DNA of 64,000 bases from assembly GCA_020152595.1 (NCBI GenBank), contig JAIGNY010001647.1:1834501-1898500 (forward strand). Reading direction: 5' to 3'. A program made the position numbers and the translations under genes. This DNA comes from Chiridota heheva. Its lineage: Eukaryota > Echinodermata > Holothuroidea > Apodida > Chiridotidae. How positions within the stretch are numbered: position 1 is the first letter of the stretch; every line of letters starts with the position of its first letter. Positions 1 to 64,000 of the stretch are shown in pieces. A model generated the notes under the pieces. It saw only the letters and a list, made by a program, of their open reading frames with translations, had not been told where the DNA came from and ran no database searches.

Positions 1-410
1 TGTCATTGCCAGGGATGCCAACATGGCTGGGTATCCAGAAGAAAAGAACACTTTTCCTGCAGAGGGTGGGAGAAAAGAGTTTCCGGAGGAGGAGGTGGCA
101 GGTGAGGTTATCCCATTTAAGATTGAGTAATGAAGTAAGAACAGCCTTTGAGTCAGAGAAAATGGCAAAGTGACTAAGAGGAGAGTACTCAATAAAGTTG
201 AGGGCGAGGAGAATGGCCTTAGCCTCGGCTGAAAAGATGGATGAGTGGTCAGGAAGTCTGCTACTGAGGGTGATGTCTTGGATGATGGCAGCAGCAGCTG
301 TCTTGTTGCCCTCCTTGGAGCCATCAGTATAGATGGAGGTGTAATTTGAGAGTTGGTCTTTGATTTGGTTGTGGAGATTGATGAAGAGATTAGGGTGAGT
401 TTGAGTTTTG
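1..410 (-). pseudogene. LINE ORF2 RNase H domain
   Basis: The minus strand reads IYTDGSKEGNKTAAAA, FSAEAKAILLAL, IFSDSKAVLTSL and WIPSHVGIPGND. These carry the Asp-Glu-Asp-(His)-Asp set of RNase H1-type domains found in I-superfamily LINEs. The frame looks open to the window edge. Confidence 0.85.
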
Positions 411-899
411 TTATAAGTGGAGAGGTCTAGGTGGACAGAAGGAAGGGGGTGGCCCAAGGCGGAAAAGTGGGCCAGGAATAGGTGCCGAGAGTGGCGGGGT
501 TGATGCCAAGTTGAAAGAGGTCTGATTTAATGCGTAAGCTGAAGGGGGCGATAGGGTTTTAGTCCTATCAAAGAGGGAGGAGAAATTGGGGTACCTAATG
601 AGGTTGTAAACAGGGTTCTGGGTGTTGGTGAGGACTCTAAAAGCATAGGAGAGGCTAAGCTTTTTACATCTAAGTAGAAATGGGGGTTCGTTGGCTTCAA
701 CATGAAGGCTAGTGATTGGGAAGGTCCTGTAGGCTCCTAGACAAAGCCTGAGGGCTTCATTTTGGATGGTGTTAATGTGGTTGAGGTATGAGTTGTGAGC
801 GACACAGTAAACAATATTGCCATAGTCAAGCTTGGCACGAATGGTGAGCCTGAAAATTTTGAGGAGAGCATAGCGGTTCGCTCCCCAAGTAGTGTTGGA

Positions 900-2346
900 G
901 AGCAGTCGGAGGATGTTGAGGGAGCTATTGCATTTTAGTTTCAGGTTGGTGATGTGTGGCTTGTAGGTGAGCTTGGGGTCTAGAGTTAGACCAAGGAACT
1001 TTGTGTTTTCAACTTTAGGGATGCGATTCCCATTGAGCACAAAGTTCGGGTTGGGGTGGAGGTTGTTGAAATGACAAAAGTGCATGCAGACTGTCTTGTC
1101 TTTGGAGAATCTAAAACCGTTATTGTTGCTCCAGACTTGCAGCTGATTGAGGCTGGTTTGGAGCCTATTTTCAACAATAGGAAAGCTAGGGGAGGAGTAG
1201 AAGATGGTGAAGTCATCCACGTAGAGGGTACGTTTGATGCTGGGGCCAAGGTCATTCCCGATGTCATTAATGCTCAGGTTGAAGAGAGTGGGGAGAGGAT
1301 GCTGCCTTGGGGAACGCCCTCTTCTTGGGGTACGGCTTGGAGAGGGTGTGGCCAATCTGAACTTGGAACTGCCTGGGTGAGAGGAAGTTTTGAATAAAGA
1401 TGGGGAGGTGGCCTCTGAGGCCAATGGTGTGAAGTTTCCGGGTAATGCCGTAATTCCAAGTAGTGCGAAAGCTTTCTCGAGGTCAAAAAATATGGCAATG
1501 AGGTGTTCCTTTTTGCAAAGGATTCCCGGATAGCGGTGTCGAGCGTAATTAACTGGTCTAGGTATTGCGACGTTTTTGGAAGCCGCTTTGGTGAGGAGAG
1601 AGGATTCTGTTGGTCTCGAGGAACCAGTTTAGTCTCTGATTAATGATCTTTTCCATAATTTTACAGAGACAGCAAGTAAGGGCGATGGGTCGGTAGCTGG
1701 TGGGGTCGGTGCTATCCTTCCCGGTTTAAGGACGGGGAATGACAATAGCTGTCCTCCAGATAGGGGGAAAGGAGTGTGAGGACCAAATGTGGTTGAAGAT
1801 GGTGAGTAGGGTAGTGGTGGCCTTGATGGGGAGGTGTTTCAGAAACTGATAGGGGATGTTATCTGGGCCCTTGGAGGTGCAGCCAGCGTCGCTGATGGCT
1901 TGGTTTAATTCAGAAAGGGTGAGAGGGGTGTTGTAGCTTTCGGAGTTGTCAGAGGGAAAAGTGATTCTTCGGGCTTCATCGCAAGCTTTTTTGATTTTGA
2001 AAGCATTGGAGTAGTTGGTCGAGGACGAGATGTTGCTGAAAGAGGCGGCGAGGTGGTCAACGATGTCTTTTTTTGCGGTGAGAAGGTCTCCATTCCAAGA
2101 GAGATGGGAGATGGAAGATTTGCCTACTCTGCCGTGGAAGCTGTTAACCATTCTCCAAATCTTCTTAGTGGGGGTGTTGGTGGTGAGAGAAGAGATAAAG
2201 TTGTTCCAAGTGTTGGTTTTACTGTCCTTGATAGTGCGTCTGGCCTTGCACGGCTGATCGAAAGAGGTTAAGGTTATGGGTGGTCGGGTTAGTTTTAAAG
2301 TTCCTGAGGGCTCTTTTCCTGTTCTTGATGGCGGTTTTGCAGTCAT
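900..2346 (-). pseudogene. LINE ORF2 reverse transcriptase, frameshifted
   Basis: Fragments in different frames give KGPDNIPYQFLKHLP (fingers), a broken palm segment near 1420-1500, and YVDDFTIFYSS with the catalytic Asp pair at 1223-1212. The thumb region continues to about 411 (LGLTLDPKLTYKPHI, LDYGNIVY). At least three frame changes separate these blocks. Confidence 0.82.
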
Positions 2347-3230
2347 CTGAGAACCAGGGGTTGGGGATGATTTGGGGGTTTGGAGGTTTTGGGAATTGAG
2401 CAGGTGGCGATGTTGATAAGGATATTACTGAAGTTAGACATGGGATCCTCATCCTCGAGAAGATGGGGGAGGTGTGAGTCACAGAGGGTTTCAAAAAGGG
2501 ACCAGTCAGCCTTGTCGAGGTTCCAATTGGGGGTGTGCTCAGTGGGGATTTGAAGATTAGAGTGTATAAGAAGAGGGTAATGATCACTACCACAGAGGTC
2601 AGCAGTGACTCTCCAACTAAAATCAGGGAGGATAGGGGAACAGATAGACAGGTCAATACAGGTGAGAGAGCCTGTGGCAGGATGAAGGTAGGTCGGGGAG
2701 TTAGTGTTCAGTAAGGACAGGCTGTGCTGACGGAGAGCGTTTTCGATGAACTTGCCTCTAGGGGTGGTGGTATTAGACCCCCACAGAGGGTTGTGAGCGT
2801 TGAAGTCACCAAGAAGGATGAAGGGGGTGGGAAGCTGAGAGATGAGGTTGTTAAGGCTGGTTGGTTGAATGTTGGTGTTGGGAGGGAGATAGATATTGCA
2901 AAGAGTGAAAGTTTTGTGGAGGGAGATAGAAATACAGATGGCCTGAAGGTCGGTGTGCACAAGAACAGGGCTGTGTGGGATATCGTGTCTAACGAGAATG
3001 GAGACGCCACCACAGGCCCTGTCAGCATCCACTTGATGTTTGTGATAGCAAGCAAAGTTGTTAAGGGAGTAATGGTCGGTGGTTTTCAAGAAAGTTTCTT
3101 GTAGGCAGAAGACGACCGGGTTGAAGGTGGAGGCCAGAAGGTCGATTTCTTCAGAATTGGCCTTAAGGCTCCTAATGTTCCATTGTATGATGTTGTGGGT
3201 GTTATTGTAATTGTTTGTGGTGTATGCCAT
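2343..3230 (-). pseudogene. LINE ORF2 endonuclease (EEP/APE family)
   Basis: An open stretch of 295 codons with IIQWNIRSL, LQETFL, a GGVSILVR block, LLGDFNAHNPLWGS and GSDHYPL. These are the N, E, D/N and DH residues of the exonuclease-endonuclease-phosphatase fold that nicks target DNA for target-primed reverse transcription. The domain itself is intact; the frame is lost after it. Confidence 0.85.
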
Positions 3231-3244
3231 AAAGCAGGCGGGGT

Positions 3245-4650
3245 TATCTGGAGGAAGATCTGCTGGGTCTGAGTTCGCTTGTTTTTTCTTTGGATCTGTT
3301 TCTTTGGGAGCGATTGTTTTTGAAAATTGGACGAGAAGTATGATCGGTGTGTTGTGTCGAACAATCCATACTCTCTTCAGTGTGGGTTTGGGAGGTGGGT
3401 TGTTTGTTGATTGGTTGTTTGTTGATTGGTTGTTTGTTGATTGGTTGTTTGTTGATTGGTTGTTTGTTGATTGGTTGTTTTTGGTTGGTTGTTTGTTGGT
3501 TGATTTGTTGGTTTGTTGGTTGTTTGCTTGGCTGGTTTTAGCTTGATGTATGAAGGTATTAGTGGAGTTGGTGTAGGGGCGGTAGGGGCTTTAGAGTAGG
3601 AAGGGGGTTGAGGAGAGAAGTGGTGGTGGAGGTGGTGTGGGTATTGGGTGTGATTGGGTTGTTGGAAATGGTGATGGGCTTAGGACTAGGTAAGAAGAGC
3701 CAGGTGAGGTCGGTTTGGGCATGGGAGTTAGTTTTTGTTGTGTTAGTTGTGTTTGGGGCGGAATTAGAGTTAGAGGAGACTACGTTTGAGTAGGAAGGCT
3801 TGGAGTTAAGGGAAGCGAGGAATTGTTTCCTGGCCTCAGGGTAGGTTATGTTGGGGTTAAGGGTTTTAAGTTTTGTTATTTGTTTTTCCTGAAGCCAGGT
3901 GGGACAGTCTTTCGAGAAGGAGGGATGGTTTGCTGGGTGTTTACCGTCACAATTTGTGCAGAGTGGGGTTGGTGCAGGAGGTGTTGTCATGGTCGGGGCT
4001 CCGCAGTTACCACAGCGCGCTTGGCTGTGGCAGGAGTTTTTCCCGTGGCCATACCTCTGACAATTATAGCAACGTAAAGGGTTAGGAATGTAAGGGGCGA
4101 CCTGGATTCTCAGGTAGCCGGCAATGATGTGGGAGGAGAGTTGGTGTGGCGAAGGTGAGAAATATGGTGTTGGTGGGAGTTTCGGCTCCGTCTCTCTTTA
4201 GAACGAGGCAGCGGGCTTGGTTACATGTTGGTTAGCTAGTTCTTCTTGGAGGTCGTCATCGGTCATTTACGCAAGATCGCGGGTGCGTATGCGCCTTTGC
4301 TGGAGTTTAGGGAGCGATGGGGGTGACTGTGATGTCGATACCAGAGTTGGATAGGGTTTTGGTGGAAAGGAGGGTGGTGGCTTGTGTGTCCCTGGTGCAG
4401 TGCACCAGGAGATCACCGGATCTAAGGGTAGAGACTTTGGGAGGGTACCGACAAGGCCAAAGAGGGCTTTATGGATGAGGAAAGGAGAAACTTTTTTAAA
4501 GCTTTCCTGCTTGTTGGTGGCATGGATTATAAGGATTTTGGGGATTGGGGTTGCAGAATGGTCAATGATGGTAGCAGGTGGGTCACGGGGAGGGGAGGGG
4601 GGTCAAGGTCAAGGTCACTGCATAGGCGCTTTGTCATTATGAAAGAAAAA
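3245..4650 (-). pseudogene. LINE ORF1 (gag-like, CCHC zinc knuckles)
   Basis: Around 4090-3890 the minus strand encodes RCYNCQRYGHGKNSC, then ARCGNCGAP and CTNCDGKHPANHPSFSKDC: three knuckle-type metal-binding clusters typical of I/Jockey ORF1 RNA-binding proteins. Downstream comes an Asn/Ser/Thr-rich linker with five NNQST repeats (3474-3400). The upstream part (4650-4100) is broken into several frames. Confidence 0.72.
3400..3474 (+). repeat. 15-bp tandem repeat inside LINE ORF1
   Basis: Five exact copies of TTGTTTGTTGATTGG, followed by degenerate copies to about 3540. Read on the minus strand the unit is in frame and gives NNQST pentapeptides in the ORF1 linker. Confidence 0.95.
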
Positions 4651-5038
4651 ACCAAGGGCCGAGAGACCCGAGGCAGCTAGAAAAAAAAAATCGCGGAACC
4701 ACTATATGGGGACCGCTGTATTAGTAACGAAGGGCGTGAAAAGTCGGGACAGAACGAGGGAAAATATAATAGATAAAAAGAAAAGAAACGATCTCACCGA
4801 GGATAAAAGCCCATCCACCGAAAAGAAAATCCGAAAATGAAGTTATAAAACAAAATGGTGCAAATTGGAGAGAAAATGGAGCGAAAATAGTTTAAGAGAA
4901 TAGAGGCAGTTGTCACGTCGCTCTCGTACACACGCATAAATAAAATGAGGTTAGTCGAGATGTTCTTTTTCTTACATTATATGTATCATAAAGTGTATAA
5001 AAAATGTGGTCAGAATCAAAAATATGTCAAGAGCTTAC

Positions 5039-5197
5039 TTTCATGGATTCCTTTTCCTAATACTTTTTTGATGTAATCTCCATGCTTGTTCAGACATCTC
5101 TGTAGCGCCCTCTCTCGTGAACCCTTACTATGAAGGCAGCGGTTCACCTGTTCCAAGGAGTCAAAGTCTTTGACCAACCACCATCCATGTTGCAATT
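5039..5197 (-). CDS. BAZ2: BAZ2 exon: WHIM3 / D-TOX-like motif
   Basis: A 159-bp exon, phase 1 to 1, with acceptor TTCCAACTGTAG and donor GTAAGC. Joined to the previous exon it reads PIPKELQHGWWLVKDFDSLE and continues with LHSKGSRERALQRCLNKH. This matches the vertebrate BAZ2B block PIPEEMQFGWWRI, LHLRGIREKALQKQIQKH. It is the last BAZ2 exon in the window. The intron upstream is 7.8 kb and has taken in two LINEs. Confidence 0.95.
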
Positions 5198-8100
5198 CTA
5201 CAGTTGGAAAACCAGAGTTTAAAGATTTCATTTCATGATCATTTCTTTCCACATTATGCAATATATACTAAAATAGTGATAAAAAACACAACAAAAGTAA
5301 AGTACATTCAAATTTTGAATATAACAAATAACATAAGTTTCTGGCCTTGTTACCAATAATAATACATTGCAATGGAAAAGGAGAGAGAAAAAAGTTAAAA
5401 ACTTATTATATAAATATCCCCAAAACTTACATGTAAATTAAATTTCAACAAAAACAACAGTAAAATTTAATTGTTACTCATTATACTAATGATGGAACTA
5501 AACAACATAAACATATAACAAAAATATGTCAATTTTTATGTATGTCTCTATATATACGTCCATAATTTCACATTTATAATTATTTTTAAAGATCCTTTCA
5601 CTACTACATTGTTTCAGCTTATCCTTCAGCGAATCCCATAGCTTAACTCCATAGATAGAAATACACATTGGTTGTAAGGAAGTACAGGTAAAAACATGTT
5701 TAAAATTGTCATTTGTCTATTAAAATAATAATTATTCCCTTCACAATTACATAAACTTTGCAGATTTGGTGGCAAAGACCTTCTCTTTGCTCTTAACATT
5801 ATTATAGCAGTCTTATAATCAAACAAATTTTTTTAGTTTGAAGGCATGCAAATCAATAAACAACTTATTAGTATGTTTATTATACCTGGTATTGTTAACT
5901 ATTCTTATTGCTTTCTTTTGCAACACATAAATTGGATGGACATTTGATATAACCGTATTACCCCAAACATCGGCGCAGTAATTATTATAAGGAAATACAA
6001 GTGAACTATATAGTAATTTCATAGATTCCGTTTCTAATATGTCTTTGATCCTATACATTATTGCAATACTTTTGGCCATTTCAGATTTTACTATCTTAGT
6101 ATGATCCTTCCAATGTAAACCACTATCAATTATTACGCCCAAACTTTTTGTTGAATACACTCTCTCAATAACGTGGTTATCTATACTTAGTATAATAATA
6201 ATGTGACATTGCCTATTAAAAAAATAACATGAAATTCGTCATGCTAATATTTAAAGATAATTTGTTCACCAAAAACCACACTTTTAATTTTTTTAAGTAT
6301 TACAAACACTCTAACACAAACTGTCAATATCACTGTCTAAACTAAATATTAGTGTCATCTGCAAACAGTACAAATTTAACAACGTTTGAGATATTACATA
6401 TGTCATTAATGTATAATATAAGTAATTTTGGTCCTAAAATAGACCCTTGGGAAACACCACATTTAACATTTAACAAATCAGAAGAGCAATCATCTATTTG
6501 ATCAAATTGTTGCCAATCTGTGAGATAACTTAATACCCAATCATTTACAACCCCTCTCATACCATAAAAATATAATTGCTTGGTAAGATGAACATGATTA
6601 TTAGTATCAAAAGCCTTCTTCAAGTCTATAAAGACACCAATAGTACAGTATGCTTCTTCCCATCAAGGGCAGAGGTTATTTCCTCAATCAATTCCATAAG
6701 AGCCAAAGCTGTAGACCTCTCTGTTCAAAGCCATACTGGCTGTTTACTAACAGATCATGTTTATCAATAAAACTACCTAGAGTTTTATTTTTAAATAACT
6801 TTTCTAATATTTTGGAGAACTGTGAAAGAATTGAGACAGGTCTATAATTAGTATAAATATCCTTATCCCCTGATCAATGGTTTCCTTGGGATATTCTTGC
6901 TGGAATGCAACCACCTTTATTTAGATTACATCCTTGGATAAGAATGTTTTTCAATGCTTAAGGGTATACCGCTAGGAGGTTATTTTTTAAGAGGAAAGTA
7001 CATTATATTCTGAGCAGAACAATTTTAAATGGGTCGCAAATGGGTCACAGCACTTATAGTTTTCAAGTTATGACAAATAACAAATATAACTTTGTACATA
7101 TTTTCAGCATGTACAAATATAATGATGTATGAACAGAATCAGCTAAAATTCTTGAATGTAATATAAAATGCTGAAAAAGGTCAATCTTTAACTAAATTTT
7201 GCTGGAACTTTCTGCTATTTACAAGATTTTTAGCACATTTTCAACTATTTCAGCTGGTGCTGTTGTTGTCTAGTCTTCAACATGGCTGATCAAGCATTTG
7301 ATCATGGTATGTATGTTACAGATGTAAGATATCTTAAGATTTGAGGGGGAGGGGGGTTCATAATTTTCTTTAAATATGTTTATTGAGGCTCTAATCTCAT
7401 GTTAAATTGAATTTCAAAAAATATCACAGCACAATATAACAATGCAATCTATTTGCACAAGAAACTGAAGCAGTCTTACATAAATTTCAAAGGACTGAAT
7501 GATTTTCTTGATGACAATTTGTTGTAATGATCAGTATTTAAATTCTTTGAATCAAATTTCTTTTTTAACAAAATCTAGGGATAATCAGCATTTATACTCC
7601 AATCTTTATTTTGTAGTTGAATATATTACATCATACAAAATAATAGCAAGTCACTGAAATATTCAAAATATCTTTGTATTAAAATCAATTATGCATCTGA
7701 AAGATGACCCCTTCTTTACACTTGACGATCTCACAATTGCTCATCTCACAGAAAAACGTCGCTGGAAATCACAGGCTGCTGACCTTTTTAGTCAAGGGAT
7801 ACGATTGCACTTTTCATCTGGGAAATGGCGTAGTCAGAATGGTATCCTATACACATTCCAAGAATACCAACTCTAGAAGTTGAACATAACTAAGTCTCGA
7901 TAAAGGATATGATTTCCTTTTTTTCTCTCTTTTGATCGGGCCATTAGATTAGAGGGGACGTTAGAAAATGTTTTTTAATTATCATTATTTTTTTTTTTTT
8001 TAAAATATTTTTTTATATTTTTTTCTCTATAATTCTTAATATGGATTTTCAGGTAACACTGTATTTTTTCTTTTCTTTTACCTCCCAAGCAATGTACTCC

Positions 8101-11100
8101 CAAGGTTAGTCGAGATGTTCTTTTTCTTAAATTTGTTTTCATTATTAGGTAATCATGAGCAATTTATTAAAACTTTGTTCATTTAACGCCAGAGGAATGA
8201 GGAACAATAAGAAAAGAAGAAAACTCTTTCTCTACTTTCATAATCATAATTATGATATCATTCTCTTACAAGAAACCCATTCGATCAATCGCGACATTAC
8301 TTTTTGGTCAAATGAATGGGGCGGCAAATCTATTATGTCCCATGGTGACTTTAACAGCCGTGGTGTAATTGTTTTATTTAAACCTTCTCTTAATATTAAT
8401 GTGTTAAATAAGATCATTGATGTAAATGGTAGACTTATTGTTGCCGATGTTTCTGTTTGTAATAATGTGTATAAAATAATTGCTGTTTATGGTCCAAACA
8501 TCGATGATGCTCCCTTTTTAAGCTATTGCTTCTCATCTTGTTAATTTTAATTATGCAAAGTTTGTATGGGGAGAGGACTTTAAGTTTATGTCCAACTTAG
8601 AGCTTGATAAAGTTGGGAGAATACTACGTACAAATTTTGATGCCAGAGATCGGGTTCTTCGCATTAGACAGAACCATGACCTTGTTGACATTTGGCGAGA
8701 ACATAATCTCAACAGTAAACTTTTTCATGGAACGTGAATATTGATAATGCCATTCAATGCAAACTTGATTTTTCTTACTTTCACATCACCTTATTCACCA
8801 CTTATCTGCAGCCAACATTGCTTCTGTTTTTAATTTGGATTGCTCAAATGTGACTTTATTTCTTAATACTTGTACTAGTCTGGTATTTGGAAAATAAATG
8901 TCTCCCTTCTCAACAATTATCATTATACTCGTTCCATTAGAAAACTTATAAAAGAAACAACTTCTAGGCATGCTAATTTGAATTAGGCTCTTCTTTGGGA
9001 AGCTCTTCAAGGTTTCTATCTATTCTTTCACCATTCATTAGTCGAAAGAACAAGCTCATAGCGGAGAAAATATGAATATGTTTTGTTAAGTGAAGTTTCT
9101 CTTTTGGAAAATCTTTATGCTAAGTCTTCTTTTGAACAAGTAAATCATAATTTACAACATGCTAGAAATAACCTCTCACTTTTGTAGGATCAGAAACTAC
9201 ATGGTATTGTTATCCGCTCTCGAGCGCGTTGGTATGAGTACGGTGAATGAAACTCTTCTTACTTTCTAAACTTAGAATGCAGGAATCAAGTTATAATACC
9301 ATATCTGAGATCATTACAGATAATGATGCAATAATTACTAAGAGTCAGGGATATTCTAAATTTTAAAGGAAGCTTTGCATTTTCCTCTTGTAAATCCAGG
9401 TACCTTTTTTTGAGGACTTAAAAGTATTGATGATGCCACTCATTCTGCTTATCAGCATAATTCAATAGAAGGTTTCTTAACTTTAAAAGATTGTACTGAG
9501 GCACTTTTCTCACATCAAATAATAAATCATCTGGCTCTGACGGAATTCCTGCTGAATTTCATAAATATTTCTGGGGTGACATTGGTTCTTTAGTTGGAAA
9601 TTCTCTTAATTATGCTTTCACTAATAATTCCTCATATCCGATGAGCAAGGACGAGCTATCATTTCTTTAATACCAAAACATTCTAAAAATATCCGAATAC
9701 AAAATTGGAGCAAACTGCATGCTAAACAGGTAAAGGGTGTTTTGAACGATTTAATAAGTAATGAACAAACTGGTTTCCTAAAAGGTCGCTACATTGGGAG
9801 AATATTAGACTAATTTCAGATTTGATTTCTGTCTGTAAAAATAAAAATATAATGGTTCTTTATTATTTTTGGATTATGAAAAAGCTTTTCAATTCACTAG
9901 ATTGGGACTTCATTAGTTGTACATCATCTTATTTTAAGCTTGGTCTTCATGTAATAAATTGGGTTAAAACCTTCAATAGTAATATAACTACTAGTGTTAC
10001 GTACAATGGATATATATCTCAATGTTTTCGTGTGTCAAGGAGAGTGAGACAAGGGTGTCTCTCAGCCCGTATTTGTTCATTCTTTGTTCCGAGCTATTTA
10101 CTTTGATTATCAGGCATAATAGTAATATTAAAGGCATAAGGGTGTATAACTCTTGAGATAAAAATTATGCAATATGCTGATAATAGTGTTAACCCTTACT
10201 CTACCACGCGGCGATATTATCGCTGTTTTGGGTGCCCCGTCTTTAGCCCCGCCTCCCGAGCGCATTTAAAAAAAGTGCTGGTAGAGTAAGGGTTAATTAA
10301 CCCGCGACATATGCGCCAACCCGAAAATATAGGCAGCATGATCGGTGGCGGCCCAGCGGTCACGAAAGCGCAAGGGGCCCTACTCTTCTGCCTGGAAGAC
10401 AGAGGACCCTTCAATAATCACGCCTTGATTAACCCTTACTCTACCCGGCGATATTATCGCCGCTTTGGGTGCCCGTCTTTGGCCCGCCTCCTGAGGGCAT
10501 TTAAAAAAAGTGCTGGTAGAGTAAGGGTTAATCAACCCGCGACATGTGCGCCAACCCGAAAATATAGGCAGCATGATCCTGGTGGGCGGCCCAGCGGGTC
10601 ACGAAAACGCAAGGGGCCCTACTCTTCTGCCTGGAAGACAGAGGACCCTTCAATAATCACGCCTTGATTAACCCTTACTCTTCCACGCGGCGATATTATC
10701 GCCGTTTTGGGTGCCCCGTCTTTGGCCCTGCCTGCCGAGCGCATTTAAAAAAAAGTGCTGGTAGAGTAAGGGTTAATCAGTGACGACTCTGTGGATTCAC
10801 TTAATGAAATTAATAACGCCATTTGCATTTTTTCCTCTGCTTCTGGTTTAACATCAAGGTTGACAAGTGTATTCTTTTTCCATTTGGTCTCTCTCAGAAA
10901 TGTTATCCCTAACCATTATTCTATCTTTGGCTACATGGTTACTCTTGGCCCCATTCATTATTTGGGAATTTCTTTTACCAATCACGAATTTTAATCTAAA
11001 TTATGTACCCAAATTAACCAGACTACAAAATCTACTTAATATATGGTCAGTGCATGATCTCACGCCTATTAGAAAAAATAAATTGAATTGAAGGTTTTGT

Positions 11101-14100
11101 GGATATCTCAATTACCCGGTCCCCCAACTAAATTTATTCAGGAACTCAATAGTATTCTTTATAATTTAATTTGGTATGGCAAGCCGGATAAGATTAAACG
11201 TTCAGTTCTTGTAAACAATAGATGCCATGGTGGTTTGATTGTTTGAAATATCTTCTTATATTAAAAGCTTCAAGTCCTCCTGGGTCAAGTCTTATTGTAA
11301 TGATAATGTCTCTTATTGGAAATTCATCTGTAGACATTTAACTAAGATTCTTTGATGGTAAATTTCTTTTTCAATGTAACTCCCATAGAGATGATATTTC
11401 TGGTATTTCAAATATGTTCATTAGGAAATGTGTTGGGCGTGGGCTGATTTGAATTTCGTTAAGCCTAATAATTGTTACAGCAATCAAGTTATTCTTAACA
11501 AGTCTTTTCTTAAAATTGATAACCCAACTTTTCTTTGACTATACTTTATATAATGCTAATCCATATCATGTAAAAGATTTTTTTAATGCTGATGGCTCAC
11601 CTGTATTTTTTTGTAGTTTCGTCATGAGATTTAATATTACCACTTTTACTTTCTATTTTGGAATTTTGTCTGCGGTCCCCTCTCATTGGCATTTCAACAT
11701 GAATGCTTATCCCATTTCCCCAAATTTCATATGCTTTGTGCTCTGAAGTTTCAAAATTTGTTTATAATGTCTTCATTGATACAAAATATTATTTCTCCCT
11801 CTGCGATAGAACATTAGTTTCATAATGATAACTTTCATGAGATTAATTGTAAAAATGTTGTTTCTCTACCATTTTACGCAGTAAAAAATACCAAGTTGCA
11901 ATAATTCCAATTTCATTTTCTTTTTAGAATTATAGGGGTCAATAGTTATTTAAAACGTTTAAAGATTAGCTACAGCTCTCTTTGTACTTTTTGTGGCACG
12001 CAAGATGAATATTTAGATCATCTTTTTTGGGGTTGCCATTATGTTAATGTTTTTTTGGAATGAAATTGCTAATTGTGTTTACAAAATAAATTCACTTTTT
12101 CACTTGAAACTATTTAATTTAGTGTTTTTGACAATTTACACCATCGCATCAACTTTTTTATTCTTCATGCAAAATATTTTACATTTACTTGTAAAGTTAA
12201 TGGTATTCTGCCTGACAAAACATCCTTTTATCATAGATTTTAAAGTGACTTAAAATTGAATTTTTATTTAAGAAAAAAATCATATGTATAATCAGTTAAA
12301 TTTATGAAAGGAGTTTTTAAAGTCGGGAATTATTAATTTATCAATTTTATATAATTATCTTTATGCCCTCTCTATCAGTGCTATTGCTTTTTCCTTGTCC
12401 CTCAGTCTGTTTATCTTCAATTGTCATTATGTGGAAATATATATTAGATATCTTAGATTATAAAGGAGTTTTTTTGTTCAGTTCTTCATGTATATATTAT
12501 ATAACAATATATACAACCTTCAAATTATTACTATATCATCAATATTCTAATGAAATGTAGCAATAAGATTAGGTTCATTTCTTATTCATTGTAATCAATG
12601 CAACTTTAATTTTTAATAATAATTTTCATTCTGCTTTACCAATTAGAAGAACATCTGGTAATTTATCCGTTACTTTGAATTTTTGTCAAGGACATTCTCG
12701 AATTTTTCAACTTTTAAAACACTATTCTGTAAATATACCTTTTATTTGCTGTATGAATTTTTTTTTTTATCTTCTGTAATGATCAATTAACTACAATACA
12801 AACTATACTACCACAAACAGGCAATGCTGCTGATCAGATAGATTCCTGTTATAAACAATGCCAACTGTTAACTTTAAGATACACAGTCAAATATCAAAGC
12901 TTTCCTATGGGTGTGACATTCCATTGTGCGATTTGTATGAAAAACTGTCACTGGACATACCTGCGCATGAATGATTTAATACAGTAGTACCTACTTGATA
13001 AACAGAAACATACATTTTACGATAGACTGACCTTTGGGAATAGGCTCCACTTTGGCATTTTCTATCTGGTCGAGCATGGCTTTGAGATGAGCAAGTCCCT
13101 GCCTCTCAGCAGCATCCTCTTGCTCTTCTCGTTGTTGCTCAACAGCCTGCATATCCATAGATGTCTGCATCTGAATTAGCTGCGAATGGTCTGGTTGTGC
13201 TTGCTGCTGTGACACTACAGGGGCCTGCGGTAAGAGTGGCTGCTCGATTGGTCCATTCAAAAGGGACATGTTCGGCATCGGAAGATGGGGCATTCCAGGC
13301 AATGGGTATGCACCAAAATAAGGACTGAGTTGGTTTACTGGCATGAAGGGGAAAGCCATTGGGTACATGTATGGGTTGAAAGCAAAGGCAGGGAAATGAT
13401 TTGCATCTTTCATATGAGGTGATAATGCAGGGCTTGCTGCTTGTAACAGTGATGTTTCATCACAAGGAGTCCTTGGAAGAATACTAAACCAATTACTAGT
13501 GATTATGGCACCATTTTGCTTGGTATCACCCCCTTTGTTCATCTGATCCCCATAAAAGAGGGATGTCCTGGAGGAGATACAATAACAGACTGGACATTTG
13601 GTCTAGCAAGAATATCGTCCAATTGGAAGCTATTTCTAGAGACAGAGGATTTTGAAGTAGAAATGTCTTTCTTAGATGTAGACAAGTCTACAGGTCCATT
13701 CGTTTTATCATGTTCATTCTCCTTTGGTATTTTATCCTTGGATTCTGCCTTTTCATCTCCACTTGGATTCTGCTTAGAACACGTTTTCATGGACAAGTCC
13801 TGAGGCTCATCTTGTGACAAATTTAATACTGTATTTTCTTGAGGAGTAACCTTTAAGACAGCTGATACAGGAACCTCGCTTGTTTCTTCCTTTTGTGAAT
13901 CCAAATGTGGCACTGAATCCTTTGCATCCATCTCAACATCCAGCGGTACTTTATCTACTGAGCTGGATTTTAATTCTAGGTGGGAATCTTTATCTACATC
14001 CTGAATATCAGGGTTTTCATGCAAGTGGGATAAGGAAGCAATGTGTGAGTTAGATTGTGGATTTGTTTCAGAGTCTTTATTACAATCTCTACTTCCTACA

Positions 14101-17100
14101 GGAAACAGCTCACTCAAATTTACAAGAGACTGTGGAGTTTGTAAGAAAAGGTTTTCTTTGGTTTGGGGTGTGGTTTCAGAACTCTCTTCCATTTTTATTG
14201 CATCTTCCCTCTGGACAGCTTCAGTTTCTTTCTTGCTTTCAGTAATATCAACATCCATCATAGTTGTTTCAGTTGGCAAGCTTTCAGACTTAGAATTAAA
14301 TACGGAAGAAGATGGCTGAATATCCTTACACAAAATATCTTCTGAATCGGGCTTTGGTATACTTTCCAAATCTTTCATTTCGGAATCAGTAACCTTAGTT
14401 TTAATCTCATCTCCTTCTGCTTTATTATCCTGACCGTTATCATTTACTTCAGTTTTAGTTTCTTCTTCTTTTTCCTGTTTCACAATTTCCTCCTCAGACT
14501 TGCACACGTCTTCCTTCTGTTTGACAACATCCTTTTCCTCTTCGAAAATACTTTCTTCCTTCTTCTCAATCTCTTCCTCTTTTACCAAACTTTCCTGCTT
14601 GACAATATCCTCTTCTTTAAAACTATCCCCCTCTAGCTTAACAATGTCCTCCTCCTTTGTGACACTCTCCCCTTCTTCTTTGACAATTTCTTCCTCTTGC
14701 TTAAAACCATCTGCCTCTTGCTTTACAGCATCGTTTTCCTTTTTGATAGCATCCTCTGTCTTAACATCATCCGTCCCATCCTTCGTTTCCGTCTTAATTG
14801 CAAGCTTGTCCTCCTCCTCCTTCTTCACATTTTCACAATCATTCTCAATCTTTTCAGATACTTGCTCCTTCTTACCGAACAACATTGTATGAGATCTGTC
14901 CTCTGTTGGCTTTTCAGGTAAGACTGAGCTCTCCATACCCTCAACAAACATTCCACCCAAGTTCTGAAGAACCCAATATCTTCTATGGAATCTGTCTTTT
15001 CCAAAAGTGATGGACCGCAAAGGTTGCATCGCTTCAAAAATTCGATTTCGGAATTGGCCATGTTGCTGTGAAAATAATTCAATAACATATATTAGTTCTG
15101 TGACTGTATTTACCTCCCTTTATAAGCAACATTTTCAGTGAATAATTTTTGTTCATCCCTTACACCATACTTTATCATTTTTAAAATCAGGACATATCAA
15201 ATGAAGCTTTATTCTGAAGTATACCTCAATATTTTATAATGCTTAATGGAAAAGACGAACATTACTATCTTCAATTTGATCACGCTTTTAATATTGTTAT
15301 CTGAAATGCTTATGGAATAAAAAAACAACACTACTTCATACAAAAAAAGCAATACAGTGAAACCATTTCCATCAAAGCAGAAAACGAAAAAAAAATCAAA
15401 AATTTAAGTCTAAAATTATAATTTAAAAGATCTCAAATATGGGCAACATTTCCATATCTGCCAAATTTTGACACACTGATAAGAACTGATAAATAGATCT
15501 CAAATATTGGCAACATTTCCATATCTGCCAAATTTTGACATACTGATAAGAACTGATAAATAGCTATTGTAGTTCACTAGCCAGGTTCTACACACAATAC
15601 TGATCTCCAAGAAACGTTAGCTGGGTTAATGAATTCAGTGATAAATTCTTTGCAAAACATTATAGTTATTCAACTCTTTTATTTTACTACAATATTATAA
15701 AAAGTTTCCTCGCAATAATTGCAAGTTTGCATCTGGCACGAAGAATACAGTAGCGTCAAATAGCTTCAACATTGTAGAGGATTAAAATCTGCCAATTACT
15801 TCAACCTTAATTTGACAAAAGTTTGTTTTTAAACAAATGTAAAGGATTCTTGTGTTGAAATACTGATACACTGACAGAAATATCCATGACAAAAAAACAT
15901 TTCAACATTCATAGTTCATGATCCCATATTTTCCAGTGTGCCTCGAAAAACAAAGCAAACTGCAGATAGGCTGACTTCTTCATTTCTTAAAAAAAACAAA
16001 CATCGATTGATAAAACTATCTTACTTTGGTGAGTTTCTCAATTTTCTTTTGTGCATCTTCAGCAGTCATCCCTGAGGCATTAGATTTGGTCTCTTCAGCA
16101 TCATCATCGATCCTCTCATCTCCACCTACTCCTTCTACTCCTACTCCTCCTCCACCCTCTTCATCCTCCTCCTCACTCCCAACGTCTTCAGCATCCTCCT
16201 CCTTGTCCTCCAATTCCTCCTCCTCTTCTCCTTTGTCTTCACCCCTGGGTGTACCGACAGGTGTGTTCTCTGCAAGATACAAGTCAGGCATTCCTTTATA
16301 CCCACCCTACAGAGACCCTTTTATTAAAGTGTTTATTTTAAGCTTAGTTGACTTTATTGTTAGGCTCACCATTAACAAAAACAAAACATGAACCAACAAA
16401 AATAAGTGTTTAGGTCGAGTAAGGGTGATACATTCATTTAAAAACTGACTGCATAAATTATTTAAAAAATAGAACTGCAGTGTCATTACAAATTTTCGTT
16501 TGGTGGTTTAAACCCATCTCTCAACATTATTCATCTCATTTTGCCATTTTATTAACCACAATTAATGTGTTACCTTATATAAAATAAAAATGAAAGCGAA
16601 ACAATCTGAATGAAATATCTCTTAAAAACTTAGCATGAGTATGCAATGCAACCACTGCATGTTTCCTTCATGCTATAATCACTTCCAAATAAAAACATAG
16701 AAATTTTACTTATGCAAAGAATAATTTTTGTGGATACAACAGATAATAGAGAGTTAAGCTGTCATGTCATGGTTTGTATCACAAAGTATTTTCAAGTTGA
16801 TATAATAATTGATTCATCCTTAAAACTACCAAATTTACAAGCAAAGGAATTCATAGCAATGACTACTTTTTCCACATTATTTTCTCAATATAAAACTTTC
16901 CTTTCTCAAAATGCTCATCTAAAGACCAATTAATAAAGGTAGAAACAGCTCTCACTTAGAATATTTAATACGGGCTTAAAACCCTGAAAACAGCCCAAAA
17001 GTTCAATCCATTCGAGCCATCAGGCTCATAGAGCCGGTGCTGATCCCTGGTTTCAAAAGCGCAAGCGGATGGGAGTACATCATGACTCCCCTGACAGTAC

Positions 17101-20100
17101 ACCAGTCCATCGCAGATTAACTCCCCAGCAGTGCTGGTACTCATTTTACAGCTGAGTGGACTGAAGCAAGTAAAGTGCCTTGCTGAAGGACACAATGCAG
17201 TGCTCAAGGCAGGAATGGAACCTGGTACCTTTCCAATACGAGCATGACTCTAACCACTAAGCCACTGCACCTCTTAAAAAGCTAAATCCATTCAAACAGC
17301 CAAACCACTAATCATTGATTTGAAAATCAGCAATTAACAACCATTAATGAATTTTTACTCAATATTCTTACAAAGTCAATTTGTAATGTCTAGTAAAATG
17401 TATGATCACGGATCACCTTTGTTACCATTATCTATGAAACTGAAACAACAAAACATCTTTGACTTCCTCTTTTGTTAAATAACCAGATGGTGAAAAGACT
17501 TGAATTCCAAAAATTACCAAAGCTTTCATCAAATGCTGCACGCTTTGGAGGTCTTCCCCTCTTTCTTTTGACTGGAGAACTACCTGGTGTGCCTGTATTG
17601 GACGATGATGATTTCAGTCTGTGAAAGAAACATTTATTCAAAAATGTGTCTGCACCCTGGAACTAACAACTTACTTTTACATTCTCAGGACATTCTTCTT
17701 AAAAAATAAGATGTATAATTTGACTGCAGGTCATCATTAACAACAGATGATTTGGTTTATTAAGGCAAGACAACCCTACAATATAAACCTGTCATCAACA
17801 TACAAGTAACTCTAAGTAATTTCAGGTGACATATAAAGGGATCAAAATTTCCATGCTTGTTTTATTAAATCAAGAGTGCTAAAGGATAAATAAAATAAAG
17901 AATGAAATATATCATCAACAAATCCAGGACAACACTGGGAAACATTTGATATTTTTGATGGGATTTCTATATTAATCTTATCTAGTTTAATCATTTAGTG
18001 CTTGACTAACAACAAATCTTAGCTTACAATTACTTACTTTCTTAATTTGCCTTCAACAATCCATTTGTCCCTCCTCAAGCCAGAGACTTTGTCCGAGGTT
18101 TCATCTATTTGCTGCAAGACTGGATCACTACAAACCAACTGGTTGATCAGGAATCCCAGCAGTGCTGCTTTGTGGGTAGCATTCAGGGCCTTGAATGGAA
18201 CCAATGCTAACATTTCTGAGAGCTGAAAATTAATTGCAAAAATTAAATGTAAAAAATAAAGAAAACACAATGATAAAGTAGAAGTATTAAAACTTAGTTA
18301 AAACTATTTCAAGACTTCTTTTTTTTTCACAGCAAAGCTGTTGATAAGTTACTTCCTGTTTTTCAAATGTAAGAAAAACAATTGCTGAAAATATTTCAAT
18401 ACACATTATGAGAAAATATGCCCTTAGAGAAAAAAGGGCACTTTGGAAAATACACATGATAAAAGAATCTGTTCTTGGAGAATAAAGAGCACTTTGGAAA
18501 GTACACATGATGAGAGAATATGCTCTTGGAGAATAAAGAGCACTTTGGAAAATACATGATGAATAGAAAGAAGAGCAGAAAATCTGACAAGAGAATCTGC
18601 TCTTGTAGAATAAAGAGCACTTTGGAAAATACACATGATGAGAGAATCTGCCCTTGTAGAATAAAGAGCACTTTGGAAAATACACATGATGAGAGAATCT
18701 GTTCTTGTAGAATAAAGGGCACTTTGGAAAATACACATGATAAAAGAATCTGCCCTTGTAGAATAAAGAGCACTTTGGAAAATACACATGATGAGAGAAT
18801 CTGCCCTTGTAGAATAAAGAGCACTTTGGAAAATACACATGATGAGAGAACCTGTTCTTGTAGAATAAAGAGCACTTTGGAAAATACACATGATAAAAGA
18901 ATCTGCCCTTGTAGAAAAAAGAGCACTTTGGAAAATACACATGATAAAAGAATCTGCTCTTGTAGAATAAAAAGCACTTTGGAAAATACACATGATGAGA
19001 GAATCTGTTCTTGGAGAATAAAGAGCACTTTAGAAAATACACATGATAAAAGAATCTGCCCTTGTAGAAAAAAGAGCACTTTGGAAAATACACAAAGAGA
19101 ATCTGCCCTGAAGAAAAAAAAGAACAATTTGGAACATTTTTTGAACTGTGACGACAACAAACCACTCTCATGGTATCTGGTTTAAAAATCATTAACTCAT
19201 TTTACTTTTCTTTGTCTGGTTTTCTGCTTGTAGGGAAATCGATCCAATTCATCTTTTAATGACTTTCATAAAAAGCAGATGATTTTATATCATTAAGTTC
19301 AAGAAAAAATCGAGAAAAAAAATCTCACACATTTTAAACCTCATTATTTATAAAAGCAAAGTAGCAAAAGAAAACACATCAATATGATATTGACACAGAA
19401 AGGGAAAAATAAAGACAATAATGACAAACCTCGTCCTCTTTCCCATTGACACCAAGAAGATAATAGCGCATGACCTCTGACATATTATCCTGATTGACAG
19501 GCAGCTCATGCATCTTCTGATTGATGATACTCTTTATCTGAGAATTTTGACAGAAAAACATTTCAATAATAAATATTCAAGAAAGTAAAAACAAGGTGTG
19601 GACCCACTATAGAGAGTGGGGTCCACACAATACCAAGGCCCTTTACCCCAAAATTGATGACCATAAACTAACTATAAATATAACACACTTTCTATTATTT
19701 CTATTAAAGGTTCTAAATATTAACTGCCTTTGCCTTTATAGTACATGTTCTGTATTAAATTATTTCTGGTGAGAAGAGACCAAACTCGTATTGTTTTGTC
19801 TGAGGTCTAAAATGCTCTCCGTTTGTCAATGATACTGCCTAATATTGAAATTACACTTCATTACCAAGTTGCCCAATATCAAACTAAACATTGTGCTACA
19901 CAAATTTTGTCATACCTTTGGTCCATCATCTGGAAATCCTGGATCGGCAAGGGCCATGGTGAAGAGCTGCATGGTAAGGCGCATAAATGCTTTTTCATGC
20001 TGCCTCTCCCCCATAAGGCCACCCTGAAGAACAGCTAAGGTGGGAACATCTTCTTGTAAATCTTTAAAAATAAGAAGGCATTTCAATCATTGTAATTTAG

Positions 20101-23100
20101 CAGAAGGATTTTACCAGATAATATCAACAGATGTTTTAAAACACAATGGGGAAAAAGCATAAAAGCCCCACAAGCTACAAGCCCTTCTCCAACCAATACT
20201 CTAAATTGTTGAGGATCCAAAGATCAGGAAATGGAGGCATGAATCCCATCTTAAGCAAACTTAAAGTACTTAAGTAATTCCACACTTTACTTTAAGAAAC
20301 TCATCTGAAAAGTTAAAAATAATTCTTTTTTATATTTTGTCAAAATAAACACAAAAGATTTCTACAAACTATGCATTTCTTCACTTTCAAACATCTGCAA
20401 AATCAAACGAAAATCTAAAACAAACTTATGGTTTTAAAAGGAAAAGTTAACAAATCATCCTCCCCTTGTTAATATTTTCCCTCCTACTGGGGAAATAATA
20501 TTAGACTTTAATCAGGGACATAAATATGGCATTACTCTGTTCGGCTGCAAAGTATCTTAACCTAAAATCACACAGAAGTGTTTGAAATAAAAACGTTTGC
20601 CAGGGCTTGACATATTTTAAGAGAGCCTTGCATGGAAATAGAACAATAAGCTGTGAAAGTCCAACAGAAGTCTTGTTAGATACATCTCTTGATCATTCAA
20701 AATTGGTTTGACCAATGGAACATGTACTCACCAAATCCTAAAGCTTCGCCAAAGTTGTGAAGAAATTCCAGGACCATCAAACTGTCAGCAAGTGCTTTGC
20801 CAGAGAGACGTATCCCTGTCAGTCGTGGCAGCTCTGGTAGTGGCTGTTTAACAGAATGAATAAATATTTGACTTTTATTTTGAAATGAATCAATAGCACA
20901 AATTTCATCAAATAATTATGTGAATTTTTAAATAAGTAAACTGGGGTTTATTGATTTCTACTCCAGGGGATGGGACAATGTAATGGCTTAACGAGGGCCA
21001 GCAAAAGTGAAAAAAAAATATAGAGAAAATGTCAAAATCATCATAATATCCTATATTTTAAAGTATCGTCTTCAAAGGGATCGAAAGGCCAATAATTTTA
21101 GTTTTTAGCCTAAAATTCCAAATGCCTCGCAAAAGAAGGTCCATAACAAACCTCAACAATTCCTGTCGCCATGGCGATGAAAACTTAAATCTTGGCAACC
21201 AAAAAAATGAAAAATAATGACTTTTTCGCCAGTGAAATAACGTTTTAAGTTTCACCTAGCGACTAAAATAAAAGTTTGTTTGAGTAAGAAATGAAGTGAA
21301 AATATTTCGGTGGCATAAAATACCTTCATTCTTCTGTTCTTTACTTCCCCAAAATTACTGGCTGTTCTAATCACGAATTTCTACGCTGTAACTTTGTCCC
21401 CAAAAGCCCCACGGCACTGATACATTTTAAGTATGATATCATACTGCTGAGCAACAGCATCATACTGACGTTAGCAAGTTAGCTCACGTAATACATGCAG
21501 AGAGGTACCTGAAAAAAATTCTGATCATTTTCCTGATGGAAAAATGATCATATTGTTTGCTTTAAAATCAGTTTGTTTGTTTGATGAGGGCTTAACGGCA
21601 CCACAACAAGGAGGGTCAAATTGTGCCTGAGAGGTCAGATCATTCTAAAGGTAGGGAAGGAAAGGAAACAGAAAGAGAATGAAAGAAATTCAAGAACCAA
21701 AGGTCAGAAAGCTGTGATCGAGAGGGGAGGTGCATGGTTGAAATAAAAACAAAGTAGAGAGGGGGTGGAAGAGGAGAATTAAATATGGTTGTAGAGGAAG
21801 CATGATGAAGAAAGGAGATAATTTTATCTGGAGGATTTTTCTGGAAGAACTCAGCAATTGAGTTGTGGGGAGCGAGGGAAGCTCTGGGAAGGTTGTACAG
21901 GGGGCAAGCAAGGAGATCAATCTTGACTTTTGAACAATTCATTTCAACAATTGCTTTGTGCATTTTTGAAATTAGAAAGAGTTGTCATTTAAGTATGAAG
22001 TCAAATTATTCATGCAGACAAACCGTCAGGGGAAGAAGGGCTTTTTCCATTCAAAATAATAATCTGAAACAGTCTTTATTTTGTACTGTGAGTAACTTAA
22101 CTATTTTGGCGATCAAAATTTTGGAAATGAGGAAATATGGTCGCCAGTTTTTTCTCTGAGTTGGCAACCACAAAGCAAACGCATTTGTCGAGGGTTGTCC
22201 ATAACTCAACCAGAAAAGGGTCCAACATTACTCTCCAAACCTCTGTCCATTACATCAAATATTCTTATAAACTGCAAGAACTGCAACTTCACTAAATCTT
22301 CAACATGCTAAACACCTGACTTTATTGCAAAACCTATTTCAATTTTTTAAGACAGCAAGACCAAAGTAACAAAACACATTCCTGTACGAACAATTCAATT
22401 ACCTATCTTAAAACAAACAAACCAAAAAGTTGCTTGTGAGATTATCTGCCTTTCACTTTTTCGTGGAGTGCAATTTTCAAATATACCATTAAACTTGTAA
22501 GTACCCAACAGCACTTTTCCTAGCTCCAGATGCACTTGTTAATAACCATATAGCTTACCCTGGATTCCCTGGTGAGCTTCATGTCCTCCACTGGCTTCTT
22601 GAGTTCCCTCGTCAGCTGCATCTCTAGCTGGCGATGCTGAAGCTTCTTCTCCCTATGCATGTCTTTCTCTGCCTGCTTCTCCTGGCGCAACCGAGATCTC
22701 TCCTAAGAAAGCAATGCTAAACTTAACATAGAGCTAGACACACCTTGGACATTCTGCACAGACATCACAATTCATCTCATCATTTGTGTTATCTGATCAC
22801 TAAGCTATGTTTTTACTCACTGAAAAACAATAAGAAGCACCTTCTCTCCCAGAAATTTTTAAACTTACAGGATACAAATGCTATATCTACTTATGTAAAA
22901 CTGTGTTTTTATTATTAAACAATAATTATATTCTTTTCAATACATACAACCCCAAAAATATTTTGCTAGTTGGAAATTTGAAAACTGAATAATAACATGA
23001 GTAGTAACAAGAAACATTCAAATTAATAGTACAATCATTTTCTAACCAGCAACAAAAAGCTGTGCAGCAAACTGTACCAGACTTTGAAGTTGTACCTTGA

Positions 23101-26100
23101 AACTGTACATAACATCCCCAAAGCAGACTCATCCTTTGTGCAAAACTTAAGATTCACCTTATCTTTTTATCCTTCATCATTTTATTCTTTCACCTTATCA
23201 CTCTTGTTAAATTCCTTCATAATCACGATCACTATCATCATGAGAAAATAAGTTTACTAAATTCCAAATACATTTAACTTATGGAAATCAACATGTGAAA
23301 AAATACACCCTTCATTTCAACTTTAAATTGTAATCCAAAATAAAGGAAAAGTATGCATTTAAATCACAGGAGTTTGGGAATTTTAAACCAAATACATAAA
23401 CACATGTAAAAGCAAAGTGAGCATTTCCAAGAAAGCAAACAAAAAACATTTGTACCTCGGCCTTCTTGCGAGCCTCAAGAGCCTTGACAAGGACCATGTG
23501 CTGTTTTCGGCGTTCACGTTCCTAAAAGCACAAATAATAGCACAACTGTAACAAAAGCAACTTAAAAATTGGTAAAAACAAAAACACAACATTTATGGGG
23601 AAAAAACATGTGCATGAAAAATTATATCATTTATGGGTGAAGTGGAGCAATCCAAGCAAAAGGAAAAACTGGTGCAAGAGCTTGAATAAAATGCCTGGTG
23701 GTCGGAGACTAGGCAATTCATGTTTGGGTCATACCCATCAAGATACTATGATAAATAAAAGGGAATTGAAATTAATAAACCAAAAACATGAGGATAACCT
23801 AAAAGGTAGGCCCATGCAAGAATTTTTCTCTTCAGTGTATATTTCTCCTTCCCACAAAGAAAATGTTTCCACTTGAATTCATATGGAGCAAATTATAACC
23901 GTAAGTATTTCATATTTTTTTTTTTTTTACATTGTTTGCGACATATTTTTCTGGTAAAACTAAAACCCTAACTAACAATTAATATTTCTGTCATCATGAT
24001 AACAGTAGTACTTAGACGCTAACGAATGACATCACTCAAGATTTTTTCCACAAAAGGCTTGAAATGTCCAAATGCAATTGTTCTGCTTAGCAAAGCCCTT
24101 GAGATGCATTTCTACATCTGAGGCATAAAAAAGCATAAGCATGAAAATTCATAACCCTATTAACACCAGATAGTCAAAACCTTTCACCATCAATTATGTT
24201 TTATATATTTCCACACCATGTAAAATAGTGATAAAAACAAAACAAAATATGAGAGAGATGGTATTTTATATTTTTACTGCAAAGACCAAATAAGTTTAAA
24301 GCCACCTGTTCCAACAAAGGTAGGGTTTTTTTTTTAATACACAAGGTACATTAGAGGAAGAATACATGAATATTCAGTTCATGTGTGACATGAATATTCA
24401 GTTCATGACATTCAAAGGTTTAGGAAGGGTTTATTACTGACACATCTAAGTGGTTTACGAAGGAAAAAAATCACAAATCATATTAAAATGCAGCAAATCA
24501 CTTTAAGTGGATAATCTTTGGGATTAGTGAGTTTTGCCCCTTTGTGTTTGTCTACTTTAGAATTGGGATTAACAAATAAAATCGGGCAGGCTTTAAAACA
24601 AAAGAAATATAAAAAAACATTGGTTCTTCAAAACAAAAATTCATTTGCAGGCAATGAGCATTATGTCCACAACATATACAACACAAAACATACCTGATGC
24701 TTCAGGAACACTGATTGTTGCCTTCGAATTTCTCTCTCCTGTGAAAAAGAAAGAAAACATTTATGCAGTGCCAAAATATTGTGTTTTTAAGGTTGTTGTG
24801 CATGTGACAAAAGTAAGTAACATGCTTTTCACACACAGATGAAGGCAGTGTATGTAAAAGATTTAAAGAATAATAATCATCACTGTGTCAATCAATAGAG
24901 TATATGGTTAAAATAATGAATTGATAGTTTTCATGCTTGTTTGTTTGTGCATAATTGTTGTTTATTTGAAGAGGACAGAAAGAAAAACAATATGATGAAA
25001 AGAGTATTCTAGATGACATCTGTACCATCTATTAACTTGTAAAAATCTCCCCATGTTTGCTTGTTTTCATAAACATGCACATATATGATTATGATGAGGA
25101 ATGAATTCCAGCGCCTCCTCGTGAACACTTCTATTTGTTGTCGTCTCTGATAAGCATATAATGCTAATGCCAACATATGCAGAAAGAACTATTATGGCTG
25201 CAGCTGTCACTGACACAATCATGAACTTCAAAGGTATCAACCATCATAAAAACTAACAAGAGGATAAATGTATCCCAGATATTTGTGGAACAGCTACTAA
25301 ATATCAAGCAAAAAATGAATAAGATTAGCACTACAATGGTCTCAGCAGTTATTATAAAAAGGTAACTACTTAGTAGCTTGAGTTAAGTTTAAACCATTAA
25401 GAAGGCATATACAGAGAGGGTAAAAGGGCAACTACTGAGGAAAGGCAACTAAGTAAGAAAGGGCAACTACTGAGGTAGGGCAACTACTGAGAAAGGGCAA
25501 CTATACTGAGGCAAGGCAACTACTAAGAAAGGGCAACTACTAAGATAGGGCAACTACTGAGAAATGGCAACTGTTGAAGTAGAGCAACTACTGGGAAAGG
25601 GCAATTATTGAGGCAAGGCAACTACTGAGAAAGGGCAACTACTGAGAAAGGACAACTATTGAAGTAGAATTGAAGTAGAGCAACTACTGAGAAAGGGCAA
25701 CTACTGAGGCAGGGCAACTATTGAAGTAGAATTGAAGTAGAGCAACTACTGAGAAAGGGCAACTACTGAGAAAGGGCAACTACTGAGGAGGGCAACTACC
25801 GAGAAAGGGCAACTACTGAGACAGGGCAACTACCGAGAAAGGGCAATTACTGAGACAGGGCAACTATTAATTATGGGCAACTACTGAGATGGGCAACTAC
25901 TGAGAAAGGCAACTACTGAGAAAGGACAACTACTGAGGCAGGGCAAACTGTTATTGAATTAAATACTTTAATGTACCACCTGTATGTAAGAGAAAACTAA
26001 ACAAGTACATCTAAACTATAAGTAAACAACAACTGCAGAGGAAGTATAAATTGTGATTGAGGTATATGCATCACCAGTATGTCACAACTGTATAAGAACT

Positions 26101-29100
26101 AAATGGAATGCTACATATAAATGTAGGAAATATACAGTTACAATCCAGGACAAAAGTATTTGACCTTTTTTTCTTAACTCCATTGAAATGTGGTAGAATG
26201 GGGAAAAAAGAGGTCAGAACTTTTGTCCAGGATTGTAGGTGAGGCACGTCTAAACTATGACCAGCAGACACAGACAGGTGAGCACTAGATGTTAGTGGAA
26301 TTTTGATGGCAGGAATGACCTCATGTTATAAAGGAAGCTGTCGTAAGTGATAGCAGCAATTGAATGACATCAACTGTACAAGAATAACTTAAAAAACCTT
26401 CTACTGTCTGTTTAAATAATTGATTATATGATATAGGTGAATCATTAGTAAAAGGTAGCTATGCAGTTAAGTATGCAAGGAATTTCAACTAAGAGATAGA
26501 GACAGTTGTAATTTAAAAAAAAGTCAACCCACTTTGTCAAAAATCAAATTTCAAGTCATGGGTCATAGCTACATACAATGAGAAAGCCACCAAATCATGG
26601 AAAGCATTATATGAGAATAATAGGTAATAATCCTATGGATCGATATATCAGTGAGGAATAAACTAGCAGCTGCTGTTACAAGGTATGAATGCAGGAACAG
26701 AGAACATACATAGCATAGCATAGCATAGCAAGGTTTAATGTCCCGAAAGCATCCAGTACTGAACATTATATCAAGACAGCCACAGCCTTTGATAACCAGT
26801 TGTGAATTTACTGGTTGCAGACCCACCGGGATTCGAACCCGGGACGTGCAGGTGAGAGGACAAAGCACTAACCACTACACCACGGAGGTCATCATTTAGT
26901 GAAAGGAGATATATTTATAGTGTACAAGGGTGCCTGTGAGGTAGGGGCATCAATGTGAGGTTAAGCAAGTTTTTTACACACAGCTTTTCAGATTAATTCT
27001 TTACAAGTACAAGCAGTGCTCATGTGGAACTCAGCTAATGCCAATAAGGCAAACTTACAGTGGATAAGATTTCCTTTAAATTTATTTGATTATTGATGTA
27101 TAGAAGTAAAACTTTTATATATTCATTATTAAATTTTAAATTCATAGCATTATTCAACAAAAAGAAATTAAGAACTATTCCTCAATAGTGATGATTTTCA
27201 TACAAACCAAATTGAAGCATAAAACTACAGAATCATTTGTACCTCTATAATTAAACCTCATTGCTTGGAAAATATTCAACCAAACATGAGAATTTTCAGT
27301 AATATATCACAGCAAATGGGATGGAAAATTCATTGAAAGCAGACCTACGAGAAGCAATAAAAAAGCTAGGGTGAGTAAATGAAAGCAACAGAGAAAAATA
27401 CTTTTACCTAGACTGACTATCCACTTACACAAATTGTCATCCCCCACCCAAAACACACACACGCACACACACAAACATCGCTAGTCAATGAGTAAATGTG
27501 GGCCAAGCTTTCCACCAACCAAGCTGATAACTGCCAAGATCAGAAAAGTAAATATTCAAATTATGGACTTCCTGTTTTCCATAATAGTTCTATAATTTAA
27601 TTATGAACTTTTAAAGGAATCTCAAAACTTAAAGGTTAATATTAATGCTATTCACAAATTCTATGTAATATTTATTTCAAATGAAATGCAAGCCTACAAA
27701 TAAAAGATTTTGGTAATGCATGTAACATTAATGTGCTTTGCAATTTTATTTAAAACAAAAGAAATGTTTTCACTTAGGGAGTAAATGAATGAGAAATGAA
27801 CAAAAGTAGAGGATAAATAAAGTAATGTACAACTGCTTATAAGGAGCATGAGTAAAGCTACTATCCAGGAAATGAAAAAGATGGAACCAGCCAGGAACAT
27901 CCACTTACCATCTTCATTGTGCAATAATCCATCCATAAGAAAATAAAAGAGAAAAGTGGAAAGAAGCAAAGGATTATGATTTAATGAAGGTGCACTGTGC
28001 AACGTATTTCATGTTCACTCCCATCACTGAGTATATATTGGTAAATCGGCTAGCTGTGAATACAATGGGTGATGCATGCCTTGCATGGTTTAACTTTTTT
28101 CCCAACTCCCAACGATGCCTCTCTTTTAATATGCAAAGATTACCTATATATTATGACAATAATAGAAAATAGAAAAAAATCAGAAAAAGGCATCAATCAA
28201 GAATTGATAGATGTTGCATAAAATAATATCAAATTATGGCAATGAGGCATTCATATCATGGATCTAGTGCATATTGTTATTTGAATTCAGTATGTGCAAA
28301 TTGAGCAATAAAGTACTTGGATTATTTCATGAATGGCACACAAAATGAATAACTTAATGCAGAGAGTGAACTAGGTGCATGAGTGTGAAGCTATGTTACA
28401 AGATTTTCTGACTTAAAGAAGCACTCGTGAAAATATAATTAACAAACATGTGGAATTACTCCCACCCCCCCTTCTCTTTCCTCCCATAAACAATAATAAG
28501 GAAGAATCTACATCACAGTATTCTACTCAGTAAAACCTGAGCTACAGGAAGAAAGTAACTTTTAATTACTTCATGTCTCCTGTGCTATTTTTAAAGAATA
28601 GTATCTTGTAACCAATCAATAACAATCAAGTCATCATGATTCTGGTACCCTCTCATGACTGTCCCTTTGCAATAAAACACACCATGCACCTCAGCCCATA
28701 CCACTATGCACCTCAGCCCTGGCTAAGCTTTTACATTCATTATTGCCCCACTATGGCTTAGAACAACAGGTTCATCTACAAATACATAATTACAGCATTT
28801 CCAATGTTGAGTTCAAAAACATAATGTCATAAATAAAACAAAGGATTACCTCTAAGACTTTGAACAGTCTTTCAGCTTAAATACTTTTGTTATCTGACTG
28901 GTCAATGTCTGAACTGTTTTTTCTCTTAAATTTAAAGAAAATATGTGGTTTTTTGGCAGAAATTACCTTTCACATAGTTCTTTAAAATATTATCTTCACA
29001 TTCTAAACTATCTATTTGAATGCCTGTTCTAGATCAATAAGGCAATGTTATACAACTATCCCGAGAACTTAGAATCAGCTACTCAATTTCAACACCCTCT

Positions 29101-30879
29101 AGCAAAGGGTTATAAAGTTTGGAGAGCAGATGCCAAATGTTTATTTTCTTGAGCAACTATACCTACATCTATAATAGTTATATAAAATAACCAACCATTG
29201 GTTGATCTTCAGAGAAATCTTGGTAAGCGTGATAATTCAATGCATTCAGATATTTGTTTCCTGTAGGTCCATACAAGTTTTTCTGAAAAGAGGCATAAAT
29301 ACAGGTTTAGCTAATAACCCTTTGTGATAGATAACCATCCACATATTCTATTGACCTATTTCACTAACATCATAATTCCCTCATACTTAAAGAAAACACA
29401 TTGAAGGCCTACCTCCAGAAACTGCTGAGTTCTCACTTCTCGTTCAACCCTCAGCTGTTCCAGTCTTGCAGCCCTCTCCTGCTCTCTGAGCACCTTACGT
29501 CGCTCTTTCTCCCTTTGCTTTGCCTCTGCCATCATGAGAGCTGTGATTGGAGAAAATTTATACAAAGCTCTAAATACAGATGAACTGTAGACTTTAATGA
29601 GGATTAAGAGAAAGGAAACAAGGGGAATAAAACAACCCAAATTGCATGATCCTGCTTCAATGGTGAGGATCAATGGTTTTACTTGGGTGAATAGTATCAT
29701 CAGAGATACTTCTTCCATGGGTAATTACCTCAACCCACAAAAGATGAGCCAGATATTAGATTATTATGCTTTATACTTTTAAATTTTACTTTCAATCCGT
29801 TTACCAAAACAAAAACTAGTACGTACAAAGTCTTGTCATGCTGAGATATCCTTTCTGTTTGTTTTTAATTCTTCCAAAGACTACTCCTGTTGTGCAAAAT
29901 CAACTATGGTATCTTTTCTTGGTGTTGGTAAAACCTTTTCTATAAAATACCTGCACTTTGTTTCTAAATACTGCCTAAAGGAACTTTCCACTATGGTCAA
30001 GCATCTTTTTTTATATGGACAAATGCTTAGTTATCGGATGGAATGGTTTTCATTTTAAGGATATACATGATTCAGTTTGGTTTGGTTTGTTCATGTTTAT
30101 CGGTGTCGCGACAGTCAGAGTCAATTGTGCCAAGAGGGTGTTATTGAATTATGGTGTAAGAGTCAGGATAGTGAGGAGATGGAAGGCTTGTAAGGGAGAT
30201 AAAGGGGGAAGGCTGAATGTGGGATAAAAATTTAGGTGAAAAAATGGGGTGTGTAAGGTTAGGTGTATGATTCAGAGTCTCTTTTTATTGTCATATTTGT
30301 AGTATAAAAAGTTTAAGTTTAATCCATACTTAGGCCATGAAGGCCCATCAAGCCGGCATTTATCCCCGGTTTCCTTGTTGTAAGCGGATAAGAGTACACG
30401 ACTCCCCCTGGACAGGATGTCAGTCCATCGCAGGTCTACTCCCCAGCAGTGCTGGTCCTCATTTTACAGCTGAGTAAACTGGAGCAAGCAGAGTGAAGTG
30501 TCTTGCTGAGGACACAATGCAGGGCTCGCAATGGGAATTAAACCCGGTACATAGTACAAACCCTTTTATCCCCAATGAGAATGTTATGTCTTCTTTAATT
30601 GCCTCTTAATACAAAGAAGCTTCAGATACCCCCTACCCAAAAATATATATATATACATATAAAAAGTTTGATACAAACCCTTTCTTTTATAAATGAATTA
30701 TATGAGTTGTTGTATTATTAGTTAAATGAAATTGATAGAGAAAAAATCAAGTCTACGACAAAATATACAAAACTTAAAGTGAAAGTTAACATGTCATTTT
30801 AGTGATGCGAAACTTAAAATGAAAGTTAACATGTCACTTTTAATGATGTAAGTCACCGTATCTCCTATCTCTGCAAACA

Positions 30880-30949
<70 letters not shown>

Positions 30950-33900
30950 TATATATATTATATATATATATCACATCATCCAAAAACACATCAATAATAC
31001 AAGCATGGTTTATGAAAAATTAGATCAACGTCCTTGCAAAAAGAGAGAAAATCCAAGTCCAGAAAGATTAACTAAAGAGCTTTCAAGAGCATCTCTGAAA
31101 GCTGGGACTATAAAGGGTTAATCCTGCATTTCATATATAGCATCTGCTTTATTTTGCACTTTTAAATCAATTCATGCAATGGGTACATTATTGAAAAAAA
31201 AAAAGTGAAAGCAATTAAAAACAATAAAGGGCATTTTAACCAAGCATTAACAGATAAAAAAACCTCTTCAGGAAACTTTTAAGAAGCTATCTAAATAATA
31301 AATATAAATTTTACACAGAAATTATATAAAAAATCTTTTAAAGAAAATGAGTAATTCTATTTCTGACTCTTTTACCAACAAATAGGTAACTCATTAGGGG
31401 ATTGACCATGTTTCTTTTCTTTTTTAGACTTATACTAACAAACAGTGAAATTGCACACTTTAGGTTCATCATGCAACAAATTTCTTAAGGAAATTTTCCT
31501 GGGTGACCACTTCCACCCCCAGTGCAACTGATGCAAGACATAAAGGAACATGTAAATTTGAGCACCTTCAAAATCAAAGGAGATATTAATTCTGACATAA
31601 CATGCATAAACATTATTATATATGATGTTGTGTGTTTAAAAAAAAATATTTTACAACTCTATGGGAGCAGCCATTTTGTTAAACCAAGGCGCGAAAATCC
31701 TGGTCGCCCAGTGCATCAGAATTGTGTTCACTGGGCGACCAAATGGTCGGCCAGTAAGTATGTTAAGAAATTAACTGGGCTCATGGTTCATTAATGGGAG
31801 CAGCTTAAGAGTACTGGTAATATATTCCAGAGAAAGACTATCTTGCCGTAATTCTACAGGCTATGATTGTATTGTATAGACATGTTATTTCTACATTATA
31901 ATTGAAATCAATTTCTTTAAAGCATAATTCATTCCCCACATAAATCGTTTCCAATTATTTCATTTTTGCAATCCTCGGATGATATTCATTTTATGAAAAA
32001 ATGCACCAGATATATTTTACATACATCTACATATCGAAAGCAGAGGATTATTGGGGCTTAATCTTATATGACACACATAACTTCTTTCACCATTATTGTG
32101 ACATCAAGTTTTCTCGCACCACAGAAAAATAGCACATCAATGAGCAAACTAAAAATACTGAAGGTGTGGGGGTAACATGCAGGGGATAAGTCTTTGCCTG
32201 ATTGTCCACGGGGGACCTTAAGTTTTAAACAGTGGTCCAAAAGCATAACGATTCCCACCACATGGCCAATCAAAAAATATTGACACAATGTGTGGTGTAG
32301 CAGTTACAAAAACAAAACTCTAATCTTCATGGTCCTTAAAAGTGTACACCTAAAATTAAACCATTCAGGTTTTTATGATCAAATTTCCAATAATCAGTCT
32401 ACTGACAATTCCTTAAACATTTTTTTTTTTTTAAAGGAATAATTAGAATCAGCTCCTTTCTTTCAACAAATCAAGCTTCCTAAAATCCTGATCAGACCAC
32501 AAATCCTACCTCAAAACATTTCATTATAGAGAATTGAGAAGCAACGGGCGGGATAATGAAAGGGAATTCACCTAATTTCACATAATTTCTAGAATATTCG
32601 GAAATGAAATTCAAACAGCAATTGGATCAATTATTTTCTTCATTCATTTTTGATAATATTACGTCATTTCCAACATATTTTTTCCCCCTTTAATTTGAGT
32701 TTGTTGAAAGTTTGATTCTGTAGGTTTACATAGTTGTCCTATCACATGCAATTCGTTTCATATAGTGCTAAGGGCAATATTCCTGAACTAAACTTTATAC
32801 CAGTATAGTCCTTGCTATAAGCGGTAAAAAATTTCCAGGGAAGGGCTTTTTCTACATTTTAATGTAAGACAGTCAATGATGTTTAACAGGCTTGCAGAGC
32901 AAAGTTTGGTAGCAGAAGGTTAGCAGTTAGCACAACAAGCAAAGCCAAAGAAAAAGATTTACTCTGCCTGGCTTACCTGAGGCAACAAAGGGCACATTTT
33001 ACACAAACATCAAAATGAAAGAAAAGTTCAATAACCCACCGTTACCTTGGCGTCTCCTCTGTTCCCTCGCTGCTTCCATTTCTTGTTGTCTTTCTAACTT
33101 TCTGCGCATTTTTGCCTCAGAAAGGCGTCTTGCCAATTCTGGAGAGAGTATTTAAAACATCACACTCATACAAATCATTTTGCAATGCCTAGTTTGAAAT
33201 TACAATACAAATATTTGTAAATTCATAACTGAGGTCTTTATTATTTCTCTTTTCCTGTTATTTTGTGTCTGTCTTAATTATTTCTTTTTTATTATGCCCT
33301 TTTAAAATCTGATAAATAAAACAAAAACAAGTTTTAAATGCATTTTTAAACCTTCTATTCATAAATATCATAACAATGTAAGAAAATAATAATTGACCTT
33401 AATCACATCCGATTTCAATAATGCAACTTTCCAAAAATATACTAACTAATAACTCCTTTTAAGGTTTCATTTTCTTTCAAAAAACCTAACAAGATGAAAT
33501 TAATGAAGGATCAATTAACTTTTCCAGGTTTCCTTATAGGCCACACCCACCATAGCAACGCAGTAACTATGTGGGGCAAACAAACCTCAAATCCGCTCGT
33601 GCATTACCAATACGTTGACATTTAGATGTTTGCGAGGCCTGCCGCAAGCTTTTGATTCATTTATGGCACTTCTCTGGATCTTTAGAGTTTTAAGCAAATA
33701 GAATAAACAAAATTCAGTTTGCTAACTGTTCTGGGTAAGAGCAATCAGATTTACAAAGCCTGCAGCGGGCCAGTTAGCGCAATTTTTGTACACCATTTTG
33801 CCGTCACTCAGTCTGTGTGTGCAGAAATTTGTTTTGTACAGTAAGTTGCATTGACTACATGAGCGCGCGCCGCTAGCTAGCTGTACTGTACCAGTAGGAT

Positions 33901-36900
33901 GTTTGCCCCCCACTTACTTATGCAGGTTTTGTTGCTAGGCAAATTCGTGCAGTGATTGGTTAAAACAAGCTGTCAATTATTAAACCCAGAGAGGTTAATT
34001 ACATTCAAGGGACAACCCTGTATTTGTCATATATAACTCCACTCTCCTTGCCAAAAGCACACATCACTAGACCAAACAAACTAGGCCGAAGAAAACCAAA
34101 TTGATCAACAATTTGCAAATGATTCAAACTTCAAGCTTCCCACTTTTCGATCAAAGAATTACACGCATTCTTTTATTAAATAAGTAATCATGCACAAGAA
34201 TCAGAGTAAATCTTCCTCTTTGCATCTCCCAAAGAAACAGACTTGTTTATTCACCTTGTTGTTCAATCCTCTTTCTAAACTTGGATTCCGCAGCCCTCCT
34301 AGCTAGTTCGTGAGCGATCCTCTTCTTCTCTGCAACCTTATGCCACCTGCCACGACTCCTTCTTCCCGTCAACCTCTCATCCAACTCGTCCTCAGTCAGC
34401 TTCTCAAAAATAATGCCCTGAATAAAATTATGATACATGCCAATCAAAACTATGTGTTATATGACACAGTCGAAAGCAATAAGGACATCTCTTAACAAAC
34501 AATATTTCAAAGTACAAGCAGCAATTATTCTTGAAAAAATGCTCTCAGAATTGTCTTTTCATCTTGTTTACTTTCAGTCAAAGAATGTTTTGAATAAGTT
34601 TTATCATATAGTTTCACTTTCAACCAAACCTATATCTCATTTGAATAGATATCACTCTTTCAGAAAAGTAAATTAAAACCTTAATCAGTATTATTAACCT
34701 GCCATAATGCAACTTACGTGTTCCCCATCCTGCTTTGGCACAAGAAACTCTCCAATCCGCATCTTGACACTGAAGCTGAAGTGCTCTCTCCCCACATCAC
34801 CCATTCCACGTCGTTCTATATACCGCATCACCTCTGGGTAAGTCCTCAGCTTCTTTCCGCATGGAGCGTAGTAGATTACATCCCCTTTGATGCGATCTCC
34901 TGGCCCCAGCTGACGGACGATAATCTGCCTCCTCCACCCATGGACGAGAGGTTTACGGACCGCTCTTTCATCCGTGACATGAAGCCGTTTCTTCTTTGCA
35001 GCTGCAATAACAAGTAATTAAAATAACTTTTGAAGTTCATCTTGCTTTACTGCTGGACAAATCCAAATATCACCCATTATGTACACAATAATGGTTTTGA
35101 ATATTTGTATGAGAGTTAAGAAAAGTATCAATAACTACTATGGACAACTTTGAACAAATGGACAACTTTGAACAGGTTCCAGTATATGAGCAAGTTCGAG
35201 TATCAGACTTTGCACTATTCCTCAACCCTTCAGATTTAAAATCATGTCCATTAAAGATTAACTGCTTAAATTTAAAGCAAACTGCGCTACACCAAACACT
35301 TTAATATCTTTAGTGAAACAACTAGAAATATTGTTAGGATTGCATACAAAATTTGATATGATAGCTTGAGTTCATGCATCACCATATATTCTCTGTTTTC
35401 TGATTATGTTTAGGATTTGACTTACGCATTAGCACCATTGGTAACCTCATGTCGCCATCTGCCTTGCGCTTCAAGGTGAATCTAATAGGGGTGACTGCAG
35501 CTGCACTTGCAGCTTCTGCATTGGGAGGGAGCATCATGTTTGGCATAAACCCTATATCCCCATTAGGCAACAACCTCTCTTCTGCGATAGGAGTCCCAAA
35601 TTCTGAATACACTAAAAACAACAAAAAGTTTCCAAAAGTTTTACAAATCTCTTATGACACAATGATAGACCGAACCATATGTGTTAAGTCAGCTAAAACC
35701 ATTTCATTCTGAGAAAGACATTTTTCTACTGGTTCACTTTAAAATTTTGGATCAATATGTCTGGTGTTCTAATAGGTGAAACTGAACCTATTAGCTTGTA
35801 AAATGACCAGTGAACTTCCTGTCATAAACCATCAACTTCCTGAACATTTCATACAATCTACTGATATTCTTTTTTCACACAACAATCAACACATACTTCA
35901 TATGCATTAATTTGTTTACATAGATTATTTCCACAAAACTGATAGCAAAACTTGTAGAACTTTTATTCAAAACTTATTTATCCTGGAATTACTTATTTCC
36001 AGTCATTTAACATTAATCAATGTGTACAGGTTGACGGAATATGAGCAAAATACTCGCCATACCAGAATGAAACAATGACTAAACAAATCAGGTATGGGTT
36101 TACCAAAGCCACCAGGAGCTAATGTTCATTCAAATATTTATGTCATTACAAGGTTGTGCACCAAAACTTAAAAGCAATGTATCTTTTGCCCCAACTCTCC
36201 ACCTGACAAGTTTGCAATTTTTTTCAGTTATGATTGTTTTTCCTTTGAGTAGGAAGATAATAATAAAACACTCAAGAGTATTGGAAAGGGTGAGGAGAAG
36301 AAGAAGTATGATAAGTATGACAAAAACATATTGATTGAGAATCTTGACTAACGTCAAGTAGAGTACACAAGGAGAAACAGATTCATGTTATGCAAGTTTA
36401 GGTCAAGCCAATGAAAGCCAACTAAAACGTTACCTTCCTATCTAGACGAAAAAACAACACGCAACCCACCTTGTGCATACTCCTCTGGATGCGGTCCACT
36501 GTCATCACTCTCTTTGTCCATTCTCATTCCATTCACCATCTCCATCCCGTCTGGGCTCGTACTTCCCTTTTCAAGTACTAATGATCTCAAGTGGTGGTCA
36601 GATAGGGACACACCAGACCTCAATGAATATTCGTTCTGCGGGAGGGAGTAAACAAATCAGAGATTCGACAGAGACATGTCTTATGTTCAGTAGGATTATG
36701 TGATTGATATGTTTGGGAAAAACAACAGCCTAAGAGCAATGATGACAAATCCGCCCGTACCCAATACTGTCCCCGTGACAAGTGAATCTTATTTAGCACT
36801 TAATGGAAATATAATCAAATTTTGACGATTGATGATCACACATGCGAGGGAAAAGAACAAAAATTACAAAGATGATTCCTCTAAATAAATGACAAAATCT

Positions 36901-39900
36901 TCAGCTCAATTTGTAGCAGTTTTTTTCTTCTCTTAGAATGTGAATCATAGTGTTTGAAATGTCCACTGTTTCTTCATTGGTTGGTTCCTAAACCTACTAC
37001 TACCAGTGTCCACAATTGCTGATGATGATCATGGTGGAACCCTAATATGTTCATTTAATCAAACTAAAAGAAAAACACATTTTCACCTAATTATTGGTCT
37101 TTGCAAAACCTAAAAACATTTCTTTTAATTTCTTTAGAATCCCAATTTAATCTGCACCAGAAATGAGGAGGCAAACATGTCATGAGTTATCATAGAGGAA
37201 TTTGCACAAACAAACGGAACAATGGACAAATAAAAAGAAGGCATCATACATTTGATGACTTTTCCTAAATTTAATATCTTATAATGTTTACCCTCTCCAA
37301 ATCGTCACTGTGGTTCTCTTTTTCATTTGACTTCTCCCCAGAGTCCTTCTTATGTTTATCACCATGACGATGATGATGATGTCTATGCTTCTTTTTCTTT
37401 ACTCTCCCATCCCTGACATCAAAGAGACCACCACTCTTGGATTTCTTGTGACTCTTCTTCTTCTTCTTTTTCTTCTCCTTGTTGTGCGACTTGTCATCTT
37501 TGCCCCCATCCTGCTGGGATGTCTCGGAGGGTGTGGTTGTGCTGGAAGCTTTGTTCTCCTCATCTTGCTGTTTCTGGAGGCGGAGTTGAAACTGCTGCTC
37601 CTTAATCTGCTGCTCAAAGTGGGCAGTCAGTTCAGCTACTCTTCTTCTTTGGGCTTCTTCATGTTGCCTTTGTTCCTCTTCCTGCTTGACTGCCTTTGCC
37701 TGATAAAGGAAATGATTGATTGATTAGCTGCTGATTGATCAATAAAATATTGCACGCCTAGCTTCTTTAATAACAGTCACTGAAATATGATTCGCAACTA
37801 CCTACATGTTTAACCAATCATATTAACGACTACCTGATCTAAGCATACGATTTGTCTCCAAGTTAATCATTTTTTTACTTAGTATATACATACTACCCAC
37901 CTTATTGGTTAAATCATTAACCAACTTCATGATTAACGCTTATTCATAACACATTAAGTGAGAGGAGGATTAATTCATTGATACTACATACAATTAAATG
38001 ATACTGTGTTACTACATATCTAATAATTGACTGTTAACTGAATGACTTTTTGATCGATAGATAAATTGATCGATAGATAAAATAAATCATAACTAACTTA
38101 AATATTTCTCTGGTTTACAATAATAAATAAACCATAACTGGACTTACTGATTGCTTAATTGATGTACCAACAAATCAAAAATCAATCATGACCTTAATTG
38201 GAATTAAGACTCATTAAGAGACTCACTGACTCACAAAAAGTTCTCATAAATTAATTGACTTTCTGCTTCATTTGCATATCAAATAATCAACGGCAGACCA
38301 GTTATTCACAACACATTGCATAAAACATTTCAGATATCTTGTAAAAAATGTTAGGTTTCAAGCAAGAAAGTTAGCAGTTATTTATTCATGATATCATTAA
38401 TAATAATCTCAGGCCTACGTCTATACCAATGTGCAGATGTTATCACCCTATGATGTCAACTGATTGTGACATGACCCCCATTTTTTTTATCAAGTTTATC
38501 AATTAGACTCAAAGCATGTAAAACAAATCAATGAAGATACAAACATATAGCTATTAATACTAGACTTGGAATTTCTCGTTGGATGTTTATAATGAATTCA
38601 AATTAAAAAAATATTTCAAAGCAAATATATATTATAAAAAATATATATAAAAATTTATATTTTTAAATATGCCATGAAAAATTATCTTTTGATAGCTTTT
38701 TAAAGTTTTGAGACGTGCAGGCAGAGTCCAACATTAGATCAATCATAAACACCTGATGCCAATCATTATACTTGCAAATTCTGCGGCAAACAGCCTCAAC
38801 TTCTCAAGACTCAAAAGAAAAGCAGGACAAGTACAACTAATAACATCTTAGTTCATCCGAGGTTGTAGTCTTTGTATCAATCTACTATGTACGCAAGCTA
38901 GCGGGAGGGCAGGGGTGTTATAGACAGCGAGAAACAGTCAAGGAAAATACATGGGAAGTGCAAGTTCAATTACGATGAATGTTAATGCAACCACACCCGA
39001 TTGATTCATACTACTTGATACAATCTCAATTTTAGCTTACCGTCAAATATCTAATGAGAAAAATGTATGATTTAACTCTAGATAGTAATTAATTTGGGCC
39101 AAAAACACACAAAACAGGACTAACATGACCAAACTTATACCTACTGGCAAGGGAATGCAGCATGCACACATCAATCACAAACCTTAAATGGCAGTGCCAT
39201 ATATCCAGCAATTCCTAGCAGTGTTTTCCAGGGGTTTGGGTGTGGGGGGGGGGGAGGGGGAATTTACTTAGCAATTTTGAGTCCAATTCCAAAATATTTC
39301 AAGGCAAGCATGCGCAAACATCCAAAAAACAAACTTAATAAGGTTATCTCTCAGGATAACAGGACTCAACCACAATATTTTATGTATCTAAAAATATATG
39401 CTTTACTTCTTCAATTCTTTCTAATGTTTCATTCTCTCCGCAAAATGTAATAAACTTAGACATGTAAAACATAATTTGATAAAATGTCAGCTCTTCAGGA
39501 TCATCAATGACAGACATAGAGCACTTTTGTCAGGATTCATTAATATTTACTAATAGTCTGCCATTCAAAGCTGTAATTAGATGCACTGTTAAATATTAAT
39601 GCATTTTGTCAAATATTTCAGATATGCATGGAAACCAGCCCTAATGACAAGCAAATTCCCCTCAAAATTACATTACATTTAAGGGCATTCTGGTTAACTG
39701 AAGTGAAGAAAGGCCCCTATAATTTAAGTTTTTAATAATTGATCATTGATTTTCAAAATGTGACATTGTATCTTTTCTTAAACGATTCACAACAGTAGAA
39801 TGTAAAAAAAATCTATAAAAAAATCATTTATTTCAAAATGTGATTGTTATTCTTCCGTCATTGTTAATATAAACATGTTAAGTTGAATTAGTGCAAGATA

Positions 39901-42900
39901 TTTACATAGGTCAGAGATAAAGGATGCTACAACAAGAGGGAACATTACAAACAAGCTATTAGGAGTAAGGGTGTGATCACTGAGGGAAAGCTGACTATTT
40001 ATGCTAATTACACAACATGCAGATAGACTATACAACATGTAATACCTGATCAGGATCTTCAGGCTGGAGATAGAGAGAGGAAAGATTATGGATTGTGTAA
40101 TTATGGAAAACCCCTTCCACCAGTTTTAGCTTTGTACAACTTATATCGCAGATCAAAAATCATTAAATATAGTTTAATTGGACATAAAATTGTTCAAATA
40201 AGAAATTAGTCCTATAACATATTCATATAATATAATATGCAATTTAAGATTAAGATTGAAAAAAGCACAACATATGACAATACAAGTTTTGGCACTAACT
40301 ACAGAGACAATCTGCTGATGAGGGAGATCAGACCAATTCAGGTCCTAATCCCATACTTACATGGAATAAAAAGTAGCTTCTCTACATATTTGCATCACAA
40401 ATTGAGGCAAATCTTCTCTTAGATATGAAACTCAAAGGTAACAAATGTTATCATCTTTGTACTTTTTTTCTTTACATTGATTAATAACAGCTAACATTAA
40501 ATTAGTTTAGAAGTCGGGCATGTTTATCTTATATGAATGAGGACTTCAAAAGAAACAAAATGGTGAAGAAAGCATTGCAAAATCTTATTCTGTTAAGGAG
40601 ACATTTTGGTATCATTTCTATAGAAATGACTGAAGTCAGACTAGTTGTGATGTCATAGCCTCAGACTCTTCAAAGTCTTTATGTGTTCTATTATATTTTG
40701 TCCTGCAACTTTTGTGGCTTAAAAACCACAGAATATGTCAAAAAAGCAGTAAAACTGAATCTAGGAAGGGTATTTATAATATACCACCTGAAGAAAGAAA
40801 CTTTGAGGAAAAATAATTAAAATAGTGAGAAAATCAATCAACTTTCTTTAAAATACATAAAGACTGAGGAATCTGAGGCTGTGACATCACAACTAGTCTG
40901 TCTTCAGTCGTTTCTACAGAAATTATACCAAACTTTAAACTTGAATATCTCCTTAACGGAATAAGATTTAGCAATGCTTTCTTCACCATTTTGTTTGTTT
41001 GAAGTCCTCTTTCATATAAAATGGACATGCTTGACCACTGAACTAATCCTTTAATGTATCACAATCCAGTTATTTTAAAGTCATCTTTTCTCAGCATGTA
41101 CAAATAATATCACTTTCTTTCCAATGTCATTATGTCTACCCTCTAGTTAAACCTAGCAATTTCTTGCTGTTTAAGCCAGAAAAAAAAGGGACAAAACTAA
41201 AACATCACTGATGCAGATGCTCAACCTTTTTAAATTTTGAGTTAAGTTTTGAGTGTCCAGACTGTGTGGTGGTGATTTGTTGTCAGTTAAGGAGAAAGAT
41301 GGCATTATGAAAGTTATTGATATAATTTCTTGCTATTTAAGCCTGGTGACTACAAAAAATAAGCAAGCATACAATTTTCAATACAATTCTTTTTCTAAAA
41401 ATTTCAAAATCTGTTAAATTAATGAAGTTTTACATTTTTTGTCCGATTGTTTTCTGTAAATGAAAATTTATTTTCTTTCAAAAGCACATTCATAAGTACA
41501 ACATCAATTCAATAATGAATATGATAAGCTACAAATCATACTTCAACATTTTTTGAAAAGGAGTACGTACATAGGCAGATTTTAACATTTAGACATTCAA
41601 CAAGATTTGTGGTACAAAAAGACAAAATAGGTTTATGATTATCTCATAATTGCTGATCATATCAGATCTATTTCCAAGAAATTCATACATCTTGGATGAG
41701 TTTCTTCCATTACTGCAATCATGTTTTACAAATTACCATATAAGGAAAAAAAAGTATTGTTTGGCAGAAAATGAAATACCTGAGTTTCATCTCTTCAAAT
41801 GCCAATATTCATATTTCTTTTGCATATATTCAACATGCAAGAGTACATCCTTTACTGATATCTGACTACTAACAGAGAGGCTTCTGTAGCTATTTCTGAA
41901 AATGTTTACAATATTTCTGAGAAAATACAACAAAGATTGTACTACCCTTGAGAGAAATCAGATGAATTTCAAATGAAGATAAGGCAGGAGTGAATAATTT
42001 GTCAGATCTCCTGAAATGTGACACTGGGAGCATCTTCATCCATTTATTTAAAGCAATAGTGTGTAATTCAATGCCAACACTGATTAAACAGAACACTGCA
42101 TATTAATGAAAGGTAAGTAAAAAGCTTATCATAGTGAGATTTTATATTTGCAAAAAGAAGTTAACTTGTTGGTAAACTTGCAATATATAACATAAATTTG
42201 TAGCTTTCAATGTTTAAAAACTTCTTTGTTGCATATTAATGGGATTTATTCAATGTACAAAAATGCTAATGTGAATGAATCAGTGGATTCTGCCAAATAT
42301 TCCAAATTACTAGTGTACTAATCTACATGTATATTCTGAGCCAAAATTGCATGCACAAAAAGGTCCATGTCCTTGTAGGATAAGAAAGTTCAGAATTATC
42401 TTACTTTAGGGGAAAGAATCTCACCAATTTTAAGGTTTCATTTCTAATAATGGAAACAAACTAACTTAATGAAAATCATTGCTACTCATTTTTATTCTAT
42501 ATCTTGACCTTTGAATTAGTGCTCACCATCTCTTACTTAGATCAGGGATCGCGGAGCAATTTTTGAGGTGGGGGGGGGGGAGGGGGGACTAAAAATTAAA
42601 AATTAAAGGCGACATCACATTCATATTAAACCCTGTGCACTAACTCCCAATCATATTGGTACATATTGTTAGGCAGGGGTGTATAAGAAGGGTCACCTCT
42701 CAAAAAGGTGGGGGCAAGAACCCCAACAATTTTCCGGTCACAAGTGGAAAAATTACACTAGTAAATTAAGTTCCATCACTGGCTTTGCTGAAAGTTGGAA
42801 AATCTTCAAATTTTTGAAAATTCTTTTTTTTCTTTCAATTTTCAGAAAATTTCCCTCATTTTCGGGAAATTTTTCTTCATTTTCGGGCCCTTTCCTTCAA

Positions 42901-45900
42901 ATTTCCGTGAATTTGTTTGTCAATTTAAGGAAAATCTTATTTATTTTGGTCAGTTTTCTTCAATTTTGAGGAAATTCTTTGTCAACTTCCGGAAAATTTT
43001 GTTCATTTTTGGGCACTTTCCTTAAAATGTTGGTGAATTGTTTGACAATATAAAGGAATTTACCTTTATTGCAGGCAATTTTCTTTGACTTTGAGGAACT
43101 TTTTGTCAATTTTTACATAATGCTAGCAAATTTTGCTTCAATTTTACCTACATTTTTGCAAATTTTAGGATTTTTCATTCATTTTTGGTCACTTTCCGTA
43201 ACATTTTGGTGAACTGTTTGTCAATTTTAGGGAAGTTTTGTTCATTTTTTGCAATTTTGGGAATTTTTATCATTTCTAGGCAATTTTTTTCAATTTTGAG
43301 AAATTTTGTCAATTTTCGGATAATTTTTTGACAAATTTCATATAATTTTAACAAATTTTCCTTCAATTTTGTGTTAATAATTTCCTAATTTTTCCTCCCT
43401 ACCAGGAAAACCATGAAAGGTGAAATCATCTTAGGCCATTATTATTATAATATTTTGCACATCATGCAAAAAAGTGGGTGGGGGCTCCCCCCCCCCTCCC
43501 CACCTTAATCTTCACAATGAGTACCATATACAAAAATAAAGGCATCCTGTAAGAGTGCACTTTTGGAGATGTCTGCTACATCTGCAATAATCTTTTCAGT
43601 ACTACGTGAGACATCAAAGTATCAATTTCTACTTTCTTCTAAAAAAAAATGGATCTCAACAGATTTGCTGTAAAGTTTCTGGAACAACTGAAATTTACTA
43701 CATATTCTAAGATCTAAGAAAGCAGCCGGTTTCATACCCTCCTCCCTCTTCCCCATATCCTAATTGTAAGTAGTTCCTGCTTCAATCATCTGTAAGCATA
43801 TTAGTCATTTTAATAACATAAGCAATGAGTTAACAGTTCCAAACAGACACCTGTCCATGAACAAAAAGCAGGTCTAGTTTTGAACAGGAGTTCAAATTGG
43901 ATTGATCTTGTGTTACTTCTTCAACATGGAAAACCTACAGTAGTATGGAATACACCAATAACATTGCTTCTGTGTTAATACTTGTTTAATCAATATTTTA
44001 ATAGGACGGTAAATACGGCACAAAGAAAATACTGAAAGACAAGCCCAATCTTGAATAATTTCCTCAGACAAAAATCAATCTTTAGATAGGAATTGTATTA
44101 ATTTAATCTTCACTCTAGCCGACAGTCACCTATAGTGCTTTTCTTATAAAGAGTATTTCAGGAGGGGGTTATTTACCTTCACTTTTTTCTCACGAGCCTC
44201 CCTCTTTTCTTCCATGATTTGGTTTGTTTGTCGCAACAGCTCTTGCTGCTTCTCTTCGAGTTGTCTTTTTGTCTGAATGAAATTGATGAGAAGACTTTCA
44301 GAAAACTTAAAACAGACAGAATTTTTGTATTTTATATAGACACTCACCAGGAGGCATGAAACCTTATTTTAAGAAATTTCAAGAAATGGAAAGTTTTTAG
44401 AAATGGAAAGTTTTTTTAAATGCAATTGCACGGCACAAAAACGTAAACTAGAAAACCCCTGAACCGAAATTCCAACTAAGCCATAGACTTATCCAAGGGG
44501 GAAGGATTTATGAACAAAAAAAATAATAATAAGTCTTCTACAGGAAATTGTCACCTTCGATTCAATGGTGAATTTATACAGAGTGCTGTTCAAATAATGC
44601 AATATCAAAAAATAACTATGAAGCAAAAAAAAAGTATGGTACTGTATCAAAGATTAGTTTAGTGGCACAGCATGTCCATCTTATGTTAAGGAGGACTCCA
44701 AAAGAATCAAAATGGTGTAGAAAGCATTGCAAAATCTTATTCCATTAAAGAGGGAGGCTCGGCTCATTAAAATACGTTAAAATTGGGTTATGCGATATTT
44801 TGACGTCACTTCCGGTTGTGGTCGCAAGATCCGATCCACTGTCTGTTTGTACATGGAGTTAAAAGAGAACTCCATGGTTTGCACAGCCATACACTAGCAT
44901 GTACATTGTGTGTGCCGAGTTACATACATAGCGCATTATGTTACTGTGACGAGAAACTTGTTTGTTTTTTCAAAGCGTTTGTCAGAGAGCGAAAGATTAG
45001 TATTATAATACTACAATAATAGTCACCAAATGAAAATTACTGAGAAAAAAAAAGAAGAAAATGAAAGCAAAAGTCGCAATAAACGATTCTACCAGGGCTC
45101 GAACTAACGACTGTTAATAAGAACAGAAAATTGCTTCCGATCTCCGTAACCTGCTGGGCTAACTTGTGTAGTGACCTTCAAGGCGTTTTAAATAACTATA
45201 TACCTTGCAATACCAGACAACGAATCGCGCAGCAAAATTTCAACCAATCAAAAAATTTGAAAGGAATCATAAATATTGTGCACATATGACGATTTCGCCT
45301 CTTTAAGAAGATATTCAAGTTTAAATCGTTTGGTATCATTTCTGTAAAAACAACTGAAATCAGACTAGTTGTGATGTCACAACCTCAGATTCCTCAAAGT
45401 CTTTGTGTATTTTATAGAACATTTATTTCATTATTTCACTATTTAAATTATTTTTCCTCAAACTTTCTTCAGGTGGTATATTATAAATACCCTACCTAGA
45501 TTCAGTTTTATTACTTTTTTGACATATCCCATGGTTTTTAAAATATAGAATACATAAAGACTTTGAGGAAGCTGAGACTATGACTTCACAACTAGTCTGA
45601 TTTCAGTCGTTTTTACAGAAATGATACCAAACATTAAACTTAAGTATCTCCTTAACCGAATAAGATTTTGCAATGCTTTCTTCACCATTTTGTTTCTTTT
45701 GAAGTTCTCTTTCATATAAGATAGACATGCTTGACAACTGAACTAATCCTTAACCAAGTGTGACACAATGTTGAAAACTAAACCATAGGATTTAATTTAT
45801 TATGCAGGAAATATTCATAGAGATGGAATATGGGCACTAGTAAGATTTAAGATTTTCACACAATGTGAACGAGTTATTTTATTGTACTTTCTTTTAAATG

Positions 45901-48900
45901 TTCTGGAAGCATTTCAATTCCTATCTATACATCCCTTCCAGGTTAGATACGTAGCCAGCATAACAATCCCTCTGCAGGTTTGATGCATTTGTCTCAAACT
46001 TTAAAACAAACAGCTGTTATTTTTAAATTATATTTCCAAATACTACCAGCTGAAAATGTGTGTAACTCATCACACACTGTCTGTCATTCACTAAACCTAC
46101 AATAATCACAATCCAGCGTTATTCTTGCATTCTTTCACATCCAAGTGGAGCAAAAACACCTTAAAAAGTACAGCAGGGTTACTAAAAAAAATCTCCTATA
46201 TGGTTGTACGAACATGAGAGAATACAAAATGATGAAAAAGAGAACAAATGTTGATACATTTGAAAGTCAAAGTCATCAATAAAACACACTTCACTTTAAA
46301 TGGGAAATCATAAAATGCATTTTAGTTTCATTGGAAACCTCTTCTGGAGGACAGCATTTTGTATATTTGCATCAATAAATTGTAACCAGAACCAAAAGGT
46401 TTTGTGTTTCTGATGCTTTTTCATAAGGTGACTGTTATGCAAAAAAATTGTATTAACTGTCATGTCATTGCATATCATGAAATATTTGTTCCATAATATT
46501 TATTCATAAGCCACACCCACCATGCAGATCAATAAAAATGTTGACAACATTAGCATTTGCACAATAATTAACAACATCATCAAAGTAAGTATGATGCAAA
46601 AATGTTGCTCATTTATCCTATTTCAAGAATTTGTCAGTAAGCCCCGCCTATTCATTAGCATTTACGACATCACTACCACAATATTAGAACATACGTACAG
46701 ACCATGACCCATCTGTGTACCACATACAGCATATACCTGATACACTGTTTATGGTATTAACATCATTTAGCACTATCACATTAAGCCATGCCCACCATGT
46801 ATATTAATGACATATGTTGATAACATAAGCATGTACACAATATCCAAGAAAATTATATGATGCAAAACAGACATTTATCACTTATTCTAAATTTTCATAT
46901 TAAGCCCCACCCACTTATTATTATGCATAATAACACCACCACAAACAATAGGTCACATCTGCAGAGACAATGAGCATGAATCCAGTTCAGAGTTTTTGAG
47001 ATATTGTGTTTACTTGTGCTTTTTTTTCTTCAAAATCATATTAAGCCCCACCTACTATGCATATTAATGACATTCAGCATTTTTACATCATGAACATGTA
47101 CACACCAACTAACATTATTAATTTACCAAACATGAAACAAAACAAGACATTTGGTTGTTAAAATATCAACATTTCAATATTTTACCTTTAAGTCCTGCCT
47201 ACTCATTAATATGCATGACATCACTATCAAAAACAACACACATGCCCACACCCATACACATACACACACATGCCATCATGATCGCATAGGTTCCTGATGC
47301 TATCGCATCGGAACCAAAAATTGTTCATAAGGGGCATTTCTAAAGGTGAACCTTTCTTGGGTTTAAGTGCACAGTAAAATCAAGCCCTTTGAAAAGTAAA
47401 TTCATATAAAATATTTGGAGGTTAATTCCCAGGCTATTGCTTAGAATGTTTTTCAATACACATTTCATCACACACCACCAAAATATTATTTTGTTAAAAT
47501 TCAAAAGGAAAGTGACATTGAACAATTCAAATTTGCAAATTAAATGGATTTAGAATATCTGTATTTTTTTATGATAATCACAACATATTATATTGTAAGG
47601 AAGTTCCTGGCATACAAATAACAATTGTTCATCCTTCAACTTGACTTATGATCAGGGGCATAAATACCAGGGTGAGGGGGGTGGGGAGGTGTTACACTCC
47701 ACCACTTTCGGTAAAGCTGTCGGTAAAATTGAAGACCTGTTGGTAAATCTAGGTCCACGTCAGTAAAACTTTCATCAAAACGATGAAAACTTTACCGAAC
47801 AGATTGAAACAAATTAATATTATGGCCTCCTTCTGCGATTTTCGACCGATGACCTTTGCTTTTCAAAATTTTTGACGTTATGGGGCCCTGAATGTGGAAT
47901 ATATTTTTGTCGGTAGCGTCAAACTCTTTTGTCGGTAAATTTGTAATTTTACACCCCTCCCCCCTTCCCATCAAAAAGGTCTACTGATGCCACTGCATAT
48001 GATTATATAGTATTGTACCCATAAATGATGCTGCAGTTATTCGTGCAATATCATTTGTATAACAATTATAAATGGGAAATATTGAGATCATTTTAGCAAT
48101 GCAGCAATAACCTTCATTACAACAGACAGAAGTTGGTCTTGTTAAATCTAGTTGAATGTGAAAAGGGCAAACTCCTGCAGAGCCCCTGAGTTCTAATGGT
48201 TAGTTAGCATTCTTATCACTCATCCACAACCATTAGATTTGATAAGAAAACTAAACAAAGATTAATCAATCTACAGCATTTTCATGAGAATGATCATTTT
48301 CCTTCTCCCACAATTTATGAAACATGCAACGAATTGTAGCTATGAGGAAACAATTTGCATGGCATTTGAATGAGAACTTTCATGATTTATTCAAGATTTA
48401 CGTTTGCTTCCATACAATCCCTTGAGCCCTCCATAATGAATTTAATACAAGGCTGCTTTCGTTGGATATAGAAAATGCATGAAATTTGAGTGAATTCGTG
48501 ACAAAGAAATTCATAAGTGAATAGGCAGGGAGATTTTGCCTCTCTATGAAAACAAGAAATTCAATTTTAATCATACACAATGCTGAGGCAACCTGCAAAA
48601 ATGGCGACACACTAGCCATTTTTTTTTTGCCTATTTCAATGAATGTTATCAATAATTATTACTAATATTATCATATATTATATTAGTATTTATCTGATGA
48701 AAAAATGGCAGTCTGTTCAATTTCTGAGTTATGTTAAAATGTGCATAGCTACTGCAAAGAGTGTTAGTCCTATATACATGCTTACATGCAATTACACCAT
48801 CTTAAAGGATTAGTTCAGTGGTCAAGCACATTTATCTTACATGGAAGAGGACTTCAAAAGAAACAAAATGGTGAAAAAAGCATTCAAAAATCTTATTCCA

Positions 48901-51900
48901 TTAAGGAGCTATTAAAGTATAAAGTTTGGTATCATTTGTGTAGAAACAACTGAAATCAGACTAGTTGTGATGACAAAGCCTCAGATTCCTTTATTGGTAT
49001 GGTCGCGAAATTATTTATTGAAAATTACTACAAATCAACAAAAGTCATGTCCATCTGGTGTTTAAGGGATAAAGGGTTTTTAAAGGATTAGTTCAGTGGT
49101 CAAGCAAGTCCATCTCATATAAAAATATATAATGGGTAAAGGAATGTTTTTTCTGCCATATTATAGACCTTGAAGCTAGACCTTTCAAATGAGCTACTAT
49201 TTAATGCATAGCCCCCTCAAAAAAATAATAATAAAATACCATTGTAACTTTCAGAAGATACGCAACTTTGCGAAAATTTTGGTTAAGGGAAGACTTTACC
49301 ATAAAGACATTTTTTTACTAAAAAAAAATCATGGAAAAAAGGTAATTGAAGATCTACATGTAGGATTTATGATAAAATATTATGAAAGAGGTGGACACTG
49401 AAGGGGGCAGCCTCAAGTAAAGGTAAATCAGTATGTTTTTTCATTCTTTTCGTGTAAATCCCCTATACCTGTTGCGCCAAATCATGACCATACACAGCAT
49501 TTCACACATTTCTACAGTAATAATTTATTTTACAAATAAATCGATCATCTTGGGTGAGAATATATATATACTTTTTGGAATGAAAAGTTTATCTGGGTCA
49601 TGAAACTCCTTTTTGTCAGAAAATGAGTAAAAGTTGGAATGATATTTGCAATTTTCCAACCATAATATCAATCTCATATCTTATTTCATTCCTTTATTTC
49701 GAGGGAATTTGCATATTAATATAATAAACAACCTTATGAATATCATACAATTGATTTTCAACATTTTCAAGAGCCTACAAACAAGAAAACTTCATTTTCA
49801 GGTAAAAGCTTTCCTACAATATTGTAAAAATTGATAATAACCACAGTGTTGTAAACAATTGATAATAAATAATGGGTCATAATATAGGTCAAAATGTGAC
49901 ATGAACTAATTTGCATAATTCAATTGTTCCTAATTCCAAAAATATCTTGAGTGGTATCATTGAAAAGAACATTTCATAAATTCTTTTAAAAATGCACAAC
50001 TGCTTACCACAACAGAGTACATAGACACAAAGTTAAGCAGTTTTGTTCACTGGGCTTGCATATTAAATGACCTAATTTGCATAAATTGGCATATTCTAGA
50101 GTAAAATTATGTGGGTCATTGTGAAGATCAAAGTATTACCTTTTAGTTAACACATACTTGTAGTGATAGGAAAGGAAAGGAAAATGTGGAAAATGAGCAT
50201 TATCTAAAAAGTTTCCCAAAAATACAGATTCTAAATGGCAGACCCAGGCTTTTAAGGGTTAAGCAAAGTAACAAGTCCATTTTAGCTGAACAAATAATTT
50301 ACCACAAAATAAAACCATATCACAGAAACTTTCGAGAAAGATATTTACTCCCCACTGTATAGAATACTGTACAAATTCTTATACACACAACTTCCAGACA
50401 AAACATTTTAAATATACAAAAAACACAATTTTATCAACTACAATTTGTTCATTATCCCAAAAATTTGAAGCATAACAAACCTCAGCAATCTTAGCCAGCT
50501 CCTCATCATCAGAATCAGGCTCCGAGTCACTCGCAGACCGACTACTTATGTCTCCCTCTATACTGTCCACGTCATCATCCCCTTCTAAACCACTGATATC
50601 CTCGCTGTCACTACTGGGTTCTTTGGCTTTGACAGATGTAGTAGCACCTTCTGACTTCATAATGACCGATATGCCATGTGGTGATAAGTGTTTTGGTGAG
50701 GGTTTACCTGGCATGATGAGCGAGTGGTGTCTGGATGGACTTGGCAAGCCTGATGACTTCTAGGAATAATAGTGACAAACAGTTATCTCTAAAACAAGTT
50801 CTCTCACCAATTCTTCTGTAATCTTGGTTTTTAATAAGGAAATAACTGTAACAAACATCAAGTATAACCATTAACACTACCTTTACAGGTATTCCATTGC
50901 AATCCAAATATAACATTTCAATTGCAATCCCTACTTTTTCAACTTGGCTAAACAAAACAGTTTGACACATTTATTCTTTCAATACACAAAATATCCATTA
51001 AGTAAAGAAACAGTAATTTTTCTATTCAGCTGCTTGTGCCTTTTGATTTTTTGTGTGTTTTAGTCCAAGTTGCAATAACATACACATCTCATCTTTGTGA
51101 ACAACAGCTGAAATTGAAAAACGTTTAGTATTATTCGAAATATTTAGCTATGAATCTATTTCATCTGGATATGCACTAGCGTGACTAGCCTATTGAAGAA
51201 CGTATTCATGTAAACTAAAACAGTTTGATTCTATGTGGTCTAGTACTTGGCATGACGACTTGAAAACCATAAGGCATTTTGGTCAACTTGTGCTCTCCTT
51301 GTAATGCATTAGTGATTTAAAGACCTAGAAAAGCTTTTAAAGTAGTTTTGGTATATCCAGGGTTAAAAGAAAGAAAGGGGTGAAAGCACTACAACAACAA
51401 AGGAATTTGTTCTGAAGGTGGCAAGCATCTCAAATTCTAAGAGAAAGTGAAAATATGACAAAAGAGAAAAAGCCTTACAGGGGCTTCCTTGATGACTGAT
51501 ACCCCCTTTGGTGAGATCACTGGTGCCATTACAGCAGCTTTGGCAAGTTCACTGATGGAACCGTTAGCTTGAACTTGGATTTGTGTCAAGTCTCTTGGCA
51601 ATGCGCTCATTATACTGGCCATATCAGACCTTCTGGGTCGCCCTCTCCTGCCTGATCCTCTTGGAACTCCTGTGCCTCGGCCTCTTCCACGTCCTCTTCC
51701 TCTGCCCCTACCCCTTCCTCTTCCCCTGCCTGAAATAGCAAAGATGTAACAAAATTATGTAAACTTTCCTTTACTGAATCAGTCAAAAACAAAACCTATA
51801 GCAAAATTATGTAAACTATCCTTTACTAAAAAGACAAAATGATTGGCTGAAAAGGAAAACATGTCAAGAAATTAGGAAAACTATCCATCACAGAAAGAAA

Positions 51901-53758
51901 ATGACATGCTAAAAAAGCCAATAAGCTATCATGGGAAAACTTTCATAGCAATCACTTTTGTGATCTTTCATAACCAAGATAGAATATCTACAATCGTGTA
52001 ACACAAAATATGGGTTAATCATTTGAATGACTGCAAGCCTAACCTATCCACATATCAAATCACATTCATCCATAAAGCTCTGAACACGTAGACCTCACTC
52101 CATACACACTATGCAACATTCAAGAATTAATTCATTTTGCTTTTTGATTAAATACCACTTACACAATAGCCAATTTGCAGCTTCTCTAGAGGACATGCAT
52201 GGAAGTATACATATGTGTAACTTCCACTAAGCCTCCATTAATTATTCAGCTTCGAAAAATCTCAATTCAGATGCAAGTTAATTGCTTCTAAGAACATATT
52301 CTATACATGTTTATGCATCATACCGCAAAGAACACAAGTAGACTGTTGAATTTACCTATACAAAAATTAAATGGCTGAATTCAAAATTAAATTTCATAGG
52401 CACTGATATATGACTGTCACACAATTCATATGTTCAATTACAAGGCGATATTTACTTGATTGTGTCGTAACGTAATTCACATACAGTGTGAAACTGATAT
52501 TATTAAAAGAGCGAAGAAAGATCAATTTTGCACCTTAGTCATCATATTCTTTTCTCTGTCATCATCATGGCTGCTTAAGTACAGCATTTCAACTCTTGTA
52601 TAAATAACTAATAATGCTGTCATCAGTTTCTAAGAAAGATGATCTCAGTCAAATTTTATCACAATTTCTTTCAAGACAGAACAACGGAATGAGAAGCACC
52701 ATATTGGTTGAAGAATAAAGCTACTGTGCGTTCATTTATTGAATCAATAATGAATAGTACGTATTCCCTATAATATTCAATGGCCTATCTGACAGAATAA
52801 CCCATTTAACTGGAAGTAAAATAAAATTCAGGACAATAGAATCTAGACTTATTCTTATCATTGACATGCATTTTTATACCAGCTAAGTTCAACAAAGATT
52901 TTAAACCTTCTCTTCAAACATCAATCAACTAGAGATGGCAACATATTCTTTAGGTGGTGTAAAGTGATCTTATCTTTCCACTGCTAAAAAAAGAAACTTA
53001 TAACATTATCTCTTATTTAAAACAATTCCCAAGGGGAGATCTTTTTGTTCCTTAAGTCTATTAATTCTGCTGTCTGTACATTTTCTGAACCCGTGTATAG
53101 GCTGCTTCAGAGTTTATAGTTTGTTTATTCTTTTGTGAGGTCAAGACAACAAATAGGTCATGTGTGTTGACCTAATTCTTTAAACCATGTTTCAATTGAA
53201 ACAGGTCCAACCACATGTTAAACTCAGTTAAATGACTGGAAGCCAAACAGTGCCTAAATTAAGGGATCTTTACAACACCACTAATTTACAGAGATGGCAT
53301 CGAAGGTATCAGAATATGTGGGTTCGGGGGACCAGACCAGGTGACCAGACTGGGAGATCATTTGGGGGACTGGACCAGGTCCGGACCAGAGGACCCAACT
53401 GGGTCAGGATCATTACTATAATACTTCAGAAACCACTTTTTTTTTTTGTAGTGCCAAAGATTGAAAATGCTGTTTCAAGGAAACAAAAGAAATTCAACTA
53501 ACACTAAAATTTACAACACTATTCTTTGTTTTCACGACCACAATTTTGATTTTCAGGACCACCATTAGTGGACAAGACCACAATATTAAGACCCTTAGAA
53601 ATGTCTTAATATCATACTACAAACAATTTCATGCCTACTTTTGAAAAGTGCTTGAAATGAGGCAACATCTTGTGCTTGACCAAGGATGCCAAGTCCAGAC
53701 CCAAAGATACTTGGTGAAAGTCCTGCAAGGGTCGAATTTGGCCACCAATTTCTATTGC
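5039..53758 (-). CDS. BAZ2: BAZ2A/BAZ2B-type chromatin remodelling subunit, partial gene (22 exons in window)
   Basis: Large nuclear subunit that pairs with an ISWI ATPase (NoRC/BRF complexes in vertebrates, ToRC in Drosophila). Exons in order on the minus strand: 53758-53639, 51729-51479, 50759-50481, 44272-44177, 37699-37292, 36635-36470, 35611-35426, 35001-34718, 34417-34255, 33138-33046, 29540-29413, 24738-24694, 23521-23456, 22702-22559, 20843-20732, 20061-19916, 19537-19430, 18222-18038, 17618-17518, 16269-16025, 15065-13032, 5197-5039. I see TAM/MBD, coiled coil, DDT, WHIM1, WHIM2 and WHIM3 in the order known for BAZ2 proteins. The start codon, N-terminal exons, PHD finger and bromodomain are not seen here. 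One frame break lies near 13543-13607. BAZ2A and BAZ2B arose by vertebrate duplication as far as I know, so one gene name covers both. Confidence 0.93.
5600..6960 (-). mobile_element. 5'-truncated CR1/Rex-type LINE remnant
   Basis: On the minus strand: KKAFDTNNHVHLTKQLYFYG, GVSQGSILGPKLLILYINDI and FVLFADDTNI (catalytic FADD at 6365-6354), then SLGVIIDSGLHWKDH and FDYKTAIIMLRAKR. These are reverse-transcriptase palm, thumb and tail blocks of the CR1/Rex/Jockey group. No endonuclease and no RNase H are seen. Stops and frame changes separate the blocks. Confidence 0.82.
6961..8099. other. Intron filler, no gene recognised
   Basis: AT-rich sequence between two LINE remnants inside the intron before the WHIM3 exon. 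A short plus-strand open frame at 7691-7876 shows no family resemblance. A poly-T tract lies at 7988-8001. Confidence 0.5.
8100..12760 (+). mobile_element. Tx1/L1-like LINE, decayed and interrupted
   Basis: The plus strand encodes an AP endonuclease start (8155-8544: LCSFNARGMRNNKKRRK, IILLQETH, FNSRGVIVLF, IIAVYGPN), then reverse-transcriptase blocks (SGSDGIPAEF near 9530, LFNSLDWDFI near 9890, VRQGCLSA near 10050, YADN near 10175). A tail motif CTFCGTQDEYLDHLFWGC lies near 11985-12035. This layout is that of the Tx1/L1 group. Many stops and frameshifts are present. A foreign block sits at 10193-10772 inside the reverse transcriptase. The 3' boundary is approximate. Confidence 0.82.
10193..10772. 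mobile_element. Compound TTAA-bounded MITE array (A-B-A-B-A)
   Basis: Three hairpin units A (10193-10292, 10433-10527, 10672-10772) each start CCCTTACTCTACC and end GGTAGAGTAAGGG, and each is flanked by TTAA. Two related spacers B of about 140 bp lie between them, each ending TTGA-TTAA and starting TTAA-TCAA or similar. The outer TTAA copies (10189-10192 and 10773-10776) look like the duplicated target inside the LINE reading frame. TTAA targeting and CCC...GGG ends are hallmarks of piggyBac-type elements. Confidence 0.8.
13032..15065 (-). CDS. BAZ2: BAZ2 large exon: WHIM2, SUMO-motif heptads, PxDLS motifs, Pro/Met and Gln-rich tail
   Basis: A 2,034-bp exon that begins in phase 0 and ends in phase 1 at donor GTCAGT. 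It opens QHGQFRNRIFEAMQPLRS and runs into WHIM2 (ITFGKDRFHRRYWVLQN, GGMFVEGME). There follows a disordered Glu/Lys linker with repeated VKQE-type motifs (14828-14472), PQDLS at 13805-13791 and PVDLS at 13694-13680. After a frame break between 13543 and 13607 the second frame gives NWFSILPRTPCDETSL, which matches the vertebrate WFSLLPRTPCDDTSL block. It then runs through a Phe/Met/Pro-rich stretch, a Gln/Glu coil, and PIPKG leading into WHIM3. Exon length is a multiple of three while the flanking phases need one extra base, so one base is probably missing in this copy, or a very short intron is present. Confidence 0.9.
15066..16024. repeat. Intron with a 67-bp tandem duplication
   Basis: The intron between the WHIM2 exon and the acidic exon. 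Two adjacent copies of a 67-bp unit lie at 15429-15495 and 15496-15562 with only two differences that I can see. Nothing else is recognised. Confidence 0.85.
16025..16269 (-). CDS. BAZ2: BAZ2 exon: acidic tract between WHIM1 and WHIM2
   Basis: A 245-bp exon, phase 1 to 0, with acceptor TTGTATCTTGCAG and donor GTAAGA. It encodes NTPVGTPRGEDKG, a long Glu/Asp stretch, a Gly/Val block, and the helix MTAEDAQKKIEKLTK. Vertebrate BAZ2B has the same order: HPLGTPTPG, an Asp/Glu tract, then EELEKQIEKLSK. An open frame continues upstream to about 16310, but only this acceptor gives the phase required by the previous exon. Confidence 0.9.
16975..17278 (-). mobile_element. tRNA-derived SINE
   Basis: Reading on the minus strand from 17278, the head has an A-box-like TGGCTTAGTGG and a B-box-like GGTTCCATTCC, followed by a body containing a motif related to CTTGCTGAAGGACACA. 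A second copy of the body lies at 30330-30555. The head is a degraded tRNA, not a functional gene. Confidence 0.72.
17518..17618 (-). CDS. BAZ2: BAZ2 exon: AT-hook
   Basis: A 101-bp exon, phase 2 to 1, with acceptor TTTCTTTCACAG and donor GTAATT. It encodes KLKSSSSNTGTPGSSPV and then KRKRGRPPKRAAFDESF. KRGRPPKR is a textbook AT-hook with the RGRP core. Vertebrate BAZ2B has a Gly/Thr/Pro and Arg-rich segment at this point but, as far as I recall, no such clear AT-hook. Confidence 0.9.
18038..18222 (-). CDS. BAZ2: BAZ2 exon: WHIM1 motif
   Basis: A 185-bp exon, phase 0 to 2, with acceptor AATTTTCAG and donor GTAAGT. It encodes LSEMLALVPFKALNATHK, AALLGFLINQLVCSDPVL and VSGLRRDKWIVEGKLRK. The HK-x-ALL-x-FLINQL pattern is WHIM1, and LRRDKWIVEGKLRK is nearly identical to the vertebrate sequence. 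WHIM motifs work with DDT as the nucleosome-linker ruler of ISWI complexes. Confidence 0.95.
18420..19110. repeat. 51-bp minisatellite in a BAZ2 intron
   Basis: About a dozen copies of a 51-bp unit containing GAGCACTTTGGAAAATACAC and GAATCTGCCCTTGTAGAATA. Since 51 is a multiple of three and the unit lacks stops in several frames, long open frames appear on both strands. These are not genes. The array lies between the exons at 19430-19537 and 18038-18222. Confidence 0.95.
19430..19537 (-). CDS. BAZ2: BAZ2 exon: end of DDT
   Basis: A 108-bp exon, phase 0 to 0, with acceptor AAAATTCTCAG and donor GTTTGT. It encodes IKSIINQKMHELPVNQDN, then MSEVMRYYLLGVNGKEDE. The VNQDNMSEV block matches VNRDNVSEI of vertebrate BAZ2B, so this is the final helix of DDT. 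Confidence 0.92.
19916..20061 (-). CDS. BAZ2: BAZ2 exon: DDT domain, second part
   Basis: A 146-bp exon, phase 1 to 0, with acceptor TTTTTAAAG and donor GTATGA. It encodes LQEDVPTLAVLQGGLMGE, then AFMRLTMQLFTMALADPGF. The DVP-x-L-x-VLQ-x-GL helix and the ADPG turn match the DDT domain of vertebrate BAZ2B (DVPNLSVLQEGL, CDPG). Confidence 0.93.
20732..20843 (-). CDS. BAZ2: BAZ2 exon: DDT domain, first part
   Basis: A 112-bp exon, phase 0 to 1, with acceptor CTGTTAAACAG and donor GTGAGT. It encodes PLPELPRLTGIRLSGKALAD and SLMVLEFLHNFGEALGF. This is the start of the DDT domain: the family pattern is PLPELPR, then LSG, then a FL-x-NFG-x-LGF helix. DDT helices mediate contact with the ISWI ATPase or extranucleosomal DNA in this family. 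Confidence 0.96.
21570..21950 (-). mobile_element. 5'-truncated I-like LINE tail
   Basis: The minus-strand copy ends in a GTTTGTTTG-type tail (on plus, at the left) preceded by the signature CTTAACGGCACC on plus. Its 5' part encodes DLLACPLYNLPRASLAPHNS, the C-terminal Cys/His-type tail common in these LINE ORF2 proteins. It sits in the intron between the exons at 22559-22702 and 20732-20843. Confidence 0.78.
22559..22702 (-). CDS. BAZ2: BAZ2 exon: end of coiled coil
   Basis: A 144-bp exon, phase 0 to 0, with acceptor GCTTTCTTAG and donor GTAAGC. It encodes ERSRLRQEKQAEKDMHREKK, then LQHRQLEMQLTRELKKPVED. The block RELKKPVEDM matches AKELKKPNEDM of vertebrate BAZ2B and marks the end of the coil, just before DDT. 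Confidence 0.94.
23456..23521 (-). CDS. BAZ2: BAZ2 small exon: coiled coil
   Basis: A 66-bp exon, phase 0 to 0, with acceptor GCTTTTAG and donor GTACAA. It encodes ERERRKQHMVLVKALEARKK plus AE, matching the vertebrate segment ERERRRQHMMLMKAMEARKK almost exactly. It continues the charged helix toward DDT. Confidence 0.94.
24694..24738 (-). CDS. BAZ2: BAZ2 small exon: coiled coil
   Basis: A 45-bp exon, phase 0 to 0, with acceptor CTTTTTCACAG and donor GTATGT. It encodes EREIRRQQSVFLKHQ, nearly the same as KEMRRQQAVLLKHQ in vertebrate BAZ2B. The short exon is therefore supported by homology and by phase. Confidence 0.92.
25420..25950. repeat. 16-22-bp minisatellite in a BAZ2 intron
   Basis: About 30 degenerate copies of a unit close to GGGCAACTACTGAGAAA with units alternating GAGAAA and GAGGCA. 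No reading frame of note. It lies in the 4.7-kb intron between the exons at 29413-29540 and 24694-24738. Confidence 0.95.
26139..26237. mobile_element. Tc1/mariner-type MITE, 99 bp
   Basis: Near-perfect terminal inverted repeats: left begins TACAATCCAGGACAAAAGT, right (reverse complement) begins TACAATCCTGGACAAAAGT. Both continue into a TGACC and poly-pyrimidine stretch. The GGACAAAAGT core is typical of Tc1-like ends. The TA target duplication would be the outer TA on each side. Confidence 0.8.
26705..26890 (-). mobile_element. tRNA-derived SINE with TATGC-type tail
   Basis: Positions 26890-26820 on the minus strand look like a 71-nt tRNA relic: GTGGTGTAGTGGTTAGTGC for the A-box region and GGGTTCGAATCCCGGT for the T arm. 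The acceptor stem pairs poorly at one position. A short body follows, then a run of GCTAT/ATGCT pentamers at 26730-26708. This is a SINE, not a working tRNA gene. Confidence 0.82.
29196..29282 (-). CDS. Possible alternative 87-bp exon
   Basis: An open 29-codon segment in phase 0 to 0 follows the acceptor CCTCTTTTCAG and ends at a weak donor GTTGGT. It would encode KNLYGPTGNKYLNALN and more, with no resemblance to the charged coil on either side. It sits only about 130 bases downstream of the exon at 29413-29540. Frame neutrality fits a cassette exon, but chance cannot be excluded. Confidence 0.22.
29413..29540 (-). CDS. BAZ2: BAZ2 exon: charged coiled coil
   Basis: A 128-bp exon, phase 1 to 0, with acceptor CCAATCACAG and donor GTAGGC. 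It encodes ALMMAEAKQREKERRKVL, then REQERAARLEQLRVERE and VRTQQFLE. The pattern matches vertebrate BAZ2B, where an AIMAAEEKRKQKEQ segment is followed by RMEKELRAQQILE. The next recognised exon joins in phase 0, which gives a coil somewhat shorter than in vertebrates. Confidence 0.9.
30075..30235 (-). mobile_element. Short LINE tail, second I-like subfamily
   Basis: Contains the signature GTTTGGTTTGGTTTG and GTGCCAAGAGGGTG shared with the longer copy at 58105-58845. Only about 160 bases are kept, so it is severely 5'-truncated. It is the same strand as the host gene. Confidence 0.7.
30328..30555 (-). mobile_element. tRNA-derived SINE, head partly lost
   Basis: Shares the body of the SINE at 16975-17278 (CCCAGCAGTGCTGGT, CATTTTACAGCTGAGT). 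The homology stops around the B-box-like ACCGGGTTTAATTCCC, so the A-box part of the tRNA head is missing. Confidence 0.7.
30882..30972. repeat. TA dinucleotide microsatellite
   Basis: About 90 bases of nearly uninterrupted TA, with a few TTTA interruptions at its right end. It is preceded at 30773-30846 by an imperfect tandem pair containing AAAGTTAACATGTCA. Confidence 0.97.
33046..33138 (-). CDS. BAZ2: BAZ2 exon: charged coiled coil
   Basis: A 93-bp exon, phase 1 to 1, with acceptor CTCTCTCCAG and donor GTAACG. It encodes LARRLSEAKMRRKLERQQ and MEAAREQRRRQ, a continuous Arg/Glu-rich helix. It is part of the long charged coil between TAM and DDT that is typical of BAZ2 proteins. Confidence 0.85.
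33550..33939. mobile_element. Possible MITE with imperfect inverted ends
   Basis: The left end (CCATAGCAAC then GTGGGGCAAAC) and the reverse complement of the right end (CCTAGCAAC then GTGGGGGGCAAAC) are alike over about 40 bases with gaps. The block is more GC- and CpG-rich than the surrounding intron. I could not confirm a target-site duplication. Confidence 0.42.
34255..34417 (-). CDS. BAZ2: BAZ2 exon: end of TAM and start of charged coiled coil
   Basis: A 163-bp exon, phase 0 to 1, with acceptor TTTATTCAG and donor GTGAAT. It encodes GIIFEKLTEDELDERL, the end of the TAM fold, then TGRRSRGRWHKVAEKKR and a basic helix (ELARRAAESKFRKRIEQQ). Vertebrate BAZ2B has canonical AT-hooks (GRP cores) just after TAM; here the related stretch reads RRSRGRW and lacks Gly-Arg-Pro, so DNA-minor-groove binding at this spot is probably weakened or lost. 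Confidence 0.9.
34718..35001 (-). CDS. BAZ2: BAZ2 exon: TAM (TIP5/ARBP/MBD) domain, main part
   Basis: A 284-bp exon, phase 1 to 0, with acceptor TGTTATTGCAG and donor GTAAGT. It encodes the TAM/MBD-like domain: KRLHVTDERAVRKPLVHGW, then the hallmark VIYYAPCGKKLRTYPEVMRY and REHFSFSVKMRIGEF. These blocks align residue for residue with the vertebrate BAZ2B domain (TDER, GW, YYAPCGKKLR, YPEV, FSFS). In TIP5 this domain contacts nucleic acid, including promoter RNA, to target the remodeller. Among the best-conserved exons of the window. Confidence 0.95.
35426..35611 (-). CDS. BAZ2: BAZ2 exon: linker into TAM domain
   Basis: A 186-bp exon, phase 1 to 1, with a poly-pyrimidine acceptor (TTGTTTTTAG) and donor GTAAGT. 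It encodes EFGTPIAEERLLPNGDIGF, an Ala/Pro stretch and the basic segment FTLKRKADGDMRLPMVLM. A second AG nine bases downstream (after TATTCAG) would keep the frame and drop three residues, so the exact border is uncertain. Confidence 0.8.
36470..36635 (-). CDS. BAZ2: BAZ2 exon: Ser/Asp linker before TAM
   Basis: A 166-bp exon, phase 0 to 1, with acceptor CTCCCGCAG and donor GTGGGT. It encodes NEYSLRSGVSLSDHHLRS, then a segment with DGMEMVNGMRMDKESDDSG, and ends HPEEYAQ. No known domain is seen. Its place immediately before the TAM-containing exons matches the acidic linker of vertebrate BAZ2B. The downstream phase joins cleanly to the exon at 35426-35611. Confidence 0.76.
37292..37699 (-). 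CDS. BAZ2: BAZ2 exon: helix plus Lys- and His-rich tract
   Basis: A 408-bp exon, phase 0 to 0, with acceptor CTTTATCAG and donor GTAAAC. The first third is a Gln/Glu-rich helix (KAVKQEEEQRQHEEAQRRR, then ELTAHFEQQIKEQQFQLRLQ). The rest is low complexity: a seven-lysine run, a segment GGLFDVRDGRV, then a Lys tract and a His-rich run (KKKKHRHHHHRHGDKHKK). Poly-lysine next to poly-histidine suggests a nuclear-localisation or speckle-targeting stretch; that is inference. No enzyme or folded domain is visible. Confidence 0.82.
37700..40500. other. Intron, AT-rich, no recognised gene
   Basis: First part of the 6.5-kb intron upstream of the Lys/His-rich exon. Holds scattered TTGAT/ATCAA words near 37710-38200, a poly-G tract near 39245, and the candidate microexon at 40046-40063. 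Nothing else is supported. Confidence 0.5.
40046..40063 (-). CDS. Possible 18-bp microexon (PEDPDQ)
   Basis: On the minus strand an acceptor TCTATCTCCAG is followed by 18 bases encoding PEDPDQ and a donor GTATTA. Phase is 0 to 0, the same as both flanking exons, so inclusion would keep the reading frame. It lies alone in the 6.5-kb intron between the exons at 44177-44272 and 37292-37699. Without transcript data this is a candidate only. Confidence 0.3.
40501..41057. mobile_element. Fold-back element, about 550 bp
   Basis: The left arm (about 40515-40690) and right arm (about 40850-41057) are long inverted copies of each other, sharing CAAAATGGTGAAGAAAGCA, ACTAGTTGTGATGTCA and similar words. 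A unique centre of about 160 bp separates them. No transposase is present. Copies recur at 44650-45755, 48806-48995 and 49081-49122. Confidence 0.85.
42540..43510. repeat. Low-complexity AATTTT/TTTTCGG-type repeat
   Basis: Long run of degenerate 15-25-bp words such as TTCAATTTTGAGGAAATT, flanked by G-rich (42571-42586) and C-rich (43487-43499) tracts. It gives chance open frames full of Phe, Lys and Asn. No gene is seen. Confidence 0.8.
44177..44272 (-). CDS. BAZ2: BAZ2 exon: charged helix
   Basis: A 96-bp exon, phase 0 to 0, with acceptor TTTCATTCAG and donor GTAAAT. It encodes TKRQLEEKQQELLRQTNQ and then IMEEKREAREKKVK, a strongly predicted helix rich in Glu, Lys and Arg. The helical character appears to continue in the next exon, so the pair probably forms one coiled-coil segment before the TAM domain. 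It is isolated by introns of about 6 kb on either side. Confidence 0.78.
44650..45755. mobile_element. Second fold-back copy, carrying a nested TTAA element
   Basis: Arms and centre match the copy at 40501-41057, with the centre in the opposite orientation, so the two copies inserted in opposite directions. The left arm is split by a 553-bp insertion at 44750-45302 bounded by TTAA on both sides (44746-44749 and 45303-45306). Confidence 0.82.
44750..45302. mobile_element. Nested TTAA-flanked element with tRNA-like segment
   Basis: Begins AGAGG and ends CCTCT between duplicated TTAA. Comparison with uninterrupted fold-back copies shows that the two flanks join as ATTCCATTAAG. Within it, 45175-45085 on the minus strand has an A-box-like TTAGCCCAGCAGGTTA and a B-box-like AGTTCGAGCCCTGG, as in a tRNA relic. 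Confidence 0.7.
46500..47240. repeat. Degenerate ~270-bp tandem repeat, three copies
   Basis: Copies begin near 46507, 46790 and 47040 with variants of AAGCCCCACCCACCATGCA followed by ATTAATGACAT. Each has a half-unit echo about 140 bp on. A further single copy of the same family lies at 63888-64000. Confidence 0.75.
48806..49122. mobile_element. Two truncated fold-back arms
   Basis: 48806-48995 is one arm of the fold-back family (GGATTAGTTCAGTGGTCAAG through ACTAGTTGTGATG). 49081-49122 is a second start of the same arm, cut short. No partner arms are seen nearby. Confidence 0.8.
50481..50759 (-). CDS. BAZ2: BAZ2 exon: Ser/Pro-rich then acidic linker
   Basis: A 279-bp exon, phase 0 at both ends, with acceptor TTATTCCTAG and donor GTTTGT. 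It begins KSSGLPSPSRHHSLIMPG, passes through SPHGISVIMKSEG and ends in a Ser/Asp/Glu stretch (SDSEPDSDDEELAKIAE). Acidic serine-rich blocks like this precede the TAM domain in vertebrate BAZ2B. The serine-acidic pairs look like casein kinase 2 sites, which is inference. No folded domain is visible. Confidence 0.82.
51479..51729 (-). CDS. BAZ2: BAZ2 exon: RG-repeat and AT-hook
   Basis: A 251-bp exon (phase 1 to 0) with acceptor CTATTTCAG and donor GTAAGG. It opens with nine successive Arg-Gly pairs (51727-51674), then Thr-Gly-Val-Pro and an AT-hook core in GRRGRPRRS. The rest is a mixed segment with SALPRDLTQIQVQANG and SPKGVSVIKEAP. AT-hooks bind the minor groove of AT-rich DNA; RG runs commonly bind RNA and are arginine-methylated. 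Both roles fit a chromatin targeting subunit but are inferred. The motif SPKGVSVI recurs in altered form in the next exon. Confidence 0.85.
51730..53638. other. Intron between N-terminal BAZ2 exons
   Basis: AT-rich sequence with no exon that I can support. A short GC-rich patch at 53320-53410 repeats GGACCAG/GACCAGGT words several times. Confidence 0.5.
53639..53758 (-). CDS. BAZ2: BAZ2 N-terminal-region exon (WW-containing segment)
   Basis: A 120-bp exon, phase 1 at both ends, between an acceptor with a pyrimidine-rich tract (CTCTTACAG) and the donor GTAGGC. It encodes about 39 residues beginning NRNWWPNSTLAG and ending QALFK. A Trp-Trp pair followed by small, Pro and Phe/Gly/Leu-rich residues resembles the N-terminal segment of vertebrate BAZ2B, where a WW pair precedes a Gly/Ile/Pro/Leu stretch. 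The split codon joins exactly to the next exon and makes Ser before the RG run. The upstream exon must end in phase 1; I could not find it in 53759-64000. Confidence 0.68.
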
Positions 53759-54237
53759 CTGTAAGAGGAATAAAAAGCGAATATCGTATGTAGCTTGAAA
53801 TACTAAATTATTCTACAAAGTTCACCAGTTTTTCAGTCTCTTTACAAAATCTGCTTAAAGAACATGACATGTAAGATTCCAAGACACTCTCATATTCTGA
53901 TCTCATGCTACTTAAGACATATACATATACACACTTGCATTAACAAAAAATATTCTGAACTTTAAAAAAAGTGCAAAATATGAAAATGGCAGACAAATTA
54001 AATAAGTTAGGAACATGAATAGTCTCACTATCACCAAAACTTGAAAGATATTACAGTATTGATTCCAGTGAGCTTTGTTGACACTCAGGGGTAACATTGC
54101 CTGGGAGTGATGGCATGCAGGGGCAAGAATCCAAAACAGTACGTTTGTACATTACTGTACAAAGGGTAATCAGTCAAGTGTCCTGGCAGGTTTAGGCTTG
54201 AGAAAGGTCCCACAAGCTAATTAATGACTTGTGATAG

Positions 54238-54610
54238 CAGGGCCGGATTTAAACATGTGGAAGCCCATGGGCAACTTCAGGAGTGGAGGCTTACACTACT
54301 TTAATGACTGCCGTCCTAGGGGAGGAGGTGTACCCCTTTGGAATGATTAAGGGTGCCTAGATGCAAAATGGTGCAGTGTTTTGTGATTTTAAGTTAAAAA
54401 AAATTTTCAAGAATTTTCATTTTGTAAGCCTGTTTGCCTGCCCAATTTTCAGTACAAATGAACAGGTTGCTACCACTCCTACCAATGCAAATTAACAGGT
54501 TGCTACGACATTTTTCCCTTACATAATTTTTTCATGAAATATGTGGAGGCCCCTGGTTATGGAGGCCCATGGGCAACTGCCCACGTTGCCCATTGCCAAA
54601 TCCGGCCCTG
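54238..54610. mobile_element. hAT-type MITE with 8-bp target duplication
   Basis: The 13-bp perfect terminal inverted repeats CAGGGCCGGATTT and AAATCCGGCCCTG bound a 373-bp element. Directly outside them is the 8-bp direct repeat TGTGATAG (54230-54237 and 54611-54618). Terminal CAG...CTG with an 8-bp duplication is diagnostic of hAT. The inside also folds back (CCCATGGGCAACT near both ends). No transposase is encoded. Confidence 0.93.
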
Positions 54611-54735
54611 TGTGATAGGGCACCGAGAAGAGCTGACACAAACTACAATAGCTTGAAGAATCCTCCTACACGACCGACTAGTTATTGTTCAAGTGGATCT
54701 CCTTAGACCAATCCTATGCAAGCTCTGATTTCTGT

Positions 54736-55250
54736 TTGTTTGATGAGGGCTTAACGGCACCATGACAACGAAGGTCAAATTGTGCCTGAGAGGTTGTTGA
54801 TGGTGGGTTTGATCGGAATAGTGGGCTGGATGACATGGAGTTTGTTGTCAATTTGGGAGTCCCATGAGGATTGCCAGCGTTCACGAGCAAGGGAAGCGAT
54901 AAGCGCTTTGAGGTCAGAAAGGGTTTTGGGAAATGGCGTAGGGGGTAGGTTGAGGGCAAGCTTAGCGGCTTAATCAGCCCTGTTATGGATGCCAACATGG
55001 CTGGGTATCCAGAAGAAAAGAATACTTTTCCAGCAAAGGGTGGGTGAAAGGAGTTTCCGGAGGAGGTGGGGGGATGTGAAGTTATCCCATTTAAGATTGA
55101 GTAAAGAAGTAAGAACAGCCTTGGAGTCGGAGAAGATGGCAAAGTGGCTGAGCGAAGAGTACTCAATAAAGTTGGGGGCGAGGAGGGTGGGGCCTTTGGC
55201 TCGGCTGAAAAGATGGACAAGTAGTCCGGAAGTCTGCTACTGAGGGTGAT
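54736..55250 (-). mobile_element. 5'-truncated I-like LINE with target-site duplication
   Basis: The part at 54988-55250 is closely similar to window positions 11-270 (RNase H domain of the LINE at the left edge), and 54736-54987 supplies the 3' end missing there, with the GTTTGTTTG-type tail. The direct repeat TGATTTCTGT at 54726-54735 and 55247-55256 is the target-site duplication, partly overlapping element sequence. The reading frame is broken. Confidence 0.88.
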
Positions 55251-57478
55251 TTCTGTAAAGTTTTAACTGCAAGCTTTCTACAAAATTAAAATCCCTTTGC
55301 CATTTTATAAGGGAGGATATAATGGTTTCATCTTTTAACGCAACATGAAGATCACCCAAAACCCAAACTCATTCATCTACCAATATCCACATACAGACAT
55401 ATAAGATCACACATCAAGGTTTTTGATGGATAGTCAAAAAAAAAAAAAAAAATACAGCAACAAAATCAATTTTAAATTAGCATCTTTGCTCATTTTCTTA
55501 ATTTCCTGCTTATTTTAGGGTGCACACATTATGGTTTATTTTATATTACTCCACTGTATAAAATACATTAATCGCGATGCCATAGATAAATATAATTGTG
55601 TAATTTATTTTATGATATTGTCAGGAAACACAGGCTATGAAGCACTAAGTGACCTTAAGAGTCTTTAATTATATTGTCACTATGGTAATATTGCAATTCA
55701 AACCTTTATACACACAGCAACAAAACCATTTGGAATTCCACATTAAATAAAGGGGGAAATTGTTGTAAAAAGAAAGAAAAATTCATCAATATATTCTACA
55801 AAGAAGGGATGATAGGTCATTACAATTGTATATCAAGTTATATAGGCATTTACTTGCAGATATTTTAGGCAAAATAGATCTTTAGAAAGTTATACTTTTT
55901 TATTTTAAGTTTTAAGTAGGAATCAAAAGATAAGGACTCCAACATAGAGTGATTTCCATATGTACGTTTCTCATCCTTAATTGACAGTCTTCCAGTTTCA
56001 AACTAAACAATATCACATCCATCAAATCTTGATAATTTCATAGATCATGTACGAAATTGACAACATATCACTTTTCAAATGAGATGTATGCATGAACTAT
56101 GGAAGGGACATAAGTGATGTAGTATAACACCTACTGACAAACAGACCCCCAAGGGACTCTGTTGATATTCAATTTTGTGGCATTTGGGCTTTGTTTCGTC
56201 TAATCAAGGAGTTGTCAATTCAGATTTCTGAAAAATGGAGACATTTTCATGGAGGCCCTAAACATTTTGGATCAATATATTGTCCATAAAGCTTGTCATA
56301 TGCCCTCAAATTCATTCAGCAGCAATAATTGAAGTACAGTATGGTCTGGTTAACAAATATATAAAATAATTTCATCACTTCATCTAAAGAGGAAAACATA
56401 ACATATTTTCTTCAAAATAGGACATCCATATTCCATTCGGATAGATAAGAAGGAAAAATGAAAATATCATATAAATTATTCCAGTGCTATCAATCCACCA
56501 TCTTAAGTAATCACCAATCAAATTCAAAGTACGTTTTTAAGAAAATAAGTACTAAGGAGTTGCTATGCATTTTCACGATGTGAAGGTTAGTTAATTTATA
56601 AACACTAACAGGAATTTTAGAGTCTTTCAATTGATTGCTCACACCAACAAAGACATCCTGATACAGTATCAGAAGAATAGAGAATTCAATTTTTACTCAG
56701 GTCATACGTTTTTGAAATCAGACTTCAAGACATATATGGTTCAATGAATTTACATAAAGACACAAATTTCTCCAAACCTTCAATTTCAGCATTCACAATT
56801 ACAACTAACAAATTACAACATCCTGCAAAACGGTTGAGCTTTCCCATTTCCCAATTCAATTATATTTCTCAAAAACAACACAGTTGATCTACAACCACAT
56901 AGTGTTTCTATATGTACAGCGCTAAGTCATTGGGAATTCTTTAAAAAAGATTTTAACTTAAATTTCCAATACTTTTTTGAGTTTCTTAGTTTACATGTGT
57001 TGGCAAAAATGTGTAAGCTCCAAGTTTCGAACTGTATAATCCTGGTGTTTAAAGTACTGGTTGTATTCTAATACATGTTGTTTTGTACTATGAATGTTTC
57101 TAATAATGAACACTGCACTTTATCATATCCTTTACTTCCTTCTTGTTTGCAGAATCATCACTTCTTCCAACATGTAACAAAGATCACTTCAGTTATTAGT
57201 ATTTATCTGCCAAAAACCAAATTTCCAGAAGGTTTTTCTTCTTTTTTTTTAGTTTCATGATTTAGTAACAGATGGCATGTTTTAATTAATAGGATAATAT
57301 TCATTCAGCAAGTTTAACAAAATTGTAATAATAACCACAGCGAAGGAGTTTTGTTCCTTTAAATGTATTGTCCCCTTTGGAAGAATGGCAATGAGTCATG
57401 ATGCACTTCACATTTTTACTTTATTTCTTTTTGGTAGGGAGGGAGAGGGGGGGAGGGGAGAAATGAAAAAACTATGGT

Positions 57479-57515
57479 TTGTTTGTTTGTTTGTTTGATG
57501 AGGGCTTAACGGATG
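57479..57515 (-). mobile_element. Very short LINE tail
   Basis: GTTTGTTTGTTTG followed by ATGAGGGCTTAACGG, the 3' signature of the I-like LINE family; homology stops after about 35 bases. Confidence 0.65.
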
Positions 57516-57921
57516 TTGACAGATAATGTCTGTTGGCACTGGGGTATGAAACTGATGGTATCAATTTAATCCCACGACATACTCCCTCAACTGCAATACA
57601 TCAAGTGAAGCATGCTCAACAACAAGTAAAGAAAGAGCGAATACAGTCAAATCATTTAAGTTAATATGTACTTCTTGCAGGGTTGGAGGGGGATTAATGT
57701 GTGCAGATAGGGATACAGGGAGTCATTGGATCATAACTAAAGCAATGTCCTTGTTTTTGAAATGTTCATTTAAAAACTGGTGGCTTTCTTGTGTCCTGAT
57801 AAGTTATAAGGATGGTTAAAGAGATGCGTATGAACCATCAGACTTGGTTCATGTGTTTAAAAAAAAAAAAACATGGTCAAATTCCGTAATTTGAGAGCAT
57901 CAGTCTTCCAAATGTTCGTTT

Positions 57922-58005
57922 GTCTGTTTGTTTGATGAGGGCTTAATGGCACTACGACAATGAGGGTCAAATTGTGCCTGAGAGGTCAGATCATTCTGGA
58001 GTCTC
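57922..58005 (-). mobile_element. Short I-like LINE tail
   Basis: The signature GATGAGGGCTTAATGGCAC, then GGTCAAATTGTGCCTGAGAG and GTCAGATCATTCT, shared with the copies at 21570 and 61265. Confidence 0.8.
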
Positions 58006-58104
58006 CCCAAGATTTCTGCTGAGCAAGAGACTACCCTTGCAATTGAATAAAAGGGATTTCAAAATCTTCTGTGAAATTTCTTATCACAAATTAAACAGTT
58101 CAAG

Positions 58105-58845
58105 GTTTGGTTTGGTCTGTTGATGTTTAACGGCACCGCAGACAGACAGAGTCAAATGTGCCAAGAGGGTGTTAAAAAATTATGGTGTAGGATTTAGGAT
58201 AGTGAGGAAAGGAAGGTTTGTAAGGGAGAAAAGGGGGAGGTAAGTAAAGGGGGAGGTAAGTAAAGGGGAAGGTAAGTAAAGGGGAAGGTAAGTAAAGGGG
58301 GAGGTAAGTAAAGGGGAAGGTAAGTAAGGTTAGGTGTAGAAAGGGGAGAGGGAAGTTAAATGTGGTGGAAGAGGTTGTTGTTGCAGAGGAAGTTATTGTT
58401 TGAGGGAGAATTGTTTTCGAAAAGGTCCTAGATTAAGGATAGTGAGGAGAGAACAAATCTGGAGTTCTGGTATAAGGGACAGGTTATGAAGATATGCTTG
58501 ATGGAGAGATCGGTGTTACAAGTGGAGCAAAGAGGGGTAGGGGAGCCTGATAAGAGATGGGAGTAAGTGAGAGAGGAGTGGCCGAGGCGGATGCGGGTGA
58601 CAACGATGTCTTCCCTGCGAATACGACTGTGCAGAGGAGTGTTGGTCCCGACTTTGGGTTTGATGGTGTGGAGTTTGTTACTGGTTTCGTGATTCCAGGA
58701 GTTTTGCCAGGTCTTTTTTTTTATGTAATTGGAGATGGAGAGACGGAGGTCTGAATGTGGAATAGGAAAAGGAGAGGCGATGTTTGAAAGAGCTTTAAAC
58801 AGTTTAACCATTCTAAATTGGTATTTACCTGCTGTGACCACTCAA
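58105..58845 (-). mobile_element. LINE tail of the second I-like subfamily with ORF2 C-terminus
   Basis: The tail GGTTTGGTTTGG (as read toward the left end) and GTGCCAAGAGGGTG define the subfamily. The open frame 58841-58428 encodes RIRLGHSSLTYSHLL and CSTCNTDLSIKHIFITC, the RNase H end and Cys-Cys-His-Cys tail of I-type ORF2. A 16-bp tandem repeat (GGGGGAGGTAAGTAAA type) lies at 58225-58330. Confidence 0.82.
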
Positions 58846-59099
58846 ACCAACCTTTGTCAATTTCATGGAAAACAACCTTTAAGTTGATCCATCTTATTGC
58901 CTATCTAGATGTTATTGATGTACAAGTTGCCAAAAACATTGCTAAACTCCACGTAAAATTGAAACTTGGGGGTTAACCGATGATAAATAAACCATCAATT
59001 CATACTAAACAAATCAGCAGATTTACAGACAGAAGTATTGTCCAATGCAAGCATTTTGTAAGCATTTTCTATCCATTTTTTTCTACTATCATTTTAAGC

Positions 59100-59245
59100 A
59101 AGCATTTGTACATGTACTTGCTGCTTGAATGATGCTTGCACCCATGCTTACATAATGCTTACATTTTGTTTACATGATGCTTGCATAATGCATATGCAAT
59201 GCTTACACTTGCTTACATGATGCTTACGCAATGCTTGCATTTCAA
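59100..59245. repeat. Degenerate ATGCTTAC/ATGCTTGC repeat
   Basis: Repeated words such as ATGCTTAC, ATGCTTGC and CATAATGCTT fill about 150 bases. No reading frame and no sign of function. Confidence 0.8.
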
Positions 59246-61264
59246 TTTGCTATAGGTATCTATCAAACACACATTCACTTCTAATAAATATTGTTTTATG
59301 CTCTACATATTCAACACAATAAAATATAAAAAAAACAGTATGTACTAAAACAAGTTTCAGTTACATTAAGAAAAGTAGAAAAATTATTCATCATGATAAA
59401 AGTACATGCATCTACTAACAGATGACACTTCCCGAATTCCCAATCAATTTTTTATTTCAAAGTGAATTTTGCAGCACTGCTTTGTTTATAGATCTGGCAA
59501 TACCCATGCAGAGTGTTAATTACACAAGGTCTACTTCTGGAGAAAATCTACAAACACCATGTGCTGATTTTTTGTACATATATATTTTTGTATATGTTCG
59601 TGATATTATTATATTCTCCAACTAATCAGGGAAAGCAAAGGGGATTAAGCATATTGAAATTTCGAGCAAAGAAATTTCCATTGCTTGAGCTGATGATCTG
59701 TATTACATAGCATCATCTTCATTTTCAATGGAAATTTTTTTTTCAAATTCGTGCTATGAAAAACACAAAGGAAAGTTCTGTGAAGAACTTGAATAGGAAA
59801 AATTATTTAAAGAAAGATAAGGAAAGGAGGAGGTGGGGACTGTTGCTAACTTTGCAGACTGGATATGTTACATAGGTTAGATGCCACACAGATTTAGATA
59901 TGCATTATGACCTTAGGAGTAAGTTATTTATTCCAAGCAAGGGATTTATCAATACACACTACGGACAAGCAGACCTTCTACCCAAGAAAGATGTGTGAAA
60001 AAGTTGACTTTCTTTGCTTCAAATGAGCGAAGCACTCTTAATTCTTGTATCAAAACCTTATCAAAAAGCCACCAGATGAAAAAACTTCATGAAAATGATG
60101 GAAACAGTTGTTGATAAGTTTACGGCCCCTCCATAGAGTACATGGGCACCAAGGAAGGAAGGGGGTGGGTATAGACCACAATATTCATGATGCATACAGG
60201 AAGGGAAGGTGAATGCTGTTACTGTGTGCACATAAGCATTGAGACTAATTACATATGTTCAATAGTCATGGTTACTGTTTTTTTATAAATATGTTGTTTT
60301 GGCTAATTGCTTCTTTTAACTTTCCTCCATAAATGGATTATTAACCACACACCAGGGATATGACATTTCCATGCACACACACACATATACAATATGCTTT
60401 TGAGTTTGACTTTTCGCTAGACTGCTTCAACAAAGGGAAGTGGTCAATTCCAAAAGATACAACTTGCATACATAAATCCCATTGGAGGTCAAGCTTTCAC
60501 AATTAGCACATCATCTAAAATCACACATTTTTAACATCACAGGTGAGATCACCAATCCACACCATACATTCCAGGAATAACCTAGTTGTTGATTGGTCCA
60601 CCAATTACAAACTATAATCCATGATTCAGCAACTAGGTCATCAGCAAGCTTAAGTGGAAAATTGTTGACAGGGTAAACATTAAAAACAAACAAGACAGCT
60701 ACACACATACCCATTACATGTGAAGACTGAGGGTAAACTTATAAATGCTTGAACAATTAAGAATCTTTCTCATAAAAATACCACTCCCAAACAGGTGATT
60801 TTGTGTACTGAACTTTACTTGGACCAATATAACATCAATTGTTAGAGTTGTAATGAATAATGGCTATACCTTACTCATTTGTATGCACTTCACACTTAGG
60901 GTACATTATTAAATGGATAGACTAATTTGAATGCAGGTAAAACAAATAAAGACTATGGATCTGAAAACAATTTCAACAGCAAAAAACTTCCCTTTTCTCA
61001 TATTTTCAAAGGCAGATCATTTAAATAGGCAGATCATTTAAAAATACATTTGCGAAGGAATTTCTAAATTTACCAACAAGTTACAAATTATGCAATGGGA
61101 TTTGAGCCATCATGAATACTGATTATAGATGTTGATTTTTTCCAGCTTTTACACCTGTATATGATCACATCAAAAATAGTGATTTATTTTCCATTAAATA
61201 AAATTAATGATGATGACTTTTAACCACATATAAATTGTTCACAGGATTTTAGTTTAATGGCACT

Positions 61265-61415
61265 GTTTGTTTGTTTGTTTGATGAGGTCTTAACAGCACC
61301 ATGACAATGAAGGTCAAAGTTGTGCCTGAGAGGTCAGATCATTCTAGAGGTAGGAAGGAAAGGAAACAGGGGAAGAATGAGAAAATCAAGAACAAAAGTC
61401 AGAAAGCTGCACTGT
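61265..61415 (-). mobile_element. Short I-like LINE tail
   Basis: Signature GTTTGTTTGTTTGATGAGG then CTTAACAGCACC and GTGCCTGAGAGGTCAGATC, followed by the purine-rich stretch shared with 21640-21720. Confidence 0.82.
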
Positions 61416-63887
61416 AACATTCAGAGCTACATGTACCAGACGGGCCATCCCTGATTTAATTGGGAGAATAATCCATCATTGGTACAGTAGTTTAAAGTTT
61501 TAATAGGTGCATGAGTGTTCACATGGGGAATTCCCCTCTTTTATCACAATTCCCCCTTAAAAAGATTACAGGGAGGGGGGGGGGTCTTATTGCTTTAAGC
61601 ACATGACATGTAAATCTCAGCACAGATTAGTCAATCAAAACAATAATTCCCCCTCAAATTTCAAGTCCTAGTATAAACAGTGGTGCATGAACTAAAAGGA
61701 GTTTGCAAAAGAGAGTATTTTTCTTGCAAAAAGTAGGGGTAATGTGAGGGTCACATCCTATAGCTGTCTCATTCATAGGTGGTGGAACCGGGGAGGGGAA
61801 GGCCCAGGGGGCACGTACCCCCCCCCCCCCTCCCCTTCCCACGCTTTTCTCATAAAATGCCCTTTTCAGAAGGAAAAGTTCCCTTTCAAAGAAGACAAGT
61901 GCCTTTTTAGAGAAGGAACATTGGCCTTTCAAACACTGAGAAACTTTTTCTTCAAAAGACTATATATCTGATCTTTTCATTAAAGAAAGTAAAACAAATA
62001 TCACTCTAAAAAGATTAAAATTGTGAAATTTCACAGGCTTTTCTGAATTTTCTCTATAGACAAAGTTGGGGGCCCAACAGCCCTACATATTTAACTTTTT
62101 CATACTTAAAAAGCTTTTGCCTCTGCCTACCTTTGTTTTCCCAGCTTATAATTTGTAAAATAAGGCCTTTCTATAGTGTGCGAGCCACCTCAAATTTCAT
62201 TAATGGGGCACCTTTGAAATGGGCCATACATGCATGGCAAAACTTACTCTTTGGACCCAGGCCATTGTCATGACATAAAATGACATGCCCTCCCCCATGT
62301 TTTTTGTCAAGTTTAAAAGATGCACCCTTACAGAAAAAAAAGAAATTTATTTTTGAAAATATATTTTATTCTCCATATTATAATTGATTTTTTATTTTTA
62401 TTGACAGATTGAAGAAAGTAAAACAAACATCAAGCAAATTTCACTTAATAGCACCTTTAAATTAAGTTCTGGAAAGAAAATTTCAATGGGTACCTTTGCC
62501 ACTGACTTGCTGAAGACTGTGGTGTGAATTTGGGCCATCTGTTTTAATTTTTACTGATATACTAAGTTACATTTCTTCTCACAAAGAAAATGATGGCCTC
62601 TTGAATAAACTCAGAACTTCTTTTTGCATTTTTCAAACATTATCTCAAACATCAATACAATTGGCTAATCATGATCTATATTTCTAAATTCTTCCAATTT
62701 CAAGAATGATGATCTATAAATTTTCCATTTTTTTGTTGTTGTAGATTTTAATATAAAATTAATCTATTTTACAGAATTTTGGACCAAAATATCTTGAATT
62801 TTTGAAGCTGTAAAATAAAATAAAAATAGAAGGGGAAATACCAGGGTCACAAGTAATTTTCAGATCGATAAAAGTTTATTTAGAAATATTACAGTGGAAG
62901 GGGGGGGTGGGGGGTGACCATATAAAGCTTTACTGTTGTGCTACATGCTTTGAAAATACAACAGTTGGAAAGTGCCCCTCAGATCATGTGCCCCCCCAGA
63001 TTCAAACATCATCAGCCGACCCTGGTCCCATACTTGGTAAAACAATGAACATATTTTAAGAAGCACTAAGATTTTATTATATGATTTATTGATGAATTAG
63101 TTTGGTTGTAGAAATACAAGCTTACATGTCTTTTGAATTGACTCCACTTTTATTGTTAAAGCTTGCCACACAGCTAACCACATTTTTCAAAGATATTCTT
63201 GAGTGGGAGAGAAAGGAATTGTTATAGGTCCATTAACTTTCATTTCAAGAGCCTACCTGCATTCAGAGCATATTTTATATTTATCACAAGTTAAACCACA
63301 TCTCCCTTGAGGAAGAACATTTTCAAATTAAAAGACATTTTCTGACTAACTGAAAGGTTTTGAGTTTAAAAGCTGTATAATACCAGTACTGGTAATTGCA
63401 TGGATATCTTTACAATGGAGATAGGTAGCTTACACTTATTCAAAAGAAATCAAGGCCTAGTGAAGTTACTGTATTAGGAAAAAGATCGCATGACCTGTTA
63501 AAAATAACTTGATCTGGTGATTCATTTTGAACTGAACATAGGAGAAAGGATCAAAGCATTGATAGCCTCCAAAATGGATTTGTTCATGCATACAAACAGC
63601 TTTCATTCAAATACACTTACTCAAAAAGATCAGAGAACTGATTAAAATAAACAGCAATTAACTTCAATGGCCAAAATAAAATATAGATTTGGAAAAATCT
63701 ATTAATAATTTCTGAATACAAACTGATTTGGATGTTAAATGAGTTAATGAGATAATTTAATCTTGCTCCAGATAATGGGATCCTGTATCATCCTTGCTTT
63801 TTTCAACAGCATACCAAGTTTGTTTGATTTAAATCTGACATGGTTTTGTGGAAATAGAAATATAAACAGAATTTCACAGTGTAGTCC

Positions 63888-64000
63888 TCCCTTCTAATCA
63901 ATATTTATGACATCAGCACCAAAAAAAATAGGGCTCAGCTGCAGACCACAACACACCCATCTATTAAGTATGGCATAAATCTATGAATCTTGAGATATCC
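63888..64000. repeat. Single copy of the 46.5-kb repeat family
   Basis: Shares ATTTATGACATCAGCACC, a GGCTCAGCTGCAGA-type word and GAGATAT with the units at 46500-47240. It runs off the right edge. Confidence 0.5.

Follow-up and report, generated by a model that had tools for sequence, protein, structure and literature searches.

A psi-K-x-E (SUMO consensus) motif array in the WSD linker of BAZ2 from the sea cucumber Chiridota heheva

Partners of ISWI remodellers use their DDT-WHIM region to contact both the remodeller and linker DNA. In vertebrates, BAZ2B and BAZ2A (TIP5) combine an MBD, a DDT domain, a WSD domain that is matched in two stretches, a PHD finger and a bromodomain (as in Lepus BAZ2B), and the gene described here has the same layout. 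The negatively charged SUMO motif consists of psi-K-x-E with acidic residues after it. In human data given in passages of PMC13213312, SUMO-unique sites show an enrichment of about 9-fold for VKxE and likewise for IKxE, and about 55% of SUMO-unique lysines are in disordered regions versus a background of 32.2%; the same paper stresses that a protein is not made a SUMO substrate by the motif alone. In a paper on Baz2B biochemistry (PMC10783490) the word SUMO does not occur in the main text, and no report of SUMO on BAZ2 linkers was found among the open-licence papers listed; human BAZ2A and BAZ2B sites may well stand in supplementary site tables. The window, that is, the whole 64,000-nucleotide stretch of C. 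heheva DNA that was analyzed (assembly of 1.10 Gb in 3744 contigs), contains a BAZ2 gene with an array of such motifs between the two parts of its WSD domain.

Judged by its domains and its position in the phylogenetic tree, the array-bearing gene is BAZ2 of an eleutherozoan echinoderm, in agreement with the BAZ2 assignment of the initial annotation. Exon candidates, chosen by eye on the minus strand, start at about 51.7 kb in the window and extend past its left end, and the resulting protein is a hand-joined, incomplete exon model. It includes open frames with an MBD/TAM exon (34697..35017, minus strand; PF01429, E 2.2e-21), with a DDT exon (20700..20915, minus strand; PF02791, E 1.9e-6, 28.3 bits at a cut-off of 22), and with an acidic exon (16019..16306, minus strand) that precedes the linker exon and ends in KIEKLTK at a gtaaga donor. 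The array lies in an open frame of 526 codons (13539-15119, minus strand). The linker exon itself (13539..15065, minus strand), the 3' end of which is uncertain, follows the acceptor ttttcacag before CAA and joins KIEKLTK to QHGQFR; the Acanthaster protein reads on in the same way, with KMERLSKQHGQFR at this place. A frame shift in BAZ2 was observed at window positions 13560-13602, between QSVIVSPPG and NGAIITSNWFSILPRTPCD; inspection by eye showed no good intron there, and the shift reflects either a sequencing indel or an unusual splice.

Two separate stretches match the Pfam WSD profile of 69 positions. The first half (2-33, E 3.5e-7) is found just before the array at 14892..15017 on the minus strand, and the second half (35-68, E 6.1e-5; 23.6 bits alone, below the whole-domain cut-off of 25.4) in a later exon at 5082..5183 on the same strand, which bears out the earlier placing of the array between WHIM2 and WHIM3. 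In all four orthologues tested WSD is likewise matched as two stretches, the best of which covers only profile 2-33 or 2-32. The linker, flanked by the two parts, is therefore an insertion in one domain. WHIM1 was unmatched at E 0.01 in the hand-joined, incomplete window model and was matched in 4/4 orthologues, in three of them over the cut-off. The PHD and bromodomain exons lie to the left of the window and match BAZ2B in the PDB (PHD, 3.8e-23; bromodomain, 9.1e-37); the top PDB row for these exons, polybromo-1 with 6.6e-39, is a sum over four stretches.

The maximum-likelihood tree of 18 proteins places the window gene inside the clade of five echinoderm rows with support of 100/100 and next to Acanthaster plus Amphiura with support of 91/91, which is under the level marked as strong, the window row being 43% filled, of unusual make-up and on a longer end branch than those of other echinoderms. 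The gene thus comes from an eleutherozoan, by inference an echinoid or a holothurian. No sea urchin or sea cucumber BAZ2 was named among the matches listed, that is, 36 rows, the best 120 of 2032 (in a search that took in proteins up to about 2273 aa) and the best 120 of 1012. By position, the BAZ2 introns also contain a 51-bp minisatellite (window 18398-19109; 3.1 and 10.3 copies with 85 and 91% matches), which carries long open frames on both strands, and open frames at 1-4200 and 5822-6873 (minus strand) that resemble, by eye, retroelement reverse transcriptase and endonuclease.

The SUMO-motif array in this linker is real. Minus-strand translation of 14472..14828 gives 119 residues with exactly the twelve psi-K-x-E motifs listed in the initial annotation, whose coordinates are right: VKKE, IKTE, VKTE, IKKE, VKQE, FKQE, VKEE, VKLE, FKEE, VKQE, VKEE and VKQE, at residues 98, 108, 119, 125, 132, 139, 146, 160, 167, 173, 179 and 213 of the open frame. 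The thirteenth motif on that list, IKME, lies at residue 308 (14187..14198, minus strand), upstream of NLFLQ. The plus-strand reading of 14472-14828 is interrupted by a stop, the coding strand being the minus one. Successive motifs are 10, 11, 6, 7, 7, 7, 14, 7, 6, 6, 34 and 95 residues apart; the spacing of six to seven residues that had been described from about residue 95 onwards holds for residues 119-179, where one unit is broken (SVTKEED), and fails elsewhere (10, 11, 14, 34, 95). All 13 motifs of the window have at least one D or E within six residues after the motif E; the pattern [psi]KxExx[DE] is present three times in the array, a count reached by 830 of 3000 dipeptide shuffles. Antisense to the array runs a Ser-rich open frame of 152 codons (window 14434-14892, plus strand), probably a shadow of the E and K codons.

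We counted psi-K-x-E in orthologous linkers, taken from the end of WHIM2 to the WFSILPR-type sequence, with psi being V, I, L, M or F in the shuffle tests. Of 25 proteins taken, 24 were counted; Cyprideis, whose WHIM2 end was missed by the pattern, was left out, and its linker shows IKKE, VKKE and MKKE ahead of WFFLLPR. For lack of an end, a fixed length of 300 aa was taken for the linkers of Saccoglossus and Polypedilum, both Saccoglossus motifs preceding WFSILPQ. The motif was found in 23/24 BAZ2 proteins with the window and in 22/23 orthologues without it, and 21 of these 23 orthologue linkers have from 1 to 5 copies. Among echinoderms, 13 motifs were counted in the window, five each in Amphiura and Anneissia, four in Antedon, three in Patiria and none in Acanthaster. 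Arthropods have nine (spider), five (Danaus) and four (Polypedilum), Lingula three, Branchiostoma lanceolatum three, B. floridae two, and three hemichordates two each; in vertebrates, there are two in BAZ2A of Salmo, one in BAZ2A of Monodelphis and one in each of seven BAZ2B proteins. The window linker is the most expanded among the BAZ2 proteins counted, at the extreme of a widespread BAZ2 feature.

Taken individually, 15/24 linkers have p < 0.05 by residue shuffle and 11/24 by dipeptide shuffle. The nine that are non-significant alone by residue shuffle are all seven vertebrate BAZ2B (p 0.27-0.41), Monodelphis BAZ2A and Acanthaster; by dipeptide shuffle they number 13/24. Together, the 14 species counted without the window hold 46 motifs, where residue shuffling predicts 9.2 (combined P 6e-14), this subset (15 named, 14 counted), like the 24 proteins, having been hand-picked among 227 fetched, many of them isoforms. 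In the same 14 species, 46/340 lysines of the linker are inside a motif versus 38/2287 in the rest of the same proteins (odds ratio 9.3, P 1e-20). Across the BAZ2 family, it is thus this linker that is enriched. The possibility raised at the outset, that orthologues keep the acidity and not the psi-Lys-x-Glu spacing, proved half right: the motif is kept in nearly all orthologues, while the spacing differs from the 6-7 residues of the window, and the Acanthaster linker is acidic (0.23) without any motif, having VRME where Patiria has VKME. The motif is therefore not essential in every species.

In vertebrates, a single site is strictly conserved. IKEE or VKEE is kept, in the same linker and upstream of NLFLQ, in 156/156 fetched proteins holding NLFLQKPGSFSKLS, the presence of which was required of vertebrate rows. 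The single IKEE attributed to BAZ2B in the initial annotation thus stands as the main site, whereas 80/156 proteins also have a second motif starting with L. These proteins yield 50 distinct linker starts, which are related rows (their names include many birds and reptiles) and not 50 independent trials; psi is I in 48 and V in 2, and K and E are present in all 50. From alignment column 19 to column 71, no other column is fully invariant. The window IKME occupies a similar place ahead of NLFLQ and is the counterpart of this site by order along the linker, not by alignment. The linker motif NLFLQTPQSLVNLSEL (14106..14153, minus strand) is common to hemichordates, amphioxus, vertebrate BAZ2B and Lingula and is missing in the other five echinoderms examined; NLFLQ is absent from these five and from both BAZ2A proteins examined. 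The KKEV unit is doubled ([VL]KKEVKKE) in two B. lanceolatum proteins and single in six other Branchiostoma proteins examined, so copies have been gained or lost. If the linker does accept SUMO, the BAZ2B IKEE, unbroken in the 50 vertebrate linkers compared, is a specific testable SUMO site.

Several features of the linker would also suit a charged spacer, whose acidity is retained for solubility or to contact histones or nucleosomes, and in which psi-K-x-E is a by-product of a composition rich in E, K, V and I. The 119-residue segment contains 33 E, 12 D and 23 K; in several orthologues, a motif-rich linker is an acidic one as well, and the motif-free linker of Acanthaster shares this acidity. 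However, residue shuffles of the segment give a mean of 1.41 motifs and a maximum of 7, with 12 reached in 0/20000, and dipeptide-keeping shuffles, which retain all VK, IK and FK pairs, give a mean of 5.83 and a maximum of 11, with 12 reached in 0/3000; when D is permitted beside E at the last motif position, 3/3000 dipeptide shuffles reach 12. Neither composition nor hydrophobic-lysine pairs therefore account for the array, and the concern of the initial annotation that shuffled linkers might reach twelve motifs is removed. Similarly, the reversed motif [DE]xK[psi] is present in one copy in the array (shuffle mean 1.88) and in 14 copies versus 46 forward ones in the 14 species, the three hemichordate linkers have their two motifs each at only 11-14% acidic residues (p 0.009-0.032 by residue and 0.038-0.115 by dipeptide shuffle), and the vertebrate K and E are invariant within a drifting stretch. 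A charged spacer is thus an unlikely explanation. Lysines of the linker could instead be targets of acetylation or of ubiquitin, or could form salt bridges with E along a single charged helix, and a single-sequence AlphaFold model of the loop does consist of long helices; its confidence is low (mean pLDDT 56), too weak to support either helix or disorder. Nevertheless, E/K pairing in a helix requires neither a hydrophobic residue before K nor a fixed E at +2. In the human data, motifs of Ub-unique sites are only weakly enriched (1.1-1.6-fold, in passages of PMC13213312). Such roles for the lysines appear improbable.

A passive coding repeat, in which a VKQEExx-like unit was multiplied by slippage and has no function of its own, would be consistent with the beat of residues 119-179 and with the short unit gained or lost within Branchiostoma. 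The initial annotation likewise described an expanded 21-bp coding repeat, which we reject: Tandem Repeats Finder (minimum score 30) detected no DNA tandem repeat at 13500-15200, and synonymous codons are randomised between units. In particular, the DNA identity of adjacent units is 51.5% versus 52.2% after codon shuffling among identical amino acids (17 units, P = 0.73). A repeat search did find seven look-alike copies of 26 nt, six of them 73-77% identical to the seventh (reference copy); since the synonymous shuffle leaves the units just as similar in DNA, these look-alikes are accounted for by the protein, and any expansion is old. Such a case warns that motifs in an array can outlast the likeness of their DNA copies, and that DNA repeat finders then miss them. 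Across the 17 units, whose register was set by eye on the motif (a choice that favours K and E), K is retained in 15 (AAG 8, AAA 7) and E in 16 (GAG 9, GAA 7). The entropy is 2.37 bits at x (six residues), 1.74 at psi, 0.64 at K and 0.32 at E, x thus varying more than psi, K or E; unit positions 5-7 (2.5-2.7 bits) are as varied as x. Because the register was chosen on the motif, K/E retention, and with it the interpretation of unit variation as the degeneracy of the SUMO consensus, is supporting evidence only. We regard a passive repeat as very improbable.

Two further motifs of the linker resemble PxDLS, the docking motif for CtBP: PQDLSMK (13785..13805, minus strand) and PVDLSTSK (13671..13694, minus strand), the latter as NGPxDLS also in the brittle star. 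Two such candidates are found in the window linker versus 0.03 expected (P 0.0005), and one each in the linkers of Amphiura, Acanthaster and Patiria (P 0.02-0.03 each), with a loose pattern, P.[DN]L[ST], that was chosen after seeing the sequence and that also matched the bromodomain (PMDLS) in 5/23 proteins; the motif is absent from the other 12 of 16 linkers examined, including both crinoid ones. CtBP-like PLNLS, PVNLS or PFNLS were observed in the N-terminal region of BAZ2 from crinoids, vertebrates and insects, and a CtBP link may therefore predate the linker motifs.

The above analysis suggests, with a probability of about 0.6, that the BAZ2 linker within WSD is a conserved SUMO acceptor which in C. 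heheva would carry several SUMOs and form a multivalent platform on the BAZ2-ISWI remodeller. Since relatives have fewer copies in the same loop, the linker has the look of a conserved region for SUMO attachment, greatly expanded here. Accepting SUMO would be the conserved job of the linker between the WHIM2 and WHIM3 halves, with 13 consensus sites in the window protein, along which Ubc9 would most likely conjugate several SUMOs in vivo. The modified linker could then recruit SIM-containing (SUMO-binding) corepressors to BAZ2-ISWI through multivalent readers. Because the DDT-WHIM region makes the contacts to the remodeller and linker DNA, tags in the linker could act on this engagement, and SUMOs may tune how DDT and WSD engage ISWI and linker DNA. 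In eleutherozoans, another corepressor may be contacted through the CtBP-type PxDLS motif of this linker. If so, this would be a route for SUMO control of an ISWI remodeller. More tentatively, bilaterian BAZ2 proteins may share a dedicated SUMO-docking loop in WSD, a tunable dial of 0 to 13 sites set by gain and loss of short units, which would link ISWI remodelling and silencing to SUMO and, in eleutherozoans, to CtBP.

As regards SUMO itself, an exon at C3363 of this genome presumably encodes a SUMO2/3-like protein. The candidate at C3559 was rejected, its frame not being SUMO; we take it to resemble the SUMO-like domain of NFATC2IP type. Many head-to-tail Rad60-SLD matches at G000:C2520:352472-357881 look like a polyubiquitin gene. 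A SUMO-interacting motif within BAZ2 itself was set aside, since a loose pattern for it gives 0-7 matches per protein (23 proteins), several of them inside folded domains.

Among transcription factors, SUMO synergy-control motifs are copies of I/VKxE that act together in repression and are flanked by prolines. The array resembles them in sequence but lacks proline throughout its 119 residues. According to passages of the review PMC8304685, ZEB2 (SIP1) combines SUMO sites with PLDLS, a CtBP motif, on one repressor, SUMO has been proposed to disrupt its recruitment of CtBP, and work cited there found CtBP dispensable at one target; ZEB2 is an unrelated protein with two plus three reported sites (PMC8304685), and the likeness is one of analogy only. 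In crinoids and in the brittle star Amphiura, the first WSD half of BAZ2 is soon followed by 4-5 psi-K-x-E, for example in IKAEVKMEVKLE; these linkers have fewer sites than the window protein and another spacing (four residues in Amphiura), the two crinoid linkers also being without PxDLS. Vertebrate BAZ2B and BAZ2A, finally, have one or two sites versus 13 in C. heheva, and if the linker accepts SUMO, the family would provide a natural dose series, from 0 to 13 sites, for the effect of multivalent SUMO on chromatin.
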